Part shown: in pieces, positions 1-64,000 of the stretch
How the letters are laid out: each line of letters opens with the position of its first letter
Numbering within the stretch: the stretch's first letter is position 1
Notes under the pieces: model-generated
Databases searched by the model: none
What the model was told of the DNA's origin: nothing
The model's input: only the letters and a program-made list of their open reading frames with translations
Translations under genes and position numbers: made by a program
Source: Leisingera sp. S132
GTDB lineage: Bacteria; Pseudomonadota; Alphaproteobacteria; Rhodobacterales; Rhodobacteraceae
Reading direction: 5' to 3'
NCBI RefSeq assembly: GCF_025144465.1
Contig: NZ_CP083553.1
Coordinates: 2,602,001 to 2,666,000 of the forward strand
Length of the DNA stretch: 64,000 nucleotides

Positions 1-100
1 ATGGCACAGCACTCGCCGCCTACAGTTGCGGGGGCAGTTCCGGTTGGCGCCTGACAGCGCCGCGGATTCCCTCTTAGCCCTTGCGGGACCGGTAAGGCGC
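1..100 (-). ncRNA. Cobalamin riboswitch, truncated by the window edge
   Basis: Read on the minus strand from about position 100 down to 1, the sequence carries the B12 riboswitch core. It has a GCAAGGGCTAAGAGGGAA segment (about 61-78) followed by the hallmark CTGCCCCCGCAACTGT (about 20-35) and GGCGGCGAG. The final B12-box part lies beyond the left edge, so the controlled gene is outside the window. Cobalamin riboswitches of this class repress B12 synthesis, cobalt uptake or B12-independent isozymes when adenosylcobalamin is abundant. The 5' boundary is approximate. No gene was recognised between this element and the chemotaxis operon (101-321). Confidence 0.8.
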
Positions 101-321
101 GGGTAGCGCATCACCTCTCTTGCGGCAAGAAAAACTTCGCCGGGCAGCCAATTTCTTCAGGCAGGCCAGCGCGCCGTTCAGGACGGGCGATGACACAACA
201 TCCCGGAGGCATCCGCCCAAGCAACGCGCATTCGCGACTATCTGGCGGCCCGCGCTTGAGCGGCTGCAATTGATTGAACGGAGCCGCCGCTGTCTGACTG
301 CGCCAGCACAACAAAGCTCCG
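101..321. other. Intergenic, no supported gene
   Basis: This stretch lies between the end of the chemotaxis operon (minus strand) and the start of the riboswitch transcript (minus strand). It should hold the riboswitch promoter. The short open frames in it have no recognisable content and were not accepted. Confidence 0.5.
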
Positions 322-1932
322 CTAGGCGGCGTGGAAACAGCGGTCCACCAGAGCGGTTGTGTCCAGGATCAGGATCGACTCGTAGCGCCCGTCCTGCGTC
401 TTATGCTGCAGGCAGCCGGTGACATCCTCGGCGATGCTTTTGGACGCATGCTGCTGATCCAGGGATTTCAGCTCAGCCACCCGGTTTTCAGTTGTGATGA
501 TGATTTCATCAACTGAATCCACCAGAATCCCGAATTTCTGCTCGCCATGGCGGAAAATCAGAACCTTCTGATCCTGACTGGACGCCGGCGGCAGCCCGTA
601 TAGCATCCGCGGGTTGAACAGCGTGATCAATTCCCCCCTCAAATTGAGGATTCCTTCGACGAATTCCAACGAAAACGGCGGTTCCAGAAGATCCTTGGGC
701 CGGTTGATCACCTCGCTGACCTGCGCAGTGTCCAGCGCGAACCTTTTCTCGAAAGTGAATTTGATGAATGTGCGCCGCACTGCCCGGGCTTCCTGTTCCT
801 CAGCCTCGGCCTCTGCCGTCTCGGGTGGGAAAACTTCCTGACAGGCCTTCGCCGCCGCCAGAAAGCTCGGCTCCCTCAGCAGCTTTCCAGGGTCCAGCAT
901 CATGACGATCTGATTGTTCTTATCCAGCAGACACCCATTCACCAGATCGCCGCGCGGCAGGGCCAGCTTGGCAAAGGGCAGCACCTCATCCTCGAAATAC
1001 GGCAGGATGCTGTCGATCGAGAAAACCATGAGCCCGACCGGCCCCTCAAGGGTATCGATCACCAGCATGCGGCGTTCCTTGGGGATGGTTGCCCCAAGCT
1101 TGAAAGTTGCGTCGTCGCCCATAAAGCCGCGAAAATCTATCACTGGCAGTATGACACCGCGCATGTTCGCGGTGCCGATCACATTGCCGCCGGTCAGCAG
1201 GGACTGTTCCAGCTTGGGAACGGTTCTGACCTCTTTCACATGCCGAAGGTCAATGGCGCATGTCGTGTGGCCGGTTTGAAAGGACACGCAGGCGAGCTTC
1301 TTTCCCCTGTTGAGCTTGACGGTTTCCTTACTGGCCTCATTGTCCGCCCGGGGCAGTTTTTCCAGATTCAGCAATTCATGCGGGTCCAGAACCTGAACCA
1401 GCCTTTTGCCGTCCTCGAATTTGAGGACCCCATCGACGACGACATCCTTGATGCCCTCGCCATTGGGGCGGAAATCCACCCGCGCCACGCCTTTTCCGTT
1501 CAAGACCTCGCCGGTCCTGTCAAAGAGCAGGCCAATGCAGTGTTCCCCGTGTTCTATGATAGCAACCTTGCGCGCCTGGATGCTGTCAGCCGCCGGGAAC
1601 TCCAGCAGGCTGCGCAGGTCGATGACCGGGACAATCATGCCCCGCAGGTTAAACAGACCCAGCATGAAAGGCGGCGCGAGCGGCACCGGCGAAATATCCT
1701 CCGGTTCGTTCACGATCTCCTGGAGCGAGGAGACCGGTATTGCAAATTCGCTGTCGTCAATCAGGAAAGACCCGTATTTGTTTGTGTGGCTGCGCTGCGC
1801 CCTGGCTGCGGGCGGCGGCGCAGCTTGCCCGGCCGCTGCGCCGCCCTCCGCCCCGTCCGCAGAGCATCCCGCATGCCCCTGGGCGGCGCTGTGCGCGCCA
1901 AGGATCAGCGGGGCCGAGGTTTCCGGTTTCAT
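322..1932 (-). CDS. Triple CheW-domain chemotaxis scaffold protein
   Basis: Cytoplasmic chemotaxis coupling protein of about 536 residues with three consecutive CheW domains (roughly 45-180, 205-345, 380-530). Each carries the CheW signature of an NLRG or NMRG turn: FNLRGMIVPVIDLR, ANMRGVILPVIDFR and LNLRGELITLFNPR. CheW domains bridge receptors to the CheA kinase. A three-domain version could build or cap array lattices, but that role is inference. The start at 1932 was chosen because it overlaps the cheD stop by four bases (ATGA), and because the longer upstream frame reads as out-of-frame CheD sequence. It is the last gene of the mcp-cheR-cheD-cheW operon. No cheA or cheB lies in the window. 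Confidence 0.85.
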   Translation of the reverse strand: MKPETSAPLILGAHSAAQGHAGCSADGAEGGAAAGQAAPPPAARAQRSHTNKYGSFLIDDSEFAIPVSSLQEIVNEPEDISPVPLAPPFMLGLFNLRGMIVPVIDLRSLLEFPAADSIQARKVAIIEHGEHCIGLLFDRTGEVLNGKGVARVDFRPNGEGIKDVVVDGVLKFEDGKRLVQVLDPHELLNLEKLPRADNEASKETVKLNRGKKLACVSFQTGHTTCAIDLRHVKEVRTVPKLEQSLLTGGNVIGTANMRGVILPVIDFRGFMGDDATFKLGATIPKERRMLVIDTLEGPVGLMVFSIDSILPYFEDEVLPFAKLALPRGDLVNGCLLDKNNQIVMMLDPGKLLREPSFLAAAKACQEVFPPETAEAEAEEQEARAVRRTFIKFTFEKRFALDTAQVSEVINRPKDLLEPPFSLEFVEGILNLRGELITLFNPRMLYGLPPASSQDQKVLIFRHGEQKFGILVDSVDEIIITTENRVAELKSLDQQHASKSIAEDVTGCLQHKTQDGRYESILILDTTALVDRCFHAA

Positions 1933-2420
1933 GACTGCACCCCCAAGCGCGGAATGGATTTGACAGTGAACTCGCCGCTGGAGCAGTCGATGGTCACCTG
2001 CCGTCCCTGCATACCGCCGACATCTTCGTGGATGTTGCGGACGCCGGCGTCCCGCAGCGCCCGGTAGGCGGCACGCGCATTGATGCTGCCGACAAGACGC
2101 TCGGGATCCGTGTCTTCGGGCATCGTCATGTTGGCACCGCCGACAACAATCGCCTGGAGCTTGCGCAGATCCTTGCCGGACACCTCCATCAGCGACTGCA
2201 AGGACCTGAGCGCCTGATCGACATGCCTGCCGCTGATCGCATCGGAGGTGTCCGGCGCCTTGGACAGCAGGCAATGCGCCAGCCCGTAGATCCCCTTGGC
2301 CGGATGCAGCAGCCCGAGGCCGATGCAGGAGCCGAGTATCGCGTTCAGCGACTGTCCCGTCCGGCCGGTTTTCACCTGGCCGATCTGCACATGGATTTTC
2401 TGAACATCATTCACGCACAT
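1929..2420 (-). CDS. cheD: Chemoreceptor glutamine deamidase CheD
   Basis: 163-aa protein of the CheD family, which deamidates receptor glutamines and in many bacteria binds CheC or modulates receptors. The catalytic Cys32 sits in LGSCIG, and His49 follows at the usual spacing of 17. The third family residue, normally Thr six positions before the Cys, is Asn26 here, so enzymatic activity should not be assumed. The C-terminal IVVGGANM and INARAAYRAL regions match the family. The gene overlaps cheR by 10 bp upstream and the triple-CheW gene by 4 bp downstream, consistent with translational coupling. Confidence 0.9.
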   Translation of the reverse strand: MCVNDVQKIHVQIGQVKTGRTGQSLNAILGSCIGLGLLHPAKGIYGLAHCLLSKAPDTSDAISGRHVDQALRSLQSLMEVSGKDLRKLQAIVVGGANMTMPEDTDPERLVGSINARAAYRALRDAGVRNIHEDVGGMQGRQVTIDCSSGEFTVKSIPRLGVQS

Positions 2421-3265
2421 GGGCTGCTTACTCTGGCGGACGGACGGTAGATAATCGGTGCCAGCTGTTCGAACCCGGTACGAAGGTTGTTCAGTGTCTC
2501 GCTTTCACCGATGAACAGAACCCCATCTGGTTTGATCAGCTCCCTGACATGCTGGAGGATCTTCTCCTGGTCTTCATCGGTGAAGTAAATCAGCACATTG
2601 CGCAGGAAAACAACATCGAACGGGCTGGTGCCGCCGAGCCTTTCCAGCAGGTTATGCAGCTTGAACTTCAGCCGGGCCCGGACTTGCGGCACCGCCTTGT
2701 AGCCGTCCGCATCGCTGCCTTTCATGTGGCTGGCAAACAGGCCGGGCTGTTCTTTGCGGAAACGGGCAATCGAGCGGCCGTTGTAGACCCCCGTTTGCGC
2801 CACATCCAGAACCCGCGAAGAAACATCCGTGCCCAGCACGGAATAGTCGAAACCCGGTTTCTCCAGCCGCTGCTGCTCCAGGATGGTGCCGATGGTATGG
2901 GCCTCCTCCCCGGTTGAGGCCGCGGCTGACCAGACCCGCATCCGCAGGTTCTCTCCCCGTGCGTGGAATTCCGGCAGGAACACATTCTGGAAATAGTCCC
3001 AGACCCGCGGTGTGCGGTAGAAATAGGTCTCATTGGTGGTCACCCGGTTTGTCAGCTCCTGCATCTCCGCAGGGTCGGATGCCAGCCGGGAGATATAGGA
3101 TGCAAAGCTCGGCTCATCGACCTCCCGCAGCCGCCGCCGCAAGCGGCTGACCAGCATCGTCTTGCGGGTCTCGCCGATGGTTATTCCTGTATTGCGGTGA
3201 ACGATGGCGCGGAGTTTAGAAAAATCCCCATCGCTCATGGTGATGTCGGTGTCTGGTTTTCTCAT
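2411..3265 (-). CDS. cheR: Chemotaxis protein methyltransferase CheR
   Basis: SAM-dependent methyltransferase that methylates receptor glutamates (about 284 aa). It has the N-terminal helical CheR domain (about 10-70) followed by the Rossmann-like domain with RVWSAAASTGEEAHT (SAM-binding loop), LGTDVSS and the DVVFLRNVLIYF strand. The terminal IGESETL motif is typical. The ATG at 3265 was chosen because AAAGGA sits a few bases upstream; an in-frame TTG lies 18 bp further upstream. It lies 27 bp downstream of the receptor gene and overlaps cheD. Confidence 0.92.
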   Translation of the reverse strand: MRKPDTDITMSDGDFSKLRAIVHRNTGITIGETRKTMLVSRLRRRLREVDEPSFASYISRLASDPAEMQELTNRVTTNETYFYRTPRVWDYFQNVFLPEFHARGENLRMRVWSAAASTGEEAHTIGTILEQQRLEKPGFDYSVLGTDVSSRVLDVAQTGVYNGRSIARFRKEQPGLFASHMKGSDADGYKAVPQVRARLKFKLHNLLERLGGTSPFDVVFLRNVLIYFTDEDQEKILQHVRELIKPDGVLFIGESETLNNLRTGFEQLAPIIYRPSARVSSPCA

Positions 3266-3292
3266 CCCCGGTCCTTTCGCCAATGCAATAAA

Positions 3293-5554
3293 TCAGCAGC
3301 CGAGCCGGCCGACTTCCGTCTTCAATTCCTGCGCTCCGCTGTTCAGTTCCTCGGTCGCAGCGGCGATGGAATCCGACGCGATGACAGCTTCTTCGGATGC
3401 ATCCACAATGCTCTGGATGGCCTCGGAAACGTCCCGTGCCGCTGTCTGCTGCTCGTTTGCTGCCACTGAGATCTGAGCGATGGAATCGGTGGTATCCGAG
3501 ATCCCCGTGAGGATCTTTGTGAAGGCCGCGCCAGCCTCTCTCGAGACCTCGCTGCCTTGGGTGACGCGTTTCACCGTTTCATTGATCAGCTTGCTGATTT
3601 CCTTGGCAGATTGCGACGACCGCTCCGCCAGCTTGCGCACCTCGTCAGCCACCACAGAGAAGCCGAGGCCGTGTTCGCCTGCCCGCGCAGCCTCAATCGC
3701 GGCGTTGAAGGCCAGCAGGTTGGTCTGTCCGGCAATCTCGCTGATCGTCTTGACGATTTCGCTGATCTCCTCGGAAGAGGCGTTGATCAGGTCCATGGCT
3801 TCGATCGACCGTTCAATCGCCTTTGCCCCCAGGTCGGCCTCTTCCTTGGTTTTCTGGGCGATCTCGTCGGAATGATTGCTGTTTTGAGCAATCGAGTCGA
3901 TGGAGGCACTCAGCTCCTCGACGGAGGCGCTGATCTCCTCGGTGGTGCAGCCCAGGGTCTGGGCGCCGCCGGCAACCGTGTGGGCCTGTTCCGAGATCTT
4001 CTTGGACTGCTCAGCAAACTGGGTTGCAATCCGGGACACTTCCTGTGCCACCTGCTTTTCCGCGGTGATGTTGGTGGCAAATTTCACCACCTTGAACGGT
4101 TTGCCATCCGCATTGAACACCGGGTTGTAGGAGGCGTTGATCCAGACCTCCTTGCCGCCCTTGCCAAAGCGTTTGTATTCGCCGGCCGAGAACTCGCCAG
4201 AAGCCAGATCGGCCCAGAACTTCCGGTATTCAGGCGAACTTGTGTACTCCGGGTCGCAGAACATCCGGTGATGCTGGCCGCGGATCTCGTCAAGCGAATA
4301 TCCGACGGTTGCCAGGAAGTTCTGGTTGGCGGTCAGAATTGTGCCGTCCAGTTCAAACTCGATCATGGCCTGGGCCCGGCTGATTGCTGCCATCTTACCG
4401 TCCTGCTCAGCCGTCCGCTGTTTCTCTTCGGTGATGTTACTGGCGAATTTCACCACCTTGAAGGTCTTGCCGCCTGCGTCCAAAATCGGGTTGTAGGAGG
4501 CGTTGATCCAAACTTCCGCACCGCCCTTGCCGAAGCGTTTGAATTCGCCTGCCGCATATTCTCCTGCGGCCAGATCGGCCCAGAACTTGCTGTACTCCGG
4601 AGAACCCGCATAGTCCGGATCGCAGAACATCCGGTGATGCTGACCAACGATTTCATCGAGCGCATACCCCACAGTCGCCAGGAAATTCCCGTTGGCGTTG
4701 GTGATTTTACCGTCCGGAGTGAATTCGATGATGGCCTGCGCCCGGTCCAGAGCGGCCAGAACGCCGGCGTTCATCCGGGCTTCGGTCACATCGTCCCATT
4801 CCAGCATATTGCCGACATATTCGCCGTTTTGATCGAAGATACCGCCTACATTCAGCGCAAACTTGAAATCCCCAATGGTAATGTCGGTCTTGTATGGCAG
4901 ATTGGCAGGGTCCGACAGCAGCTTGCGCTGGTGGGCCGGGTTCTTGTGGAACTGGTCGATGCAGGTGCCGATGATATGGGCCGGATCGAAGTTCGGCCAG
5001 ACTTGTGCAAAAGCTTCTGCACTGCGGCTCAACAGCTCTCGGGTCGCGGCATTGACATCGGTGACGATAAAGTCCCGATCAACGGTCATCATCGCGGCAG
5101 AGGCGTTCTCATATCCCGTGGTCTTGCGCAGGTTCACCTGTTCCAGTTGTTTCTGCTTGGTGACATCGGTGGCAAACTTGACCACCTTGCAGGGTTTGCC
5201 GCTCGCATCGAACACTGGATTGTAGGAGGCGTTGATCCAAACCTCAGCGCCGTTTTTGCCGAGGCGCTTGTATTCGCCGGCCGAAAACTCGCCCATCGCG
5301 AGCTGCAGCCAGAAGTCCCGGTACTCATCAGACGCCGCATAGGCCGGATCGCAGAACATACGATGGTGCTTGCCTTGGATCTCCCCCAGCGTGTAACCGA
5401 CCGTAGCGAGGAAGTTCTCGTTCGCCGTGATGATTGTGCCATCCAGCTCAAACTCAATGACAGCCTGGACACGGTTTATTGCGTCCACGACCCCCTGAAG
5501 GTCGTTGCTGGCCTGACCTGTATCCGGCGCTGCTGCCTTTTCGTTCGCACCCAT
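3293..5554 (-). CDS. Soluble multi-PAS methyl-accepting chemotaxis protein
   Basis: 753-aa receptor without a predicted transmembrane segment or HAMP domain, so probably cytoplasmic. It has four PAS-type modules. Numbers 1, 3 and 4 (about 28-140, 270-385, 390-505) are close copies sharing [28 protein letters not shown]-type strings and KVVKFA. Number 2 (about 150-265) is divergent and carries [14 protein letters not shown], common in PAS-MCPs. The C-terminal MCP signalling domain (about 520-750) contains the hairpin tip [20 protein letters not shown]. The ligand is unknown; related PAS receptors bind haem, FAD or small organics. It heads the operon with cheR and cheD. Confidence 0.92.
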
Positions 5555-5745
5555 AGTTTCGCCTCACTCATATAAACGTTTCGAGGCCAAATTGGGGGAC
5601 AGCTGTTAACAACAGGATACCAATGCACCCTGGGCGTGCATTTGCGGCTGTTTTTTATTTTTAAAATACAATCTATGGAATCATGATAGGGTGGCGCGCA
5701 CCTTATGGCTGCACCACCCCGTTAGCTGTCTGGCGAAACCGATTG
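5555..5745. promoter_or_regulatory. Promoter region of the chemotaxis operon
   Basis: 191 bp between the importer operon end and the receptor start, both on the minus strand. AT-rich sequence near 5650-5680 is a likely promoter area. A weak dyad (GGGTGG at 5690-5695 with CCACCC at 5715-5720) may terminate the importer operon, although no U-tract follows. Confidence 0.35.
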
Positions 5746-7761
5746 TCAGCGGCTGCGCCAGGCCTGGGTCCTTCTCAGGATGCCCCGCGATGCCAGCAGG
5801 TGGATGATCCGCGCCAGCGCGTTGGTGTAGAAGATCATCATCCCCATCGCTGCCGCAGGGGCGATGTCGCCGGCATCGTCCATGTTCAGCACCGCAATCG
5901 ATGCCAGTGTGGTCTTGGGTGAATAGAGGAACACCACCGCCGACACCGTCGTCATCGCGTTCACGAAGAGATAGATCGAGATGTCCAGCACCGCCGGCAG
6001 GCAGACCGGTACCGTAACGCGGGCAAACAGCTTCATCGTCGGCTGCTTGAGCGACGCGGCGACGGATTCAAACTCCCGGTCCATCTGCTTCAGCGCCGTG
6101 ACTGCCGTCAGGTGCGACACCGTGTAGAAGTGGGTGACGGTGCAGACCACCAGGATCGCCATAGTGCCGTAGATCGCATTGAGCGGGTTGGCGGGGTTGT
6201 TGAAGAAGAAGATATAGGCCAGCCCCAGCACCATGCCCGGGATTGCCATCGGCAGCATCGCAAACATCTGGAAGATGGCGCGCCCGGTGTGGAAGCCCTT
6301 GGACTTCTCCACCAGATAGGCGCCGAAGAACACAACCGCCGTGCCGGCCACTGCCGTCATCAGCGCCAGCTTGATGGAGTTCACATAAGAGCCCCAGCCG
6401 CCGCCGTCCATCTTGTCGAACTGGTAGTTGTTGAGGCTGAGGCTGAGGTCGTAGGGCCAGAACTTGATCAGCGCCGCAAACTGGCAGACTGCCAGCAGGC
6501 CGGCAATGAACAGGCCAACGAGTGTGCAATAGGCAAAGAAGATACGGTCCATCTTCTTGTTCGGCTGCGGTTCATACGGGACAGAGCGGGCCGACAGAAG
6601 CGCCACCTGTTTCGACTGCACCATGCGGTCGATGGCAAAGGCGAGGATTGCCGGGATCACCAGCACCACAGAGACCACCGCCCCCATTTCAAAGTTCTGC
6701 TGGCCGATCACCTGCTTGTAGATATCCACCGCCAGCACGTTGAACTGGCCGCCGATCACCTTGGGCAGGCCGAAATCGGTAATCACAAGATTGAACACCA
6801 CGAAGGCCGCCGAGATCAGGCCATACCGCGCGCCCGGAACCGTGACGGTCCAGAAAGTGCGCCAAGGCGTTGAACGCAGGCTGGCGGCAGCCTCGTAAAG
6901 ACGGGCGTCCGAAATGGCCAGTGCGGTGGAGATGATGATGAAAGCATGCGGAAAGGTGAAGAAGACTGAGCCGATGACGATGCCTATCGGCCCGTAGATA
7001 CTGGCACCGAACAGAAGCTCCTTGATCATGCCCTGATTGCCGAACAGGTAGACCAGCGCGATACCTGGCAGCAGCGACGGCACCAGGATCGGCGCCATGG
7101 CGATGAGGCGGAACACCCCCTTGTACTTCATGCAGCTGCGGTTCAGCGCGTAGGCGAACCAGAACGCAAGCGAGACGGTGACAACGGTACTGAGCACCGC
7201 AATCCACAGCGAGTTCTTGATCGAGTTGAACAGCGCGGGCGTAGAGAAGTAGGAGACGAAATTGTCCAGACCCTGCGCCTTCACGGGGCGCAGCTGCACG
7301 CGGCGGAAGGTGTTGGAGTCGAGCGTGACCCATTCGGTGCCGGTTTGCAGGTTGGAGCCGATCAGAAAGCGGCCGGTTTCAGAGGTATTGCGGATCTGAT
7401 ACATCACCGGGCTGCGGAAGCTGAAGTCCGGGAAAAAGCCAGTGACCGGCAGCCGCCCGTCGGCCCCTGTAGACAGATCGGTTTCGGCAAAGGTGGAAGT
7501 TCTGGCGTTCAGGTCCGCACCGGTCAGGATGCTGCCGTCAAACGTCCCGGCCTCATCGCTGACTTGGAATTCATACTGCGACAGCTCCACCCGGTAGGTG
7601 GAGAAAGATTTCGACAGCATCGCATAAAGCGGAAAGACCAGCGACACGACCAGGTAAAGCGCGATGATGATCATGCTGCCGCGCATAATGATATCGTCGC
7701 GGCTGAGCTTGCTCTTGATCACAGGACCAGCGGGCATGACGGATTGCGTGGTATCAGTCAT
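5746..7761 (-). CDS. ABC transporter permease, two fused permease halves (2-aminoethylphosphonate type)
   Basis: 671-aa inner-membrane protein made of two binding-protein-dependent permease halves in one chain. Helices cluster at about 30-55, 190-420 and 440-660, separated by a large periplasmic insertion after the first helix. It resembles the fused permeases found with putative 2-aminoethylphosphonate importers (PhnU-type) and with iron FbpB proteins; the substrate is inferred from the three-gene set. The ATG at 7761 was taken as start; an in-frame GTG at 7770 overlaps the ATPase stop. Last gene of the importer operon. Confidence 0.85.
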   Translation of the reverse strand: MTDTTQSVMPAGPVIKSKLSRDDIIMRGSMIIIALYLVVSLVFPLYAMLSKSFSTYRVELSQYEFQVSDEAGTFDGSILTGADLNARTSTFAETDLSTGADGRLPVTGFFPDFSFRSPVMYQIRNTSETGRFLIGSNLQTGTEWVTLDSNTFRRVQLRPVKAQGLDNFVSYFSTPALFNSIKNSLWIAVLSTVVTVSLAFWFAYALNRSCMKYKGVFRLIAMAPILVPSLLPGIALVYLFGNQGMIKELLFGASIYGPIGIVIGSVFFTFPHAFIIISTALAISDARLYEAAASLRSTPWRTFWTVTVPGARYGLISAAFVVFNLVITDFGLPKVIGGQFNVLAVDIYKQVIGQQNFEMGAVVSVVLVIPAILAFAIDRMVQSKQVALLSARSVPYEPQPNKKMDRIFFAYCTLVGLFIAGLLAVCQFAALIKFWPYDLSLSLNNYQFDKMDGGGWGSYVNSIKLALMTAVAGTAVVFFGAYLVEKSKGFHTGRAIFQMFAMLPMAIPGMVLGLAYIFFFNNPANPLNAIYGTMAILVVCTVTHFYTVSHLTAVTALKQMDREFESVAASLKQPTMKLFARVTVPVCLPAVLDISIYLFVNAMTTVSAVVFLYSPKTTLASIAVLNMDDAGDIAPAAAMGMMIFYTNALARIIHLLASRGILRRTQAWRSR

Positions 7762-7766
7762 CTGCG

Positions 7767-8882
7767 TCACGCCCCCTGCCCGTCTTTCGCAAAGGCCATC
7801 AGCCGGTTGTCGGGCAGTTCGATTTCCATCTGGCAGCCGGCCTCCAGATCCAGGCGCCGCACGGCGTTGATTGAGAAATCTGCAATCAGCTCCTTGCCGC
7901 CGAAACGCTCATTGGTCAGGCGGCAGCGCCAGAATGAGCCGAGGAATTCCATTTCGGCCAGTTGGACGTCGATGCAGTTGCGGTTGCCGCTGCTTTGCAG
8001 ATACCCGGCCTCATGGGGGATCACATCCTCAGGCCGGATGGCGGCAATGACCGGGGTGCCATCGGAAAATTCATGCGGCAGGCAGGCAAAGGTCTTTTCC
8101 CCCACAGCCAGACGCCCGCCCTTGGCAACCGAAGAGCTGATCTGGTTCATCTCGCCGATAAAGTCGGCGACAAACAGATTGGACGGCTCCCGGTAAATTT
8201 CGGTCGGGGAGCCGACCTGCTCGATCACCCCGTGGTTCATCACCACGATGCGGTCGGCCATCGCCAGCGCCTCCTCCTGGTCGTGGGTCACCATGATGGT
8301 GGTGACACCCAGCTTGCGCTGCAGTTCCTTGATCTCGTGGCGCAGGTGGACGCGCACCTTGGCATCCAGTGCCGACAGCGGTTCATCCAGCAGCAAAAGG
8401 CCAGGGTTGGTGGCAATCGCCCGTGCCAGGGCAATCCTCTGCTGCTGGCCGCCGGACAGTTGGGCCGGGTATTTGCGGCCCTGATCCGGCAGGCCGACCA
8501 GTTCCAGAAGTTCTTTGACCCGCGCGTTGATTTCCTGCTTGCTGCGGCCTGCGTTTTCCAAACCGAAGGCGATGTTCTTCTCGATGGTAAGGTTCGGAAA
8601 CAGAGCGTAGGACTGGAATACGATGCCGAAGTCGCGTTCCGACGGCGGCAGGTTGGAGACGTCCTGACTGCCTTGGGTCACCGTGCCCTTGGATTGCAGA
8701 TCCAGACCCGCAATGGCGCGCAGCAGGGTGGTCTTGCCGCAGCCGGAAGGGCCGAGGAAACAGATGAATTCGCCCTCCGTCACATCCAGGGAGATGTCTT
8801 TCAGCGCGATGAAGCTGCCGAAGGCTTTCCAGAGGTCGCGGATACTCAGATAGGTTTCTTTTGGCGGGGTCATTTGAAGCAC
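7767..8882 (-). CDS. ABC transporter ATP-binding protein (2-aminoethylphosphonate type)
   Basis: About 371-aa ATPase with Walker A GPSGCGKTT, signature LSGGQQQRIALARA, Walker B LLLLDEPLSALD and switch H in MVTHDQEEA. The C-terminal TOBE-like regulatory domain (about 240-360) is typical of the PotA/FbpC/PhnT group. The GTG at 8882 was chosen because AAGGA lies eight bases upstream; an ATG follows nine bases later. It ends at the permease start and follows the binding-protein gene after a 128-bp gap containing a hairpin. Confidence 0.88.
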   Translation of the reverse strand: MLQMTPPKETYLSIRDLWKAFGSFIALKDISLDVTEGEFICFLGPSGCGKTTLLRAIAGLDLQSKGTVTQGSQDVSNLPPSERDFGIVFQSYALFPNLTIEKNIAFGLENAGRSKQEINARVKELLELVGLPDQGRKYPAQLSGGQQQRIALARAIATNPGLLLLDEPLSALDAKVRVHLRHEIKELQRKLGVTTIMVTHDQEEALAMADRIVVMNHGVIEQVGSPTEIYREPSNLFVADFIGEMNQISSSVAKGGRLAVGEKTFACLPHEFSDGTPVIAAIRPEDVIPHEAGYLQSSGNRNCIDVQLAEMEFLGSFWRCRLTNERFGGKELIADFSINAVRRLDLEAGCQMEIELPDNRLMAFAKDGQGA

Positions 8883-8976
8883 ATCGTTGGTCCTTGCATA
8901 TGCCAACGCAGCACCCTGTCTTTTGTCAACGGGCGGCTTGGCTCAGGGCATGGGGCAGTGAGATCGGGGAAGACAA

Positions 8977-9004
8977 AGGGGCAGAAGGCTAACCCTCCGC
9001 CCCT
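8977..9004 (-). terminator. Hairpin between binding protein and ATPase genes
   Basis: AGGGGC at 8977-8982 pairs with GCCCCT at 8999-9004. On the minus strand the stem is followed by TTTGT. It sits just downstream of the binding-protein stop. This is the usual place for a partial terminator or mRNA-stabilising stem that raises binding-protein expression above the membrane components. The stem is short, so confidence is moderate. Confidence 0.45.
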
Positions 9005-9010
9005 GCAGGC

Positions 9011-10030
9011 TTATTTCGCTTCCGACTTGCCGTCGTAGCGGGCCTGCCATTCCTTGAGAATCGCGGCGCGATTGTTGGCGGCGAACTCGAAGTCATTGTC
9101 GATCATCGCATCCAGAAGGCCTTCGGGGAAATGTTCAACCGGCTTGGCGACGCCCGGGTAAGCCACAACCGCATAGCCGGTGTTGTACATTTCGTTGGCT
9201 TCCTTGGTGACCGTGAAGTCGACCAGCGTTTGCGCCGCTTCGAGGTTTGCCGTGCCGGCCACGATGGCAGTTGCTTCCATGTCCCAGCCGACGCCCTCCG
9301 AAGGCACGATGATTTCCAGCGGTGCGCCCGCGGCCTTGGATTTGGCACCGCGGAAGGCAAAGGAGATCCCGATCGGAATCTCGCCAGCCGCCGCCAGCTT
9401 GCAGGGCTTGGAACCAGAATGGGTATAGCGCGCGATGTTTTCATGCAGCGCGTCCATGTACTTCCAGCCCTCCTCCTCTCCGAACATCTGCAGCCAGCTG
9501 GACACATCCAGGAAACCGGTGCCGGAGGAGTTGGGGTTCGGCATGATCACATGGCCGGCATACTGCGGATCGGTCAGATCCTTCCAGGACGCGGGCGGTG
9601 TCAGGCCCAGTTTCTCTGCCTCAACCGTGTTGTAGCAGACAGAAGCCACCCAGGCGTCCATGCCAACCCAGCTGGGCGGGCTGTCGCCATCAACGAACTT
9701 CGGATCCAGCTGATCCACACCGGCAGGCGCATAGGGTTCCAGCATGCCTTCGGATTTGAGCAGCAGCAGCGAGGTTGCCGCCAGCCCCCAAACCACATCC
9801 GCCTGCGGATTGTCACGCTCGGCCAGCAGCTTGGCAGTGATGATCCCGGTCGAGTCACGAACCCAGTTGATCTTGATGTCCGGATGGCTCTGATTGAAGG
9901 TTTCGGCATAGCGGGCAAGATCTTCGGCCTCAACCGCAGTATAAACGGTCAGCTCCGTCTCGGCGAAGGCCGCGCTGGCCGCCGTCATGGTAAAGGCCAG
10001 AGCGGTTAAAAAAGACGCTTTCTGTGTCAT
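9011..10030 (-). CDS. Periplasmic substrate-binding protein, putative 2-aminoethylphosphonate ABC importer
   Basis: 339-aa extracellular solute-binding protein with a cleavable signal peptide ending near AAFA-ET (residue 23). The mature start ELTVYTAVEAEDL and the string NPNSSGTGFLDVSSWLQMFG are typical of the cluster of ferric-type binding proteins annotated for 2-aminoethylphosphonate (PhnS2/AepX-like). AGAGGAAA precedes the ATG. It is the first gene of the importer operon. No phosphonatase or AEP transaminase is adjacent, so the substrate remains an assignment by family. Iron(III) is the main alternative. Confidence 0.82.
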   Translation of the reverse strand: MTQKASFLTALAFTMTAASAAFAETELTVYTAVEAEDLARYAETFNQSHPDIKINWVRDSTGIITAKLLAERDNPQADVVWGLAATSLLLLKSEGMLEPYAPAGVDQLDPKFVDGDSPPSWVGMDAWVASVCYNTVEAEKLGLTPPASWKDLTDPQYAGHVIMPNPNSSGTGFLDVSSWLQMFGEEEGWKYMDALHENIARYTHSGSKPCKLAAAGEIPIGISFAFRGAKSKAAGAPLEIIVPSEGVGWDMEATAIVAGTANLEAAQTLVDFTVTKEANEMYNTGYAVVAYPGVAKPVEHFPEGLLDAMIDNDFEFAANNRAAILKEWQARYDGKSEAK

Positions 10031-10453
10031 GGATTTCCTCTGTTGGTTTGGTGTTGTTATGATTCACCCTCTGACGGGGCTTTTCTGGTCTTAATTTTTT
10101 CTTCGACTGGCAGTTTGACAGGTTTGCCCATCAATAAAAATCGGTAATACCCATCACATCATAGGCCAAACTTATACTCATCACCTGTCCGGTGCCGCTG
10201 ATCCAACCCGGGAGGTGACGTTGCAAATGACGCACGGGTGTCAAACGCAATCCAGCCTGAAGCAGAAACGCTCAAAGGATTTCGGCATAAAAGCCCTTAC
10301 GCCCGCCACGGCGAGAGCACTTGTGCGCTGAGCAGCCAGCTTGGCGGGCGGGTCTTGCAGGGCACACCCACGGTGGCGCCGCCCGGGCTTACCCCATGAA
10401 ATTTCAGGATAAACCCGCTGACGCGGAGAAGCCCCTTCAGGCCGCTGACTGGC
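10031..10453. other. Intergenic region, importer promoter side
   Basis: 423 bp between the importer operon and the TetR gene. An AT-rich part (10080-10150) should hold the importer promoter. No repeat, RNA or supported coding sequence was seen, and no convincing terminator for the TetR gene. Confidence 0.4.
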
Positions 10454-11110
10454 TTAACTGACAGCCTTTGCCTGGAAAGCCTCCGCATGGCCGGGGAACA
10501 GTATCTGAAGGAAATTCAGTGTCTGCTCCAGCGCCTCTTCCCTGGTGTAGATGTGCGGGAACAAATGCAGCTTTTGCCAGTAGCCATCGGTCAGCGAGTC
10601 TATCCAGCCGCCAGCCAAGTTCGCCTTTCCGGCGTCTTCTGGCATCAGTTTGCGGCAGATCTCTGCGAGCATCTGAGACCTCTTCTCCTCGAACTCGCCG
10701 GTGATCTCGGCATATTGCGGGACAAAGTTCTGCTCACCGAAAAAGGCAAACCAGACGGCGAGCGAACTAGGATTGCAGATCCTTGCGCTGAAATCCGCTT
10801 CGATGATCTTGCGCAGCCGGACCGCGGGATCCGCGGGCGCCTTTTCCAAGACCGCCTGCCAATGTGCCTCATAAGTCTGGTACTGGTCCCGCAGCGCTTC
10901 GGTCAGGATGCCGGTTTTGGACTTGAAATAGAAGACGGCAACCCCCTGCGAAAGCCCGGCTTCATTGGCCACTGTTGCTAGCGTCGTCTTGGCCAGCCCG
11001 TTGGCGACAAGCGATTTCAGTGTTGCATCGAGAATCTGCCGCCGGCGCATGTCGGCGTTTTCCTTGCGTTCCTTTCGCGGCTTCCTGCCACTGCCCTGTG
11101 ATGCCACCAT
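10454..11110 (-). CDS. TetR family transcriptional regulator (BetI-like)
   Basis: About 218-aa repressor. The N-terminal HTH (about 15-60: RRRQILDATL, TLATVANEAGLSQGVAVFYF) and the C-terminal dimerisation part (WFAFFGEQNF, ILFPGHAEAF) resemble the BetI subgroup. The start at 11110 places a short basic tail ahead of the HTH. Longer starts at 11170 or 11191 would run into the palindromic operator at 11179-11192. Divergent from the oxidoreductase relic and aminotransferase, which it probably represses together with itself. Confidence 0.85.
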   Translation of the reverse strand: MVASQGSGRKPRKERKENADMRRRQILDATLKSLVANGLAKTTLATVANEAGLSQGVAVFYFKSKTGILTEALRDQYQTYEAHWQAVLEKAPADPAVRLRKIIEADFSARICNPSSLAVWFAFFGEQNFVPQYAEITGEFEEKRSQMLAEICRKLMPEDAGKANLAGGWIDSLTDGYWQKLHLFPHIYTREEALEQTLNFLQILFPGHAEAFQAKAVS

Positions 11111-11178
11111 GAGAAATCCAAACTTCAATTTTCTCCTTGTTCCACAATTCCATGGTGCTGTCAGCTTCATTGTATTTA

Positions 11179-11192
11179 TTTGAGCGCTCAAA
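11179..11192. promoter_or_regulatory. Palindromic operator, probably for the adjacent TetR regulator
   Basis: TTTGAGCGCTCAAA is a perfect 14-bp palindrome in the divergent spacer between the TetR gene and the 11259 relic/aminotransferase unit. The position and symmetry suit a TetR dimer controlling both directions. Binding is inferred. Confidence 0.6.
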
Positions 11193-11258
11193 AAAACTTT
11201 ACGCGGAAAATCTTCTCTTCTAGGCTCCTCTCAGCGACAGCCGAACCTGGAGTACACC

Positions 11259-11660
11259 ATGGGGCAGCACGACAGATATGACGCCATCGCGGCCGGCGCC
11301 GGGCACAACGGGCTGACCGCGGCAGCAACCTCGGCGCGCAAAGGCAAGCCGGCCTGCGCTACCGCCTGCGCAAGAACGGGATTGGCGGTTTCAAACCGGC
11401 GGACGGCGCGCGGATCAATCACAAGAGTAAGAGGAAAGCGGAGCATGCGGCCCCGGGTGTTTGCCCCCGCCGCCAAGCGCAACATCGCGTTGGCCGAGTT
11501 CAACGCGCCTTTCGGCGATGGCATCACCGATGATCTCCGGGCCGAAATCCATGTCACCGAGGAAGGCCAATGGAACAAGCGGCCGGGGCCTGCCTCCACT
11601 AAAGGCAAGCCTTTCTTCAACAGCAGCCGCGCGCGGGCGACCCCGCCGCAGCCGTGTTAA
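11259..11660 (+). pseudogene. Relic of an FAD-dependent phytoene-desaturase-like oxidoreductase
   Basis: The open frame begins MGQHDRYDAIAAGAGHNGLT, a near match to the dinucleotide-binding start (YDAIVIGAGHNGLTAA) of the roughly 530-residue NAD(P)/FAD oxidoreductases. After about 40 residues homology is lost. A later piece (AAKRNIALAEF, DLRAEIHV) resembles an internal segment of the same family. At 133 codons most of the enzyme has been deleted, and the first glycine of the GxGxxG motif region is altered (AAGAGHNG). It lies 18 bp upstream of the aminotransferase and just after the TetR operator, so it still forms the leader of that transcript. Confidence 0.6.
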
Positions 11661-11678
11661 ACCGTATAAGGCATACCA

Positions 11679-13058
11679 ATGACCAAGATGAAACCGAACG
11701 CCTTTGCCAACGAACCCAGTCCTGACACCTTGCATGAATGGGACCGCACCCATCAGCTGCACCCCTGGATGGCGATGGACGACTGGCGCGGCTACGACAA
11801 CATGCTGATGGAGAGCGCTGACGGCATCCATCTGCAGGACGCTGCCGGCAAGCGCTACATCGACGGGCCGGGCGGCATGTGGTGCACCCAGATCGGCTAT
11901 GGCCGCCGGGAAATGGCCGATGCCATCGCCGCGCAGGTGATGAAGCTGCCCTATACGTCTCCCTTTACCAATACCACCGAGCCCTCGGCAGTGCTGGCCA
12001 GGAAGATCGCCGGCATGGCGCCGGGCGACCTGAACAATGTGTTTTTCACCACCGGCGGATCCACAGCGGTGGATACGGCGCTGCGCACCATGCAGTATAT
12101 GAACAACCGCCGCGGCAAGCCGCAGAAGAAGAAAATCATTGCCCGCGAGAAGGGCTACCACGGCTCCACCTACCTGGCGCATTCGGTGACCGGCAAGGAA
12201 CGCGACCAGAGCCATTTCGATTTTGAGACCCGGCTGGTGCATTTCCTGCCGGACGTGAACCCCTACCGCCGTCCCGCAGGCATGAGCGTTGCGGACTGGT
12301 GCGACGCCAAGGTCGCGGATCTGGAACACGCCATTGCGGAGATCGGCGCGGAGAACATCGGAGCCTTCATCGCTGAGCCGATCCTGTCATCAGGCGGGGT
12401 TATCGTGCCGGCGCCCGGATATCACAAGCGCACCTGGGCGCTGTGCCGGGCCAATGACATCCTCTATATCTCCGACGAGGTGGTGACCGGCTTTGGCCGC
12501 CTCGGCCACTGGTTCGCCTCCGAGGAGGCTTTTGGCATCCAGCCCGACATGATCACCTGCGCCAAGGGGCTGACCTCCGGCTATCTGCCACTTGGCGCCT
12601 GCATCATGTCCGACCGGCTGATGGAGCAGATGAGCCATCTGGGGACGCCCTCCTCCTACACCAACGGCTATACCTATTCAGGCCATCCGGTGTCCTGTGT
12701 TGCGGCGCTGAAGAACATCGAGATCATCGAGCGCGAAGGCATTCTGGAGCATGTCCGGGCCGTCACTCCGCATTTTCAGGCGCGCCTGCGTGATCTGATG
12801 AGATTCGATATCGTCGGAGACGCCCGCGGTGAAGGGCTGTTGGGCTGCATCGAATGCCAGGCGGGGGATCTGGAGGCCGAGCGCAGGCTCGGTTCGATGA
12901 TCGATGCCGCCTGCGAGGAGATGGGCCTGATCGTGCGCCCGCTGATCAACATGGCGGTGTTCTCGCCGCCGCTGATCATCACTTTGGACCAGATCGACGA
13001 GATGTTCGACATCCTGGAGCGTGCCATCCGGCAGGTCGCGTCGCAACTGGCAGCTTGA
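11679..13058 (+). CDS. Class III PLP-dependent aminotransferase
   Basis: 459-aa omega-aminotransferase of the class III fold. The cofactor region shows FFTTGGSTAVDTALR (phosphate-binding), YHGSTYLAHS, the aspartate of LYISDEVVTGFGR that contacts the pyridine nitrogen, and the Schiff-base lysine in ITCAKGLTSGYLPLGA. The family transfers terminal amino groups (beta-alanine, GABA, putrescine, taurine) to pyruvate or oxoglutarate; the substrate cannot be read from sequence. It is under the presumptive TetR operator. The neighbouring 2-aminoethylphosphonate-type importer makes AEP:pyruvate chemistry conceivable, but PhnW belongs to another aminotransferase class. Confidence 0.88.
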   Translation: MTKMKPNAFANEPSPDTLHEWDRTHQLHPWMAMDDWRGYDNMLMESADGIHLQDAAGKRYIDGPGGMWCTQIGYGRREMADAIAAQVMKLPYTSPFTNTTEPSAVLARKIAGMAPGDLNNVFFTTGGSTAVDTALRTMQYMNNRRGKPQKKKIIAREKGYHGSTYLAHSVTGKERDQSHFDFETRLVHFLPDVNPYRRPAGMSVADWCDAKVADLEHAIAEIGAENIGAFIAEPILSSGGVIVPAPGYHKRTWALCRANDILYISDEVVTGFGRLGHWFASEEAFGIQPDMITCAKGLTSGYLPLGACIMSDRLMEQMSHLGTPSSYTNGYTYSGHPVSCVAALKNIEIIEREGILEHVRAVTPHFQARLRDLMRFDIVGDARGEGLLGCIECQAGDLEAERRLGSMIDAACEEMGLIVRPLINMAVFSPPLIITLDQIDEMFDILERAIRQVASQLAA

Positions 13059-13403
13059 GGCAGGGAGCTCCGGGGATCCGGCCACCCTTCCCGAACCGGA
13101 GGGTGCGAAAGAAGTTCCCGGCGCTGGCGTTTTTTGATCCCGGCGCCCGGCTTGCCACCGGGCATGCAAGCCGCCGCCCTCCCGCACCGCGGAAAACGGC
13201 GCCCTTCCCCCGCTTGTGCGGCAACTTGCATCCGGTTGGGGTCCACTGCATCCTCTGCCTCGATCTGGGCGTCGCCCGACTGGCAGACCTGCCCAGCCCC
13301 ATTGTCACTGCCATGCAATGTGTCTTCAAAGTGCCCCGGATGCGCCAGGAACAACAACGTAAGCTCATGACAACTAACGAAAACAGGGTTTCAAAGGAAG
13401 GTG
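13059..13403. other. Intergenic region between aminotransferase and mobilisation relic
   Basis: 345 bp with no supported gene. Because it directly precedes the mobC-like genes, an origin of transfer could lie in 13300-13400, but no defined nic motif was recognised. Confidence 0.35.
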
Positions 13404-13544
13404 ATGGTGCGAACGAAAAGAGTTTCTACGAACCGCTCTGACAGCCATTCTCAGCCTGATTTCGAAGAGGTGTTTGAGGAACTCGCACGTTGGAACGACA
13501 TCCTCAAAGATGACAGGAATATTTTGCGGAGGCCGAAGCCATGA
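13404..13544 (+). CDS. Small protein upstream of mobC relic (46 aa)
   Basis: 46-codon frame beginning MVRTKRVSTNRSDSHSQPDF and ending RRPKP. AAGGA lies nine bases upstream, and the stop overlaps the mobC start as ATGA. It is hydrophilic with acidic and basic patches (FEEVFEELARWND). No function is recognised. The tight coupling suggests it belongs to the mobilisation module rather than to the host metabolism on either side. Confidence 0.5.
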   Translation: MVRTKRVSTNRSDSHSQPDFEEVFEELARWNDILKDDRNILRRPKP

Positions 13545-13890
13545 GCCGTCCTGCCCCGTTCTCACTCCGCCTTACGCCTGAGGAACGCCAGAAACTTGAA
13601 GCCCAAGCCGGGGGTGGATGCCTCTGGCATCCAAAATCAAATCCGTGGTTTTGGCCGACGAAGCTCCCAAGTATCGTAGCCGGCGAAAACCACCTGTTGC
13701 GGAGCAACAGGTACTTGCCGAAGTGCTTGCAGGCCTCGGTCAAACTCGTCAGGCCAATAACCTCAACCAAATCGCCAAACACCTCAACCAAGGAACTTTG
13801 GTTGTTGATCCTGATTTGGAAGAGGATCTCAAACGTGCCGTGGCCGAAGTCGCATGGATGCGAACAAAGCTGATGGGAGCCTTGGGGGTG
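13541..13890 (+). pseudogene. mobC: Frameshifted MobC-like relaxosome protein gene
   Basis: The first frame encodes MSRPAPFSLRLTPEERQKLE, the ribbon-helix-helix start typical of MobC accessory proteins. A one-base shift in the G-run at about 13611-13617 moves the continuation to another frame: PLASKIKSVVLADEAP, then NNLNQIAKHLNQGTL (the bacterial mobilisation motif) and AEVAWMRTKLMGALGV. No relaxase gene follows, because the decayed IS begins about 30 bp downstream. The gene is therefore broken and orphaned, marking a former integrative or plasmid-derived mobilisable element. Confidence 0.7.
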
Positions 13891-13918
13891 TCGAGCTTCA
13901 CAACGCTCTGGTACCGTA

Positions 13919-14790
13919 GGCTCAGGACTGATAGCCAGCAAGTGACGATTGCCGCCAGCGCGCTGGCTGACAGGAAGACCTTTGGGCATCTGTCGTGGCG
14001 GGTCGCGACCCGCCGCCAATCCTTCAGCCTGCCGAACATGATTTCGATCAGGTTGCGCCGTTTGTAGCGACGCTTGTCGTACTTCACAGGTTTCTTCCGC
14101 TGTTTTCGACCGGGTATGCAGGCGCGTATCCCTTTGGCTTTCAACGCTTCTCTGAACCAATCGGCGTCGCACCCACGATCTCCGAGCAGCCAATCTACTT
14201 TTGGCAGGCTGCCAACGAGAGCCCGTGCGCCGATGTAATCGCTGACCTGACCAGCTGTCACAAAGAGGTTCGGTGGGCGCCCTTGGCTGTCGCAGATGGC
14301 GTACAGCTTTGTGTTCATGCCGCCTTTGGTGCGCCCCCTCTCGGGACATTGCTGCGCAATGCCCTGCCGGGCAAGGGATCAGACGGCCACGACCCCCCTT
14401 TTTCACGCCCAGACTGGACGCCGTGCGATGAGCCTTCAGGCAGGTGGCGTCAATCATCACAGTTTTCGTCTAGCCGTGATCAGACGCCAATCCCATCATC
14501 ATCTCGGCGAAGATGCCCTTGTCGCTCCACCGCTTCCAACGATTGTAGAGCGTCTTGTGCGGCCCCTATGCCGCTGGGGCGTCGCGCACCTTAGGCCATT
14601 GCGATTGATGAAGATAATACCGCTCAACACGCGCCGATCATCAACACGAGGTTTGCCGTGCGACTTTGGAAAAAAGGGCTCCAGACGTGCCATTTGCGTG
14701 TCCGTTAGCCAGAGAAGATCAGACATGTTCACCAATCGTTTTCCGAACCGTGAATCACGCCGCCAAGCGGAAATCAATGGGGCCTGAGCC
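13919..14790 (-). mobile_element. Decayed IS5-family (IS427-group-like) insertion sequence
   Basis: About 872 bp bounded by inverted ends: GGCTCAGG at 13919-13926 and CCTGAGCC at 14783-14790, each flanked by TA (13917-13918, 14791-14792) as a likely target duplication. The transposase on the minus strand begins MSDLLWLTDTQMARLEPFFP near 14727. Its parts are spread over three frames: orfA end near 14600, the middle TVMIDATCLKAHRTASSLGV, then WLLGDRGCDADWF and RNLIEIMFGRLKDW. At least two frameshifts and two in-frame stops (near 14570 and 14470) interrupt it, so it should be inactive. The transposase frame lacks its usual end and runs past the left end into the mobC relic. Confidence 0.75.
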
Positions 14791-14809
14791 TAAGGATTGA
14801 AGCCCGGTT

Positions 14810-16141
14810 CTACAGGGCTGCCAAGTCCCTTAAGAACAGGGCAATCTCCGGCACGTAGATCAGCAGCGCCGTCATCAGAGCCAGGATTAAGAAGAACGGC
14901 AGGGTACCTCGGATAACCTGAAGATATGGTTTGTTGAAGATCGCAATTGCAGTGAAGATATCGCAGCCGAATGGCGGAGTGGCCGAACCGATCGCCATCT
15001 GCAGTGTGATCATGACGCCCACCAGCACCGGATCTAGGCCGGAGACGTCGATAATGGGCACGAAGATCGGCGTCAGGATCACCAGCACCACCAGTGAGTC
15101 AACAAACATGCAGCCTACAAAGAAGCACAGCGCGATGATGAACAGGATGTATTCGTGCGAGGCGCCTTCGAGGTTGAGCGGTTCCAGCAGCCCCTGCGGC
15201 ACCTGTTCAAAAGAAATGTACCAGGAGAACGCCTGACCGGCCCCCACAAGAATGAAGACAACTGCAGTAATCAGGCCGGTGCTAAGTGCGGAATCCAGCA
15301 CATCGTCCAGCTTGAGCTCTCTGTAGATCACACATTCCACGATCAGCGCATAAAGCACCGAAAAGGATGCGGCCTCGGTTGGTGTCACCGCGCCGGAATA
15401 GATGCCGCCAACGATCAGCACAGGAAAGCCAAGCGGCAGGATCGCCTTCCTGATCGCCGCCCGCCGTTCCGCGCCTGAGGCTTTGGGGACCAATGAGATC
15501 AGGTCGCCCTGCCATACGCTGTAGAAGTAGCAGTAGACCGAGAACAACAGCGCCAGAACGATGCCCGGGCCGATGCCTGCGATGAACAGCTCGCCGACGC
15601 TGGTGTTGGCCAGCGTGCCGTAAAGGATCATGCCGATGCTGGGCGGGATCAGAAAGGCAATGTCGCTGGCGTTGATGATCAGCGCCATGACAAAGCTGTC
15701 CTTGTAGCCGGCCTTCAGCAGCCGCGGCCGCATGATCTGACCGATCGATACCACCGTGGCCTGGGTGGAACCCGAGACCGAGCCGAACAGCGTGCAGGCG
15801 ATGCAGGCGGTGATCGGCAGGCCGGCACGGCGGTGGCCGACATAGGCCTGGATCAGCCCCAGAAGGTTGTTGGCGGTGTGGCCGCGAGCCATGATGTCGG
15901 CGGCCAGAATGAACATCGGCACCGCAATCAGCGCGTTGGGAGAAATACCAGTCACCATCTGCTGGATCACCACGCCGGTGTCGCTTTGCGAGAAATGAAC
16001 GAGGCCGATCAGCGTCGCCACCACCAGTGGCACCACCATTGGATAGCTGAGGAACAACAGCAGCACCATCGGCACCACCAATGCGGCTGTGATGACATAG
16101 GTATCCAGCTCGCCCGCGAAGATATCGTTCAGAAAATCCAT
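14810..16141 (-). CDS. TRAP transporter large permease subunit (DctM-like)
   Basis: 443-aa inner-membrane protein of the TRAP DctM family with about 12 hydrophobic segments. Family strings visible include FGSVSGSTQATVVSIGQIM, LIPPSIGMILYGTLANTSVGEL, GAVTPTEAAS and IGSATPPFGCDIF. It moves solute with sodium using the DctP protein. The ATG at 16141 was chosen (one base past the dctQ stop), giving the usual N-terminus. The decayed IS ends about 19 bp after the stop. Confidence 0.92.
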   Translation of the reverse strand: MDFLNDIFAGELDTYVITAALVVPMVLLLFLSYPMVVPLVVATLIGLVHFSQSDTGVVIQQMVTGISPNALIAVPMFILAADIMARGHTANNLLGLIQAYVGHRRAGLPITACIACTLFGSVSGSTQATVVSIGQIMRPRLLKAGYKDSFVMALIINASDIAFLIPPSIGMILYGTLANTSVGELFIAGIGPGIVLALLFSVYCYFYSVWQGDLISLVPKASGAERRAAIRKAILPLGFPVLIVGGIYSGAVTPTEAASFSVLYALIVECVIYRELKLDDVLDSALSTGLITAVVFILVGAGQAFSWYISFEQVPQGLLEPLNLEGASHEYILFIIALCFFVGCMFVDSLVVLVILTPIFVPIIDVSGLDPVLVGVMITLQMAIGSATPPFGCDIFTAIAIFNKPYLQVIRGTLPFFLILALMTALLIYVPEIALFLRDLAAL

Positions 16142-16142
16142 C

Positions 16143-16679
16143 TCAGACCCCGATCTCTTCGGCTTCGCTTTCCTCAACCTCGTAGGACAGCCAGGTTCCT
16201 TCGTGGGTGAGGTTCATCATAAAGGCGATCAGATACTGCAGCCCGGCCATAGCCAGGCCGATCGGGATCACGGAATAGATGATGTAGACCGGGAACTGCA
16301 GCGCCGGGCTCAACCGGTTCACCGCCTTGATTTCCAGCACATAGAACACCGCCTGATAGGCCAGGAACATCAAGAGCACGCTGGTGGTGCAGGTGATCAG
16401 CATCATCAGCATCTTGCGCCCGCGCGGCGGCAGTAAGTCATAGGCTGCTGTCATGCGGATATTGCGCCCTTTGCGGACCGCATAAGCAAACCCGACGAAG
16501 GTCACCGCAACAATCAGGAACTGGTTCAGCTCTTCCGAGAAAAACAGGCTCTTGCCAAAGCCATAGCGGCCGATGGCGTTGGCGGTGGAATTCAGCATCA
16601 TAAGAAGGATCGCCAGGATGATGACGGTCTTTTCGATGAACTCGGTGCTTTTGCTCAGCGCAAGCAGCAGGGTTTTCAT
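16143..16679 (-). CDS. TRAP transporter small permease subunit (DctQ-like)
   Basis: 178-aa, four-helix DctQ protein. Typical features are the early helix VIILAILLMMLNSTANAIGRY, SEELNQFLIVAVTFVGFAYAVRKGRNIRM and a C-terminal helix near GLAMAGLQYLIAF. GGGGGAGAAAG immediately precedes the ATG at 16679, which decided the start over a longer frame. It lies between dctP and dctM in the operon. Confidence 0.9.
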   Translation of the reverse strand: MKTLLLALSKSTEFIEKTVIILAILLMMLNSTANAIGRYGFGKSLFFSEELNQFLIVAVTFVGFAYAVRKGRNIRMTAAYDLLPPRGRKMLMMLITCTTSVLLMFLAYQAVFYVLEIKAVNRLSPALQFPVYIIYSVIPIGLAMAGLQYLIAFMMNLTHEGTWLSYEVEESEAEEIGV

Positions 16680-16722
16680 GTCTTTCTCCCCCGCGCGCCG
16701 CAAGCGCGCGCGCTCCAAGGAA

Positions 16723-16757
16723 GGGCGCGGTCCTCCCTCTGCGGGAAGCCGCGCCCT
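16723..16757 (-). terminator. Hairpin between dctP and dctQ
   Basis: GGGCGCGG and CCGCGCCC form an 8-bp GC stem in the 97-bp dctP-dctQ gap, without a U-tract. It probably stabilises or partly attenuates the transcript so that the binding protein is made in excess, as is common in TRAP operons. Confidence 0.45.
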
Positions 16758-16776
16758 CCAGTTTCAGCAAGCCAGA

Positions 16777-17826
16777 TTAGTCGGCTGCCGCTACGTCCGC
16801 CAGCACGCCTTCCAGGATCGCCTTGGCGCCATCGCGGGCGCTGGCTTTCTCTGAATCGCCGTAGGCGTTTTCGACAACAGTATAGAAGGTTTCATGCAGG
16901 CTGGCGCTCAGTTCTTCGAAGACGGCGCGCTCTTCCTCGGTCAGCACCACGACTTCCAGGTCCGGGCGCTCTGCCTTGATCTTCTCCATATTCTCGGCGT
17001 TGATTGAGATCTGGTAGTCATGCGCAGCTTGTTCCGCAGCAGCGATTGCCGTGCGGACCATGTCCTGCTGCTCGACCGGGAGACCGCTGAACCATTCGCT
17101 GTTGGTCGATACGGTGCCGACATAGGGCTGCTGGCCCGGGAAGATCAGGTAGTCCTGCACTTCATGCCACTTGGCGTTGTAGATGAAGTAGACCGGGTTC
17201 ACCATGCCATCGACGGTCTTCAGCTGCAGTGCGCCATAGACCTCGCCCCAGGACAGCGGCGTCGGGTTGGCACCAAAGGCCTTGTAGGTTTCTACCGGAA
17301 TCGTCGAGGTAAAGGTGCGAACTTTCTGACCATCGAAATCTTCCGGGGAGCGGATCGGTTTGTTTGCGCCCCAGGCCATCTCGCCTTCGGAAATCATGGT
17401 CAGCAGCTTGAGGTTCACCTTTTCGAACTTCTCGCTCAGCCCATCATAGATGGTCGGGCTGGTGGTCAGCACCTTGCGGATCACGTCAGTGTCGCCGCCC
17501 AGCACATAGGGCAGGTCCAGAACCTGCGCCTCAGGCACATAAGAGCCGAGGTGGCCGGTTCCGACGGACACGAATTGCACGGTGCCCTTGGAGGTCAGCT
17601 CGACGATGTCATTTTCTGTGCCCAGCTGGCCATAGTAATAGATGCGCACCTTGATGTCGCCTCCCGACTGCTCTTTGATGCTGTCGGCAAAGGCTTGGGC
17701 AAAGATGTCTTGGACGTCGCCTTTATCTTCCTCAGACGCGAATTTCCAGGTGTCCGCGACTGCTGTTGTTGCCAAGCCGACGATCAGCACTGCTGATGAC
17801 AGCAGCTTGCGGGTGAAGTTAGTCAT
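16777..17826 (-). CDS. TRAP transporter substrate-binding protein (DctP-like)
   Basis: 349-aa periplasmic protein with signal peptide (cleavage near TTAVA-DT, residue 24). The solute-binding core shows the conserved arginine in GQKVRTFTSTIP and the NPTPLSWGEVYGALQLKTVDG segment. The ligand is unknown. The ammonia-lyase gene immediately upstream (24-bp gap, same strand) and the Lrp-type regulator suggest an amino acid or diamino acid, which is inference. Confidence 0.92.
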   Translation of the reverse strand: MTNFTRKLLSSAVLIVGLATTAVADTWKFASEEDKGDVQDIFAQAFADSIKEQSGGDIKVRIYYYGQLGTENDIVELTSKGTVQFVSVGTGHLGSYVPEAQVLDLPYVLGGDTDVIRKVLTTSPTIYDGLSEKFEKVNLKLLTMISEGEMAWGANKPIRSPEDFDGQKVRTFTSTIPVETYKAFGANPTPLSWGEVYGALQLKTVDGMVNPVYFIYNAKWHEVQDYLIFPGQQPYVGTVSTNSEWFSGLPVEQQDMVRTAIAAAEQAAHDYQISINAENMEKIKAERPDLEVVVLTEEERAVFEELSASLHETFYTVVENAYGDSEKASARDGAKAILEGVLADVAAAD

Positions 17827-17850
17827 TTGGATAGTCCTCTCCTGCGCCGC

Positions 17851-18900
17851 TTATGCGGCGCCTTCCGAAATAATCACAAGGGGGCGGAATGCCTTGCCTT
17901 GATCAGGAACTGGTGCCCCTTTGCTCAGCGCGCCGTATCCGGCTGCACCCGAAGGGGTGGTTTCGACGCCAAGGGTAGAGACTGCGCTGGCCGCGGTCTC
18001 ACCTTCTTCTTCCGATAATGTCACATAGGACACACCAGCCTTTTCCAGCGCGTACCAGGCCACGATCGAGGGCTCTTTGCAGTCGAGCCGCCCCATGCTG
18101 GAGTCCGGGCCGTCGGCGCGGGTAGGTGCACCGGCGTTGTGGCTTGCTTGCAGGCAGGCTGCCGCTTCCGGCTCAACAACAATCAGCTCGGGCTGCTCGG
18201 CCCAGTTATGGCGGATCATATAGGCCATCGCCGCGGCCAAGCCGCCGACACCTGCCTGCAGGTAGACATGTGTTGGCCAGCTGCCAGAGGTTTCGAATTC
18301 GGCCCGCATCTCCTCGGCAATGACGCAGTAGCCTTCCATCACCCATTTTGGGATCTCGGTGTAGCCTTCCCAGGTGCCGTCAGCCAGCAGCACGGCACCG
18401 CTCTCGCCTGCGTCAGCAATCGCCGCAGCAACGCTCACATCATAGACATCGCCGGAGCGCACCACCTCGGCACCGAGGCCGCGCAGCCGTTCGGCAAAGC
18501 TCTCTGGGACGGTTTTTGCCAGATGGATGCGGGCCTTGGCGCCCATCGCGCGGGCACCAGCAGCAACGCCCATTCCATGGTTGCCTGCACTGGCGCAGAC
18601 AAAGGTATGGGTGGCGGCAAAGGCACGGATGTCGGCGTCGTTCAGCCGCTCCAGCGTCAGGGTTTCGCCGGTCTTCTGCTCCCAAGCCTGTTGCAGGATC
18701 CGGGCCACCGCATAAGGCGCGCCAAGCGCTTTGAAAGCACCCAGGCCCATCCGGCCTGTTTCATCCTTGGCCCGGACGGTCACGCCGTCCGGGCCGCTGA
18801 GTTCGCGAAGCGGTGAGGCTTCGTAATTCTCCTGCGCCCGGAAAAATTCCTGGGCACGTTCGAAGTTCGGTGCAAAGTTGAGCGGATCTGGCTGTGTCAT
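17851..18900 (-). CDS. PLP-dependent ammonia-lyase, diaminopropionate ammonia-lyase-like
   Basis: 349-aa fold type II PLP enzyme. The Schiff-base lysine is in DETGRMGLGAFKALG, close to the diaminopropionate ammonia-lyase signature. The asparagine loop is CASAGNHGMGVAAGA and the glycine-rich phosphate loop is QAGVGGLAAAMAY. Standard diaminopropionate ammonia-lyases are about 400 residues, so this shorter form may act on another hydroxy- or diamino acid (serine/threonine dehydratase-like). First gene of the lyase-TRAP unit and divergent from an Lrp regulator. Confidence 0.75.
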   Translation of the reverse strand: MTQPDPLNFAPNFERAQEFFRAQENYEASPLRELSGPDGVTVRAKDETGRMGLGAFKALGAPYAVARILQQAWEQKTGETLTLERLNDADIRAFAATHTFVCASAGNHGMGVAAGARAMGAKARIHLAKTVPESFAERLRGLGAEVVRSGDVYDVSVAAAIADAGESGAVLLADGTWEGYTEIPKWVMEGYCVIAEEMRAEFETSGSWPTHVYLQAGVGGLAAAMAYMIRHNWAEQPELIVVEPEAAACLQASHNAGAPTRADGPDSSMGRLDCKEPSIVAWYALEKAGVSYVTLSEEEGETAASAVSTLGVETTPSGAAGYGALSKGAPVPDQGKAFRPLVIISEGAA

Positions 18901-18956
18901 AGAGAAAATTTACCACACGTCCACAATTTGAATTTTGCATTGAAGCTGGTACTGTT

Positions 18957-18969
18957 GAGAATAATTCTC
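18957..18969. promoter_or_regulatory. Palindrome in the lyase/Lrp divergent spacer
   Basis: GAGAATAATTCTC is a perfect 13-bp dyad 20 bp before the Lrp-type start. AT-rich dyads of this kind are typical Lrp/AsnC sites. It probably serves autoregulation and control of the lyase/TRAP operon. Confidence 0.5.
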
Positions 18970-18988
18970 TCATTCAGCAGGTTTCATA

Positions 18989-19465
18989 ATGGCATCTTTC
19001 ACCGCAGCGGATTTGAATGAAGCAGACCTGACAATTCTGCGCCTGGTTCAGAAAGATTGCCGAATCGGACTGGAAAAGCTGGCGCAGGAATGCGCCCTTT
19101 CGGTGCCTTCGGTTCAGCGTCGTCTCAAGAAACTGCGGGAGTCTGATCTGATCCAGCAAGAGGTCGCGATCCTCAACCCGGCCCGATTTGACTATAAGAT
19201 GACTTTTATCGTGCTGGTGGAACTGGACCGTGAAACGCTGGATCAGCTGGACCACTTCCGCAAACGCGCCAAGGCAGAGCCTCAGGTGCAGCAATGCTAC
19301 TATGTGACCGGTGATGCCGATTTCATCCTGATCTGCGCTGCCCAGGACATGCAGGACTTTGAGGCCCTGACCCACCGCCTGTTCTTCGAAAATTCCAATG
19401 TCCGCCGGTTTCGCACCTCAGTTGCGATGGAGCGCACCAAGGTGGGCATGACGCTTCCGATCTGA
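18989..19465 (+). CDS. Lrp/AsnC family transcriptional regulator
   Basis: 158-aa regulator with an N-terminal HTH (about 8-60: LNEADLTILRLVQKDCR, SVPSVQRRLKKLRESDLI) and a C-terminal RAM/effector domain (about 68-150, VQQCYYVTGDADFIL). It is divergent from the ammonia-lyase/TRAP operon with an 88-bp spacer carrying a palindrome. Most likely it activates that operon in response to the transported amino acid. Confidence 0.9.
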   Translation: MASFTAADLNEADLTILRLVQKDCRIGLEKLAQECALSVPSVQRRLKKLRESDLIQQEVAILNPARFDYKMTFIVLVELDRETLDQLDHFRKRAKAEPQVQQCYYVTGDADFILICAAQDMQDFEALTHRLFFENSNVRRFRTSVAMERTKVGMTLPI

Positions 19466-19794
19466 TTTGTCAGAAGAATTCAGCTCCTTCAGAATTTTCC
19501 GTTTCTTCCGAAAGCTGTTAAAATGGGAGTTCAGCGCTGCAAGCGTAGCGAAGGTCTACTTACTCCCGCACTTTGATCCTTCTTTGATCAACCTATGCAG
19601 CAACGTCGATCAATGGCCGCTTTGAACGCCGCGGGGCAGCGCGTACTTTTCTGCATCTGCGGTATCCAGCGTGCTGCGAACACACGCAGCGAGAAAACCC
19701 AAAGAGCAAGTTGGGCTCATCAGAACCACCGCTGCGCCGCGAACGCGAGTCCGGTCTGGATTGGCGAACGGCACATGCCGTCCGCCAACGTGGC
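19466..19794. other. Intergenic region before recombinase
   Basis: 329 bp without a supported gene. Short minus-strand frames are arginine/serine-rich with no family resemblance. Composition is close to the neighbouring mobile-element debris. Confidence 0.4.
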
Positions 19795-20361
19795 TCAAAT
19801 GCCGATTTGCTCGGCAATGCTCAGAGCATCTTCCAGCTCAACGCCAAGGTAGCGCACGGTGCTGTCCACTTTGATGTGACCAAGGAGCAGCTGAACTGCG
19901 CGAAGATTGCCGGTCTTTCGGTAAACTTCGGCCGCTTTCGTCCTGCGAAGCGAATGGGTGCCGTACCCGCTCGGTTCTAAACCAATCGCCGTCACCCAGT
20001 CGCGGACGAGCCGACTGTACTGGCGCGTCGAGATGTGCGGGCGGTCATGGAACCGGCTCGGGAACATGAACTGGCACGCAAACATCTCGGGGGACTTGAC
20101 CCAAGCCAGGACAGTTTCGCGCGTGTTTTCAGTCAGTTCGAATTGAACGGACCGCTTGGACTTGCTCTGAATCACAGAAACTCGCTCCCGCACGCGGTCA
20201 TCCTTGACCAGATCAGCAACCGCCAGTTTCACCAGATCGCATCCTCCCAGTTTGCTGTCGATAGCCACATTGAAAAGCGCAAGATCGCGCAGGTTGACCG
20301 ACAGTTCGAGCCGCGCGTGGATCGCCCAGACCTGTTTCGGCAACAGTGGCCGTTGACGTAC
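19795..20361 (-). CDS. Tyrosine-type recombinase/integrase, start codon uncertain
   Basis: Catalytic part of a short tyrosine recombinase. Visible residues are R in AIDSKLGGCDLVKLAVADL-type box (weak), HxxR in YGTHSLRRTKAAEVY, H in LLLGHIKVDSTVRYLG and the terminal nucleophile Tyr in VRYLGV. Reading upstream, RTLRGVRQRPLLPKQVW continues the family N-terminus, but an in-frame stop lies shortly before and no ATG is present. A TTG at 20343 is the only simple start, so the gene may be 5'-damaged. It lies beside IS3 debris and about 1.2 kb from tRNA-Thr, suggesting it once moved an island. Confidence 0.7.
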   Translation of the reverse strand, partial: VRQRPLLPKQVWAIHARLELSVNLRDLALFNVAIDSKLGGCDLVKLAVADLVKDDRVRERVSVIQSKSKRSVQFELTENTRETVLAWVKSPEMFACQFMFPSRFHDRPHISTRQYSRLVRDWVTAIGLEPSGYGTHSLRRTKAAEVYRKTGNLRAVQLLLGHIKVDSTVRYLGVELEDALSIAEQIGI

Positions 20362-20382
20362 TCCCCTTAGAGTCCGCGTTTT

Positions 20383-20731
20383 TCAGTTAGCTCTGTTCAG
20401 GGTTTGGTCCTCTCTTGACCATTGGCGATACTCCCGCAGGGTGAGCCCGTCGAGGCTCGAATGCGGGCTGTGGTGATTGTAGTCGTCGCGCCAGGCGTGG
20501 ATCAGGTGACGGGCATGGCGCAGGCTCGCAAACAAGTGCTCGTTCATGCACTCATCCCGAAGGCGGCCATTGAAGCTCTCTACGAAGCCGTTCTGCATCG
20601 GTTTGCCGGGCGCGATGTAGTGCCATTCGGCCTGCCGGTCCTGCTGCCATTTCAGGATCGCGTTGCTGGTCAGTTCGGTGCCCCTCGCCATTGCCTCTCG
20701 GACCAATGGCGTTCCACTCGCTAGATCAGAC
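20383..20731 (-). mobile_element. IS3-family fragment A (transposase OrfB C-terminus)
   Basis: The frame from about 20706 to 20383 encodes the end of an IS3-type integrase-core transposase: [36 protein letters not shown] (with the catalytic Glu) and ending near [16 protein letters not shown]. The front of the element, with the first two catalytic aspartates, is missing. It is cut at about 20731 where fragment B begins, so it cannot be active. Confidence 0.8.
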
Positions 20732-21165
20732 TGAACCGCACCGGGTTTGCCGGAGGCTGATTTCAGTTAGTTACGCGGCAATATCCTCAGTTTCCAGAGC
20801 GGCGTAGAAATTGGCCTCTGCGTCTGCCGGCGGAATGTTCCCGATAGGCTCAAGCAGACCGCGGTTATTAAACCAATCCACCCATTCGAGTGTTGCGTAT
20901 TCCACTGCCTCGAAGCTGCGCCAAGGGCCGCGGCGATGAATGACCTCGGCTTTGAACAAGCCGTTGATCGTCTCGGCCAGAGCGTTCTGCGCACTCAAAT
21001 GATCCCCCGGATCATTTGATCCTCTGCGCGGAGCTGCTTGAACTCATAGCTGTCCCCGACGCTGCCGACAGAGGGCTCGATACCAGCTTCGCCCAACCTC
21101 TCTGTGTATTTGATCGACAGGTATTGGCTGCCGCGGTCAGAGTGGTGATCCGGCACAGCATAATC
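20732..21165 (-). mobile_element. IS3-family fragment B (transposase C-terminus) with internal 25-nt palindrome
   Basis: A second, different IS3-type remnant. One end at 20732 reads TGAACCGCACCGGGTTTGCC, an IS3-like terminal repeat. Transposase pieces are HHSDRGSQYLSIKYTERL (about 21160-21090) and, in another frame, ALAETINGLFKAEVIHRRGP to LETEDIAA (20998-20767). Between the expected SYD and NALAE there is an extra stretch of about 55 bp containing a perfect hairpin at 20995-21019 and a stop, so the element is disrupted. The 5' part is absent. Confidence 0.75.
20995..21019. repeat. Perfect 25-nt inverted repeat inside IS3 fragment B
   Basis: Arms TCAAATGATCC (20995-21005) and GGATCATTTGA (21009-21019) separated by CCC. 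It lies within sequence not expected in an intact transposase gene, so it is an insertion or the scar of one. Confidence 0.8.
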
Positions 21166-21167
21166 CT

Positions 21168-21428
21168 ATGAGCGCCTCTATGAATTTCCCCCGCCCTCTG
21201 GAACACGACGCGAGCATTGGAGAACTGCGTGACTATTTCGCTGATCTGATGGAGTGGCTGCCGAAGCAGCACGTAGCTACGCTAATGGAGCATGGCTTTT
21301 CGCCAATGGACATTTTCACACTGAAGCGGATTGGCCGTGCTTACAGGTACGGCACAGAAAACGCAGACACCCGCAAAGACCTGGACCGGATAATCGGCAA
21401 ACTTCAGAATCTGCCGGTGGTGATTTAG
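21168..21428 (+). CDS. Hypothetical protein, 86 aa
   Basis: Small soluble protein with an acidic N-terminal half (LEHDASIGELRDYFADLMEW) and a basic C-terminal half (FTLKRIGRAYRYG). There is no signal peptide or membrane segment. ATG at 21168, with an alternative ATG at 21180. No family recognised. It starts where IS3 fragment B ends, so its promoter may come from the element. It is likely a cargo or relic gene of the tRNA-associated island, and may not be expressed. Confidence 0.4.
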   Translation: MSASMNFPRPLEHDASIGELRDYFADLMEWLPKQHVATLMEHGFSPMDIFTLKRIGRAYRYGTENADTRKDLDRIIGKLQNLPVVI

Positions 21429-21545
21429 GTGAGCGCTTTGTAAGCAACTTGAAAAATCTTGCTTACATAGCGCCTACAGGCTTCCGAGCGCAATAGGAGC
21501 GCGCTCGCTCGATCCGCTGTAAGATGTTGTAACTTATGGAAGATT

Positions 21546-21621
21546 TGGTGCCCCCACACGGACTCGAACCGCGGACCTACTGATTACAAATCAGTTGCTC
21601 TACCAGCTGAGCTATAGGGGC
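21546..21621 (-). tRNA. tRNA-Thr (anticodon TGT)
   Basis: On the minus strand the sequence begins GCCCCTATAGCTCAGCTGG, has the anticodon stem-loop ACTGA-TTTGTAA-TCAGT with TGT as anticodon, T-loop GGTTCGAGTCC, and ends GGGGGCA followed by encoded CCA (21546-21548). All four arms pair. It lies beside an integrase and IS fragments, a classic integration neighbourhood. Confidence 0.96.
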
Positions 21622-22210
21622 GCCGAGCTGTGAAACCGCGCTTACCATCCTTCGGCGGTCCGTCGCAAGAGGTCTTTTGAGCAAAAAAGCGAGCCGGTTG
21701 AAAATTGGCCTCGCATCGGCAGAACTCTTGCAGGAAAAGGATTGGAAACGCCCGGAATGCAGCATCTGGCCGCCGCGGCAGCCCTGCCGGATACCGGGCT
21801 TGCGCTTCGTTCGCTGCCGACCTCAAGCAGGCAAAGCCGCTTGCGGCTCCTGCTGTTTCTGCAAAATCATGGGGCGCAGTGGCTCTGTCTTAGCTTAAGC
21901 CGCCAAATCTCCGGGCCAGGCCAGCCGCACGCCCGCATCCGTGCGGCATCGCCCGCGAATCCGCAAACCACAAGAACCAGAGAACGGCGCTGCTCCATCG
22001 CAAGCAAAACCGGAAAACCGGATTTCTAAAGGGAAATTCCAAACTGCTCCAGGCAATGCACCTTTGCGGCTGCCCTTCAGCCATGGTGATTATTGTTTTT
22101 TTATATGGATTTAGCCTGCACACCCGGCAGGAGAAAAATCTTCGCATTTCTGCAAAAAGCCCCTTGCGCCCGCGCGGCGCAATCAGTAAACAGCGCCTCA
22201 CACACAGAGT
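21622..22210. other. Intergenic region between two tRNA genes
   Basis: 589 bp with no supported protein gene. A T-rich stretch near 22085-22110 may be part of the tRNA-Glu promoter. Open frames here have atypical composition and no family signature. It may be eroded island DNA. Confidence 0.4.
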
Positions 22211-22285
22211 GGCCCGTTCGTCTATCGGTTAGGACGCCAGGTTTTCAACCTGGAAAGAGGGGTTCGATTCCCCTACGGGCTGCCA
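22211..22285 (+). tRNA. tRNA-Glu (anticodon TTC)
   Basis: Sequence GGCCCGTTCGTCTATCGGTT begins the acceptor and D arm. The anticodon arm is CCAGG-TTTTCAA-CCTGG with TTC, the T arm is AGGGGTTCGATTCCCCT, and it ends with discriminator G and encoded CCA. The first acceptor pair is G-U. Confidence 0.96.
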
Positions 22286-22505
22286 CTTTCTCCCGTTCTT
22301 GCAATGACACTTCCTTCCGGCAGAACAGCGGGAGCAGAATTGGCCAGATTGAGCATCCATGCTCCGGCCCGGGTTTCCAAGCAGACAGCGTCAAAGGTAA
22401 GCCGGCAGGCAGGAGCCGGAGGTGCTGCGCCGTTGCACACCTGGCCCGCTCACCAAAAGGGCAGACCTGCCGCGCCGCCTTCTCCCTGAACTCGTGCAGC
22501 CTGTG

Positions 22506-23558
22506 TCACTTAGCAGGGCCGCGGGCAGCAACGGGGCTGGCAGACGCCTCCCCCCCCGAGGCGGTCCCGCCAGTCTTCTCCATCCCCTCGCGGTAGAAGC
22601 AATGCTGCGCCCGCCCGGCGCGCTTGGCAGCATAAAGCGCCAGGTCAGCCTGGTTCAGCAACTCCTGCGCATCCGGCGCCTTTTGCCAAGTGGACAGCGT
22701 CGTGCCTGCGCTGGCGGAAATCCGGCAGCTTTGGCCGCCGAACGGCACCGGTTCCTCCAGCCGCTGAATCAGCCGCTTGGCAATCGCGGCAAGCCTGCTG
22801 GTATCCAGAACCCCCTCAAGGATCATCACAAATTCATCACCGCCGACACGGGCCACCGTGTCTGACTGGCGGGTGCATTCCACCATGATCCGGGCTGCCT
22901 GCTGCAGCACCGCATCCCCAGCAGCATGGCCCAGCGTGTCATTGACCTGTTTGAAGAAATCCAGATCCAGATGCATCAGCGCGAACTCGCGGCCGCTGCT
23001 GATCAGCCGTGCCAGGATATGGTCCATTGCCCGGCGGTTTTTGAGCCCGGTCAAAGTGTCGGTGAAGGCCTGCTCTTCGGCGGCGATCTTGGCCCCTTGC
23101 AGCCGCAGGTTCAGCTGGCGCGACGCTTCCATCGCGGCAGATTTCGCCTCAACCAGATACAGCATCTCGATGGTCAGGTCCGTAGGCGAGAAATCGGCGC
23201 TTGTCAGGTCGTAGTCGCGCACGGCCTCCAGCACCGAAATGCCGAAGGACAGGTTCAGGAAAGCGCCCTGGCCGTCCGGCAGCGGTGTGCATACCCCTTT
23301 GAGCCCGGTCTGCGGCAAATCCCGGAACTGCAAATGCAGCTTGCTGCCCGCGGAGGCCAGCAGATCTTCCACTGACCGGACCGACCGCGGCCTGGACAGG
23401 TCAAACACCCGGAAAAACCGCCGCCCTTCCCAGGTCAGCTGCGGGCGCAGCTTCTTCAGAGTCGGGCCAGCCGAAACGATCCGCCCCTTGTGATCAACGA
23501 TCACAAACATCGGGCAAATGACATCTGCCATTCCAGTCAGCTGCGGGAGTGTCATCAT
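22506..23558 (-). CDS. HNOBA-domain diguanylate cyclase (GGDEF)
   Basis: 350-aa cytoplasmic protein. The N-terminal domain (about 1-140: MFVIVDHKGRIVSAGPTLKK, FFRVFDLSRPR) resembles the haem-NO-binding-associated (HNOBA) domain of soluble guanylate cyclases. A short helix (about 140-170) leads to a GGDEF domain (about 175-325) with an intact active site RVGGDEFV and an inhibitory-site RQSD five residues ahead. It should synthesise c-di-GMP. The start overlaps the H-NOX-like gene stop (ATGA), so the two proteins are made together and probably form a complex. Confidence 0.9.
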   Translation of the reverse strand: MMTLPQLTGMADVICPMFVIVDHKGRIVSAGPTLKKLRPQLTWEGRRFFRVFDLSRPRSVRSVEDLLASAGSKLHLQFRDLPQTGLKGVCTPLPDGQGAFLNLSFGISVLEAVRDYDLTSADFSPTDLTIEMLYLVEAKSAAMEASRQLNLRLQGAKIAAEEQAFTDTLTGLKNRRAMDHILARLISSGREFALMHLDLDFFKQVNDTLGHAAGDAVLQQAARIMVECTRQSDTVARVGGDEFVMILEGVLDTSRLAAIAKRLIQRLEEPVPFGGQSCRISASAGTTLSTWQKAPDAQELLNQADLALYAAKRAGRAQHCFYREGMEKTGGTASGGEASASPVAARGPAK

Positions 23559-24142
23559 AACGAATGAGCCCCCAAGTCAAATTCCCGCCCGGCAGCGAAT
23601 TTGGTTTCAACCAGGGTGATGGAAATCACTTCGGCACCACCGTGGGTGCCGCTGTGATCCAGAAAGACCAGGTCGCCGTAATCATCCGCCATCGCCCTCA
23701 GAACCCCCATCAGGACATGTGCATATCCTGGCAGCCCCGGCTGGCAGATCAACTCAAACTGATCCTGCGCTTGTTCCAGCAGCTCCAGCCCTGGCAAATG
23801 CAGATCGGACACTGCCAGCCTGGCGCGGTCCGGCAGGTCATCCAGGGAATGCAGGAATTCCACATAGGTCACGCCGCCAAAGCGCAACAGCCGCCGCAGT
23901 GCCTCCACCTGCGGGTTCGACACCAGGAAGGTGCCCATATCTTCCAGCATTTCCGGCAGCGGCCGGGCAAGCACTGTCTCCATCGCGGTCAGCATGCTGC
24001 CGGATTGTTCCTCGGTGTAATACAGCATTGCTTCGAACTCGGTGAAACCGAGTCCGGCCTGCTCCATGACCTCTTCCCAGCGGTCCGCCCCGTAGGTACT
24101 CGTCACAAAAGCCTGAATCGCCCTGTTGATCAGACCGTGCAT
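23555..24142 (-). CDS. H-NOX (haem NO-binding) domain-like protein lacking the haem ligand
   Basis: 195-aa protein with the H-NOX start MHGLINRAIQAFV, the helical part EEVMEQAG through LEDMGTFLV, and the typical FLHSLDDLPDRARLAV segment. In canonical H-NOX the residue in the position of Pro104 is the proximal histidine that binds haem iron (LDDLHxR). The YxSxR haem-propionate motif is also absent (aligned residues Glu130, Ile132, Gln134). Haem binding in the usual way is therefore unlikely. It is coupled to the downstream HNOBA-GGDEF gene. It may sense another ligand or use another residue such as His98, which is inference. Confidence 0.85.
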   Translation of the reverse strand: MHGLINRAIQAFVTSTYGADRWEEVMEQAGLGFTEFEAMLYYTEEQSGSMLTAMETVLARPLPEMLEDMGTFLVSNPQVEALRRLLRFGGVTYVEFLHSLDDLPDRARLAVSDLHLPGLELLEQAQDQFELICQPGLPGYAHVLMGVLRAMADDYGDLVFLDHSGTHGGAEVISITLVETKFAAGREFDLGAHSL

Positions 24143-24452
24143 GCAATGGCCCCTCTTTGCCTATGCCACAGTCTTGACGCGCGCTGGTTAAGAAAGGCAC
24201 AACAAAGCAGGTCAGTTGAGCTTCCGGCGCCTGAAAATCCTGCTTTTTCTTCCCCTAGCACGAAACCTGCACTCTCAATCTCACCAGCAATTTTGCGCAA
24301 AGCCCCGCCATTATAGCCTAACCGGAGCGCCCGCCAACCTCTTGCGCGCGGACGGCCTGGCTGCACTACTGTACCTGCCCGGCGGCAGTGGCAAGCCCGC
24401 GGCACCCTCCGCCGCCCTCCCCCGGCGGATTTTCACCACCCGGCCGGAGAAT
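24143..24452. promoter_or_regulatory. Promoter region of the H-NOX-like operon
   Basis: 310 bp between the H-NOX-like start and the MttB terminator. No coding sequence or RNA is seen. The promoter of the two-gene operon must lie here. Confidence 0.4.
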
Positions 24453-24485
24453 GCAAAAAAGCGGAGGCCCGGCCTCCGCTTTTGC
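24453..24485 (-). terminator. Rho-independent terminator of the MttB-family gene
   Basis: AAAAGCGGAGGC and GCCTCCGCTTTT form a 12-bp stem with a three-base loop. On the minus strand it is followed by further T residues (TTTTTTGC). It lies 18 bp after the methyltransferase stop. Confidence 0.85.
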
Positions 24486-24502
24486 AACCACGGCAGTAAG
24501 AT

Positions 24503-26062
24503 TCAGAAATCGGTGGGCGCCCCGCCCTCAGCCTTGCGCCGGGCCACGAAATCCGCCAGCTCGTCCCGGATCGCCGCATCCATTGGCGGCTCCTCGAAGG
24601 AACCGATGATCTCTTTAAACATCTTGTGAGCGCGCTCCGCGGTCCAGGTTGCGCCCGCGGCCTCCCAGGCCTCAAAGTTGCGCCAATCGCTCAGAAACGG
24701 CTGGTAGAACGCCGTGGTGTAGCGGTCCTGGGTGTGCTGGATTCCAAAGAAATGGCCATCGTTGCCAACCTCCCGGATCGCATCCAGGGCGATTTCGTCC
24801 GGACCGGTGGCATTGACCGCCGGGTCCATGTAGCGCTGGATCATTTGCAGCACTTCGCAGTCCATGATGAACTTCTCAGGGCTGGCGATCAGGCCGCCCT
24901 CCAGCCAGCCGGCCGCGTGATAGATCATGTTGGCGCCTGACTGCACCGCGGACCAAAGCGAGTTGGAGGTCTCCCACATCGCCTGCCCGTCCGGAACATT
25001 GGCCGCACAGACGCCGGAGGCCCGCATCGGCAGGCCATAAAAGCGCGCCATCTGGCCGGTCATCTGGGTTGAGCGCATGTATTCCGGGGTGCCAAAGGCA
25101 GGCGCACCGGATTTCATGTCCACATTGGAGGTGAATGTGCCGATCGCCACCGGGCAGCCCGGCACCACGTACTGGAACAGCGCGATCGCGCACAGCGATT
25201 CCGCTATGGATTGCGCGACCGCTCCCGCCATCGTCACCGGCGCCATTGCGCCTGCCAGCGTGAAGGGCGTCACCACCACTCCCTGGCCCCGGCGGCACAG
25301 CCGCAGTGAACCATCGATCATCGGCTCATCATGCTTCAGCGGCGAGGTGGAATTGATGTTGGTGTACATCTTCGGGCTGGCATCAAACTCCTCATGGCTG
25401 TGGCCGCCCGCGATACGGACCATCTCCATCACGTCCTCGACCCGCTCCTTGCCCAGGCTGTAGGCATGCATCGCCTTGTCTGTCAGCGTCAGCTTGTCAT
25501 AGAGCACATCCAGATGGCGCACCGAGGCGTGGATGTCCACCGGCTCCACCGGGTAGCCGCCGGCAAAGTGGATGCAGTTAAAATACTGGGTCAGTTTCAG
25601 CAGGTTGCGGCATTGCTCGCGGGTGCCCGCTGTCTTCTTGTTCTGCTCCAGATCCCAGTAGTTGGGCGGCGAGGACACGTTTCCGAACAGCATCACATCG
25701 CCGCCGACAGTGATCTTGCGCTCCGGGTTGCGCGGGGTGAGGGTCCATTCCCGCGGCGCTTTCGCCACCATTTCCATGACAAATTCCCGGTCCATCCGGA
25801 CCAGGTCGCCCTCAACCTTCACCCCCGCCTGCTTGAAGATTCCAAGCGCTTCCTCGTTGAAAAACTGGATGCCGATCTCTTCGAGGATTCGCATGGCGCC
25901 ATCGTGGATGGCCTGCACCCCTTCCTCGCTCAGCGGCTCAATGGGGCGGTCGATGTTGCGGGGCGGGTTCCAGGGCATCTGCTCCAGAACTGCACTGCCG
26001 CGCCGGGCTGCCGCGCCCGCCCTGCCTCCGCCGCGCCGTTTGTGTGTGCCTGTCTCTGCCAT
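24503..26062 (-). CDS. Trimethylamine methyltransferase (MttB) family protein, non-pyrrolysine
   Basis: 519-aa member of the MttB superfamily, TIM-barrel enzymes that move a methyl group from a quaternary or tertiary amine to a corrinoid protein. No in-frame amber codon interrupts it, so it belongs to the non-pyrrolysine branch that includes glycine-betaine methyltransferase MtgB. Conserved regions include GGYPVEPVDIHASVRHLD, VTPFTLAGAMAPVTMAGA and PAFGTPEYM. A low-complexity basic N-terminus (about 1-25) precedes the fold. No corrinoid protein is adjacent. A strong terminator follows, so it is a single-gene unit. Substrate unknown; betaines or carnitine-derived amines are plausible. Confidence 0.85.
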   Translation of the reverse strand: MAETGTHKRRGGGRAGAAARRGSAVLEQMPWNPPRNIDRPIEPLSEEGVQAIHDGAMRILEEIGIQFFNEEALGIFKQAGVKVEGDLVRMDREFVMEMVAKAPREWTLTPRNPERKITVGGDVMLFGNVSSPPNYWDLEQNKKTAGTREQCRNLLKLTQYFNCIHFAGGYPVEPVDIHASVRHLDVLYDKLTLTDKAMHAYSLGKERVEDVMEMVRIAGGHSHEEFDASPKMYTNINSTSPLKHDEPMIDGSLRLCRRGQGVVVTPFTLAGAMAPVTMAGAVAQSIAESLCAIALFQYVVPGCPVAIGTFTSNVDMKSGAPAFGTPEYMRSTQMTGQMARFYGLPMRASGVCAANVPDGQAMWETSNSLWSAVQSGANMIYHAAGWLEGGLIASPEKFIMDCEVLQMIQRYMDPAVNATGPDEIALDAIREVGNDGHFFGIQHTQDRYTTAFYQPFLSDWRNFEAWEAAGATWTAERAHKMFKEIIGSFEEPPMDAAIRDELADFVARRKAEGGAPTDF

Positions 26063-26220
26063 GCCGCCCTCCCCTGGGTCCGAATTGCCACGTGCTGACA
26101 GGCAAACACTGCGCCATTCCCGCGTATCTGAACCTGTCCGTTCACGACCCCGCCTGTCGTTTTCTCCGCATCAAGCGCCGGAGCGGAGCATTTCTGTACA
26201 CTTGTGCCCAGTCTGGCACA

Positions 26221-26254
26221 TAAAAAAGCCGGCGCACAAGGGCAGTGCGCCGGC
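26221..26254 (-). terminator. Rho-independent terminator of the HAD phosphatase gene
   Basis: GCCGGCGCAC (26228-26237) pairs with GTGCGCCGGC (26245-26254) around a 7-nt loop. On the minus strand the stem is followed by TTTTTTA. Confidence 0.88.
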
Positions 26255-26308
26255 GGACTGCTCACGCCCCTGTGGAATTGCGGGAATCAGCAGCGGGATA
26301 CCAGGGCC

Positions 26309-26998
26309 TCAGCTGTCCAGCCAGCCGGGGATATAGCCGATGTCGGGCAGCACGATATCGGCGTGCGGCAGCAGCTCCTCGCGCAGGGCCATGCCGGTCA
26401 GCACAGCTATCCGCTGCATCCCGGCCGCAGCGCCCGCTTCCATGTCATGGCGGCTGTCGCCAACCATGGCGGTCCGGTCCGGAGACACGCCCGCGGCCTT
26501 GCAGAACGCCAGCAGCGGGTCCGGGTCCGGCTTGGCGCCGTGGCCGCTGTCGCACCCCGCAACAAAGGCAAAACGGTCCAGCACACCGGCCCGCTGCAGC
26601 TGGCTCCTGGCGGAAACCTCGGCATCATTGGTCATCACCCCCAGCACCTTGCCGCGCGCCAGCAGCCCGTCAAGGAACGCCGCCAGCGGCACCGCCGGTG
26701 CCAGATCTGCAGCTGATGCGCTCTGGGCAAGATACTCTGTAAGCTCGGCAAGGCTCATGTGCGCGACATAAGGTGCAAGCGCTTCAGCCACCTCGTCGTT
26801 GGAGCTGGCAATCACCAGGCTGTCCGGGTTGAACGCCGCACGCTCCAGATCATAGCTGATCGCCTTGGCCATTGCTTTCTTACTGGAAAAGTTCCCTTGC
26901 GACAGGGTTTCAAGCAAATCTGCCGCCCAGCTGTCCCAGGTGGCGGCGAAGTCGAACAGGGTTCCGTCCTTGTCGAACAGGAAAGCGTCTACCGGCAT
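26309..26998 (-). CDS. HAD-superfamily phosphatase (phosphoglycolate phosphatase-like)
   Basis: 229-aa haloacid-dehalogenase hydrolase. Motif I FLFDKDGTLFDF supplies the nucleophile Asp and acid/base Asp, motif II is VMTNDA, motif III lysine is in GAKPDPDPLL, and motif IV is MVGDSRHDME. The alpha-helical cap between motifs I and II (about 20-95) fits the Gph/PGP subgroup. Substrate is not determinable. It carries its own terminator and no operon partner. Confidence 0.9.
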   Translation of the reverse strand: MPVDAFLFDKDGTLFDFAATWDSWAADLLETLSQGNFSSKKAMAKAISYDLERAAFNPDSLVIASSNDEVAEALAPYVAHMSLAELTEYLAQSASAADLAPAVPLAAFLDGLLARGKVLGVMTNDAEVSARSQLQRAGVLDRFAFVAGCDSGHGAKPDPDPLLAFCKAAGVSPDRTAMVGDSRHDMEAGAAAGMQRIAVLTGMALREELLPHADIVLPDIGYIPGWLDS

Positions 26999-27054
26999 GG
27001 CGGGTCCTCATCCGCTGAAATTTGAGCCGACCCTAGGGCCGCTCCACGCCATTC

Positions 27055-27348
27055 TCAAGTCCAGTTCACCTGTTCACCGCCCGGAAGCGACATACGTGCC
27101 TGCATCGGCATCTCATAGGCCAGCCCCTCGGCATCGCAGAACTGCATCACCCAAGTGTCGTCCATCGTCAGAAAATCAAGCACCGAGCCAAGGAATGCCG
27201 GTTCCGCCGCCTGCGCCCGCAGATCCGCTTCGCTGGCGCCTGTGGCACCCAGAAAAACCGGTAACAGCTCGTCATTTGCAGCCAGCCAGGCCAAAGCCTT
27301 CAGCGCCAGTGTCTCTGCTCCATCAGCGGAAATCCGCATGTTCTCCAC
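27055..27348 (-). CDS. DUF3572 family protein
   Basis: 97-aa small helical protein matching the alphaproteobacterial DUF3572 family: ALKALAWLAANDELLPVFLG, SVLDFLTMDDTWVMQFC. Function unknown. It is encoded divergently from the PleD-like gene (106-bp spacer). In many alphaproteobacteria DUF3572 lies next to response regulators, so the pairing may be functional, which is inference. Confidence 0.85.
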   Translation of the reverse strand: MENMRISADGAETLALKALAWLAANDELLPVFLGATGASEADLRAQAAEPAFLGSVLDFLTMDDTWVMQFCDAEGLAYEMPMQARMSLPGGEQVNWT

Positions 27349-27454
27349 ACTCCTGCCGCATTGCAGCCAATTTAGTAAAAATCTGAAAGGTTTTTTTAAC
27401 CAGTCTCAGCAAAATTGGAAATCATAGGATTTGCAAGGGGCGAAAGGATACCGC

Positions 27455-28849
27455 GTGCAAGGCACTATCCTGGTCATCGACGGCGTCTCCACCAACCGCA
27501 TCATGCTGAAGGTGCAGCTGGCGGCTGCCTACTACGATGCCGTGCAGGCCGGTTGCGTGGCAGAGGTGCTGCAGGCCGCCCGCACCTGCCGCCCTGACCT
27601 TGTGCTCACAGCGATGTCGCTGCCCGATGGCACCGCCGCAGATGTCAAACGCACGCTGGCGGCAGATGAAGCGCTGGCCGATCTGCCGGTGATTGCGGTT
27701 TCCGACTGGGAAGGCCAGCAGGCGCGGCTGCAGGCGCTGGCCGCTGGCATTGACGATGTGCTGCAGAAGCCGGTGGACGACGTGATCCTGCAGGCCCGCA
27801 TCCGCAGCCTGCTGCGCGCACGCAGCGCCAGCGAGGAGCTGAACCTGCAGCGCGACGCTTCGCAGGGCTTCATCCTGCCGCTGTGCGACCGCGCCGGCGC
27901 CGAGAGCCTGCGCAATGCCGCCGTGGCCCTGGTGGCCGAGGATCCGCGCACCGCCATGGCCTGGCGAGACCGTCTCTCGCCCGCCCTGCCCTATGCGCTT
28001 CGCACCCATGCCATCAGCGACATTCAGGGCCTGATGCAGGCGCCTGTGGCGGATGCCATCATCATTGAGCTGAACGAGGCATCGGCCGGCCCCGGCCTGC
28101 GCCTTCTGGCCGACCTGCGCGCCCGCGCGGCCACCCGCAAATCGGTGGTGATTGCTGTGCCCAACCCCGCCGATCCGCATATCGCGGCAGAGGCGCTGGA
28201 CCGCGGCGCCCACGACGTTCTGCAGAGCGGGTTCGATGTTGAGGAGCTTGCCCTGCGCCTGAACACGCAGCTGCAGCACAAAGCCCGCAAAGACCGGCTC
28301 CGCGACAGTGTCCGCAATGGCCTGCGCGCTGCAAATCTGGACCCGATGACCGGCCTTTACAACCGTCGATATGCCAAACCCTTCCTGGACCGGGTGGCGC
28401 ATTCAGCTTCTGAGACCGGCGAGAAATTCGCTGTCATGCTGGCCGATCTCGACCACTTCAAGCGGATCAATGATGTCTATGGCCACCCGGCGGGCGATGC
28501 CGTGCTGATCGAGGCCGCCCGCCGCATGCAGGCGGTGCTGGGGCCCGCAGACCTGCTGGCCCGCGTCGGCGGCGAGGAATTCATGGCAGTGCTGCCCGGC
28601 GCCACCGAGGCAAAGGCCGGCCTGGCGGCCATTGCCCTGTGCAATGCGATCAACAGCACCCCGTTCCAGCTACCGGGCGCCGCCGGTCCGGTCAGGGTCA
28701 CGATCAGTGTCGGCGCGGTGATGGGCGGCGCAGGCCATGGCGGCAGCACTGCGGCACTGGTCGAAAAGGCGGACCAGGCGCTTTATGACGCCAAGAACGC
28801 GGGCCGCAACCAGGTGACCCTGACGCCGGAGCGCACAGAGGCCGCCTGA
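27455..28849 (+). CDS. pleD: PleD-like receiver-GGDEF diguanylate cyclase with degenerate receiver
   Basis: 464-aa protein organised as receiver (1-120), second receiver-like adaptor (about 150-270) and GGDEF (about 290-455). The GTG at 27455 gives the family start VQGTILVIDGVSTNR, preceded by a GAAAGGA-type site. The residue aligned with phosphorylated Asp53 is Ala53 (VLTAMSLPDG), and the acidic pair is D9-G10 instead of DD, so classical phosphorylation is excluded; the conserved lysine (LQKPVDD) remains. The cyclase motif is RVGGEEF. The inhibitory RxxD is GPAD, so product inhibition may be lost. A terminator follows. Confidence 0.88.
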   Translation: MQGTILVIDGVSTNRIMLKVQLAAAYYDAVQAGCVAEVLQAARTCRPDLVLTAMSLPDGTAADVKRTLAADEALADLPVIAVSDWEGQQARLQALAAGIDDVLQKPVDDVILQARIRSLLRARSASEELNLQRDASQGFILPLCDRAGAESLRNAAVALVAEDPRTAMAWRDRLSPALPYALRTHAISDIQGLMQAPVADAIIIELNEASAGPGLRLLADLRARAATRKSVVIAVPNPADPHIAAEALDRGAHDVLQSGFDVEELALRLNTQLQHKARKDRLRDSVRNGLRAANLDPMTGLYNRRYAKPFLDRVAHSASETGEKFAVMLADLDHFKRINDVYGHPAGDAVLIEAARRMQAVLGPADLLARVGGEEFMAVLPGATEAKAGLAAIALCNAINSTPFQLPGAAGPVRVTISVGAVMGGAGHGGSTAALVEKADQALYDAKNAGRNQVTLTPERTEAA

Positions 28850-28877
28850 GCCGCCCCATCCGCTTGCGTTTCTGCGG

Positions 28878-28905
28878 AAAAGGCAGCCATCAGGGCTGCC
28901 TTTTT
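28878..28905 (+). terminator. Rho-independent terminator after the PleD-like gene
   Basis: AAGGCAGCC and GGCTGCCTT form a stem with a five-base loop followed by a T run (28901-28905), 29 bp after the stop. The flanking A run makes it possibly bidirectional. Confidence 0.85.
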
Positions 28906-28948
28906 ATTTACGTCAGGTTTACTTGGGGCAGGACCCGCAGCAGGCAGG

Positions 28949-29440
28949 TCAGTCCCGCCCTTCCCGCTTGCGGTGCCAGTACTTCCCCGCCTGCTGCATC
29001 CGTGTCTCCATACGGTCCGCAAACGCCGCCCGCTCTTCCGGTGCCATCCGCTCCAGCTTTCGCACCCAGGCCTCCTGCACGCTGCTGTGGAAGGCATGAC
29101 GCGCCTCTGCCTGCCCCTGCAGCATTGCCAGCAATGCGCCAGCATCGAAGTCCTCGCTTCGCAGGGCCGCAATGACCGCCTCACCTTCTGCATGACGGCG
29201 CTTGAAATAGCTGCCGTGATCGCCGCCCGCCCGCTGCCGCAGCGCCTTGCGGGTATCCCGGTCCAGCTCGCGGAAAATCATCGCCCCCACAGACGGAGGC
29301 CGCTGCCAGTGCCTTTCCTTGCCGCTGAACCGCCAGGCCGCTCCGGCCGCGATACCGATCACCGCGAGGTTCAGCGCCAGCGATCCCGCCAGCAGCAGCT
29401 TCAGCCACAGCTTCATCTTGGGTTTTGCCTCCGCAGTCAT
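28949..29440 (-). CDS. Periplasmic heavy-metal-sensor family protein (CpxP/ZraP-like)
   Basis: 163-aa protein with an N-terminal membrane anchor (about 10-35, LWLKLLLAGSLALNLAVIG) and a helical periplasmic domain of the metal-resistance/Spy-like fold: RELDRDTRKALRQR, AALRSEDFDAGALLAMLQGQ and LERMAPEERAAFADRME. Proteins of this type hold metal ions or chaperone periplasmic proteins. The start overlaps the putative anti-sigma stop by four bases. Third gene of the ECF sigma operon. Confidence 0.8.
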   Translation of the reverse strand: MTAEAKPKMKLWLKLLLAGSLALNLAVIGIAAGAAWRFSGKERHWQRPPSVGAMIFRELDRDTRKALRQRAGGDHGSYFKRRHAEGEAVIAALRSEDFDAGALLAMLQGQAEARHAFHSSVQEAWVRKLERMAPEERAAFADRMETRMQQAGKYWHRKREGRD

Positions 29441-29811
29441 TGCAAATCCTCGCTCAGCATCAGCGCCATGTCATAACTGCCGTCCGCAAAGGCGGTGCTG
29501 CTGTCCTCAAATCCGGCCAGCGCCGCCGGATCCGGCATGAACGAGGGTGGCGCCAAGCCGATCCACAGGCCCGCTGCACTGGCCGCAGCCAGCCCGCCCA
29601 GCGCCGGCCAGCCGCCCAGCGCCTCTGCCAATTGGCGCCACAGCGGCTGCCGCGCCGCCCGGGCAGGTTCCGCGGGCTGGCCGCCCGGCTGCACACGCGC
29701 CGCATCCGCCAGAATGGCGGCGCTCAGATGATCCGGCAGCGCGGGCGGCTCATTTTGCGCCTCAGCAAACAGGCCGTCCAGCTCCTGCAGTGATTTGTCC
29801 GTCTCAGCCAT
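29437..29811 (-). CDS. Putative membrane anti-sigma factor
   Basis: 124-aa protein with an acidic cytoplasmic N-terminus (MAETDKSLQELDGLFAEAQN, LPDHLSAAILADA), one membrane helix (about 75-97, ALGGLAAASAAGLWIGLA) and a short C-terminal tail. This layout and its position directly after the ECF sigma gene (8-bp overlap) suggest an anti-sigma partner. No zinc-binding HxxxCxxC motif is visible. The ATG at 29811 was chosen; the longer upstream frame is out-of-frame sigma sequence. Confidence 0.65.
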   Translation of the reverse strand: MAETDKSLQELDGLFAEAQNEPPALPDHLSAAILADAARVQPGGQPAEPARAARQPLWRQLAEALGGWPALGGLAAASAAGLWIGLAPPSFMPDPAALAGFEDSSTAFADGSYDMALMLSEDLQ

Positions 29812-30385
29812 CGCTATACCCCAACTCTTCGCGCCGCCCGGCCAAGGCCGCAGCCAGCGCCCGTTTGCCCCGGGCGGTGAGACTTTCCACCGCCTCGGTG
29901 CTGATGTCCATGATCCCGGCAATCTCCGGGTTGGAAAGCTCTTCCAGGTGCCGCAGCACCACCGCCTGACGCTGCCGCTCCGGCAATTGCATCAAGGCTG
30001 CCTGCAGCGCATCCCGCCGGGCGCCGTCCTGCAGCTGCTCCGCGGCCGAGCGGCCCGGATCCGGCGGCTCCGGCATCGCGTCAAGATCCACATACCCGCC
30101 ACGGGTGCGCCGCTTGCGGTCGATGCACAGGTTCATCGCCACCCGGTAAAGCCAGGTCGAGACCTGCGCCTCGCCCGGCCGCCACTCCGGTGCCATCTTC
30201 CACAGGCGCAGCATCGCCTCCTGGGTCACGTCCTCGGCCTCGGCGCGGATCCCCATCACCCGCATCGCCACACCAAAGACCCGCGGCCCCAGCCGCGCGG
30301 TCAGCTCTGCCGCCGCCCGGCTGTCGCCATTGGCATACAGCACCAGAAGCGCATCATCGGAGGCCTCCCCCGCCGCTGCGTTCAT
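29804..30385 (-). CDS. ECF-type RNA polymerase sigma factor
   Basis: About 193-aa extracytoplasmic-function sigma. Region 2 is at about 20-90 (RAEAEDVTQEAMLRLWKMAP, STWLYRVAMNLCIDRKRR) and region 4 at about 125-180 (LPERQRQAVVLRHLEELSNPEIAGIM). Start chosen at 30385 (MNAAAGEASDD). It is followed by the putative anti-sigma and metal-sensor-like genes with overlapping codons, and preceded by an EF-hand gene on the same strand 67 bp away. It probably answers envelope or metal/calcium stress, which is inference. Confidence 0.9.
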   Translation of the reverse strand: MNAAAGEASDDALLVLYANGDSRAAAELTARLGPRVFGVAMRVMGIRAEAEDVTQEAMLRLWKMAPEWRPGEAQVSTWLYRVAMNLCIDRKRRTRGGYVDLDAMPEPPDPGRSAAEQLQDGARRDALQAALMQLPERQRQAVVLRHLEELSNPEIAGIMDISTEAVESLTARGKRALAAALAGRREELGYSDG

Positions 30386-30452
30386 GGCTGCCGCCCCCCC
30401 ATCAGGTGGCCGGCGCCGCGGTATGTCCGCCTGTTGCAGCACGCCTCAGCGA

Positions 30453-30923
30453 TCAGTTCTGCTCCGTTTCATCCCCGTGGCCATGCCACCGCTTGCCGCC
30501 GTGACGCGCCCGGGCCTCTTCAAACTCTTCCTTGGAGATGCCGCCGCTGCCGTCGGCGTCCATCCGGTCGAACATCCTGCCCGCCCGGCGCGGCTGCGGC
30601 ATCTCGTCCTTACTCAACGCGCCATCGCCATCCTTGTCAAAGCGTTCTAGCATGTGCGCTGCGTGCTCACTTGCCCGTGCCTGCGCATGTGCCTGCATTT
30701 CTTCCAGCGTCAGCTTGCCGTCGCCATCGGCATCCGCCTTGGCGAAACGGGCGTCCTTCATGGCCTCGATCTCGGCCTTGCTAACCTCACCGTTGCCATC
30801 CGCGTCTATCTCCTCAAAGGACATTCCGGCCCCGTGATGGCCAAAACCCTTGGCCAGAGCCGCGCTGCCAGCGGTCATACCTGCAGCGGCCACGATCAGG
30901 GCGATGAATTTGACGTGTTTCAT
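30453..30923 (-). CDS. EF-hand calcium-binding periplasmic protein
   Basis: 156-aa protein with signal peptide (about 1-24, cleavage after AALA) and four EF-hand loops: DADGNGEVSKAE, DADGDGKLTLEE, DKDGDGALSKDE and DADGSGGISKEE. All have Asp/Asn at calcium ligand positions and Glu at position 12. The C-terminus is histidine-rich (HGGKRWHGHG). Start at 30923 chosen for the signal peptide. It lies upstream of the ECF sigma operon on the same strand and may be part of that regulon. Confidence 0.9.
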   Translation of the reverse strand: MKHVKFIALIVAAAGMTAGSAALAKGFGHHGAGMSFEEIDADGNGEVSKAEIEAMKDARFAKADADGDGKLTLEEMQAHAQARASEHAAHMLERFDKDGDGALSKDEMPQPRRAGRMFDRMDADGSGGISKEEFEEARARHGGKRWHGHGDETEQN

Positions 30924-31123
30924 GTCGTCTTTCCTTTGTCCTGCGGCAGCCTCTTGCTGCCCGATGCACAGAAAAAACGCCCCACCCCCGCGCTTCCGTC
31001 GCAGAAATGCGAAAAAAGTTTCTGCCGCCGTCCCGTTGCGGCAAACCGGCGCATAAACCGGGCTTTCCCCTTTCGCCCCCGCCTGAAGCGCGCAAAGATG
31101 TGCCCAGCACACAGGATATTTCC

Positions 31124-31546
31124 ATGACCGAGTCCCCCGCCGCGACGGCACCCGGCACAGAGCCCGACCGCCCGACCATGCCCGCCCTGGCCAAGGGCTG
31201 GCGCTGCCGCTGCCCCGAATGCGGCAAGGGAAAACTCCTGCATTCCTATCTCAAGGTGAACACGCGCTGCAGCACCTGCGGCCTCGACCTCACCCATGCG
31301 CGCGCCGATGACGGCCCCGCCTACCTCACCATCCTGATCGTCGGCCACATCATGGCGCCCATGATGCATGTGGTCTATTTCTCCTGGCGGCCGGAGCCGC
31401 TGGTGATGTTCACGGTATTCTCGATTGGCTGCCTGGCGTCTTCCCTCTATCTTCTGCCGCGGATGAAGGGGATCGTCATCGCCTACCAATGGGCGCGGCG
31501 GATGCACGGCTTTGGCAAGGACACCCCGGCAGGACAAGGGCAGTAA
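31124..31546 (+). CDS. DUF983 family membrane protein
   Basis: 140-aa protein with a zinc-ribbon-like N-terminal part (CRCPECGKGKLL and CSTCGLDL, four cysteines plus one) followed by two membrane helices (about 68-90 and 95-115: YLTILIVGHIMAPMMHVVYF and VMFTVFSIGCLASSLYLL). DUF983 is common in alphaproteobacteria and of unknown function. It ends four bases before the NUDIX gene, and the two are probably cotranscribed. Confidence 0.88.
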   Translation: MTESPAATAPGTEPDRPTMPALAKGWRCRCPECGKGKLLHSYLKVNTRCSTCGLDLTHARADDGPAYLTILIVGHIMAPMMHVVYFSWRPEPLVMFTVFSIGCLASSLYLLPRMKGIVIAYQWARRMHGFGKDTPAGQGQ

Positions 31547-31550
31547 CACG

Positions 31551-32282
31551 ATGAGCGTAACGTTTCTGAGCGGCGAAACCACCACTGACAAGACCGCGAT
31601 CCGCAACGCGGCAACCGTGATTGCCATGCGCGGCCGGATGTCCGATGACCCGCAGGTGCTAATGGGCCAGCGCGGCGCCAAGGCCGCTTTCATGCCAAAC
31701 AAGTTCGTCTTTCCCGGCGGCGCGGTGGACGTGGCGGATGCGGATGTCCCGCTCGCTTCGCCGATTTCCCCGGTTTGCCAGGACCGCCTTGCCGACAAGG
31801 CGCCGGATGGCTTGCACCACGCCCTGAGCGTCGCTGCCGTGCGTGAGTTGTGGGAGGAAACCGGCCTGATCCTGGGCGAGCCAGGCAACTGGAGCGGTGA
31901 CATACCGGAAGACTGGCAAAGCTTTGCCGCCACCGGCCATGTCCCCTCAGCGCGCGCCATACAGTTCGTGTTCCGCGCTCTGACCCCGCCGGGCCGCCCG
32001 CGCCGCTTCGATGCGCGTTTCTTTCTGGTCGATGCGGACCAGATCACCGGCGACCTTGATGACTTTTCCCGCGCCGCGGATGAGCTGTCGCACCTGCAAT
32101 GGATCCCGCTCAGCCAGGTTCGCAGCTTCGACCTGCCCTTCATCACTGAGGTGGTGCTGGCCGAAGTCACCGCCCGCGTCCGCGACGCTGAGCCGCCGCA
32201 GAGCGTGCCCTATTTCCACAACAACGACGAGGCCAGCCTGTTCCTGCGCCTCAAGGGCTACCCGATGCCCGCCGACGGGTAA
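31551..32282 (+). CDS. NUDIX hydrolase
   Basis: 243-aa NUDIX protein. The catalytic helix is AAVRELWEETGLILGE (REx2EExG core), but the preceding glycine segment FPGGAVDVADAD is separated by a roughly 40-residue insertion. That layout is seen in the NUDT7/NUDT19-like CoA diphosphatase subgroup. It probably cleaves a nucleoside diphosphate linked to another moiety (CoA or acyl-CoA). The first triple-palindrome repeat begins at its stop codon. Confidence 0.85.
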   Translation: MSVTFLSGETTTDKTAIRNAATVIAMRGRMSDDPQVLMGQRGAKAAFMPNKFVFPGGAVDVADADVPLASPISPVCQDRLADKAPDGLHHALSVAAVRELWEETGLILGEPGNWSGDIPEDWQSFAATGHVPSARAIQFVFRALTPPGRPRRFDARFFLVDADQITGDLDDFSRAADELSHLQWIPLSQVRSFDLPFITEVVLAEVTARVRDAEPPQSVPYFHNNDEASLFLRLKGYPMPADG

Positions 32283-32352
32283 CGTTTCCCGGCGCGGGAA
32301 ACGTTCCGGAAAACACGTGTTTTCCGAGCCGGAATTCTCGCAGAATTCCGGC
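32281..32352. repeat. Triple-palindrome repeat, copy A
   Basis: Three consecutive perfect palindromes: arms AACGTTTCCCG/CGGGAAACGTT (32281-32305), CGGAAAACACGTGTTTTCCG (32307-32326), and GCCGGAATTC-TCGCA-GAATTCCGGC (32328-32352). It lies between convergent gene ends (NUDIX and EamA). Copy B at 35402-35472 is its reverse complement apart from one spacer base and the loop. It resembles a REP-like element and may double as a bidirectional terminator. Confidence 0.9.
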
Positions 32353-32375
32353 TGCCCTGCCGCGGGCCCGGCGCC

Positions 32376-33278
32376 TCAAAGGGCCAGCACCAGCACCAGG
32401 ATCGACACCACCAGCAGCCCCATGCCCGTTAGTTCGCGGCCCGTGACCTTTTCCTTGAAGAACAGCACGGATGCCAGCAGCGACAGCAGCAGCTCCACCT
32501 GCCCCACCGCCTTTACATAGGCGGCGTTTTGCAGCGTAAAGGCCCAGAACCAGCAGAAAGAGCCCCCCATGCTCGTGAGCCCGACCCAGACCGCCACCTT
32601 GCGCGCGGCCCAGACCCGGGCAATTTCGCCCTTCTCGCGCAGGCCCAGCCAAAAAGCCATGAACAGCGTCTGCAGACAGACCACTGCGGCCAGCGTCACG
32701 CCCGCGCGGAACATCGGCTCCAGCTCCACCAGCTGCAGCGAGGCACCGCGATAGCTGACCGCGGAAAAGGCAAACAGCACCCCCGACCCCAGCCCCAGCT
32801 GCGAGGCACGGTTGGTCAGATGCCGCCACCAGGGGCCTGCTGCATCCGGGGTCTTGGACAGCACCAGAACGGCGGCCAGCCCGATCAGGATCGCCGCCCA
32901 GCCGCCAAGGCTGACAGGATCGCCCAGCACCGCCAGCCCGACGATGGCGGTCTGAATGACTTCGGTCTTCTTGAAGGTGATGCCGACCGCAAAGTTGCGC
33001 TGCTTGAACAGGGCCACCACGCAGACGGTGGCAAGGATCTGCGCGGTGCCGCCGATTGCGGCAAACATCCAGAATTTCGCGCCCAGTTCCGGCAGGCTCC
33101 GTCCCGACACCGCCAGATAGGCGACAAGCCCGGCCAGGATGAAGGGCGCAGAATAGACAAACCGGGCGAAAGTGGCTCCGCCCGGCGACAGGGTCACGCT
33201 GCTTAGGACCTTCTGCAGCATAAAGCGCACGGTCTGAAAGCTGGCAGCGGCTATGGAAACGGGGATCCAGGCAAACAT
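32376..33278 (-). CDS. EamA/DMT-superfamily transporter
   Basis: 300-aa inner-membrane protein with ten predicted helices in two EamA halves (about 1-140 and 155-298), an internal repeat typical of drug/metabolite transporters. The end of the second half carries NAAYVKAVGQVELLLSLLAS. Substrate unknown. It lies 18 bp downstream of the desaturase gene on the same strand. Confidence 0.87.
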   Translation of the reverse strand: MFAWIPVSIAAASFQTVRFMLQKVLSSVTLSPGGATFARFVYSAPFILAGLVAYLAVSGRSLPELGAKFWMFAAIGGTAQILATVCVVALFKQRNFAVGITFKKTEVIQTAIVGLAVLGDPVSLGGWAAILIGLAAVLVLSKTPDAAGPWWRHLTNRASQLGLGSGVLFAFSAVSYRGASLQLVELEPMFRAGVTLAAVVCLQTLFMAFWLGLREKGEIARVWAARKVAVWVGLTSMGGSFCWFWAFTLQNAAYVKAVGQVELLLSLLASVLFFKEKVTGRELTGMGLLVVSILVLVLAL

Positions 33279-33296
33279 GCCTGCGCTTATGCGCCT

Positions 33297-34211
33297 TTAT
33301 TCCCCCTGCTGCCAGAGCGGATGCGGCACCGGATCCTTGGCCCGCAGCAGGTAGTTGCGGAAAATCTGCAGGTAGTTGCGGTAGACGTAGCCGTCATTGG
33401 CCGCCAGGAACTCCGCCCGGCGCGCCTGGTAGAGCTGCGGCAGCGCATGCCAGGGCACGCCCGGATGCATGTGGTGCACGATATGCAGGTTGTTGTTCAG
33501 GAACAGCAAGGCCAGCGGCCCCTTGTCCTCAATCACCACGGTTCGACCGCGGGCGGTTTCATGCGCGCGGTGCTCCAGGAAAGTACGGATCTTCAGCAGG
33601 CCGAGACCGATATAGGCTCCGGCAACGGCAGTCCACAAGGGCGCAGGCGACTGCAGCACCACCCAGATCACCGCCGCCAAGCCGACTCCGTGCAGCGCCC
33701 AGTCGCGGGCAATCCCCGGCTGCCCATTACGCATCAGACGCCAATCGCCCGCCATGAAGCAGAGCTGCCCGATCAGCGGCCCCAGCACCACCCGGCCCAA
33801 GAGCGTGTTGTTCACCCGCAAGAGCATCCTGCGCCAGCCCGGCAACCCCGCCCACACGCCCGGATCCTGGAAATTGCTTTCCGGATCGTCATAGGGGTCG
33901 GTCAGCGCCTCATCCTCGTGATGCGCCAGATGAGTGTCGCGGAACCGGCCATAGGGGATCGCCAGGCTGAGCGGAAAGAACATCAGCGCCTCATTCAGCC
34001 GGCGGCTGCGGAACGGATGCCCGTGCAGCGCCTCATGGGTCAGCGAGGAATGCAGCGCTGCCATCACCCCCAGCGCCAGCACCGTCAGCCCCAGGCTGAC
34101 CTCAGGCAGCAGCCACAGCGCCGCCAGCCAGCCGCCGTGGCAGGCAAGGATCAGCCCCAGGGTGCCCCATTCCACGCCCCGCGGCATATATTCGCTGCAG
34201 CGCTCAGACAT
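33297..34211 (-). CDS. Membrane fatty acid desaturase-type protein
   Basis: 304-aa integral membrane di-iron enzyme with the three histidine boxes HEALHGH, HLAHHEDE and LHIVHHMHPGVPWH, and four to five hydrophobic segments. The family inserts double bonds or hydroxyls into acyl chains or carotenoid-like lipids. Start at 34211 overlaps the DUF2061 gene by 8 bp. The exact substrate is not visible; the short length suggests the beta-carotene hydroxylase/desaturase-like bacterial group. Confidence 0.88.
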   Translation of the reverse strand: MSERCSEYMPRGVEWGTLGLILACHGGWLAALWLLPEVSLGLTVLALGVMAALHSSLTHEALHGHPFRSRRLNEALMFFPLSLAIPYGRFRDTHLAHHEDEALTDPYDDPESNFQDPGVWAGLPGWRRMLLRVNNTLLGRVVLGPLIGQLCFMAGDWRLMRNGQPGIARDWALHGVGLAAVIWVVLQSPAPLWTAVAGAYIGLGLLKIRTFLEHRAHETARGRTVVIEDKGPLALLFLNNNLHIVHHMHPGVPWHALPQLYQARRAEFLAANDGYVYRNYLQIFRNYLLRAKDPVPHPLWQQGE

Positions 34212-34410
34212 GGCTGCGCCCCCAGTTGATCTTGGCCCAGGCGCGCTCATAGAAAAGGTAGACCGTAAACCCGATGCCGGTATTGACCAGCGCCATCATC
34301 CCGCCCGCCTTGACCGACCCGGTGGCAATCAGCCCCACCAGCGTCATCGTGGCCAGCCCGAGGATGTTCCAGATCACGGCCTTAACTATGGAGCGCCTTC
34401 GCGTTTCCAT
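34204..34410 (-). CDS. DUF2061 small membrane protein
   Basis: 68-aa protein with two membrane helices (about 8-28, VKAVIWNILGLATMTLVGLI, and 32-52) and the terminal LFYERAWAKINWG that marks DUF2061. ATG at 34410 chosen, giving the family start METRRRSIVKAV. DUF2061 frequently accompanies desaturases and sulfur-assimilation genes. Here it overlaps the desaturase gene and may assist it. Confidence 0.87.
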   Translation of the reverse strand: METRRRSIVKAVIWNILGLATMTLVGLIATGSVKAGGMMALVNTGIGFTVYLFYERAWAKINWGRSHV

Positions 34411-34524
34411 CTTGCCTCCTGAAATTCTTTGGTAAGTGCTTGTTTCCAAACTACCGCAGCCGCGGGCTGTGCAGAATTCCGAATGCAGTTAACAAAATGC
34501 ATCATCTGTGATATTTACGAACAC

Positions 34525-35385
34525 ATGATAGAAAATATCGACAAACGGGTGCGCGCAGAGCAGTTCCGGCAAAGGCTGAACCGGGCGCTGCGCGACAGCG
34601 GCCTCAGCCAAAGCGCACTCGCCCGCGCCGTCGGCGTCGACCGCTCCACCATTTCGCAGCTCTTGACGGATGAAGGCGCGCGGCTGCCGAACGCCCATGT
34701 GGTTGGCGCCTGCGCCGGCGCGCTGGGGGTTTCCGCCGACTGGCTCCTCAGCCTGTCTGACCGGCCCGAAAGCGCCGCCGAACTTCTGGCCTCCAGCCTC
34801 ACCCTGACCGAGGCCCCCCGCGCGCTGGTGGATGAACGGATCTTCGACTGGCACCAGGAGGCCGAGGGCTACAAAATCCGCCACGTGCCCGCTGCGCTCC
34901 CCGACATGCTGAAAACCCGCGCTCTGCTGGAATGGGAATACGCCCCCCACCTGGGCCGCACCGCAGGCCAGGCCATCGGCGCCTCCGAGGACCGGCTCAC
35001 CTGGATGCGCCAATCGCCCTCTGATTATGAAATCGCTATGCCGCTTTATGAACTCGACAGCTTTGCCCATGCGGTTGGCTATTACGAGGGCCTGCCGCTG
35101 GGGGTGCGGCTGGAACAGCTGGACCATTTCGAGCGCCTTTGCGAGCAGCTCTATCCCCGGCTGCGCATCTACCTGTTTGATGCCAAGCGGCTCTATTCCT
35201 CACCGATCACCATCTTCGGGCCGCTTCTGTGTGTCTTTTACGCCGGCACCCATTATCTGGCCTTCCGCGACAAGGAGCGGATCGCCACCTTCACCAGCCA
35301 TTTCGACAATCTGGTGCGCGAGGCCGATATCACCGCCCGGCAATTGCCCGGCCGCCTCCGCGCGCTCAGGGCAGCGATTTCCTGA
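34525..35385 (+). CDS. XRE-family helix-turn-helix regulator
   Basis: 286-aa regulator with an N-terminal XRE HTH (about 10-75: LNRALRDSGLSQSALARAVG, DRSTISQLLT, HVVGACAGALGVSADWLL) and a long C-terminal domain (about 100-280) of unknown class containing WEYAPHLGRTAGQAIGAS. It is divergent from the DUF2061-desaturase-EamA operon (114-bp spacer), so probably its regulator. The ATG at 34525 was preferred to an upstream frame lacking HTH context. The second triple-palindrome repeat follows 17 bp after its stop. Confidence 0.87.
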   Translation: MIENIDKRVRAEQFRQRLNRALRDSGLSQSALARAVGVDRSTISQLLTDEGARLPNAHVVGACAGALGVSADWLLSLSDRPESAAELLASSLTLTEAPRALVDERIFDWHQEAEGYKIRHVPAALPDMLKTRALLEWEYAPHLGRTAGQAIGASEDRLTWMRQSPSDYEIAMPLYELDSFAHAVGYYEGLPLGVRLEQLDHFERLCEQLYPRLRIYLFDAKRLYSSPITIFGPLLCVFYAGTHYLAFRDKERIATFTSHFDNLVREADITARQLPGRLRALRAAIS

Positions 35386-35401
35386 ACGTGCCGGCAGGGC
35401 C

Positions 35402-35472
35402 GCCGGAATTCGGTGCGAATTCCGGCTCGGAAAACACGTGTTTTCCGGGACGTTTCCCGCGCCGGGAAACGT
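35402..35472. repeat. Triple-palindrome repeat, copy B (inverted relative to copy A)
   Basis: GCCGGAATTC-GGTGC-GAATTCCGGC (35402-35426), CGGAAAACACGTGTTTTCCG (35428-35447) and ACGTTTCCCG-CGC-CGGGAAACGT (35450-35472). Compared with copy A the palindrome arms are identical and the changes fall in the loop and one spacer base. It sits between the convergent XRE and SDR gene ends. Confidence 0.9.
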
Positions 35473-35493
35473 GACCCGCCCGTTCAGCCCGGC

Positions 35494-36252
35494 TCACACC
35501 TTCGGGTCCGGGTTCTCGGTATGGCCATCCACGGCGATCACCTGCCCCGACACCAGCCGCGCCGCATCCGAGCCGAGGAACACCGCCATATTGGCAATGT
35601 CGCTGGCCTCGACAAAACGGCCCATCGAGGTGCCGGACGCATAGCCCGCATAAACCTCATCCCGGGTCATCCCCTTAGCCGCCGCCTCGCGCTCCAGCAC
35701 CCCTTCCATCCGCGGCCCTTCCACCGCGCCGGGACAGATCGCATTGGCGCGGATGCCAAAGGGGCCAAGCTCCATCGCCAGTGTCTTCATCAGGCCGATA
35801 ACCGCCCATTTGGCCGAAGCATAAGGCGCCCGGTTCGGGTAGCCGTACTGCCCGGCGGTGGAGGATGTCACGATGACCGAGCCGGCCCTGGCCGCCTTCA
35901 TCAAAGGTGCTGCGTATTTGGCGGCCAGAAAGCAGCCCTCCAGATTGACGCTCACGCATTTGCGCCAGTCCTCCAGCGCAATGTCTTCGATCAGCGCGGT
36001 CGGCCCGGCGATCCCTGCATTGGCACAGAGCACATCGAGCCCGCCCCAAGCTTCAGCGATCTCCACGAACAGCGCCCTGACGCCCGCCTCATCGGTGGCA
36101 TCCACGGCCGTTGCCCGCCAGCCTTCCGGCACGTCCGCCAGCGCTATGGCGCTCACATCCGTGACCCAGACCTGATGGCCGGCGGCGGCAAAGCCCTCGG
36201 CCATCGCCCGGCCGATACCGGACCCGCCGGCGGTGATCAGAACCCGGCTCAT
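35494..36252 (-). CDS. SDR-family oxidoreductase
   Basis: 252-aa short-chain dehydrogenase. The NAD(P) loop is TAGGSGIG, the structural NAG motif is CANAGIAG, and the catalytic Ser-Tyr-Lys are in TSSTAG and YASAKWAVIG. The C-terminus contains VSGQVIAVDG. Asp42 after the second strand (WVTDVS) favours NAD. It lies 11 bp after the carnitine dehydrogenase gene, suggesting a role in carnitine or hydroxy-acid metabolism, but the substrate is not known. Confidence 0.88.
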   Translation of the reverse strand: MSRVLITAGGSGIGRAMAEGFAAAGHQVWVTDVSAIALADVPEGWRATAVDATDEAGVRALFVEIAEAWGGLDVLCANAGIAGPTALIEDIALEDWRKCVSVNLEGCFLAAKYAAPLMKAARAGSVIVTSSTAGQYGYPNRAPYASAKWAVIGLMKTLAMELGPFGIRANAICPGAVEGPRMEGVLEREAAAKGMTRDEVYAGYASGTSMGRFVEASDIANMAVFLGSDAARLVSGQVIAVDGHTENPDPKV

Positions 36253-36263
36253 CCCTTCAGAAC

Positions 36264-37736
36264 TCACCGGGGAGCACCGATGGCACGGCCCAGTCCGTCC
36301 GGAACCGGCAGCGCGGAATGCGCCTCCGCCAGCTTCACCAGATTGGCCTCGATATGCGGCGCAGGCGGCGCCGAGCGGCGGGTCTTCAGGTCCACATGCA
36401 GCAGCATATGCTCGCCCGTCGCCAGCAGCCGCTCACCCGAATACATCTCATGCCACAGGTGCATCTTCTTGCCCGCGCCCATGATCACCCGGGTGCGCAC
36501 CTGGATCGGATCACCCGCGTGCACCTCGTCGATGTGGCGGATATGGGTCTCGGCGGTGAAGTAGCTGCCGCCATTGGCGATATACTCCGCGTCGCAGCCG
36601 ATGATCATCATTAGCCGGTCGGTGGATTGCGCGAAGGCATCCAGATAGCGGCTCTCGGTCATATGGCCGTTGTAATCGGTCCAATCCAGCGGCACCACGC
36701 GGCTCTGGGTCAGAACCGGCTGGCTCAGGTCTTCCAAGTCCCCGATCACGCGCACCAGACCGGCCTCGCCTTCGCGGTTCAGGTCATGACTGTTCTGCAG
36801 CGCGCCCGCACCCCAGTTGTTTGCGCCCAGCGCCCGCATCATACCGACCAGGTTGTCGTCCCGGTGCCGCTCCAGCTCGCGGATCGAATACTGGCCGGAC
36901 TGTTCGTCCGACTGGCCCGCGATCAGGTCCACCAGCTCATCGGTGAATTCCGGCACATCCATCAGCTTGGTCCAGGGCCAGCTGAGGCAGGGGCCGAACT
37001 GCGCCATGAAATGCTTCATGCCCGCTTCGCCGCCGGCCACCCGGTAGGTCTCGAACAGACCCATCTGCGCCCAGCGGATGCCAAAGCCGTAGCGGATCGC
37101 GTTGTCGATCTCCTCGGTGGTGGCAATGCCATCCTTCACCAGCCACAGCGCCTCGCGCCAGACCGCCTCCAGGAACCGGTCGGCCACATGGGCGTCGATC
37201 TCTTTCCTCAGATGCAGGGGATACATGCCGATGGCTGTAATGATCTCCTTGGCCCGGTCGACAACGCCCGCCGGGTTCGCCTCTGTCGTCACCAGCTCCG
37301 CCAGCGGCAGCAGGTAGACCGGGTTGAACGGATGCGCGACCACGATCTGGCCGGGATTCTCGCGCCCGTCCTGCAGCTGCGACGGCTTGAAGCCGGAAGT
37401 TGAGGAGCCGATCACTGCATCCGGCGCGCAATGGGCCTGCAGCTCTGCATAGACCTTCTGTTTCAGGTCCAGCCGCTCCGGCACGCTTTCTTGGATCCAC
37501 TCGGCCCCCTCAACGGCCTGCGCGATGGTTTCATGGAAGGTCAGGCTGCCCTCCGCAGGCAATGCCACATTGCCAAGGCCGGGCAAGCTCCGGCGGGCAT
37601 TCCCCAGCACTTCGCCGATCTTGCGTTCTGCTTCCGGGTCCGGGTCGAACACCCGCACGTTCCAGCCGTTAAGCAGGAACCGAGCGGCCCAGCCGCCACC
37701 AATAACCCCGCCGCCGATGATTGCTGCTGTTTTCAT
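36264..37736 (-). CDS. Carnitine 3-dehydrogenase fused to a hotdog thioesterase
   Basis: 490-aa fusion. Residues 1-180 form the 3-hydroxyacyl-CoA dehydrogenase Rossmann domain (AAIIGGGVIGGGWAARF) and 185-315 its C-terminal helical domain (IRYGFGIRWAQMGLF). Residues about 335-480 form a hotdog thioesterase with DYNGHMTESRYLDAF. This matches L-carnitine dehydrogenase (CdhA/LcdH), which oxidises carnitine to 3-dehydrocarnitine, joined to a betainyl-CoA thioesterase (CdhB-like). The two are separate genes in Pseudomonas. Start at 37736; the stop of the preceding membrane-protein gene overlaps it (ATGA). Confidence 0.9.
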   Translation of the reverse strand: MKTAAIIGGGVIGGGWAARFLLNGWNVRVFDPDPEAERKIGEVLGNARRSLPGLGNVALPAEGSLTFHETIAQAVEGAEWIQESVPERLDLKQKVYAELQAHCAPDAVIGSSTSGFKPSQLQDGRENPGQIVVAHPFNPVYLLPLAELVTTEANPAGVVDRAKEIITAIGMYPLHLRKEIDAHVADRFLEAVWREALWLVKDGIATTEEIDNAIRYGFGIRWAQMGLFETYRVAGGEAGMKHFMAQFGPCLSWPWTKLMDVPEFTDELVDLIAGQSDEQSGQYSIRELERHRDDNLVGMMRALGANNWGAGALQNSHDLNREGEAGLVRVIGDLEDLSQPVLTQSRVVPLDWTDYNGHMTESRYLDAFAQSTDRLMMIIGCDAEYIANGGSYFTAETHIRHIDEVHAGDPIQVRTRVIMGAGKKMHLWHEMYSGERLLATGEHMLLHVDLKTRRSAPPAPHIEANLVKLAEAHSALPVPDGLGRAIGAPR

Positions 37737-38068
37737 TTCAGAATACTCATCCAAGTCCAGGTCCATAGCGTGGCAACACCGACAAGAAATGCCACGCCTC
37801 CTACTTTTCCCGCTGTACTGAATCGCTTGCCGATCAAACCGATCACTGCGCCCGCCAACACCAATGCACCTGCGTTGAAGCCGCTTCCCACGAGAAACGC
37901 AATTTGCCCATTCTGTTGCCAGCCCTCATGAAGAAATGCCGGACCGGCCAACGCTGCAGCCATCATGGCTACCGCGGCGGCAAAGTACCTCCATCCGCCA
38001 TCGCTTGCCTGAAGAAAGGCAGTAAGACCAACAATCCCTGCAAACGGAAGCGTCATTACCAAAACCAT
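37733..38068 (-). CDS. Small four-helix membrane protein in the carnitine operon
   Basis: 111-aa hydrophobic protein with four likely membrane helices (about 3-20, 28-46, 55-80, 88-107). No family recognised. GGGGATTTC precedes the ATG. Its stop overlaps the carnitine dehydrogenase start by four bases, so it is translationally coupled to it. Local composition is less GC-rich than its neighbours. It might act in carnitine/trimethylamine transport or membrane anchoring; function is unknown. Confidence 0.6.
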   Translation of the reverse strand: MVLVMTLPFAGIVGLTAFLQASDGGWRYFAAAVAMMAAALAGPAFLHEGWQQNGQIAFLVGSGFNAGALVLAGAVIGLIGKRFSTAGKVGGVAFLVGVATLWTWTWMSILK

Positions 38069-38185
38069 GCTGAAATCCCCTTTTTGGTTATCATTCGCAT
38101 CATTGGGTTTTCGCTCCCAAGTTCAAGCAGGGCCAAATGGCCGGTGCACAGAGGGTGCACGCATGTCACCCCCCGTTGCGGTCAC

Positions 38186-39103
38186 TTACTTCGCCGCCGG
38201 CGCGCGCTTGGTCAGGCCCAGCTTCTCGCGCACTTCCTGCGGCCCGATCACCCGCGCGCCCATGTTCGACACGATGGTGTTGGCGCGCTCAACCAGCTGC
38301 CAGTTTTCGGCCAGCACGCCCTTATCGAGCCACAGGTTGTCCTCAAGACCCACCCGCACGTTGCCGCCCGCCAGCACCGACTGCGCCGCATAAGCCATCT
38401 GGTTGCGCCCCAGCGAGAAGGCCGAGAAGGTCCAGTCATCCGGCACGTTGTTGACCATCGCCATGAAGGTGTTCAGATCATCCGGCGCGCCCCACGGCAC
38501 CCCCATGCACAGCTGCACCAGCGCGTTCGGCTCCAGCACGCCTTCTTTTACCAATTGCTTGGCAAACCACAGGTGGCCGGTGTCAAACGCCTCGATCTCC
38601 GGCTTCACGCCCAGATCCGTCATCATCTTGCCCATCGCCCGCAGCATACCGGGGGTGTTGGTCATCACGTAATCGGCCTCGGCAAAGTTCATGGTGCCGC
38701 AATCGAGGGTGCAGATCTCCGGCAGGCATTCCGCCACATGGGCCACCCGCTCCGTCGCGCCCACCATATCGGTGCCCGCTTCTTTCAGCGGCAGCGGGTT
38801 TTCGGTGTCGCCAAACACCATGTCGCCCCCCATGCCCGCGGTCAGGTTCAGCACCACATCCACCTCGGCATCACGGATCCGGTCTGTCACCTCGCGGTAA
38901 AGATCCAGCCGGCGGCTCGGCACCCCGGTCTCAGGATCACGCACATGGCAGTGCACCACGGCGGCGCCCGCCTTGGCCGCGGCGATGGCGCTGTCGGCGA
39001 TTTGCTTGGGCGAGCGCGGCACATGCGGGCTGCGGTCCTGGGTGCCGCCAGAGCCGGTCACGGCACAGGTGATGAAGACGTCCCGGTTCATTTCCAGAGG
39101 CAT
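38186..39103 (-). CDS. 3-keto-5-aminohexanoate cleavage (BKACE) family enzyme, 3-dehydrocarnitine cleavage
   Basis: 305-aa zinc-dependent beta-keto acid cleavage enzyme. Visible family elements are ITCAVTG, AAVVHCHVRDPETG (metal-ligand histidines), DVVLNLTAGMGGD, FAEADYVMTNTP and LEDNLWLDKG. Next to carnitine dehydrogenase it most likely converts 3-dehydrocarnitine plus acetyl-CoA to acetoacetate and betainyl-CoA (CdhC role), feeding the thioesterase domain. Start at 39103 (MPLEMNRD) follows a GGGAAAAG site. Confidence 0.9.
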   Translation of the reverse strand: MPLEMNRDVFITCAVTGSGGTQDRSPHVPRSPKQIADSAIAAAKAGAAVVHCHVRDPETGVPSRRLDLYREVTDRIRDAEVDVVLNLTAGMGGDMVFGDTENPLPLKEAGTDMVGATERVAHVAECLPEICTLDCGTMNFAEADYVMTNTPGMLRAMGKMMTDLGVKPEIEAFDTGHLWFAKQLVKEGVLEPNALVQLCMGVPWGAPDDLNTFMAMVNNVPDDWTFSAFSLGRNQMAYAAQSVLAGGNVRVGLEDNLWLDKGVLAENWQLVERANTIVSNMGARVIGPQEVREKLGLTKRAPAAK

Positions 39104-39236
39104 TTTTCTTTTCCCTTCGATGTACAGGGTTTTGCCACGGGTTATCCCCAGGCTCCTCCCCAGATTCCGATTTGCGTTGCAGACGACTCTGCCGCAGCCT
39201 TTTGCGGCACAGTTTACACCAGGCGAATCGAAGTTG

Positions 39237-40220
39237 ATGAAATCCGCAAAAAACATCCTGCAGCCCGAGAACCGGCCGCTGAAAACAGCGGTACTGGTTC
39301 TGGATGAATGCAACACGCTGTCCTTTGCCGCCGCAGTGGACCCGATGCGCGCCGCCAACCGGCTGGCCGGGCGGGCGGCGTTCGACTGGGACTACGTCAG
39401 CGCCACATCTGAGCCGCCGATGCTAACCAGCGGCCTCACCGTGCCAAGCTTTCCGCTGGCCCGTCTGCAAGGCTGCGAGCTCTTGATCGTCATCGCGGGC
39501 TTCCAGCTGGCGCGCCATGCCACCCCCAGCCTGCTGGCCGGCCTGCGCCGCATCGCCGCCAGCGGCGCCACCATCGCCGGCATCGACGGCGGGCCGTGGC
39601 TGATGGCCGAGGCAGGTCTGCTGGATGGTCACCCCGCCACCACCCACTGGGAAGACCTCGAGAACTTCTCCGCCCGCTTCCCGGAGGTGGATGCCCGCAA
39701 CGACCGATTCACCGTCTCGGATGCCCGCCTGACCTCCGGCGGCGCCACCCCCGCGATCGAGATGATGCTGCACATCATCAGCGCCCGCCACGGCGCTGGC
39801 TTTGCCTCCCGCGTCGCCGGGCTGTTCCTGTTCGACGGTCCGTCCGCGCTGCCGCGCCCGCAAAGCCGCTTGGGCAACCGCGGCCACAGTGCCCTGACCG
39901 CCAAGGCCAACGTACTGATGGAGGCCTCGCTGGACGAGCCGCTGCCGCTGGCACAGATCGCCGAGACCCTGGGCACCAGCCCGCGCAGCCTGCAGCAGCA
40001 GTTCCGGCTCAAGCTCAACACCACGCCGCAGGACCACTATCTGCAGCTGCGCCTGGCCGAGGCCCGCCGCCTGGTGACCGACACCGCGATGCCGCTGATG
40101 GATGTGGCGATGGCGACCGGCTTCACCTCGCAGTCGAGCTTTGCCCGCGCCTTCCGCACCGCCCACGGAACCTCCGCCCGCGACCTGCGCCAGGAACAGG
40201 CCCGCCCCACGGCGCACTGA
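39237..40220 (+). CDS. cdhR: GlxA/CdhR-type AraC-family transcriptional regulator
   Basis: 327-aa activator with an N-terminal DJ-1/PfpI amidotransferase-like sensing domain (about 18-200: TAVLVLDECNTLSFAAAVDP, ASGATIAGIDGGPWLMAEAG) and a C-terminal AraC HTH pair (about 225-318: LPLAQIAETLGTSPRSLQQQ, PLMDVAMATGFTSQSSFARAF). It is the layout of the carnitine regulator CdhR and glycine-betaine regulator GbdR. It is divergent from the BKACE-dehydrogenase operon, supporting carnitine-responsive activation. Confidence 0.85.
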   Translation: MKSAKNILQPENRPLKTAVLVLDECNTLSFAAAVDPMRAANRLAGRAAFDWDYVSATSEPPMLTSGLTVPSFPLARLQGCELLIVIAGFQLARHATPSLLAGLRRIAASGATIAGIDGGPWLMAEAGLLDGHPATTHWEDLENFSARFPEVDARNDRFTVSDARLTSGGATPAIEMMLHIISARHGAGFASRVAGLFLFDGPSALPRPQSRLGNRGHSALTAKANVLMEASLDEPLPLAQIAETLGTSPRSLQQQFRLKLNTTPQDHYLQLRLAEARRLVTDTAMPLMDVAMATGFTSQSSFARAFRTAHGTSARDLRQEQARPTAH

Positions 40221-40307
40221 CGCAACACGGGTCAAGGGCCGCGCAGCGGCGGTGCGCAGCACCGTTCTCCCTTGACGCGCATCCCTTGAATAAACTGGCA
40301 AAGGCGC

Positions 40308-40331
40308 TTCAGGGGCAGGCCTGCCCCTGAA
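40308..40331. terminator. Perfect 24-bp palindrome after cdhR
   Basis: TTCAGGGGCAGG immediately followed by its complement CCTGCCCCTGAA. It lies in the 218-bp gap between the convergent cdhR and aldo/keto reductase genes. There is no long T run, so it is a terminator-like hairpin or cruciform of uncertain role. Confidence 0.5.
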
Positions 40332-40438
40332 CGCCTCTCAGCAAATTTTTCCCTGCGCTGCGCCAGCAGCGCCCGGCCCAACCGGCCCAGGGCATGACCA
40401 TGCCCGCAGGCCGGGCGGGAGTGCCTCCGCCCATAGGA

Positions 40439-41482
40439 TCAGTACGGCATCGGATGCGCCCGGTGGGCGGCGTTAATCTCGTCCAGCACCTGCTGGCTAA
40501 GTTCCAGCTCTACCGATTGCAGAAGATGCTCCAGCTGCGCCAGACGGGTGGCGCCAAAGATCGCCGAGGCCATGAAGGGCCGCGTCCGGCACCAGGCCAG
40601 CGCCATGTGCACCGGGTCCAGCCCGTGCCGCCCCGCAATCTCCAGATAGGCCGCGACGGCATCATAAACCCGCGGGCTGTGCCGTCCGCCCAGTTCCGGG
40701 TTGATCGACTTGCGGGAGCCTTCCGGCACCGCCCCGTTCTGGTATTTTCCGGTCAGCAATCCGGTGCCCAGCGGCGAAAACGCCATCAGGCCCACATCTT
40801 CATTGACGCTCAGCTCTGCCAGGTCTGTGTCATACATCCGGCAGACCAGCGAATACTCGTTCTGGATCGAGGCCACCCGCGGCCAGCCTTTTTCGTCAGC
40901 AATCCGCAGCCATTGCGCCGTGCCCCAGGCGCTTTCATTTGACAGGCCAAAGGCGCGGATGGTGCCGCGGTCCACCTCGCGCTGCAGTGCCTCCAGGCAG
41001 TCCTCCATATTGGCCAAGGTCTCCTCGCGGTTCTGGCCGGAGGGATCATAGCTCCAGTTCTGCCGGAACATATAGCTGCCCCGGTTCGGCCAGTGGAACT
41101 GGTAGAGGTCGATGTAATCCGTCTTCAGCCGCTTCAGCGAGGCCTCCACGGTGGGCGCAATGGTCTTGGAAGAAATCGGCGCCCCGCCGCGCACATGTTT
41201 CATCCCCTCGCCGGAGTGCTTGGTCGCCAGGACGTAATCGCCCCGCCGTCCGGTCTTTTCGTTCCAGGAGCCGATGATGCGTTCGCTGTTGCCCAGGGTC
41301 TCTGCACTGACCGGATTCACCGGGTACATCTCGGCGGTGTCGACAAAGTTCACACCGTTCGCCAGCGCCATATCAATCTGCGCATGCGCCTCGTCCTGCG
41401 GCGTCTGGGTGCCGAATGTCATCGTGCCCAGGCACAGTTCGGACACCTTCATGCCGGTGCGGCCCAACGGGTTCATTTTCAT
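40439..41482 (-). CDS. Aldo/keto reductase
   Basis: 347-aa NADP-dependent AKR of the Tas-like group. The catalytic tetrad is visible: Asp and Tyr in NFVDTAEMYPVNP, Lys in VLATKHSG and His in LYQFHWPN. FGLSNESAWGTAQWL and AFSPLGTGLLTGKY form the cofactor-binding side. It is convergent with cdhR and divergent from the rhodanese gene. Substrate undetermined. Confidence 0.92.
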   Translation of the reverse strand: MKMNPLGRTGMKVSELCLGTMTFGTQTPQDEAHAQIDMALANGVNFVDTAEMYPVNPVSAETLGNSERIIGSWNEKTGRRGDYVLATKHSGEGMKHVRGGAPISSKTIAPTVEASLKRLKTDYIDLYQFHWPNRGSYMFRQNWSYDPSGQNREETLANMEDCLEALQREVDRGTIRAFGLSNESAWGTAQWLRIADEKGWPRVASIQNEYSLVCRMYDTDLAELSVNEDVGLMAFSPLGTGLLTGKYQNGAVPEGSRKSINPELGGRHSPRVYDAVAAYLEIAGRHGLDPVHMALAWCRTRPFMASAIFGATRLAQLEHLLQSVELELSQQVLDEINAAHRAHPMPY

Positions 41483-41604
41483 CTTGCGCGCTCCCCTGCT
41501 GCGGATCTGCCCGCGACCCTAACCGGCAGGACGGCAAGTGCAAGCGGCTTGCACCTGCGGCGCAAACCCGCCAGCCTGCTGGTAAACCGAGGAAAGGAGA
41601 GAAG

Positions 41605-42006
41605 ATGCCGCAAACCATCACCAAGGGCGTCAAGGCGCTGCTCGCGGAGGCAAACAGCCTTGTCGAAACCATGAGCGTCGAGGACGCCAAGCAGAAAGTT
41701 CTGGACGAAAATTACGTTTTCATCGACCTGCGCGACATCCGCGAACTGCAGCGCAGCGGCATGATCCCCGGCGCGTTTTCCTGCCCGCGCGGCATGCTGG
41801 AATTCTGGATCGACCCGGACAGCCCCTACCACAAGCCGGTGTTCAACCAGGACAAGACTTATGTGTTCTACTGCGCCAGCGCCTGGCGCTCGGCCCTGAG
41901 CGCCAGGGCGGCGATGGAGATGGGGCTGAAACCGGTGGTCCATCTGGAGGGCGGCTTCACCGAATGGGCCAAGCAGGGCGGCCCGGTGGTGCCGCGCGAG
42001 GGCTGA
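41605..42006 (+). CDS. Rhodanese-like domain protein
   Basis: 133-aa single-domain sulfurtransferase. The active-site cysteine lies in VFYCASAWRSALSA, with FIDLRDIRELQRSGMIPGA as the N-terminal rhodanese signature and GGFTEWAKQGGPV at the end. GGAAAGGAG gives a strong ribosome site. Roles include persulfide transfer or thiosulfate handling. It is followed by the repeat/SOS-box region. Confidence 0.9.
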   Translation: MPQTITKGVKALLAEANSLVETMSVEDAKQKVLDENYVFIDLRDIRELQRSGMIPGAFSCPRGMLEFWIDPDSPYHKPVFNQDKTYVFYCASAWRSALSARAAMEMGLKPVVHLEGGFTEWAKQGGPVVPREG

Positions 42007-42046
42007 GGCCCTCCGCGCGGCACGGGCTCAAGGCGCCGCACAGGCC

Positions 42047-42126
42047 TCTTGGGCCAGTTGGGAGCCTTTTGGGCCAGTTGGGAACCTTTTGGGCCAGTTG
42101 GGAACCTTTTGGGCCAGTTGAGAACA
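42047..42126 (+). repeat. Four tandem 20-bp repeats ahead of the SOS box
   Basis: Four units of TTTTGGGCCAGTTGGGAACC (42047-42066, 42067-42086, 42087-42106, 42107-42126) with small changes in the first (TCTT, GGAGCC) and last (GTTGAGAACA). Units 2-4 each contain GAAC at the same phase (42082, 42102, 42122). The last GAAC is the first half of the downstream LexA-type box. The 20-bp period is about two helical turns. Confidence 0.92.
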
Positions 42127-42136
42127 AAGAGAGAAC
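42122..42136 (+). promoter_or_regulatory. Alphaproteobacterial LexA (SOS) box
   Basis: GAAC-AAAGAGA-GAAC, the reverse complement of GTTC-N7-GTTC, which is the known LexA operator of Rhodobacter and rhizobia. It lies 16 bp before the ATG of the ImuA-like gene, so LexA would block its transcription until DNA damage. Confidence 0.8.
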
Positions 42137-42152
42137 ATGATAATGTGGCAGC

Positions 42153-42911
42153 ATGCCGACTCACCTGCTTTGCCGCCGCAGCCACAAGCCCCGCCCAACG
42201 CTGCCCCTGACAGAGGGGATCGCGCTGGACCTGGCCCGTGTGCATGAGGCCTGCGGCCCCGCCCGGCACAGTTTTGCGCTGTGGCTGGCAGCTGCAGCCC
42301 AGGGGCCTGTGCTGTGGCTGTCCCAGCCCCAGGCCGGCAGGCCGCTGAACCCGGCACAGGCCGCGAGGCCGCTGAATCCGGACGGGATCGCGGAATATGC
42401 CAGCCCCTCGCGGTTCCTGTTCGTGCAAACCGCCCGGGCAGAGGATCTGCTCTGGGCGATGGAGGAAGCCCTGCGCGGCGGCGGCGCGGCGCTGGTGGTG
42501 GCAGAGCTGGCAGAGCCCCCCGCCATGACCCCGGTGCGGCGGCTGCATCTGGCGGCAGAGGCTGGCGGCACCTTTGGTCCGGCGCCGGCCGGCCTGCTGC
42601 TGACCCCGGGCCAGGGCGGCGCCCAGGGCATCGAAAGCCGCTGGCACCTGGCCCCCGCCCACGGCCTGCCGCCCCCCTCCAGCAGCCTGCCCGGCTGCGG
42701 GGCGGCAAGCCGCGAGTGCTGGACCTTGCAGCGCCTGCGCGCCCGCACCCTGCCGCCCCGCAGCTGGCACATCACCCGGGCCCGCGCAGGCGGCCCGCTG
42801 CAGGCCGCTCCGCTGCCGCCCGGCGCGGCCTGCCAGCAGACCGCACGCCCTGCGGCTTCCCGGGTTCTCCCGCAACCGCAGTCACCGCTGGCTGCGCCAG
42901 CGCTGCCCTAG
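42153..42911 (+). CDS. ImuA-like SOS protein (RecA-related), orphan
   Basis: 252-aa alanine/leucine-rich protein resembling the alphaproteobacterial ImuA group: ALDLARVHEACGPARHSFAL, RFLFVQTARAEDLLWAMEEA, VVAELAEPPAMTPVRRLHL and GLLLTPGQGGAQGIESRWHL. ImuA is the RecA-like partner of ImuB and DnaE2 in mutagenic repair. Neither imuB nor dnaE2 is next to it here. The C-terminal 60 residues are proline-rich and look extended or degenerate. The LexA box in front supports SOS control. Family membership is judged from pattern only. Confidence 0.65.
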   Translation: MPTHLLCRRSHKPRPTLPLTEGIALDLARVHEACGPARHSFALWLAAAAQGPVLWLSQPQAGRPLNPAQAARPLNPDGIAEYASPSRFLFVQTARAEDLLWAMEEALRGGGAALVVAELAEPPAMTPVRRLHLAAEAGGTFGPAPAGLLLTPGQGGAQGIESRWHLAPAHGLPPPSSSLPGCGAASRECWTLQRLRARTLPPRSWHITRARAGGPLQAAPLPPGAACQQTARPAASRVLPQPQSPLAAPALP

Positions 42912-43101
42912 CGGCATTGGGCCCGGCACCGGGCTGCGCCCGGTGCCGGGCCCAACAGGCAGAGGCTTTGCCAAAAGCCGATACCTGGCGGGAGAACCTC
43001 CCCGTCCCGGCCTCACGGCAGCACGCGCAAAAGTGAGCAGTCCGCCCCGGCAGATCCGGCTACACTGCGCCTGAAGCACTCGCTCGCAAGGGAAACCGCC
43101 C

Positions 43102-43707
43102 GTGGACACCCCCGGAATGCAACGGCGCAAACTGCTCGCCTGCCTCAGCGCTGCGGTGCTGGCACCGCAAGGGCTGCGTGCAGCGCCCCTGGCATACCAG
43201 CTGATGCCAGAGGCCACCGATGTGCGCTTCACTTTCCTGCTCAGCGGCCAGCCGCAGCAGGGGCGCCTTCCGGTCACCAAGGCCCGCATCCGCATCGACC
43301 CGGCGAACCTGGCCCGCAGCCAGGCCGATATCACCCTGGACGCCCGCCGCGCCCGCACCGGGCTGATCTTTGCCACCGAAGCGCTGAAAAGCGCCGGTGT
43401 CCTTGACACTGCACGCCACCCGCAAATCCGCTTCCGCTCCACCCGGGTCCGGCTGGGGCCGGACGGGCGGATCTCGGATGGTGCCGCGATCGAGGGAGAC
43501 CTGACCCTGCGCGGAACCACCCGCCCGCTCATCCTGCAGGCCGCGCTCTACCGCCGCCCCGGCAGCGCCCCGGACGACCTCAGCGAACTGGATGTGCAGC
43601 TGACAGGCCAGCTCAGCCGCGCCGCCTTCGGCGCCACCGGCTATGGGGAACTGGTTGCCGACCGCGTCCGCCTCGCCATCAAGGCCCGCATCCGGCGCGC
43701 AGGCTGA
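43102..43707 (+). CDS. YceI family periplasmic protein
   Basis: 201-aa lipocalin-like protein with signal peptide (about 1-30, LLACLSAAVLAPQGLRA) and the YceI core: DVRFTFLLSGQPQQGRL, RIDPANLARSQADITLDARR, DTARHPQIRFRSTRV and IEGDLTLRGTTRPL. YceI proteins bind isoprenoid or quinone-like lipids in the periplasm. A GTG at 43102 is used with AGGGA upstream; ATG at 43117 is the alternative. Single gene. Confidence 0.88.
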   Translation: MDTPGMQRRKLLACLSAAVLAPQGLRAAPLAYQLMPEATDVRFTFLLSGQPQQGRLPVTKARIRIDPANLARSQADITLDARRARTGLIFATEALKSAGVLDTARHPQIRFRSTRVRLGPDGRISDGAAIEGDLTLRGTTRPLILQAALYRRPGSAPDDLSELDVQLTGQLSRAAFGATGYGELVADRVRLAIKARIRRAG

Positions 43708-43821
43708 GCCCGGGCGCAGCACCGGAGCAGGTGCCGAAAAACACCGCCGCGCAGAAATACGACATGGCTTTGGCGGAAACCGGCTGGCAATGCCGCGCCA
43801 GCCTGTCATGGTCGCAGCGTT

Positions 43822-45045
43822 ATGCGCCTGATCGTCTCCTTTGCCGCCCTGTTCCTTTCCGTCATCCTGCTGCAGCTGTCCACCGGAGGCGTCGGCCCGC
43901 TTGATGCCATCTCGGGCCTGACGCTCAACTTCACCAAGGAACAGATCGGCCTCCTCGGCTCGGCCCATTTCTTCGGCTTTTTCATTGGCTGCTGGTGGGC
44001 GCCGCGGCTGATGGGCAACGTCGGCCACTCCCGCGCCTTTGCAGTCTGCACCGCGCTGGGAGCGATGGGCCTCTTGGGCCACACGCTGACCGAGAACCCC
44101 TATGCCTGGGCGGCAATGCGGATCGCCTCCGGTCTCTGCGTGGCCGGCGCCTATACGGTGATCGAGGCCTGGCTCAATGCCAAGGTCACCAATGAAACCC
44201 GCGGCCGGGCCATGGGCACCTACCGGATTGCCGACATGAGCGCCTCGCTGGCGGCGCAGCTGATCATCGCGGTGCTGCCGCCTGCGGTTTACATCTCGTA
44301 TAATCTGCTGGCCGTAGTGTGCTGTGCGGCCTTGCTGCCGCTCACGCTGACCAAGGCCAGCCAGCCGGAAACCCCCGACGCTCCCCGGCTGCGCCCCAAA
44401 CTGGCGTGGCGCTGCTCACCGCTGGCGGTGGCCGGTGTGATCGTTTCGGCGCTCAGCTCCGCCTCCTTTCGGATGGTCGGCCCGGTCTATGGCCAGGAGG
44501 TTGGGCTGGAAATCGGCCAGATCGCTTTCTTCCTTGCCTCTTTCGTCCTGGGCGGCGCGCTGGCGCAGTATCCGATGGGCTGGCTCGCCGACAAATACGA
44601 CCGCCGCTGGGTGCTGATCTGGCTCTCCGGCATCGCCATCCTCAGCTGCGGCATCACCATGGCTGCCAGCGGCACCGGCACCCTGGGCGTGATGCTGGCC
44701 GCCGGGTTCTTCGGCTTCACCACCTTCCCGATCTTCTCGGTCTCTGCCGCCCACGCCAACGACTTTGCCACCTCTGCCGAACGGGTTGAGCTGTCGGCGG
44801 CGCTGATGTTCTGGTACGCGCTTGGCGCCATCGCCTCGCCCTATGTCTCCTCGGCGCTGATCGACAGCTTCGGCCCGGCGGCGCTGTTTGCCTATGTCGC
44901 CTGCGGCCACTTGGCTCTGATCGTCTTCGGCCTTAACCGGATGCGTGCCCGCCCGGTGCCGGAGGAGCGCACCAGCTATGTCTATGCGCCGCGCACGTCG
45001 TTCACCATTGGCCGCCTGCTGAAGCGGTCGCGCGAGGGGCGGTAG
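43822..45045 (+). CDS. MFS transporter
   Basis: 407-aa twelve-helix major facilitator of the YcaD-like group. The first half (about 1-190) contains FFGFFIGCWWAPRLMGNVGH (motif A region) and AGAYTVIEAWLNAKVTNETRG. The second half contains YPMGWLADKYDRRWVL, a second motif A. The cytoplasmic C-terminus is basic. Substrate unknown. It is convergent with the MarR regulator gene. Confidence 0.9.
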   Translation: MRLIVSFAALFLSVILLQLSTGGVGPLDAISGLTLNFTKEQIGLLGSAHFFGFFIGCWWAPRLMGNVGHSRAFAVCTALGAMGLLGHTLTENPYAWAAMRIASGLCVAGAYTVIEAWLNAKVTNETRGRAMGTYRIADMSASLAAQLIIAVLPPAVYISYNLLAVVCCAALLPLTLTKASQPETPDAPRLRPKLAWRCSPLAVAGVIVSALSSASFRMVGPVYGQEVGLEIGQIAFFLASFVLGGALAQYPMGWLADKYDRRWVLIWLSGIAILSCGITMAASGTGTLGVMLAAGFFGFTTFPIFSVSAAHANDFATSAERVELSAALMFWYALGAIASPYVSSALIDSFGPAALFAYVACGHLALIVFGLNRMRARPVPEERTSYVYAPRTSFTIGRLLKRSREGR

Positions 45046-45068
45046 CGTCCTTCCCCAAGGGCACGCTG

Positions 45069-45509
45069 CTACATGGGCTGAAGACCGTTCCGCAGCTTGA
45101 ACAACAGGTCCTGCAAGGCTTCCAGTTCAGCCAGGGTCAATCCGGTCTGGCTGATCATGCACGCTGTCACCTCCGGGGCTTTTGCCGCCAGCGCCCTGCC
45201 CTGCGCCGTCAGCCGGACGTCCACAGCGCGCCCGTCCGCCGCGCTCTTGCAGCGGGTGACATGGCCCATGGCCTCCAGCCGTTGCACCAGAGGGGTCAGC
45301 GTACTGGTCTCCATACCCAGCTTTTGCGCCAGCGCATTCACCTGCTGGCCGTCCTCCTCCCACAGTAATGTCAGTGTGATATATTGCGGATAGGTGAGGC
45401 CCAGCTTTTTCAGATGCGGCGCGTAGGCCCGGTTCACCGCATGGGATGCCGTGTACAACCCATAGCAGAACAGGTCATTCGCCCGGGTGGGTATATCAGT
45501 AAATGTCAT
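45069..45509 (-). CDS. MarR-family regulator, OhrR-like
   Basis: 146-aa winged-helix repressor. The N-terminal DLFCYGLYTASHAVNR carries a cysteine at the position of the peroxide-sensing Cys of OhrR. LGLTYPQYITLTLLWEEDGQ and the wing SAADGRAVDVRLTAQGR are typical. Start at the ATG 45509. It is divergent from the 73-aa protein gene, with two operator-like sites between them. The usual OhrR target, an Ohr peroxidase gene, is not adjacent. Confidence 0.88.
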   Translation of the reverse strand: MTFTDIPTRANDLFCYGLYTASHAVNRAYAPHLKKLGLTYPQYITLTLLWEEDGQQVNALAQKLGMETSTLTPLVQRLEAMGHVTRCKSAADGRAVDVRLTAQGRALAAKAPEVTACMISQTGLTLAELEALQDLLFKLRNGLQPM

Positions 45510-45524
45510 AACCAAGCCTCAGAT

Positions 45525-45600
45525 TGCATCGTGCACGATTCATTTCTTGACTCCGCTCCCGGCCGCCGTCAATGTTCGAATATAGGTCGCGCACGATACA
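45525..45600. promoter_or_regulatory. Divergent promoter with two MarR-type operator sites
   Basis: Site 1 is the perfect palindrome ATCGTGCACGAT (45528-45539). Site 2 is the related GGTCGCGCACGATA (about 45585-45598). Both contain GCACGAT, lie about 58 bp apart, and flank the starts of the regulator and the small-protein gene. This fits repression of both genes by the OhrR-like protein. Confidence 0.6.
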
Positions 45601-45613
45601 AAATGGAGGCAAC

Positions 45614-45835
45614 ATGTCCTGGCTACCCAACCTGCAAACCGAGACGCCGGAAGAAGGCTACCAGCTGGCAATCAAACTTTCGCGGATGGCGGTGAAGCTG
45701 ACCCAGCCCGATGAAGACGCACGCAACAAGATGCGGCCGGGATATGCCAGCAACTACGACAGTCTGATTGCGGTCTCCCATGTGGTGGCGGTGAATTTTC
45801 AAACTGTCTCGCAGGCCAACAATTACTGGCGCTGA
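45614..45835 (+). CDS. Small conserved-looking protein under MarR control, 73 aa
   Basis: Soluble 73-residue protein (MSWLPNLQTETPEEGYQLAI, ending VSQANNYWR). The ribosome site GGAGG stands seven bases ahead of the ATG. Helical, with mixed charge; no signal peptide, no cysteine. No family recognised. Placement behind an OhrR-like operator site suggests an oxidative or electrophile stress role, which is inference only. Confidence 0.6.
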   Translation: MSWLPNLQTETPEEGYQLAIKLSRMAVKLTQPDEDARNKMRPGYASNYDSLIAVSHVVAVNFQTVSQANNYWR

Positions 45836-45872
45836 CCGGACAGCCGCTGCCACCACTCACCCGGACAAGAAA

Positions 45873-45896
45873 AGAGGGCCGGTTTCCCGGCCCTCT
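45873..45896. terminator. Bidirectional terminator between the small-protein gene and flotillin
   Basis: AGAGGGCCGG (45873-45882), loop TTTC, CCGGCCCTCT (45887-45896): a perfect 10-bp stem. On the minus strand it is followed by TTTTC (flotillin side), and on the plus strand by CCTGATTTT. Confidence 0.85.
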
Positions 45897-45916
45897 CCTG
45901 ATTTTCATGCCAGCCT

Positions 45917-47668
45917 TCAGTCTTTGGCAGCTTCCGCAGCCTCCGGCGCATCGGCCATTCCGGCTGCGCCATTCAGCAACGGCACCTCCGCCGGCGCGGG
46001 ATCGTCTGCCTCGACACCCAGCGCCTGGCTGGCAACGCCACTGACACCGTTTTCCATCGACAGCCCCAGCTCTTCGCCCAGCTTCTTCAGCGCGGGCATC
46101 TGCACGGCCATGCCCATGATCGAATCCAGCGCCTGGTTCACCACCGGCTTGTCGCCGCTGCTGGCCGCCCCTGCCGCGGAGTAGGGCGCACCGGCGCCGA
46201 TGCCGCTCACCTGGTGGATCTTGATCGAGTCGATCTTCTCTGCCGGTTTCACCATCTCGCTGATGATCGCAGGCATCGCCTCGATCCGGGCCAGGTCGAT
46301 CTTCATCCGGATCAGCTCGCCCGACAGCGCGTTTTCAGCATCGACAATCGCCCGCTTGCCTTCCGCCTCGGCCAGCATGTCGTTCTTCTTGGCCTCGGCC
46401 CGGATGTTAAGCGCGTCCGCTTCGGCCTGCGCTTCCTCGCGGCGGGCCTCCGCGCGGTCGGCGGCCGCTTCCTTCTCTGCCTGTGCAGCCAGGCGGATGC
46501 CGGTTGCCTGGCGCTCAGCCTCACGGGTGGCCTCGATCAGGGTGATCTGCTTCAGACGCTCGGCCTCGGCCACCTGGCGGGCGGTTGCCACTGCTTCCGT
46601 TGCTTTGGTCGCCTCAGCCCGTGCCAGGTCCGCGGATGCCCGCGCCCGGCTTTCTTCCTCGGACTTCTGCGCGATGATGATCTGACGCTCCTGCTCGGCC
46701 ACTTCCAGCTCCCGCTCTTTGGTAATCTCCGCCTCGCGGACCGCGCGCTCCTTGGCGATCTCTGCATCGCGGATCTTGGCTTCGCGGGCGATCTCAGCGG
46801 CGCGGATGGCTTCCTCACGGGCAATCCGGGCGCGTTCGGTTTCGCGCATCGAGTCCTCGCGCCGCTGGGCCACTTCGGCCTCCTGCGCGGCCTTCATGGT
46901 CTCGATCTGCTGCGCCTGCTCGATCTTGGCCTGCTCCTCATCCTGTTCAATGGCCAGGCGCTGACGCTCCGCCTCCATCGCCGCACGGCGCACGGCAACC
47001 TCGGCCTCGGCATCAATCTGCGCGCGCTCCTTCTTGGAGGTCGCAATCACCTCTGCCAGCTTCCGCATACCCACCGCGTTAAAGGCGTTGTTCTCATCCA
47101 ACGCTTCAAACGGGGTCTGGTCCAGCGCGGTCAGCGAGACGGATTCCAGAGACAGACCGTTCTTCAGCAGGTCCTCGGACACGGCATTCTGCACTTCCTG
47201 AACAAAGTCAGCGCGGTTTTCGTGCAGCCCGTCCATGGTCATCTGCGCCGCAACCGCGCGCAGGCCATCCACCAGCTTGCCCTCGATCATCTCGCGCAGC
47301 TGCTCCACGTCAAATGTGCGGTCGCCCAATGTCTGCGCGGCCCGCGCGATGCCCTCAACCGTCGCCATGACCGAGACATAGAATTCGACACCAACATCAA
47401 CACGCATCCGGTCTTTGGTGATCAGCGCGCCGTCATTGTTGCGCTGCACTTCCAGGCGCAGGGTCTTCATGTTGACCGGGCTCACCTCATGCAGCAGCGG
47501 CACCACCAGCACGCCGCCGTCCATGATGACCTTCTTTCCGTTGGCACCGGTGCGGACAAGACTGATCTCGCGGGATGACCGTTTGTAGAGACGGCCCAGA
47601 ACCAGGCCAAAAACCAGAAGAAAGACAAGAGCGCTCACCACCACGATGAGCATGAATTGAAGTTCCAT
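45917..47668 (-). CDS. Flotillin family protein
   Basis: 583-aa membrane-scaffold protein. It has one N-terminal helix (about 4-25), a PHB/SPFH domain (about 30-210: SPVNMKTLRLEVQRNNDGAL, ALDENNAFNAVGMRKLAEV) and a long Glu/Ala/Arg coiled-coil (about 215-450) typical of flotillins (YqiK/FloT). The C-terminal 100 residues are low-complexity. It organises membrane microdomains. It lies downstream of the YqiJ-like gene on the same strand, the usual partner pair. Confidence 0.93.
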   Translation of the reverse strand: MELQFMLIVVVSALVFLLVFGLVLGRLYKRSSREISLVRTGANGKKVIMDGGVLVVPLLHEVSPVNMKTLRLEVQRNNDGALITKDRMRVDVGVEFYVSVMATVEGIARAAQTLGDRTFDVEQLREMIEGKLVDGLRAVAAQMTMDGLHENRADFVQEVQNAVSEDLLKNGLSLESVSLTALDQTPFEALDENNAFNAVGMRKLAEVIATSKKERAQIDAEAEVAVRRAAMEAERQRLAIEQDEEQAKIEQAQQIETMKAAQEAEVAQRREDSMRETERARIAREEAIRAAEIAREAKIRDAEIAKERAVREAEITKERELEVAEQERQIIIAQKSEEESRARASADLARAEATKATEAVATARQVAEAERLKQITLIEATREAERQATGIRLAAQAEKEAAADRAEARREEAQAEADALNIRAEAKKNDMLAEAEGKRAIVDAENALSGELIRMKIDLARIEAMPAIISEMVKPAEKIDSIKIHQVSGIGAGAPYSAAGAASSGDKPVVNQALDSIMGMAVQMPALKKLGEELGLSMENGVSGVASQALGVEADDPAPAEVPLLNGAAGMADAPEAAEAAKD

Positions 47669-47743
47669 GCGGAATGCCTCCTTGGATAACAGGATTTCAG
47701 TGTTTTATGGGTTTCAGTGAGCCGGACGGACCAGTCCGGCAGG

Positions 47744-48496
47744 TTATTCAGACAGTGCGATCAGCACGAAGCGGTCCCTTCGGCGGTCACGCATCACCAG
47801 CACCTCAGTGCCCTGGGCCAGTTCCTCGCCGGCGGCAAAAGGTTCGGCGCGCAGGTAATGGGCATTGCCGTAACCATCCATGACGCGCACCTCGGCCGGG
47901 CGGCCCTGGGCTGCGGTGCCTTGGGTAATCACCCCGCGGCGGCGCCCCAGGCTGCGCTCTGACAGCGCCTCCGTCTCAGTTTGCGGCAAGGCTCTGGCAA
48001 AGATCCCGCCAAAGGCTCGCGCGAACCACAGGCCAATGGCGCCCGCGGGCAGTGCCGCCATCCAGGCTGGCGCTGTAAAGCCCAGATAAGACGTCAGCAC
48101 CATCTGCAGGCCGATACCGCTAAGGCCGAACCCCATCAGGACTGCCGCCAGCCAGATCAGCATCGGCATCCGTCCCAGACCCAGCCAGGACGCCAGGCTG
48201 CCCGAAGCGTCTGCGGCTCCGGCATTGTCCAGCGCATCCGCACCGTCGAAATCCGCAAGATCTATGTCTCCCAGATCGCCCAACGCGTCCGCAGCGGCAT
48301 CAGCACCCAAATCCCCGGCATCGGGAAACCCGCCTGCCCCGGACCCGTCTGCAGCGTCAAGCCCCGCTTCGCCGTCACCGCCAATCAGGCTGCCGCCAAG
48401 CAGCAAAGCCGCAAGCTCCAGGGCCGCCAGTCCGCCCAGCAGGGCGAGTGCAAGGGAGAACGGCGCAAATGCGCCATCAAGCAGGAAGTTGAACAC
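47744..48496 (-). CDS. YqiJ/NfeD-like membrane protein, flotillin partner
   Basis: 250-aa protein with an N-terminal helix (about 8-35), an Ala/Gly/Asp-rich low-complexity linker (about 40-105), two to three further helices (about 110-170) and a C-terminal OB-fold domain (about 185-248) of the YqiJ type. These proteins pair with flotillins in membrane stability. The GTG at 48496 was chosen because AGAGG lies ten bases upstream; a TTG at 48514 is the alternative. The acidic linker is unusually long. Confidence 0.82.
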   Translation of the reverse strand: MFNFLLDGAFAPFSLALALLGGLAALELAALLLGGSLIGGDGEAGLDAADGSGAGGFPDAGDLGADAAADALGDLGDIDLADFDGADALDNAGAADASGSLASWLGLGRMPMLIWLAAVLMGFGLSGIGLQMVLTSYLGFTAPAWMAALPAGAIGLWFARAFGGIFARALPQTETEALSERSLGRRRGVITQGTAAQGRPAEVRVMDGYGNAHYLRAEPFAAGEELAQGTEVLVMRDRRRDRFVLIALSE

Positions 48497-48730
48497 CGAT
48501 GGAATGCCTCTCAAATGTATGCCGTGGTATACAAATCATATGGTAACGCTCTTGTGAGCTTTCAAGGGCTTAAGATAGAGTTTCACAACCCCTGAGTGCG
48601 CCAGCCCGGATTGCAGTTCAAGCCTCAACTGCACGCACGCGGCTAATTTCCAGCGAATTCTGCTGGCGGGGTTCCCGCCGCCTGCGCCATGCGTTAGACG
48701 GGCCTTTGACGTATTACCTGGATGGATGGC

Positions 48731-50449
48731 ATGGCACGCATTCTGATCACTTCGGCAATCCCCTATATCAACGGGATCAAGCATCTGGGCAACCTGGTGG
48801 GCAGCCAGCTGCCTGCCGACCTCTACGCCCGTTTCCAGCGCGGACGCGGCAATGAGGTTATGTTCCTCTGCGCCACCGACGAGCACGGCACCCCGGCGGA
48901 ACTGGCCGCGGCCAAAGCCAACCAGCCGGTGGCGGAATACTGCGCTGCGATGCATGAGACCCAGGCGGAAATTGCCAAGGGCTTTGCCCTGTCGTTTGAT
49001 CATTTCGGCCGCTCCTCCAGCCCGCAGAACCACGCGCTGACCCAGCATTTCGCAGGCAAACTGGCCGAGGCGGGGCTGATCCGCGAAGTGACCGAGAAAC
49101 AGGTCTACTCCAACGCCGACGGCCGTTTCCTGCCCGACCGCTATATCGAGGGCACCTGCCCCAACTGCGGATACGAGAAGGCCCGCGGCGACCAGTGCGA
49201 GGAATGCACCAAGCAGCTGGACCCGACCGACCTGATCAACCCGCGCTCTGCCGTCTCCAACTCCACCGATCTGGAAGTGCGCGAGACCAAGCACCTGTAT
49301 CTGTGCCAGTCGCAGCTGAAGGATCAGCTGGACGCCTGGATCGACTCCAAGAACGACTGGCCGGTGCTGACCACCTCAATTGCCAAGAAGTGGCTGCATG
49401 ACGGCGACGGCCTGCAGGACCGCGGCATCACCCGCGACCTGGACTGGGGCGTGCCGGTCAAGAAGGGCGGCGAGGACTGGCCCGGCATGGAAGGCAAGGT
49501 CTTCTACGTCTGGTTCGACGCACCGATCGAATATATCGCGGCATCCCGCGAATGGGCCGAAGCCAACGGTAAGACGGACGCCGACTGGCAGCGCTGGTGG
49601 CGAACCGACAAGGGCGCCGAGGATGTGAAATACGTCCAATTCATGGGCAAGGACAACGTGCCCTTCCACACCCTGTCGTTCCCGGCCACCATTCTGGGCT
49701 CCGGCGAGCCGTGGAAGATGGTCGACCACCTGAAGAGCTTCAACTACCTGAACTATGACGGCGGCCAGTTCTCCACCTCGCAGGGCCGCGGCGTCTTCAT
49801 GGATCAGGCGCTGGAAATCCTGCCCGCGGATTACTGGCGCTGGTGGCTGCTGTCCCACGCACCGGAGAGCAGCGACTCTGAGTTCACCTGGGAGAACTTC
49901 CAGCAGTCGGTGAACAAGGATCTGGCGGATGTGCTGGGCAACTTTGTCAGCCGCATCACCAAATTCTGCCGTTCCAAGTTCGGCGAGGAAGTGCCCTCGG
50001 CTAGCGAGTATGGCGAACAGGAGCAGGCGCTGATTGCAGAGCTCACCACCCGCATCCGCGCCTACGAGGGCCACATGGAAGCAATGGAGGTCCGCAAGTC
50101 GGCGCAGGAGCTGCGCGCGATCTGGGTCGCAGGCAACGAGTACCTGCAGTCCGCCGCGCCCTGGTCGGTGTTCAAGGAAGACCCCGAGCGCGCCGCCGCG
50201 CAGGTGCGCCTGGGCCTCAACCTGATCCGCCTTTACGCGGTTCTGTCGGCACCGTTCATTCCGCAAGCCTCGGACAAACTGATGACAGCTCTGAACTCCG
50301 ACGACCGCAGCTGGCCCGAAGACGTGGCAGCGGCCCTGTCCGCCCTGCCCGCAGGCCATGGCTTCACCGTGCCGGAGGTGCTGTTCGCCAAGATCACCGA
50401 CGAGCAGCGAGAAGAATGGCAGGAACGCTTTTCCGGCACCCGCGCCTGA
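48731..50449 (+). CDS. metG: Methionyl-tRNA synthetase
   Basis: 572-aa class I synthetase that charges tRNA-Met. The HIGH-type motif is HLGN in [12 protein letters not shown], and the zinc knuckle is [17 protein letters not shown]. The KMSKS loop is the divergent FSTSQ in [13 protein letters not shown], lacking the first lysine. The anticodon-binding helical domain spans about 390-560, and no C-terminal tRNA-binding appendix is present. The ATG at 48731 ([12 protein letters not shown]) was chosen over one three codons earlier. Terminator follows. Confidence 0.96.
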
Positions 50450-50475
50450 CGCACCGTGCATTGACTGAAACGAAG

Positions 50476-50500
50476 GCCGCCCCTTGGGCGGCTTTTTTTT
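50476..50500 (+). terminator. Rho-independent terminator of metG
   Basis: GCCGCC/GGCGGC stem with a CCTTG-type loop, followed by eight T residues (50493-50500), 27 bp after the metG stop. Confidence 0.9.
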
Positions 50501-50550
50501 GCCATCCCCTTGCTGTTCCAGAAAATTCATTTCCGACTAAAAAACTCGGA

Positions 50551-50580
50551 TTGACATAACTGAGTAAATAAATCAGGTAT
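50551..50580 (+). promoter_or_regulatory. Iron-responsive promoter with TGA-N9-TCA box
   Basis: TTGACA (50551-50556) is a good -35 element, with AGGTAT about 18 bp later as a possible -10. Between and overlapping them lies TGA-GTAAATAAA-TCA (50561-50575), the form of the RirA-type iron operator (IRO box) known from Rhodobacterales and Rhizobiales. It precedes the hemP/imelysin operon, consistent with iron repression. Confidence 0.65.
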
Positions 50581-50650
50581 ACAGCATTCCAGCCAGCCTG
50601 ACTCGGATCGGGCGAGCCCGAGTGACATTCAATCAACCGAGATCGCCCCC

Positions 50651-50818
50651 ATGCCGACCAGTGCGCGCCGCCCCAGCGGCCCCGACATCAAGGAACCGGA
50701 GTCCGAGGACATGCGCCAATTGTGGCCGCAGGTCTTTGCACCCTCCGGTGCATTGTCCGGTTTTTGCCTGGAATGGCTTCTGGACAGGGCGGAATTCAGC
50801 GATGGGCGCACGCCATGA
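50651..50818 (+). CDS. Small ORF coupled to hemP, 55 aa
   Basis: 55-residue frame starting MPTSARRPSGPDIKEPESED and containing LWPQVFAPSGALSGFCLEWL. Its TGA stop overlaps the hemP ATG (ATGA at 50815-50818), so it is likely translated and coupled to hemP. It is soluble with one cysteine. No family recognised. It is the first gene behind the iron-box promoter. Confidence 0.6.
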   Translation: MPTSARRPSGPDIKEPESEDMRQLWPQVFAPSGALSGFCLEWLLDRAEFSDGRTP

Positions 50819-50985
50819 ACCAGATTACTTCCAAACCTGTCCCTACTGAGGCTACCGCCGAGGTCTTCCCCACCTACCACGCAGAGGACCTGACCCGCGG
50901 CGGCACCCAGGCCCGCATCCTGCTGAACGGCCAGATCTATTCGCTGCGCATCACCCGCGCAGGCAAGCTGATCCTGACCAAATGA
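50815..50985 (+). CDS. hemP: Hemin uptake protein HemP
   Basis: 56-aa small protein with the HemP core: GGTQARILLNGQIYSLRITRAGKLILTK-type ending (residues about 29-56). HemP/HmuP activates or assists haem uptake gene expression under low iron. The start is at an ATGA overlap with the 55-aa ORF, and the stop overlaps the next gene the same way. Confidence 0.9.
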   Translation: MNQITSKPVPTEATAEVFPTYHAEDLTRGGTQARILLNGQIYSLRITRAGKLILTK

Positions 50986-51461
50986 GCAGTGCAGCCCCTC
51001 ATCCCCGCGGCGGGGTGACCGTCGGCACCCTGTCGGAACTGCCGCCGCTGGAGGCCGGCGCGGTGATCTACCTGCGCCACTGGTTTTCCGGCGAGGAGAC
51101 CCGCGCACAGATGCGCCGGGATTTTGAGGTGAACTTCGGCCCCGAATTCGCCGATGCCGCCTTTGAGGCCTTTGGCTGCTTGTGCAATTTCTGCGCCACC
51201 CATGGCCGCCGCCCGCTGGTACGCCACGGCATGACCTGCAAATGCCTGGGCGCGGATGAAAACTGCTTTGCCAACCTGCTGGCTTCGGCCGCGGAAGGCC
51301 AGCAGGACGACGCCCATGTGCTGGCTTCGCTGATCGTCACCCCGCGCAAGGCGCCGGAACTGGCGCAGCTTGCCTCTGATTGCGGGCTGCTGATGCAACA
51401 GATCATGGGGCTGCAACCGCCTGCACAGACGGCCCGTCCGGCCACTGCCACTCTTCATTGA
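50982..51461 (+). CDS. Hypothetical protein in the iron operon, 159 aa
   Basis: Soluble protein with a cysteine cluster (FGCLCNFCATHGR and MTCKCLGADENCFANLL, six cysteines in about 40 residues) suggesting metal or Fe-S binding. The region around ASLIVTPRKAPELAQLASD is helical. No signal peptide. No family is recognised by name. It is coupled to hemP by ATGA and lies 28 bp before the imelysin gene, so an iron-related role is likely by context. Confidence 0.7.
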   Translation: MSSAAPHPRGGVTVGTLSELPPLEAGAVIYLRHWFSGEETRAQMRRDFEVNFGPEFADAAFEAFGCLCNFCATHGRRPLVRHGMTCKCLGADENCFANLLASAAEGQQDDAHVLASLIVTPRKAPELAQLASDCGLLMQQIMGLQPPAQTARPATATLH

Positions 51462-51489
51462 ACACCGAACAGACCCAAGGACTTAGCTG

Positions 51490-52758
51490 ATGAAATCTGT
51501 TTTTCTCGCGGGCACTGCCCTCGCCGGTCTCACCTTTGGCGCCACCGCTGCCCTTGCCGCTGACAAAGCCGCAGTGCTGACCAACTACGCCAATATCGCC
51601 GAAGCCAAGTACCAGGACAGCCTGGCCACCGCGCAGGTGCTGAAAGCCGCCGTCAGCGCGCTGGTCGCGTCCCCCTCAGCGGAGAACCTGGAAGCCGCCC
51701 GCGCTGCCTGGATCGCAGCCCGCGTGCCCTACCAGCAGTCCGAGGTGTTCCGCTTCGGCAACGCAATCGTCGATGACTGGGAAGGCAAGGTGAACGCCTG
51801 GCCGCTGGACGAAGGGCTGATCGACTATGTCGATGCCTCCTATGGCGGGCCGAGCGACGAAAACACCCTTGCGGCGCTCAATGTGATTGCCAATCCCAGT
51901 TTTGAGCTGTCTGGCAAGGTGATCGATGCTGCTAGGATCACCCCGGAACTGCTGGAAGGCGCCCTGCATGAGGCTGACGGCGTCGAGGCCAATGTCGCCA
52001 CTGGCTATCACGCCATCGAATTCCTGCTCTGGGGCCAGGATCTGAAAGGCACGGAGCACGGCGCCGGCGACCGTCCCTGGACCGATTATGCGCAGGGCGA
52101 TGCCTGCACCGGCGGCAACTGCGGCCGCCGCGGCGAATACCTGCAGGCTGCGACCGATCTGCTGATCTCCGACCTGGAGTGGATCGCGGCGCAGTGGGGC
52201 GAGGCCGGTGACGCCCGCAGCGCGCTGCTGGCGGATGAGGACGCAGGCATTACCGCGATGCTGACCGGCATGGGCTCACTGTCCTACGGTGAGCAGGCCG
52301 GTGAACGGATGCGCTTGGGCCTGATGCTGAACGACCCGGAGGAAGAGCACGACTGCTTCTCCGACAACACCCACAACAGCCATTATTATGACGGGCTGGG
52401 CGTGCAGAATGTCTATCTGGGCGAATACGTGCGGGTGAACGGCGAACTGGTGTCCGGCCCGTCGCTGTCCGACCTGGTGGCCGAAAAGGACGCCGCGCTG
52501 GACGCAGAGATGCGCACCAAGCTGTCCACCACCATGCTGGCGCTCGGCCGCATCAAGACCGCGGCAGAGGCAGGCCTGTCCTATGACCAGATGCTGGCGC
52601 AGGGCAATGCTTCCGGCGAAGCACTGGTGATGGGCGGCGTCAACGGGCTGATCGGCCAGACCCGCTCGATCGAACGTGTGGTCTCCACCCTGAAACTGGA
52701 CGGCGTTGCCATCGAAGGCTCCGACAGCCTCGACAACCCCTCGGCAGTCTTCAACTAG
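51490..52758 (+). CDS. Imelysin-family periplasmic protein (first copy)
   Basis: 422-aa M75/imelysin-type protein (ICMP/IrpA-like, related to the EfeO domain) with signal peptide ending at ALA-AD (residue 23-24). The family motif GxHxxE is intact as GYHAIEFLLWG (residues 172-177). Other landmarks are AAWIAARVPYQQSEVFRFG near the start and WPLDEGLIDY. Such proteins are periplasmic iron binders rather than proteases. The iron-box promoter upstream and bfd/bfr downstream support a role in iron acquisition. Confidence 0.9.
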   Translation: MKSVFLAGTALAGLTFGATAALAADKAAVLTNYANIAEAKYQDSLATAQVLKAAVSALVASPSAENLEAARAAWIAARVPYQQSEVFRFGNAIVDDWEGKVNAWPLDEGLIDYVDASYGGPSDENTLAALNVIANPSFELSGKVIDAARITPELLEGALHEADGVEANVATGYHAIEFLLWGQDLKGTEHGAGDRPWTDYAQGDACTGGNCGRRGEYLQAATDLLISDLEWIAAQWGEAGDARSALLADEDAGITAMLTGMGSLSYGEQAGERMRLGLMLNDPEEEHDCFSDNTHNSHYYDGLGVQNVYLGEYVRVNGELVSGPSLSDLVAEKDAALDAEMRTKLSTTMLALGRIKTAAEAGLSYDQMLAQGNASGEALVMGGVNGLIGQTRSIERVVSTLKLDGVAIEGSDSLDNPSAVFN

Positions 52759-52784
52759 GCGCTTCCGGGCAAATACGCACAAGC

Positions 52785-52811
52785 AAAGGGCCGCACTTCA
52801 AGCGGCCCTTT
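52785..52811 (+). terminator. Rho-independent terminator after the first imelysin gene
   Basis: AAAGGGCCGC (52785-52794), loop ACTTCAA, GCGGCCCTTT (52802-52811). It separates the hemP-imelysin operon from bfd. Confidence 0.8.
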
Positions 52812-52946
52812 CCGCCTTCAGCAGCCGCCCGCCGGTTTCCGAGTGTTTCACTCTGGATAACCCTTGAAACCCCAGTAATTTTGTCGGATATATTTTCCAA
52901 CGGAATCACTTGGCCTTTACAGCCAGCAGGCAAGGACGCAGGCAGC

Positions 52947-53240
52947 ATGATCGTTTGCCACTGCACGCAGATCTCGGACCACGACATTCGCGCCGCCATC
53001 AATTGGATGCGAAGCGCCGACCCTGAAACGATAATCACTCCCGGCAAGATCTATCACGCCTTGGGAAAATCCGCCGATTGCGGCGGCTGCATGCCGCTTT
53101 TCCTCGACACCATGCGTGCCAGCAGTAAGCTGGAAGTACCTGCGCAGCTTGCGAATTTACGCGCTGGACCAATTCGGGAGAAGAATAATGAAGGGCGACG
53201 CCAAGGTTATCGACTATCTGAACAAGGCTCTGCGGCATGA
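52947..53240 (+). CDS. bfd: Bacterioferritin-associated ferredoxin Bfd
   Basis: 97-aa [2Fe-2S] ferredoxin. The cluster cysteines are visible in [18 protein letters not shown] and [12 protein letters not shown]. It reduces ferric iron stored in bacterioferritin for release. The ATG at 52947 gives the canonical start. The tail overlaps the bacterioferritin start by 53 bp, longer than usual, so the last 20 residues may be non-essential. Confidence 0.9.
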
Positions 53241-53676
53241 GCTGACGGCGGTCAGCCAGTACTGGCTGCATTACCGGCTGCAGGACGATTGGGGCCTGGG
53301 CAGCATGGCCAAGAAAAGCCGCGAGGAAAGCATCGAGGAGATGCAGCACGCGGATAAATTGATTGAAAGGATTTTGTTCCTCGGCGGCCACCCGAACCTG
53401 CAGAAGCTTGACCCGCTGCGGATCGGCCAGACCCCGAAAGAAACCCTCGAATGCGACCTTGCCGCCGAAGTGGACGCCCGCGCGCTCTACAAGGAAGCCC
53501 GCGACGCCTGCAACACCGCGGGCGACTATGTGACCATGAAGCTGTTCGAAGAGCTGATGGCGGACGAAGAAGGCCATATCGATTTCCTCGAAACGCAGCT
53601 TGAACTGCATGACCGGATCGGTGCCGAAAACTATGCCCAGCTCAACGCCACCAAGATGGCAGAGGTTGAAGACTAA
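53188..53676 (+). CDS. bfr: Bacterioferritin
   Basis: 162-aa iron-storage cage subunit. Ferroxidase ligands lie in [32 protein letters not shown] and [15 protein letters not shown]. The haem-binding methionine position is near [11 protein letters not shown]. It forms a 24-mer with haem between dimers. It is encoded directly with bfd and upstream of the di-haem oxidoreductase, whose start overlaps its stop. Confidence 0.95.
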
Positions 53677-55195
53677 ACTCACTCTGGCTGCCGCACTTGC
53701 GGCGGCCACACCCCTTGCAGCGCTGGATCTGGCCAGCCTGTATCAGGCAGAGCCGCACCTCTCCCCCCTTCCCCGTACCGATGCCGAACGCGCCCGGATT
53801 GCCGCTGCAGTTGCACCCGCCACGGATTTCTCGGCGCCGGAACAGTTCGAGGATCTGCCGGCAGGGGCGGCCACCGTGCGCGCCCGGTCCGATGACGAGG
53901 CGTTCTCCCAGCATTCCGCCGGCCTCAGCTTTGAACAGGAATTGGAATTCAAGCTCGGCAACGGGCTGTTCAAGAAGATCTGGGTGTTCTCGCCCGCCTC
54001 TACCAAGGCCTCGGACGGGCTTGGGCCGCTTTATAACGCGCGATCCTGCCAGCGCTGCCATCTGAAGGACGGGCGCGGCCACGTGCCGGAGCAGCCGGAT
54101 TACAGTTCAACAACAATGTTCCTGCGGATATCCATTCCCGGCCCGGTGCCGCCGGAGATGCAGGAGATCACCGGCTACATCGGGACCGCGCCGGATCCGA
54201 ACTATGGCACCCAACTGCAGGATTTCTCAGCCCCCGGCGTCACGCCGGAATACAAGCTGCAGGTCGAATACGAGGAAATCGAGGTCGCCCTGAATGGCAA
54301 TGAGACCGCCACCCTTCGGCGCCCCAGCTACACAGCGGCCAGCCTCGGCTATGGCCCGCTGGCGGAGGGCGCCATGCTCAGCCCCCGCGTTGCACCGCCA
54401 ATGATCGGCCTCGGCCTGTTGGAGGCGATCCCCGCCGCCGACATCCTGGCCCATACGGACGAGGACGATGCGGATGGCGACGGTATTTCGGGCCGCGCCA
54501 ATCTGGTCTGGTCGCGGGAATTCGGCCAGATCATGCTGGGCCGCTTCGGGCTGAAGGCCGGCTCGCCAACCGTGCATGAGCAGTCCGCAGGCGCGTTTTC
54601 CGGTGATATCGGCATCTCAACTCCGCTGTTTCCGGCCCATGCGGGCGAATGCACGGATCTGCAAGCGGCCTGCCATTCCGCTCCGCATGGCGGCGGTGAT
54701 TCCCGTGAAACCGAGATCGACCAGCCCAATATGGATCTGGTGACCTTCTACAGCCGCAACCTCGGCGTGCCCGCCCGCCGCAGCACCGGCGACCCCGAAG
54801 TGCTACGCGGAAAACAGGTGTTTTACGACACGGGCTGCGCCTCCTGTCATGTGCCGAAATACGTGACCCACCGGCTGGAAGACCGGCCCGAGCAGAGTTT
54901 CCAGCTGATCTGGCCGTACTCCGACCTGTTGCTGCACGACATGGGCGAGGGCTTGGCCGACAACCGCCCTGAAGCCCGCGCCACGGGCCGCGAATGGCGC
55001 ACCGCACCGCTCTGGGGCATTGGCCTGACGCAGCAGGTCTCGCCCCGCGCCGCCTTCCTGCACGACGACCGTGCCCGCACCCTGCTGGAAGCCGTCCTGT
55101 GGCATGGCGGCGAAGCCGAAGCCGCGAAAACCCGCGTTGTGGAGCTGCCGCCGCAGGACCGCGCCGCCCTGATTTCCTTTCTGGAAAGCCTTTGA
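53666..55195 (+). CDS. Periplasmic di-haem oxidoreductase (DUF1111, thiol oxidoreductase-like)
   Basis: About 509-aa exported cytochrome. The signal peptide ([20 protein letters not shown]) follows a TTG at 53666 that overlaps the bfr stop; an in-frame ATG at 53633 is the alternative. Two c-type haem sites are CQRCH (Cys about 128) and CASCH (Cys about 391). An extra CH pair ([10 protein letters not shown]) lies between them without CxxCH spacing. A calcium-like [12 protein letters not shown] loop is present. DUF1111 proteins resemble di-haem peroxidases. Here it sits between bacterioferritin and two imelysin-type proteins, suggesting redox handling of periplasmic iron, an inference. Confidence 0.88.
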
Positions 55196-56190
55196 TGCGC
55201 ACCCTTGCCCTGACTCTGGCCCTCGCGGCAGCGCCTGCCGCTGCCTCGGATCTCTCCAGCAGCATTACCGATCAGTTGATCGTCCCTGCTTTTAAGGAGT
55301 TGGCAGAAGATGCGGCAGTGCTGGCAGACACAGCCCAGGCAGATTGCACACCGCAGTCCGAAACCCTTCGTTCCGCATACGGCGCGGCCTTCGACGCCTG
55401 GATTACCGCCAGCCACTACCGCTTCGGGCCGACGGAAACGGACAGCCGGGCCTTTGCGCTGGCCTTCTGGCCCGACAGCCGCAGCAAGACGCCCAAAGCC
55501 CTGGCCAACCTGATCCGCCGCGAGGATGACGGCATCACCGACCCGGCCGCATTCGCCAGCTATTCCATTGCCGCCCGCGGGTTTTATGCGCTGGAATACT
55601 TGCTCTATGACCCAGAACTCTCCACCGCGGGCAGCGCAGATTACCGCTGCGCCCTGACCCGCGCCATCAGCGCGGATATTGCAGCCACCGCACAGGCCAT
55701 CGCCGCGGACTGGGCCGGGCCTTATGCCACCGAAATGCACGCGCCCGCCGCCCGCTACCGCAGCGAAGACGAAATCACCCAGGAACTACTGAAGGCGCTG
55801 ACGACCGGATTGCAGGTCTTGGACGATATGCGCCTGGGCCGCCCGCTTGGCACCTATGACAAGCCCCGCCCCAACCGCGCCGAGACCCGCCGCTCCGGCC
55901 GCAGCCTTCGCCATGTGCTGCTGTCCCTGAACGCGATGGAACCGCTGGCGCTGGCCCTGGCGCAGGACGATGCTGGGCTGAAGGCAGACCTCGCACAGGG
56001 TTTCGGCAAGGTTCGCAGCCGCGCCGAAGCGCTGGAGGACCCCGTCTTTGCAGGCGTCGCCGACCCCGCCGCCCGCATCCGTATCGAGGCCCTGCGCCAG
56101 CAAGTGAAAGACCTCCGTGCGATTGTTTCTGAACGCCTTGGCCCCTCTCTCGGGGTGGCGGCAGGGTTCAACGCGCTCGACGGCGACTAA
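55195..56190 (+). CDS. Imelysin-family periplasmic protein (second copy, altered motif)
   Basis: 331-aa secreted protein (signal peptide about 1-18, AAAPAAA-SD). It is a shorter imelysin-type helical protein. The GxHxxE motif position reads GFYALEYLLYD (Gly129, Tyr131, Glu134): the histidine is replaced by tyrosine. The start overlaps the di-haem gene stop (TGATG). It is probably a partner of the di-haem protein rather than a duplicate of the first imelysin, from which it is very divergent. Confidence 0.85.
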   Translation: MRTLALTLALAAAPAAASDLSSSITDQLIVPAFKELAEDAAVLADTAQADCTPQSETLRSAYGAAFDAWITASHYRFGPTETDSRAFALAFWPDSRSKTPKALANLIRREDDGITDPAAFASYSIAARGFYALEYLLYDPELSTAGSADYRCALTRAISADIAATAQAIAADWAGPYATEMHAPAARYRSEDEITQELLKALTTGLQVLDDMRLGRPLGTYDKPRPNRAETRRSGRSLRHVLLSLNAMEPLALALAQDDAGLKADLAQGFGKVRSRAEALEDPVFAGVADPAARIRIEALRQQVKDLRAIVSERLGPSLGVAAGFNALDGD

Positions 56191-56205
56191 CGGAAAGGGC
56201 CCTGC

Positions 56206-57285
56206 ATGACCTCCCGCCGCGGATTTCTGGCAGGCCTGATGGCCTCTGCCCTCGCCCCGCAGGAAAGCTGGGCCAATGCCGGCAGCCCGGCTTTCCTGTC
56301 GGCGGGCAAAGATGCCAGCGGCACCTTCCTGCTGGCGGGCCTCTCCGAAACGGGCGGGGTCCTGTTCCGCCACCCCCTGCCCGGCCGCGGCCACGCGGCG
56401 GCCGCGCATCCCATCCGTCCCGAAGCCGTTGCCTTTGCCCGCCGCCCGGGCCGGTTTGCCGATGTCATCGACTGCCGGACCGGTGCCGCCCTCGCCCGGC
56501 TGGAGCCTCCCGCAGGCCACCATTTCTACGGCCACGGGGTGTTTTCCCCGGACGGCAGCCGCCTGTTCACCACAGAAAACGACTATGAGAACGCCCGCGG
56601 CGTAATCGGCGTCTGGGATGCTGCAGACGGCTACCGCCGCATTTCCGCGTTCTCCTCCGGCGGCATCGGCCCGCATGATATGCTCTTGCGCCGCGATGCG
56701 CCGGGACTGGCGGTGGCCAATGGCGGCATCGAAACCCACCCCGACAGCGGCCGCGCCAAGCTGAACCTGCCTGACATGCGCCCCAACCTCAGCTACCTGA
56801 GCCTGGACGGCGAAATGCAGGAACAGATGGAGCTGCCGCTAGAGCTGCGTCTCAATTCGATCCGCCACCTGGCGGTGCGGGCGGACGGCACCGTTGGTTT
56901 CGCCACGCAATGGCAGGGCGATCTGGGCGAACAAGTCCCCACTGCCGGGCTTCACCGTCCCGGCAGCACGCCGCGTTTGCTGGCCGAGGACGACGCGCGG
57001 GTGCTGAACATGCAGGGCTACGGCGGCTCCATCGCCTTTTCTGCCGATGGCAGCCAAATCGGCGTCACCTCCCCGCGCGGCGGCGTGCTGCAAGTGATGG
57101 ACACGGTCAGCGGCGTGCTGCTGGCAGAGCACAGAATGGCAGATGTCTGCGGGCTGGCTCCCTCCGCCACCGGTTTTACAGCCACTACGGGAACCGGCCA
57201 GGTCTATGCGGTTTCAGACATCGGCCTGCAGCCCTTGCACCGCGCAGACCTGGCATGGGACAACCACCTGATCCCTCTCAACTGA
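56206..57285 (+). CDS. DUF1513 protein, Tat-exported beta-propeller-like
   Basis: 359-aa protein with a twin-arginine signal (MTSRRGFLAGLMASALA) and WD-like repeats: YGHGVFSPDGSRLFTTENDY, RGVIGVWDAADGY, GGIGPHDMLLRRDAPGLAVA and SIAFSADGSQIGVTSPRGG. DUF1513 is regularly found after imelysin and DUF1111 genes. The Tat route suggests a cofactor or folding in the cytoplasm. It lies 15 bp after the second imelysin and ends the module. Function unknown. Confidence 0.88.
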   Translation: MTSRRGFLAGLMASALAPQESWANAGSPAFLSAGKDASGTFLLAGLSETGGVLFRHPLPGRGHAAAAHPIRPEAVAFARRPGRFADVIDCRTGAALARLEPPAGHHFYGHGVFSPDGSRLFTTENDYENARGVIGVWDAADGYRRISAFSSGGIGPHDMLLRRDAPGLAVANGGIETHPDSGRAKLNLPDMRPNLSYLSLDGEMQEQMELPLELRLNSIRHLAVRADGTVGFATQWQGDLGEQVPTAGLHRPGSTPRLLAEDDARVLNMQGYGGSIAFSADGSQIGVTSPRGGVLQVMDTVSGVLLAEHRMADVCGLAPSATGFTATTGTGQVYAVSDIGLQPLHRADLAWDNHLIPLN

Positions 57286-57424
57286 CCCAGAACAGCCGGA
57301 ACATCCGCGGGGCGCGTCAGAAATGGCGCGCCCATTCGTTTGCGCGGAAATCGAAACCAAACCGAAAACATATGGTGACTCCTTTGACGCGATGCGCTAC
57401 AGAATCGCAGCGAAAGGAAAGCAG

Positions 57425-58210
57425 ATGGATGCCGCCAGCCGTCAGAACGAAATCATCTCCCTCCTGAACCGTCAGGACCGGGTCGAGGTCGAGGATCTCT
57501 CCCGCCGCTTCGGCGTGTCCCTGCAGACCGTGCGCGCGGACCTGCGCGACCTGTCGGCCCGGGGCGCGCTGTCCCGCGTGCATGGGGGCGCGGTCCGCGT
57601 CAGCTCCGCCGCCAGCCAGGGCTACGAGGACCGGCGCAAGCTGAACGCCGGCAACAAGCTGGCGATGGCCGCCCTGGCAGCTGAGCTGATCCCCGACAAC
57701 TGCTCGCTTTCTCTCAACATCGGCACCTCCACTGAACAGGTTGCCCGGGCGCTGTCCGGCCACAGCGGCCTGACGGTGATGTCCAACAACATAAACATTA
57801 TCAACATGATGATGGGCGGACAGGCCAAGGAACTGATCCTGGCCGGCGGCACCGTGCGGCAAAGCGACGGCGCCATCGTCGGTGAGGACGCCGTCGGTTT
57901 CTTCGCCCGCTACAAGGTGGATTTCGCCATCATTGGCGCCTCCGCGCTGGACACCGACGGCGCGGTGATGGACCACGACGCGCGCGAGGTTTCGGTCGCC
58001 CGCGCAATCCTGAAAAACGCGCGTCAGAAAGTTCTGGTCTGTGACGGCAGCAAGTTCGACCGCTCCGCCCCCGTGCGGATCTGCGATGTGTCGGATCTGG
58101 ACGTGGTGATCACCGACCGCCCGGTTCCCGCAGAATTTGCCGAGGCCGCACAGGCGGCCGGCACCCGCATCCTGACCGCAGGACAAAACGAAAGCAGCGA
58201 AAATGACTGA
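57425..58210 (+). CDS. glpR: DeoR/GlpR-family transcriptional regulator
   Basis: 261-aa repressor with a DeoR HTH (about 5-60: EIISLLNRQDRVEVEDLSRR, SLQTVRADLRDLSARG, LSRVHGGAV) and a DeoR C-terminal sugar-phosphate-binding domain (about 80-235: SLNIGTSTEQVARAL, LAGGTVRQSDGAIVG). The gene overlaps glpD by 8 bp, so it is very probably the glycerol-3-phosphate-responsive regulator. The ATG at 57425 is used, with GGAAAG upstream; an ATG ten codons earlier is possible. Confidence 0.9.
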   Translation: MDAASRQNEIISLLNRQDRVEVEDLSRRFGVSLQTVRADLRDLSARGALSRVHGGAVRVSSAASQGYEDRRKLNAGNKLAMAALAAELIPDNCSLSLNIGTSTEQVARALSGHSGLTVMSNNINIINMMMGGQAKELILAGGTVRQSDGAIVGEDAVGFFARYKVDFAIIGASALDTDGAVMDHDAREVSVARAILKNARQKVLVCDGSKFDRSAPVRICDVSDLDVVITDRPVPAEFAEAAQAAGTRILTAGQNESSEND

Positions 58211-59780
58211 CACGCCTGTAACGGACCTTTTCATCATCGGCGGCGGCATCAACGGCTGCGGCATCGCCCGCGATGCGGCCGGCCGCGGCTTGTCGGTGAC
58301 GCTGGCAGAGATGAACGACCTGGCCTCGGCCACCTCCTCCGCATCCACCAAGCTGTTCCACGGCGGCTTGCGCTATCTCGAATATTTTGAGTTCCGCCTG
58401 GTGCGCGAAGCGCTGATCGAGCGCGAAGTGCTCCTGAAAGCGATGCCGCATATCTCCTGGCCGATGCGGTTCGTGCTGCCGTTCCACAAGGACATGCGGT
58501 TCGACAGCGAGACGCCGACGTCGAAACTGCTGACGACCTTCATGCCCTGGATGAAGGGCCGCCGCCCGGCCTGGCTGATCCGTCTGGGGCTGTTCTTCTA
58601 CGACTCGCTTGGCAAACGCAGTATCCTGCCCGGCACCGCCAAGCTGGACCTGGCCGCCGACCCGGCCGGCCGCCCGCTGAAGGACAAGTTCAAAACCGCG
58701 TTCGAGTATTCCGACTGCTGGATCGAGGACGCCCGCCTGGTGGTGCTGAATGCCCGCGACGCCGAAACCCGCGGCGCCGAGATCCTGACCCGGACCAAGG
58801 TGCTGTCCGCCGAACGCCACGCGGATCACTGGGTGATCACTCTGCAGGATCAGGCCAGCGGCGACACCCATCAGCGCCGCGCGAAAATGCTGGTCAACGC
58901 GGGCGGCCCCTGGGTTGCCGACGTGCTGCACCAGAAGCTGGGCCAGAACAGCCGCGAAAACGTCCGCCTGGTGCGCGGCAGCCATATCGTGGTGCCGAAA
59001 CTGTTTGATCACGGCCGCTGCTATTTCTTCCAAGGCACCGACGGACGGATCATCTTCGCCATTCCCTACGAGGAGGATTTCACCCTGATCGGCACCACCG
59101 ATGCCGACCACCCAAACCCGGACACCGCGCCCGAATGCACCGCGGCCGAGCAGGACTATCTGATTGATTTCGCATCCGGATACTTCAATCAGCCGCTTGC
59201 ACGAGAGGATATCGTCTGGACCTATTCCGGCGTGCGCCCGCTTTATGATGATGGCGCCAGCTCCGCCACCGCGGCCACCCGCGAATATGTGCTGACACTG
59301 GACCGCGCGCAGGCGCCGCTCTTGAATGTCTTTGGCGGCAAGATCACCACCTACCGCAAGCTGGCGGAGGCGGCACTGGCCAAAATCGGCGAGGTTTTCC
59401 CCCAGCTGCCCGCGGACTGGACCGCAGGCGTGGCCCTGCCCGGAGGCGATTTCGCTGTAGCCGATGTGGAAACGCTGCGCGCCAAACTGGCGGCGGACTA
59501 TCCGTTCCTTTCGCCCTACTGGACCCGCCGCCTGATCCGCGCCTACGGCACCGAGGCCTGGGAGGTGCTGGGCGAGGCCAAATCCGCCGGCGATCTGGGC
59601 CAGGATTTTGGCGCCACCATCACTGAGCGTGAACTCGACTGGGCGATTGCCCGGGAATGGGTGCGTGCAGGCGACGATTACCTGTGGCGGCGCACCAAGC
59701 TGGGCCTGCGGCTGGATGAAACCCAGCACGCAGCGGTGGATGCCTATATCCATGGCAAAGCTGCACAGCTCGCCGCATAG
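58203..59780 (+). CDS. glpD: Aerobic glycerol-3-phosphate dehydrogenase
   Basis: 525-aa FAD enzyme that oxidises glycerol-3-phosphate to dihydroxyacetone phosphate, passing electrons to quinone at the membrane. The FAD loop is DLFIIGGGINGCGIARDAAG, followed by TSSASTKLFHGGLRYLEYFE. FAIPYEEDFTLIGTTD and WTYSGVRPLYDD, and the C-terminal DAO domain (about 390-510), match GlpD. It overlaps glpR. The glycerol ABC transporter and kinase usually next to it are not in the window. Confidence 0.95.
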   Translation: MTDTPVTDLFIIGGGINGCGIARDAAGRGLSVTLAEMNDLASATSSASTKLFHGGLRYLEYFEFRLVREALIEREVLLKAMPHISWPMRFVLPFHKDMRFDSETPTSKLLTTFMPWMKGRRPAWLIRLGLFFYDSLGKRSILPGTAKLDLAADPAGRPLKDKFKTAFEYSDCWIEDARLVVLNARDAETRGAEILTRTKVLSAERHADHWVITLQDQASGDTHQRRAKMLVNAGGPWVADVLHQKLGQNSRENVRLVRGSHIVVPKLFDHGRCYFFQGTDGRIIFAIPYEEDFTLIGTTDADHPNPDTAPECTAAEQDYLIDFASGYFNQPLAREDIVWTYSGVRPLYDDGASSATAATREYVLTLDRAQAPLLNVFGGKITTYRKLAEAALAKIGEVFPQLPADWTAGVALPGGDFAVADVETLRAKLAADYPFLSPYWTRRLIRAYGTEAWEVLGEAKSAGDLGQDFGATITERELDWAIAREWVRAGDDYLWRRTKLGLRLDETQHAAVDAYIHGKAAQLAA

Positions 59781-59793
59781 AGCTGAGGGACGG

Positions 59794-59892
59794 GCCAACC
59801 CGAGGGGAGGCGCAGTCGCGCCGCCCCGTTTAGCCGGAGGCAAACCTTTGGTTTGACGGGGCGGGTTGGCGCGGCCCGGCCTATCGGCCGGG
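59794..59892. terminator. Nested hairpins between convergent glpD and cobO
   Basis: GCCAACCCG (59794-59802) pairs with CGGGTTGGC (59862-59870), enclosing CAAACC-TTTGGTTTG (59841-59855). A separate stem CCCGGCC/GGCCGGG (59875-59881, 59886-59892) follows. No T run is present. It is the only structure in the convergent gap, so it probably ends both transcripts. Confidence 0.6.
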
Positions 59893-59912
59893 CGGGACAT
59901 TCAGAAAGGGTC

Positions 59913-60548
59913 TTAAAACTCGACGCCCTTCTGCGCCTTCACGCCGGCGCGGAACGGGTGCTTGATCTGCCCCATCTCGGTCACCAGATCAGCGATCTCG
60001 ATCAGCTCCTCCTTGGCGTTGCGCCCCGTTAGCACCACATGGGTCATCGGCGGCTTTTGCTCCACCAGGAACTCCAGCACTTCCTCCAGATCCAGATACT
60101 CATACCGCAGCGCAATGTTGATCTCGTCGAGCAGCACCATGGTGTTCCTCTCGTCCAGGATCATCTCCTTGGCTTTCTCCCAGCCCTTCTGGGCGGCTGC
60201 GATATCGCGGGCCTTGTCCTGGGTCTCCCAGGTAAAGCCCTCGCCCATCGCATAGAACTGGCAGAGATCGCTGAAGTTCTCCTCGATCAGGGTGCGCTCA
60301 CCGGTCTGCCAGGCGCCCTTGATGAACTGCACCACGGCAGACGGCATCCCATGGGCAATGCAGCGCATGATCATGCCAAAGCCCGAGGAGGATTTGCCCT
60401 TGCCCGGTCCGGTGTGAACGATGATCAGGCCCTTCTCGCCCTCCTTCGTCTTCATCATCCGGTCGCGCGCGGCCTTTTTCTTCGCCATTTTCGATGCGTG
60501 GCGGGCGGCTTCTTCTTCTGAAATGCCGGTTTCAGACTTTTCGCTCAT
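59913..60548 (-). CDS. cobO: Cob(I)yrinic acid a,c-diamide adenosyltransferase
   Basis: 211-aa CobO/BtuR-type enzyme that transfers the adenosyl group of ATP to the cobalt of corrinoids. The P-loop is HTGPGKGKSSSGFGM, and the conserved VVQFIKGAWQTGE, LLDEINIALRYEYLD and HVVLTGRNAKEELI follow. Start at 60548 (MSEKSETGISEEEA). It is divergent from the riboswitch-controlled cobW-cobN unit. Confidence 0.95.
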   Translation of the reverse strand: MSEKSETGISEEEAARHASKMAKKKAARDRMMKTKEGEKGLIIVHTGPGKGKSSSGFGMIMRCIAHGMPSAVVQFIKGAWQTGERTLIEENFSDLCQFYAMGEGFTWETQDKARDIAAAQKGWEKAKEMILDERNTMVLLDEINIALRYEYLDLEEVLEFLVEQKPPMTHVVLTGRNAKEELIEIADLVTEMGQIKHPFRAGVKAQKGVEF

Positions 60549-60617
60549 GGGGGCTCTCCAGCTGTTTGACCCCATGTCTTGACAAAGAAGCCCGCCATAG
60601 CGCAAGGGGGTTCAGCT

Positions 60618-60800
60618 GGTTCCTGTGAAAACAGGCGAAGAGGGAATGTGAAGGCCTTGCCAAGGCTCAAGCACAGCCGCCCCCGCGACCGTGACCGGAT
60701 GAGGCCGCCATGCCACTGGGAAAACACCCCGGGAAGGCAGGATGGCCGGCAAGGCCCCGCGCCTTGGCATCCGCAAGCCGGGAGACCTGCCAGCGACGAC
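60618..60800 (+). ncRNA. Cobalamin riboswitch upstream of the DUF1636-cobW-cobN operon
   Basis: Plus-strand element beginning GGTTCCTGTGAAAACAGG, with GAAGAGGGAATGTGA, the core CAGCCGCCCCCGCGACCGT, GCCACTGGGAAAACACCC, and the B12 box AAGCCGGGAGACCTGCC (60775-60791). All conserved blocks of the class are present in order. About 105 bp separate it from the ATG of the DUF1636 gene. This spacer contains a GC-rich stretch that could fold as expression platform. High adenosylcobalamin should reduce expression. Confidence 0.93.
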
Positions 60801-60905
60801 GAGATCAACGGGCAGACGGGGTGTTCTGCGACCGGGTGAGGGGCTGGTTTGAGACAGCACCTTTCTGGCCATCCCGCACGCCCTGCCGCGACAGGAGACG
60901 CACTG

Positions 60906-61316
60906 ATGGCTGACGATAGGGCAGGCAAAACTGCCAGAAACCCGGGACCGGTCACGCTGACCGTATGCCTTACCTGCCGCCGCGAAGGCACTGACCCGGA
61001 GGCAGCCCGCCCCGGCGCCATTCTGCACGCCGCGCTGGAAGAGGCCGGGATGCCCGAAGGCGTCCGCCTGCGGGGCGTGGAATGCCTGTCCTCCTGCAAA
61101 CGCGGCTGTGCTGTTGCCCTGGTCGGCGGCGAAGAGCGCTGGACCTATGTCTATGGCGACCTCGACCCGGACCAGCACGTCCCCGAAATCCTGGAAGGCG
61201 CCGCCGCCTATGCCGCCACTGCAGACGGCGTCGTGCCGTGGCGCGAACGCCCGCAAACCTTCCGCAAGCAATCCGTTGCCCGCATCCCGCCGGCCAAGTT
61301 CTTCTCCGAGGAGTAA
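60906..61316 (+). CDS. DUF1636 metal-binding-like protein in B12 operon
   Basis: 136-aa soluble protein with a ferredoxin-like cysteine pattern: VCLTCRREG near the N-terminus and VECLSSCKRGCAVAL in the middle, four to five conserved cysteines suggesting a thioredoxin-like [2Fe-2S] or metal site. DUF1636 members occur almost only in cobalamin-riboswitch operons with cobW. A role as metal or redox partner of cobalt insertion is inference. Two bases separate its stop from the cobW start. Confidence 0.85.
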   Translation: MADDRAGKTARNPGPVTLTVCLTCRREGTDPEAARPGAILHAALEEAGMPEGVRLRGVECLSSCKRGCAVALVGGEERWTYVYGDLDPDQHVPEILEGAAAYAATADGVVPWRERPQTFRKQSVARIPPAKFFSEE

Positions 61317-61318
61317 AC

Positions 61319-62353
61319 ATGAGCGACCTCAACAAGATCCCCGTCACCGTCATCACCGGCTTCCTCGGTGCGGGCAAGACCACCCTGATCCGCCACCTGA
61401 TGCAGAACCCGCAGGGCAAGCGCCTGGCGGTGGTGGTCAATGAATTCGGCACCGCCGGCGTTGACGGCGACATCCTGAAATCCTGCGCTGATGAGAACTG
61501 CCCGGCGGAAAACATCATGGAGCTGGCGAACGGCTGCATCTGCTGCACCGTGGCCGATGACTTCATCCCCACCATCGAACAGCTGATGGAGCTGCCGGAG
61601 AAGCCGGATCACATCGTGATCGAAACCTCCGGCCTGGCGCTGCCCAAGCCGCTCCTGAAGGCGTTTGACTGGCCCGCCATCCGCTCCCGCATCACCGTCG
61701 ACGGCGTGATTGCGCTGGCCGATGCCGAGGCGGTTGCCAAGGGCCAGTTCGCTCCCGATCTGGACGCCGTGCAAGCCCAGCGCGAGGCGGATGACAGCAT
61801 CGACCACGAAACCCCGCTCAGCGAAGTGTTCGAGGACCAGATCTCCTGCGCCGACATCGTACTTCTTTCCAAGGCCGATCTGGCCGGCGAGGAAGGCATC
61901 GAGAAGGCCCGCGCGGTGATCGAGGCCGAGGCACCCCGCAAGCTGCCGATCCTTCCGATGAGCGAGGGCGTGATCGACCCGCGCATCATCCTGGGCTTGG
62001 GTGCGGCTGCTGAGGACGATCTGGACGCCCGCCCCAGCCACCATGACGGCCACCACGACCACGAGCATGACGATTTTGAAAGCATCGTTGTCGAAATGGG
62101 CGAAGTCTCCGATCCGGAAGCGTTGCAGAATGCCATCGTGAAACTCGCCCGCGAGCGCAACATCCTGCGCGTCAAAGGCTATGTCGCAGTGGAGGGGAAA
62201 CCAATGCGGATGCTGGTTCAGGCCGTGGGCGAGCGCCTGCGCGCCCAGTACGATCAGCCCTGGGGCGCGCAGCCGCGCAAGACCGCCCTGGTGGTCATCG
62301 CCGAGCATGACGACATCGACGAACAGGCCATCCGCGCCGAGCTGGGAGCGTAA
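61319..62353 (+). CDS. cobW: Cobalamin biosynthesis GTPase CobW
   Basis: 344-aa COG0523 GTPase/metallochaperone. The G1 loop is ITGFLGAGKTTLIRHL, the metal motif CxCC is in ANGCICCTVADDF, and Walker B/G3 is VIETSGLALP with the NKxD equivalent LLSKADLAG. A histidine-rich linker (HHDGHHDHEHDD, about 240-252) stores metal, and the CobW C-terminal domain follows (about 258-340). It delivers cobalt to the chelatase encoded next. Confidence 0.95.
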   Translation: MSDLNKIPVTVITGFLGAGKTTLIRHLMQNPQGKRLAVVVNEFGTAGVDGDILKSCADENCPAENIMELANGCICCTVADDFIPTIEQLMELPEKPDHIVIETSGLALPKPLLKAFDWPAIRSRITVDGVIALADAEAVAKGQFAPDLDAVQAQREADDSIDHETPLSEVFEDQISCADIVLLSKADLAGEEGIEKARAVIEAEAPRKLPILPMSEGVIDPRIILGLGAAAEDDLDARPSHHDGHHDHEHDDFESIVVEMGEVSDPEALQNAIVKLARERNILRVKGYVAVEGKPMRMLVQAVGERLRAQYDQPWGAQPRKTALVVIAEHDDIDEQAIRAELGA

Positions 62354-62389
62354 GCTATGCTTCCGACCCGTAAACTTCATGAGCGGAAA

Positions 62390-62454
62390 GGATCGCGCCC
62401 GTCCCGGGGTGGGCGCAATCGCGCCCGCCCATGGGGGCGGGTCGGGCGCGATCC
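62390..62454 (+). repeat. Nested perfect hairpins between cobW and cobN
   Basis: Outer arms GGATCGCGCCCG (62390-62401) and CGGGCGCGATCC (62443-62454). Inner arms CCCGCCC (62424-62430) and GGGCGGG (62435-62441). A further CCCCGG-type stem follows at about 62454-62470. It lies 37 bp after the cobW stop in a 152-bp gap within the operon, so it may attenuate or process the transcript ahead of the large cobN gene. Confidence 0.8.
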
Positions 62455-62505
62455 GGGGCTTTCGCCCCGGGACTCCATTTCGAAGGCCGGGAAAGGCAGA
62501 AATTA

Positions 62506-64000
62506 ATGCACGTCGTCTTCCGCGAAAGCCACGGCCTTGACGAGACCGACACCCCGCAGGACCTCGGGCAGACGCCTGCGGATCTTGTGGTGCTGTCCTT
62601 CTCCGACAGCGACCTCGGCGCTTTTGCCGCAGGCTGGCACCGCGCAGACGGCAAACTGCCCTCCCTGCGCCTCGCCAACCTGGTCGCGCTGAAGCACCCC
62701 TTGTCGGTCGACGTCTACGCGGAACAGACATTGGAGGGCGCCAAGGGCGTCCTCGTCCGTCTGATCGGTGGCGAAAGCTACTGGTCCTACGGCCTTGCCA
62801 CTCTTCAGGACCTGGCCCGCCGCAAGGGCATCGCGCTGGCGATCCTGCCCGCCGACGGCCGCGAGGATGCGCGGCTCGATGAGCTCTCCACCCTGCCCGT
62901 CTCCACCCTGCGCCGCCTGCAATCCCTGTGCGATGCCGGCGGTGCCGTTGCCGCCCAGGCAGCACTTGCCCAGCTGTCGCTGGCAGCAGGGCTTTACGCG
63001 GGGCCCGTGCTCGGCCTCAAGTCCATGCCCGAGCACGGCTTCTATGACCCGGCCAAGGGCGTGCTCGCGGAGCTGCCGCCGCAGGACCAGCCGCTGGTGC
63101 TGGTAAGCTTCTACCGCTCCTACCTCACCGCCGCCGACACTGCCCCGGTAGATGCGCTGATCGCGGAACTGCGCGCCCGCGGCTACGCGGCCTATGGCAC
63201 CTTTGCTGCCAGCCTCAAGGCGTCCGCCGCTGCGGACTGGCTGCGCCAAAAACTGCCTGAACTGAACCCGGCGGCCATTATCAACGCCACCGCCTTTTCC
63301 GCCCAAGGCACCGACGGCAGCGCCTCGCCGCTCAGCACCACCGGCTGCCCGGTGTTCCAGGTCGCCCTCTCCACCGCGCGCAAAAAAGACTGGGCCGAGG
63401 CCGATCGCGGCCTCTCGCCCGCCGACCTCGCCATGCATGTCGTCCTGCCCGAGGTTGACGGGCGCATCTTCGCAGGCGTTGTCAGCTTCAAGTCGCCGGG
63501 CAAGAAAGACCCGGACCTGCAGTATTCCCGCTTTGCCCACCGCGCCGACGCGAACCGCATCAAATCCGCCGTCGACCGCGTCGAGGGCTGGCTGCGCCTC
63601 GCCAAACTGCCGAATGCGGACAAGCGCCTTGCCCTGATCCTCTCCACCTATCCCGGGAAAGATCACAACCTCGCTCATGCCGTAGGGCTGGACGCACTGG
63701 CCTCCTGCGATGAAATCCTGCGCGCGCTCTGGGATCAGGGCTATTCCGTTGAGCCGCAGGAAAACTCCGGACTGCGGCTGATGGAGGAAACGCTGAGCGT
63801 CCCGCTCACAGAGTACAAAGCCACTCTCGCCACCTTACCGCAGGACCTGCAGGACACATTGGCCGAGGCCTGGGGCACACCGGAAGAAGATCTTGACTGC
63901 CGCGATGGCGCCTTTCACTTCAAAGCCTTGCGCGCAGGCAACGCCCTGATCGCGCTGCAGCCCGAGCGCGGCGAGGTGAAAACCCGGGTCGACGACTACC
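62506..64000 (+). CDS. cobN: Cobaltochelatase subunit CobN, N-terminal part (open at window edge)
   Basis: The first 498 codons of the large CobN subunit that inserts cobalt into hydrogenobyrinic acid a,c-diamide with CobS and CobT. Recognisable parts are PADLVVLSFSDSDLGAFAAG, VRLIGGESYWSYGLATLQDL, VLVSFYRSYLTAADTAPVDA, INATAFSAQGTDG and ALILSTYPGKDHNLAHAVGL. CobN is normally about 1,200-1,270 residues, so the remainder lies beyond the right edge. GAAAGGCAG precedes the ATG. It is under the upstream cobalamin riboswitch with cobW. Confidence 0.95.
   Translation, partial: MHVVFRESHGLDETDTPQDLGQTPADLVVLSFSDSDLGAFAAGWHRADGKLPSLRLANLVALKHPLSVDVYAEQTLEGAKGVLVRLIGGESYWSYGLATLQDLARRKGIALAILPADGREDARLDELSTLPVSTLRRLQSLCDAGGAVAAQAALAQLSLAAGLYAGPVLGLKSMPEHGFYDPAKGVLAELPPQDQPLVLVSFYRSYLTAADTAPVDALIAELRARGYAAYGTFAASLKASAAADWLRQKLPELNPAAIINATAFSAQGTDGSASPLSTTGCPVFQVALSTARKKDWAEADRGLSPADLAMHVVLPEVDGRIFAGVVSFKSPGKKDPDLQYSRFAHRADANRIKSAVDRVEGWLRLAKLPNADKRLALILSTYPGKDHNLAHAVGLDALASCDEILRALWDQGYSVEPQENSGLRLMEETLSVPLTEYKATLATLPQDLQDTLAEAWGTPEEDLDCRDGAFHFKALRAGNALIALQPERGEVKTRVDDY

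Follow-up and report, generated by a model that had tools for sequence, protein, structure and literature searches.

The H-NOX (HNOB) gene at positions 23555–24142 of the reverse strand of the window, by which we mean the whole 64,000-nucleotide stretch of Leisingera sp. S132 DNA analyzed here, encodes a 195-residue protein of the Group 5 type, in which the proximal haem-ligating histidine is replaced by proline and the YxSxR motif is missing. The protein is best explained as an ordinary Group 5 member, that is, as a protein partner which tunes the adjacent diguanylate cyclase without classical His-haem NO sensing, a reading to which we assign a probability of roughly 70%. The finding is real and ordinary for the Rhodobacteraceae, and because the protein agrees with Group 5 in every respect tested, it is already described at the family level.

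In the article by Lee-Lopez and Yukl (2022, PMC8738867), Group 5 is the sequence-similarity cluster of the P. denitrificans H-NOX, characterized by having a proximal histidine in fewer than 10% of its members and mostly proline instead, and the question is raised of how such His-less proteins could sense anything. The window protein resembles this group in its proline and in the adjacent GGDEF gene, with no difference found in the features compared. The P. denitrificans H-NOX, encoded in the Pden_3719/3720 pair, is a relative (E = 2e-29) and carries proline at the Pro104 column. Gene neighbors depicted in a figure of the same article (MTTB, HAD, heavy-metal resistance, and GGDEF) also adjoin the gene here, but the legend assigns them to no group. 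Group 5 as published has no conserved cysteine, whereas Cys133 is found in 58% of the family members surveyed here.

Gene product and predicted fold

The open reading frame begins with ATG, and its product matches the HNOB profile (PF07700) with an E-value of 8.4e-21 and 75 bits against a cut-off of 25.5. Structure prediction, which the earlier note had proposed as a check, yielded a model of the whole H-NOX fold with a pLDDT of 89.5. The best structural matches are the Nostoc H-NOX and the H-NOX domain of sGC beta (Z ~20–22), the former with a TM-score of 0.79–0.80 and Z of 20.9. Compared to human sGC, the model reaches a Z of 21.9 with the NO-activated form and 20.5 and 19.9 with inactive forms, a gap too small for the likeness to the activated form to be used as evidence. 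Pro104 lies within the helix spanning residues 93–110, which by alignment is the same helix that carries the ligand histidine of canonical members. The nearest Leisingera species and strains have orthologues that are 95–99% identical at the protein level. An 89% identical copy (L191) occurs in an entry named Nocardioides marinus (strain DP1N28-1), which is probably a mislabeled Leisingera-like assembly.

Loss of the haem-holding residues

Three alignments agree with the earlier note that the proximal histidine has been replaced by Pro104 (codon at 23831–23833, reverse strand). The LDDLPDR segment of the window protein pairs without gaps with LDNLHAR of the solved Nostoc H-NOX in phmmer, Nostoc His105 aligns to Pro104 in a MAFFT alignment of 171 rows, and pairwise BLOSUM62 alignments place the proximal histidine on Pro104 in all five of the nearest canonical H-NOX proteins. 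The YxSxR motif is likewise absent, as had been claimed; the residues originally cited (Glu130, Ile132, and Gln134) are, however, three positions too early, since Nostoc Y134/S136/R138 align to C133/P135/L137 in the 171-row alignment, within codons 133–137 (C-Q-P-G-L; 23732–23746, reverse strand). Both features of haem-binding, gas-sensing H-NOX proteins are thus replaced. The window protein shares the fold, the N-terminal MxG, Gly70, and Pro117 with canonical NO sensors such as those of Nostoc and Shewanella and sGC beta, but differs from them in lacking the proximal histidine and YxSxR.

Two alternative explanations were rejected. His98 (codon at 23849–23851, reverse strand), which had been put forward as a candidate for the proximal position that would overturn the claim, is not a relocated ligand: six of the eight His-bearing relatives have both His98 and a normal His104, and His98 was matched to the proximal histidine in none of 12 canonical H-NOX proteins by pairwise BLOSUM62 alignment, where the remote ones are ambiguous. 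A frame or annotation error is contradicted by 38 of 39 further loci, mostly from Leisingera and close genera, that read through, with proline at position 104 in 37 and serine in one; in the last locus the hnox frame is interrupted by an early stop.

Distribution and phylogeny of the His-less family

Of 295 Rhodobacteraceae genomes, almost every one representing a separate genus, 214 have the family gene (~73% of the sampled genera). In the class as a whole, by contrast, HNOB proteins are seldom seen, with 14 of 289 genomes encoding one. The rows surveyed are loci whose position was listed or fetched, the weakest matches being under-sampled. Among the 154 readable members listed, residue 104 is proline in 120, histidine in eight, glutamine in seven, and alanine in four, followed by asparagine, arginine, and others; proline at this position is thus conserved as a subfamily trait, which the earlier note had asked to be checked. 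None of the 158 family rows listed retains YxSxR, whereas all 13 canonical rows have both the motif and the proximal histidine. One genome encodes a canonical His/YxSxR H-NOX (L171, G210:C1:786381-786857) alongside one of the Group 5 type, so that both could be compared within a single natural background.

Phylogenetically, the Group 5-type family forms one clade apart from canonical H-NOX proteins (SH-aLRT 99). In the window's own clade of 91 rows, residue 104 is proline in 84, alanine in three, threonine in two, and serine and asparagine in one each, with all His-bearing members falling outside. The prevalence of proline in 84 of 91 genera of this clade, and of histidine in none, argues that Pro104 is not a chance occurrence. 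At least eight changes between His and not-His are found on the tree, most inner branches of which are weakly supported; with that weakness in mind, the simplest reading is that YxSxR was lost first, and the histidine later and more than once.

Selection and conserved residues

Selection on the window gene is purifying, with dN/dS values of 0.02–0.08 against Leisingera or Phaeobacter orthologues when saturated pairs are left out. This bears on the idea of a decaying pseudogene or a recent loss of function in the window strain, for which the disappearance of residues essential in canonical H-NOX proteins might speak. The low dN/dS, together with invariant residues, an intact partner gene, and an intact reading frame across ~73% of sampled genera, contradicts this idea so strongly that we reject it as extremely improbable.

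Constraint on the protein has been relocated rather than lost. Gly70 and Pro117 are invariant in the family, as in canonical H-NOX proteins, and W22, E67, D68, RRLLR (83–87), R106, and MADDYG (151–156) are near-invariant positions specific to it. The strength of this constraint, and the appearance of the new near-invariant E67, RRLLR, and MADDYG in particular, could be taken to mean that another small molecule in the former haem pocket switches the cyclase, in that a bare scaffold might need less. Such a haem-free sensor seems rather doubtful to us, as no ligand is known and the new conserved residues could equally form a partner interface.

From the residues lost, haem is presumably absent from the window H-NOX, although it could be held in another way. 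Were it retained through a different ligand (e.g., Cys133, His2, or water), or through no protein ligand at all, NO could still be sensed. The H-NOX fold is preserved, His2 is present in 91% of members in addition to the Cys133 already mentioned, and a His-bearing relative is reported to sense NO without YxSxR. A strong nirK match in the genome further means that the strain may well meet endogenous NO. However, both canonical haem-holding elements are gone, no histidine or cysteine is invariant, and position 133 is valine, leucine, or isoleucine in many relatives. Retention of the histidine is also not significantly linked to the presence of nirS/nirK, which accompany five of eight His-bearing members versus 55 of 146 others (p = 0.26, with low power). 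Taken together, these observations make NO sensing through a retained haem unlikely.

The partner cyclase and its locus

The H-NOX stop codon and the start of the downstream gene (22506–23558, reverse strand) overlap by four nucleotides (ATGA, 23555–23558, reverse strand), an arrangement from which translational coupling of the two is likely. The downstream product, here called Dgc, consists of an HNOBA domain (residues 12–64) and a GGDEF domain (residues 164–317) with an intact GGDEF motif and RxxD I-site. The earlier description of the gene pair as intact and coupled therefore holds, with the cyclase catalytically intact by sequence. A GGDEF gene lies directly downstream of hnox in 151 of 157 family loci, with the four-nucleotide overlap in 79; the GGDEF motif is intact in 148 family loci and, of 152 partners, 149 retain an intact RxxD inhibitory site, such that the output enzyme looks intact. 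A model of the cyclase predicted without an alignment was unusable (pLDDT 37).

The genome encodes four GGDEF proteins, two of them inside the window. One PleD-like response regulator-GGDEF protein is encoded at 27431–28849, 3.3 kb from hnox. A gene of the trimethylamine methyltransferase (MTTB) family (24503–26062) precedes hnox, as an MTTB gene does in 53 of 151 family loci. At 19795–20706, pieces of a phage-type integrase (PF00589) lie next to pieces of an IS transposase core (rve_3), forming a decayed mobile-element patch ~0.8 kb from a tRNA-Thr gene (21546–21621).

A survey of upstream motifs identified TTAACC 49 nucleotides upstream of hnox (24186–24191, reverse strand). Roughly 54 of 156 family loci have TTAAC at −60 to −41, compared to 0–4 per 10 nucleotides elsewhere upstream, and the element could possibly be a CtrA half-site or part of a promoter. 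The former would agree with the published CtrA control of hnox in Dinoroseobacter shibae. The palindromic CtrA box TTAAN7TTAA was found upstream of hnox in none of 195 loci.

Comparison with characterized H-NOX systems

In P. denitrificans, whose H-NOX, like that of R. sphaeroides, is missing the axial histidine (Kumar and Spiro 2017, PMC5588039), loss of hnoX lowers biofilm formation, whereas loss of both cyclases raises it; the authors read this as inhibition of DgcA by H-NOX, while still putting the phenotype in terms of NO. This system resembles that of the window in the proline at the Pro104 column and in the overlap of hnoX with a GGDEF gene (PMC5588039), but the H-NOX is 36% identical to the window protein and is discussed as part of an NO pathway (PMC5588039). 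By contrast, the H-NOX of D. shibae is reported to bind NO and to inhibit Dgc1 (Bedrunka 2018, as cited in PMC8846402 and PMC7232146). It belongs to the same clade, forms a gene pair with a four-nucleotide overlap, and lacks YxSxR; however, the protein of strain DFL 12 (plasmid NC_009955.1) reads LDDLHDR, retaining the proximal histidine as well as the arginine of YxSxR, and a review lists it as a haem NO sensor. This is a point against our explanation: a same-clade H-NOX is reported to bind NO without YxSxR, albeit with its histidine kept.

A haem-independent mode of signaling has been described for the H-NOX proteins of V. cholerae and C. vibrioides, which use a Cys-zinc site (PMC12329717). 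Such redox-sensing sites comprise three cysteines plus histidine or glutamine, whereas the window protein has C133 as its only cysteine and hence cannot form one. A literature search found no measurement of haem content, NO response, or cyclase contact for any Pro-bearing member.

Discussion

The suggestion that this protein might be a non-haem sensor or a structural partner of the HNOBA-GGDEF cyclase fits all the data, the absence of haem being what we infer. In our preferred explanation, a protein partner tuning the cyclase, the haem-holding residues have decayed, YxSxR in the whole clade and the histidine in ~95% of members, while the fold and the family-specific residues were kept. H-NOX would then bind and tune, probably inhibit, the diguanylate cyclase whose gene overlaps the end of its own, and thereby set c-di-GMP levels and hence biofilm formation or motility. 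Direct contact between the two proteins is presumed, as is inhibition as the sign of the effect in Leisingera.

In canonical H-NOX proteins, activation is believed to come from breakage of the Fe-His bond (PMC12329717). An H-NOX without this bond might consequently be activated at rest and inhibit its cyclase, which would be in keeping with the biofilm phenotypes of P. denitrificans. It is conceivable, though we put it at somewhat below even odds, that the lineage gave up haem altogether and controls the cyclase in one of two ways, as an inhibitor locked in an NO-activated-like form or by means of another pocket ligand, with the D. shibae type as the surviving earlier state.

What is new here is that the evidence for NO in D. 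shibae and the His-less majority concern different members of the clade. Since the NO-binding D. shibae protein keeps its histidine, and the P. denitrificans protein behind the biofilm phenotype has proline, NO sensing is not transferable from the former to the majority. The annotation of this gene pair as "haem NO-binding" in most of the sampled Rhodobacteraceae genera is thus probably misleading.

Follow-up and report, generated by a model that had tools for sequence, protein, structure and literature searches.

A tandem array beside the LexA box of an imuA-like gene

The window, by which we mean the whole 64,000-nucleotide stretch of Leisingera sp. S132 DNA that was analysed, carries four short head-to-tail repeats between a rhodanese-domain gene and an imuA-like gene, the last repeat running into a LexA box and a putative promoter (Table 1). 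The rhodanese-domain gene is outside the mechanism considered below.

Table 1 Features of the array locus and of the related genes elsewhere in the genome. Positions are those of the window unless prefixed C1.
Feature	Position	Strand	Sequence or evidence
Rhodanese-domain gene, upstream neighbour	41605..42006	+	PF00581, E 1.7e-18; ends 40 bp 5′ of the array
Tandem array, four 20-bp head-to-tail units	42047..42126	+	Sequence, TRF
Array unit 1	42047-42066		TCTTGGGCCAGTTGGGAGCC
Array unit 2	42067-42086		TTTTGGGCCAGTTGGGAACC
Array unit 3	42087-42106		TTTTGGGCCAGTTGGGAACC
Array unit 4	42107-42126		TTTTGGGCCAGTTGAGAACA
-35-like hexamer TTGAGA, in last unit	42118..42123	+	Conserved position across relatives
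LexA box (GAAC-N7-GAAC)	42122..42136	+	GAACAAAGAGAGAAC; conservation, PSSM 24.6 bits
-10-like hexamer TAATGT	42141..42146	+	Conserved position across relatives
ImuA-like gene, 252 aa, predicted RecA-like fold	42153..42911	+	NF033429, AlphaFold, Foldseek
DnaE2, 978 aa	C1:169230-172115 (L054)		GAACAAAACGGGAAT (one mismatch) directly before the gene
ImuB-like Y-family gene	C1:199932		LexA box GAACAAAATAAGAAC at 199759
Separate OB protein, 160 aa	C1:2377362-2377841 (L055:2863-3342)		GAACAAATATAGAAC upstream, reverse orientation

The product of the downstream gene matches the ImuA profile NF033429 at E 2.6e-7 with 30.7 bits, under the 150-bit cut-off, and the same profile is matched at E ≤ 0.001 by 27 of 27 relatives in alignment A2, which comprises 27 of the sequences at hand rather than all of them. 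AlphaFold models the protein with a pLDDT of 78.8 and a pTM of 0.75, and the 50 Foldseek matches listed for this model are RecA (probability 1.00, best E 2.6e-7, TMq ~0.5). Because the only lysine of the protein is residue 12, it has no Walker A lysine. On these models we describe the protein as ImuA-like with a predicted RecA fold, and do not assign it to the NCBIfam NF033429 equivalog. Within the gene, a 27-bp tandem duplication (window 42330-42381) yields an extra PLNPAQAAR-like stretch, which is present in three of the 17 aligned genus sequences, namely this one and those of its two closest relatives. Alignment A1 leaves out L022, whose coordinates run past a stop and whose frame is open.

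The repeats themselves are real. TRF calls positions 42045-42125 with period 20, 4.1 copies, 95% matches and a score of 141, against a maximum of 72 among 20 dinucleotide shuffles of the window, and the four units are the sole sites within three mismatches of the unit in the 4.69-Mb genome. As the genome holds no further copy at this threshold, a mobile or dispersed repeat was rejected. Partial unit matches of 15 bp occur in 14 of 41 genomes; outside the array's own genome they are isolated and lie scattered. The strongest tandem repeat in the window is a different one, a 366-bp tandem duplication at 4063-4745 (1.9 copies, 77% matches). Terminators and RNA structure were sought in the array and none was found (folding z-score +0.96).

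GAAC stands at 42082, 42102, 42122 and 42133, and unit 1 reads GAGC instead. This pattern, with its degenerate first unit and a last unit that supplies the first half of a genuine LexA box, is as described in an earlier note on this DNA, which had also placed the GAACs on the same helical face. The latter holds only approximately: a 20-bp step is 1.9 turns, and at 10.5 bp per turn each unit shifts the GAACs by about 34 degrees, which amounts to 103 degrees over three units. Read from the sequence, the register of the array is CC...GAA, and every internal GAAC takes its C from the opening base of the following unit.

Conservation of the LexA box and candidate promoter

Scored with a LexA PSSM built from the boxes of 79 relatives, the box before the imuA-like gene tops the window by more than 13 bits (24.6 versus 11.3 for the next best site). 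GAAC-N7-GAAC precedes the imuA-like orthologue in 18 of the 18 genus genomes in which that gene is intact. The genus set comprises 21 genomes, and the named loci nearest to this one are from Leisingera; in the other three genomes, the imuA copy is broken and its box reads GAGC (G003), lies in fragments at contig ends (G010), or an orthologue of this type is absent (G005). Among 80 wider loci, drawn from named records that are partly of the same species, 79 have a perfect box, and in 70 of these 79 the match starts 30 to 32 bp past the start of the box. Judged by its conservation, the box is old and fixed in place before the start codon. The genome encodes LexA (C1:1789000; TIGR00498, 170.2 bits, over the cut-off, E 7.6e-50), with GAAC-N7-GAAC at 1788953, just upstream of lexA. 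LexA would be expected to bind the box before the imuA-like gene.

TTGA stands before the box in 77 of the 79 box-bearing relatives and TAnnnT after it, spaced by 17 bp, in 66 of 79. The corresponding hexamers here are also 17 bp apart, so the operator would lie between the -35 and -10 elements of the promoter. The -10 is weak (3/6), and a generic sigma-70 scan did not report a promoter for the imuA-like gene; the assignment rests on conserved position across relatives, not on that scan. In the window the start codon follows the -10 by 6 nt, and the imuA-like mRNA is therefore probably leaderless.

The array as a probable lineage-private duplication

The closest relative, G016, whose ImuA is 94% identical, has one unit only (CCTCTTGGACCAATTGAGAAC). 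Aligned with it, the locus matches at 146 of 154 bases and has a single gap of exactly 60 bp, which suggests that three units were added here by a private tandem duplication. That repeat number differs between relatives, one side of the earlier note's proposal, is thus borne out for this pair of sister species, with four units here and one in G016 (one genome per species compared). The array is absent from the other genus orthologues read and from the 80 wider loci. The upstream three units carry TTGG, in place of the TTGA of the last unit and of 77 of 79 relatives, and one of the three has also lost GAAC; copies that serve no need would be expected to change in this way, although four units make a small sample.

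We consider it likely from this comparison that the array arose recently, in this lineage alone, by tandem duplication at the upstream edge of the imuA promoter, with the number of units rising from one to four. The duplicated segment would take in the -35 hexamer together with the first half-site of the LexA box, and the working operator-promoter would include the last unit only, with LexA sitting on GAAC-N7-GAAC between -35 and -10 and keeping transcription off until DNA damage. The three extra units would have been pushed upstream, with no second half-site and no -10, to drift there without effect. The recurring GAAC would be a side effect of the position at which the duplication was cut, each GAA taking its C from the CC that opens the next unit. 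In this sense the array is ordinary: a private duplication before a real SOS operator.

The earlier note had suggested that the repeats could be LexA half-sites arrayed so as to tune SOS repression. On such a reading, dimers at the real box would touch the phased upstream GAACs cooperatively. Three GAACs do recur at 20-bp steps, the last of them in a real, conserved box, but the alphaproteobacterial site spaces its half-sites by 11 bp rather than 20. Registers within the array score -5.8 to -21.8 bits against 24.6 for the box, and the GAACs at 42082 and 42102 reach -13.9 bits when read as the first half-site and -7.4 when read as the second. Over the 100 bp that precede the box, the 79 relatives together show 23 GAACs where 24.2 would be expected, and no relative read, among the genus orthologues and the 80 loci, has the repeats. 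The phase drift, the missing GAAC of unit 1 and the TTGG of the extra copies tell against it too. As the GAAC repetition would follow from the duplication, the registers score poorly and relatives have no GAAC excess, tuning by LexA half-sites is unlikely; we rejected this reading on PSSM, conservation and GAAC density, and regard it as highly improbable.

A second alternative is that the array is a slippage-prone tract, its copy number varying between cells or strains, shifting upstream elements and altering imuA regulation. The four-to-one difference between sister species is in keeping with this, as is the identity of units 2 and 3, which looks like the outcome of recent expansion and would equally fit recent selection or gene conversion. 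Against it, the -35, box and -10 are unchanged by the number of units, leaving no obvious effect, and no recognised site lies within the upstream units. Slippage could in principle affect regulation, and we judge this improbable here. The repeats might also act through another upstream element, either a different regulator's site or T4 tracts in each 20-bp step that favour curvature or UP-element contact. TTTT does stand at 42067, 42087 and 42107, about two turns apart, with no T4 there in the closest relative, but the units are mostly G+C, are conserved in no relative read and gave no sign of transcript structure or a terminator; we see only a very slim chance for this reading. Private duplication remains the account that we prefer.

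A probable dispersed SOS mutasome

Beside the imuA-like gene there is neither an imuB nor a dnaE2. Genes for both, together with a gene for a separate OB protein, lie with imuA on one contig, at distances of 30 kb to more than 2 Mb. DnaE2 matches NF004225 with 1203.3 bits, over the 939 cut-off, but the match stops at profile position 938 of 1047, and a Pfam scan of the 978-aa protein found no OB domain. The 160-aa protein matches DnaE2 positions 942-1039 as well as PF01336 (OB domain, E 3.6e-12). Its gene lies 2.2 Mb from the OB-less DnaE2, and a LexA-type box stands before each. The imuA-like gene would thus encode the ImuA-like, RecA-fold subunit of an SOS-induced error-prone polymerase that is dispersed over separate LexA-box loci and whose DnaE2 is split into an OB-less polymerase and a separate OB protein; the ImuA-like, ImuB-like, OB-less DnaE2 and OB proteins would assemble into one complex.

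The split form is common in the genus, where 11 of 13 genomes checked have a split DnaE2, each with an OB piece. The two others, G003 and G005, carry a full imuA-imuB-dnaE2 cassette instead. In G003, the old dispersed imuA (C1:3916076-3916631; L023, L026, L059) and the OB gene (C1:3770249-3770514; L058) are both broken, with the OB box intact and the imuA box decayed to GAGC; in G005 neither a dispersed-type imuA nor an OB gene was seen. The parallel decay of the old imuA and the OB gene alongside a full cassette supports a shared function for the two. The G005 cassette also carries, where its imuA ends and ahead of imuB, two overlapping LexA boxes with one GAAC in common (GAACTTATAAAGAACAAATCGGGAAC; L056 6725 and 6736, minus strand, G005:C2 near 2632225), giving three half-sites in steps of 11 bp.

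We extended the comparison to 120 Rhodobacteraceae genomes, one per genus, of which 107 have a DnaE2 over the cut-off: 49 have truncated DnaE2 only, 57 full-length only and one (G064) both, leaving 13 with neither. One genome (G044) was placed with the full-length class. A single 217,585-base contig of this genome bears both the OB match, from base 9 onward, and DnaE2, which continues up to the contig's end; this points to one full-length gene cut by the ends of the record. Three genomes with no DnaE2 over the cut-off stand outside the comparison of the 49 with the 57, namely G113 and G117, with OB matches in fragmented assemblies, and G080, with a separate OB gene. A separate OB gene is present in 47 of the 49 truncated-only genomes and in none of the 57 full-length-only genomes (Fisher p 4e-28, not corrected for kinship); the two truncated-only genomes in which it is missing (G073 and G092) are draft assemblies. 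In 43 of the 50 full-length rows with an imuA match, imuA and DnaE2 are no more than 8 kb apart. The truncated rows show this in 1 of 50 if G044 is counted among them, the one being G044 by its coordinates, and in 0 of 49 with G044 placed as above.

SOS control appears to extend to both pieces. A perfect LexA box was found upstream of 29 of 30 OB loci read, as against 1 of 90 control windows, and a box with at most one mismatch in 10 of 13 upstream regions of truncated DnaE2. In a tree of 28 DnaE2 proteins a branch with 100/100 support sets the 13 truncated ones apart from the rest, so the association between truncation and a separate OB gene depends on one main split rather than on many independent ones. 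Five genera (G058, G061, G066, G068 and G111; L187-L191) combine a full-length DnaE2 with a dispersed-type ImuA elsewhere, and they fail to group as a single clade in the tree of DnaE2.

Collectively, these data make it likely that in one large Rhodobacteraceae lineage the SOS mutasome has been dismantled into imuA, imuB, an OB-less DnaE2 and a separate, SOS-controlled OB protein, located far from one another and each with a LexA-type box of its own. The OB protein would act in trans as a detachable DNA-binding subunit of the error-prone polymerase, and the array would be an accident before one of the four genes. The dispersed mutasome behind the array is a variant worth testing: with the OB domain in a LexA-box gene of its own, its role in translesion synthesis could be probed, in marine bacteria that are harmless, by deleting that small gene with the polymerase untouched.

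Comparison with known systems

The array illustrates how a regulatory-looking pattern of phased half-sites can come from a duplication step of a single kind, and how the matter is settled by looking at relatives. Among titles and the beginnings of abstracts in the open-licence PMC literature on LexA and tandem repeats, no comparable array was reported. Variable-number tandem repeats are known from bacterial promoters. The array resembles them in its short head-to-tail units beside a promoter and in a copy number that varies between relatives, the difference lying here between species compared by one genome each.

The alphaproteobacterial LexA operator is described, in the available part of its source, as a direct repeat of the GTTC/GAAC-N7 type (PMC3323433). 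The box before the imuA-like gene agrees with that account in its exact motif, in overlapping the putative promoter of a DNA-damage gene and in the presence of an encoded LexA. It departs from it in that a 20-bp unit including the first half-site appears to have been duplicated upstream, leaving the extra half-sites partnerless.

For the mutasome, the available portions of the sources describe several DnaE2 proteins without an OB domain (PMC3919608), split imuA'-imuB / dnaE2 cassettes and a separate ImuB-C (PMC6511836, PMC3765255), and a classification of DnaE2 systems (PMC12926913); in those portions, and among titles and the beginnings of abstracts in the open-licence PMC literature, no description of a separate OB gene for DnaE2 was found. 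The ImuA1 and ImuA2 groups, as far as that classification is accessible, have no Walker A lysine (PMC12926913), and the same is true of the ImuA-like protein here. The system shares with the ImuA-ImuB-DnaE2 mutasome, as presented in the available parts of PMC6511836, PMC12926913 and PMC3919608, an ImuA-like protein of predicted RecA fold, ImuB, DnaE2 and LexA-type boxes. It differs from the cassette described there in that its genes are scattered, its DnaE2 is OB-less and a separate LexA-box gene would supply the OB domain.
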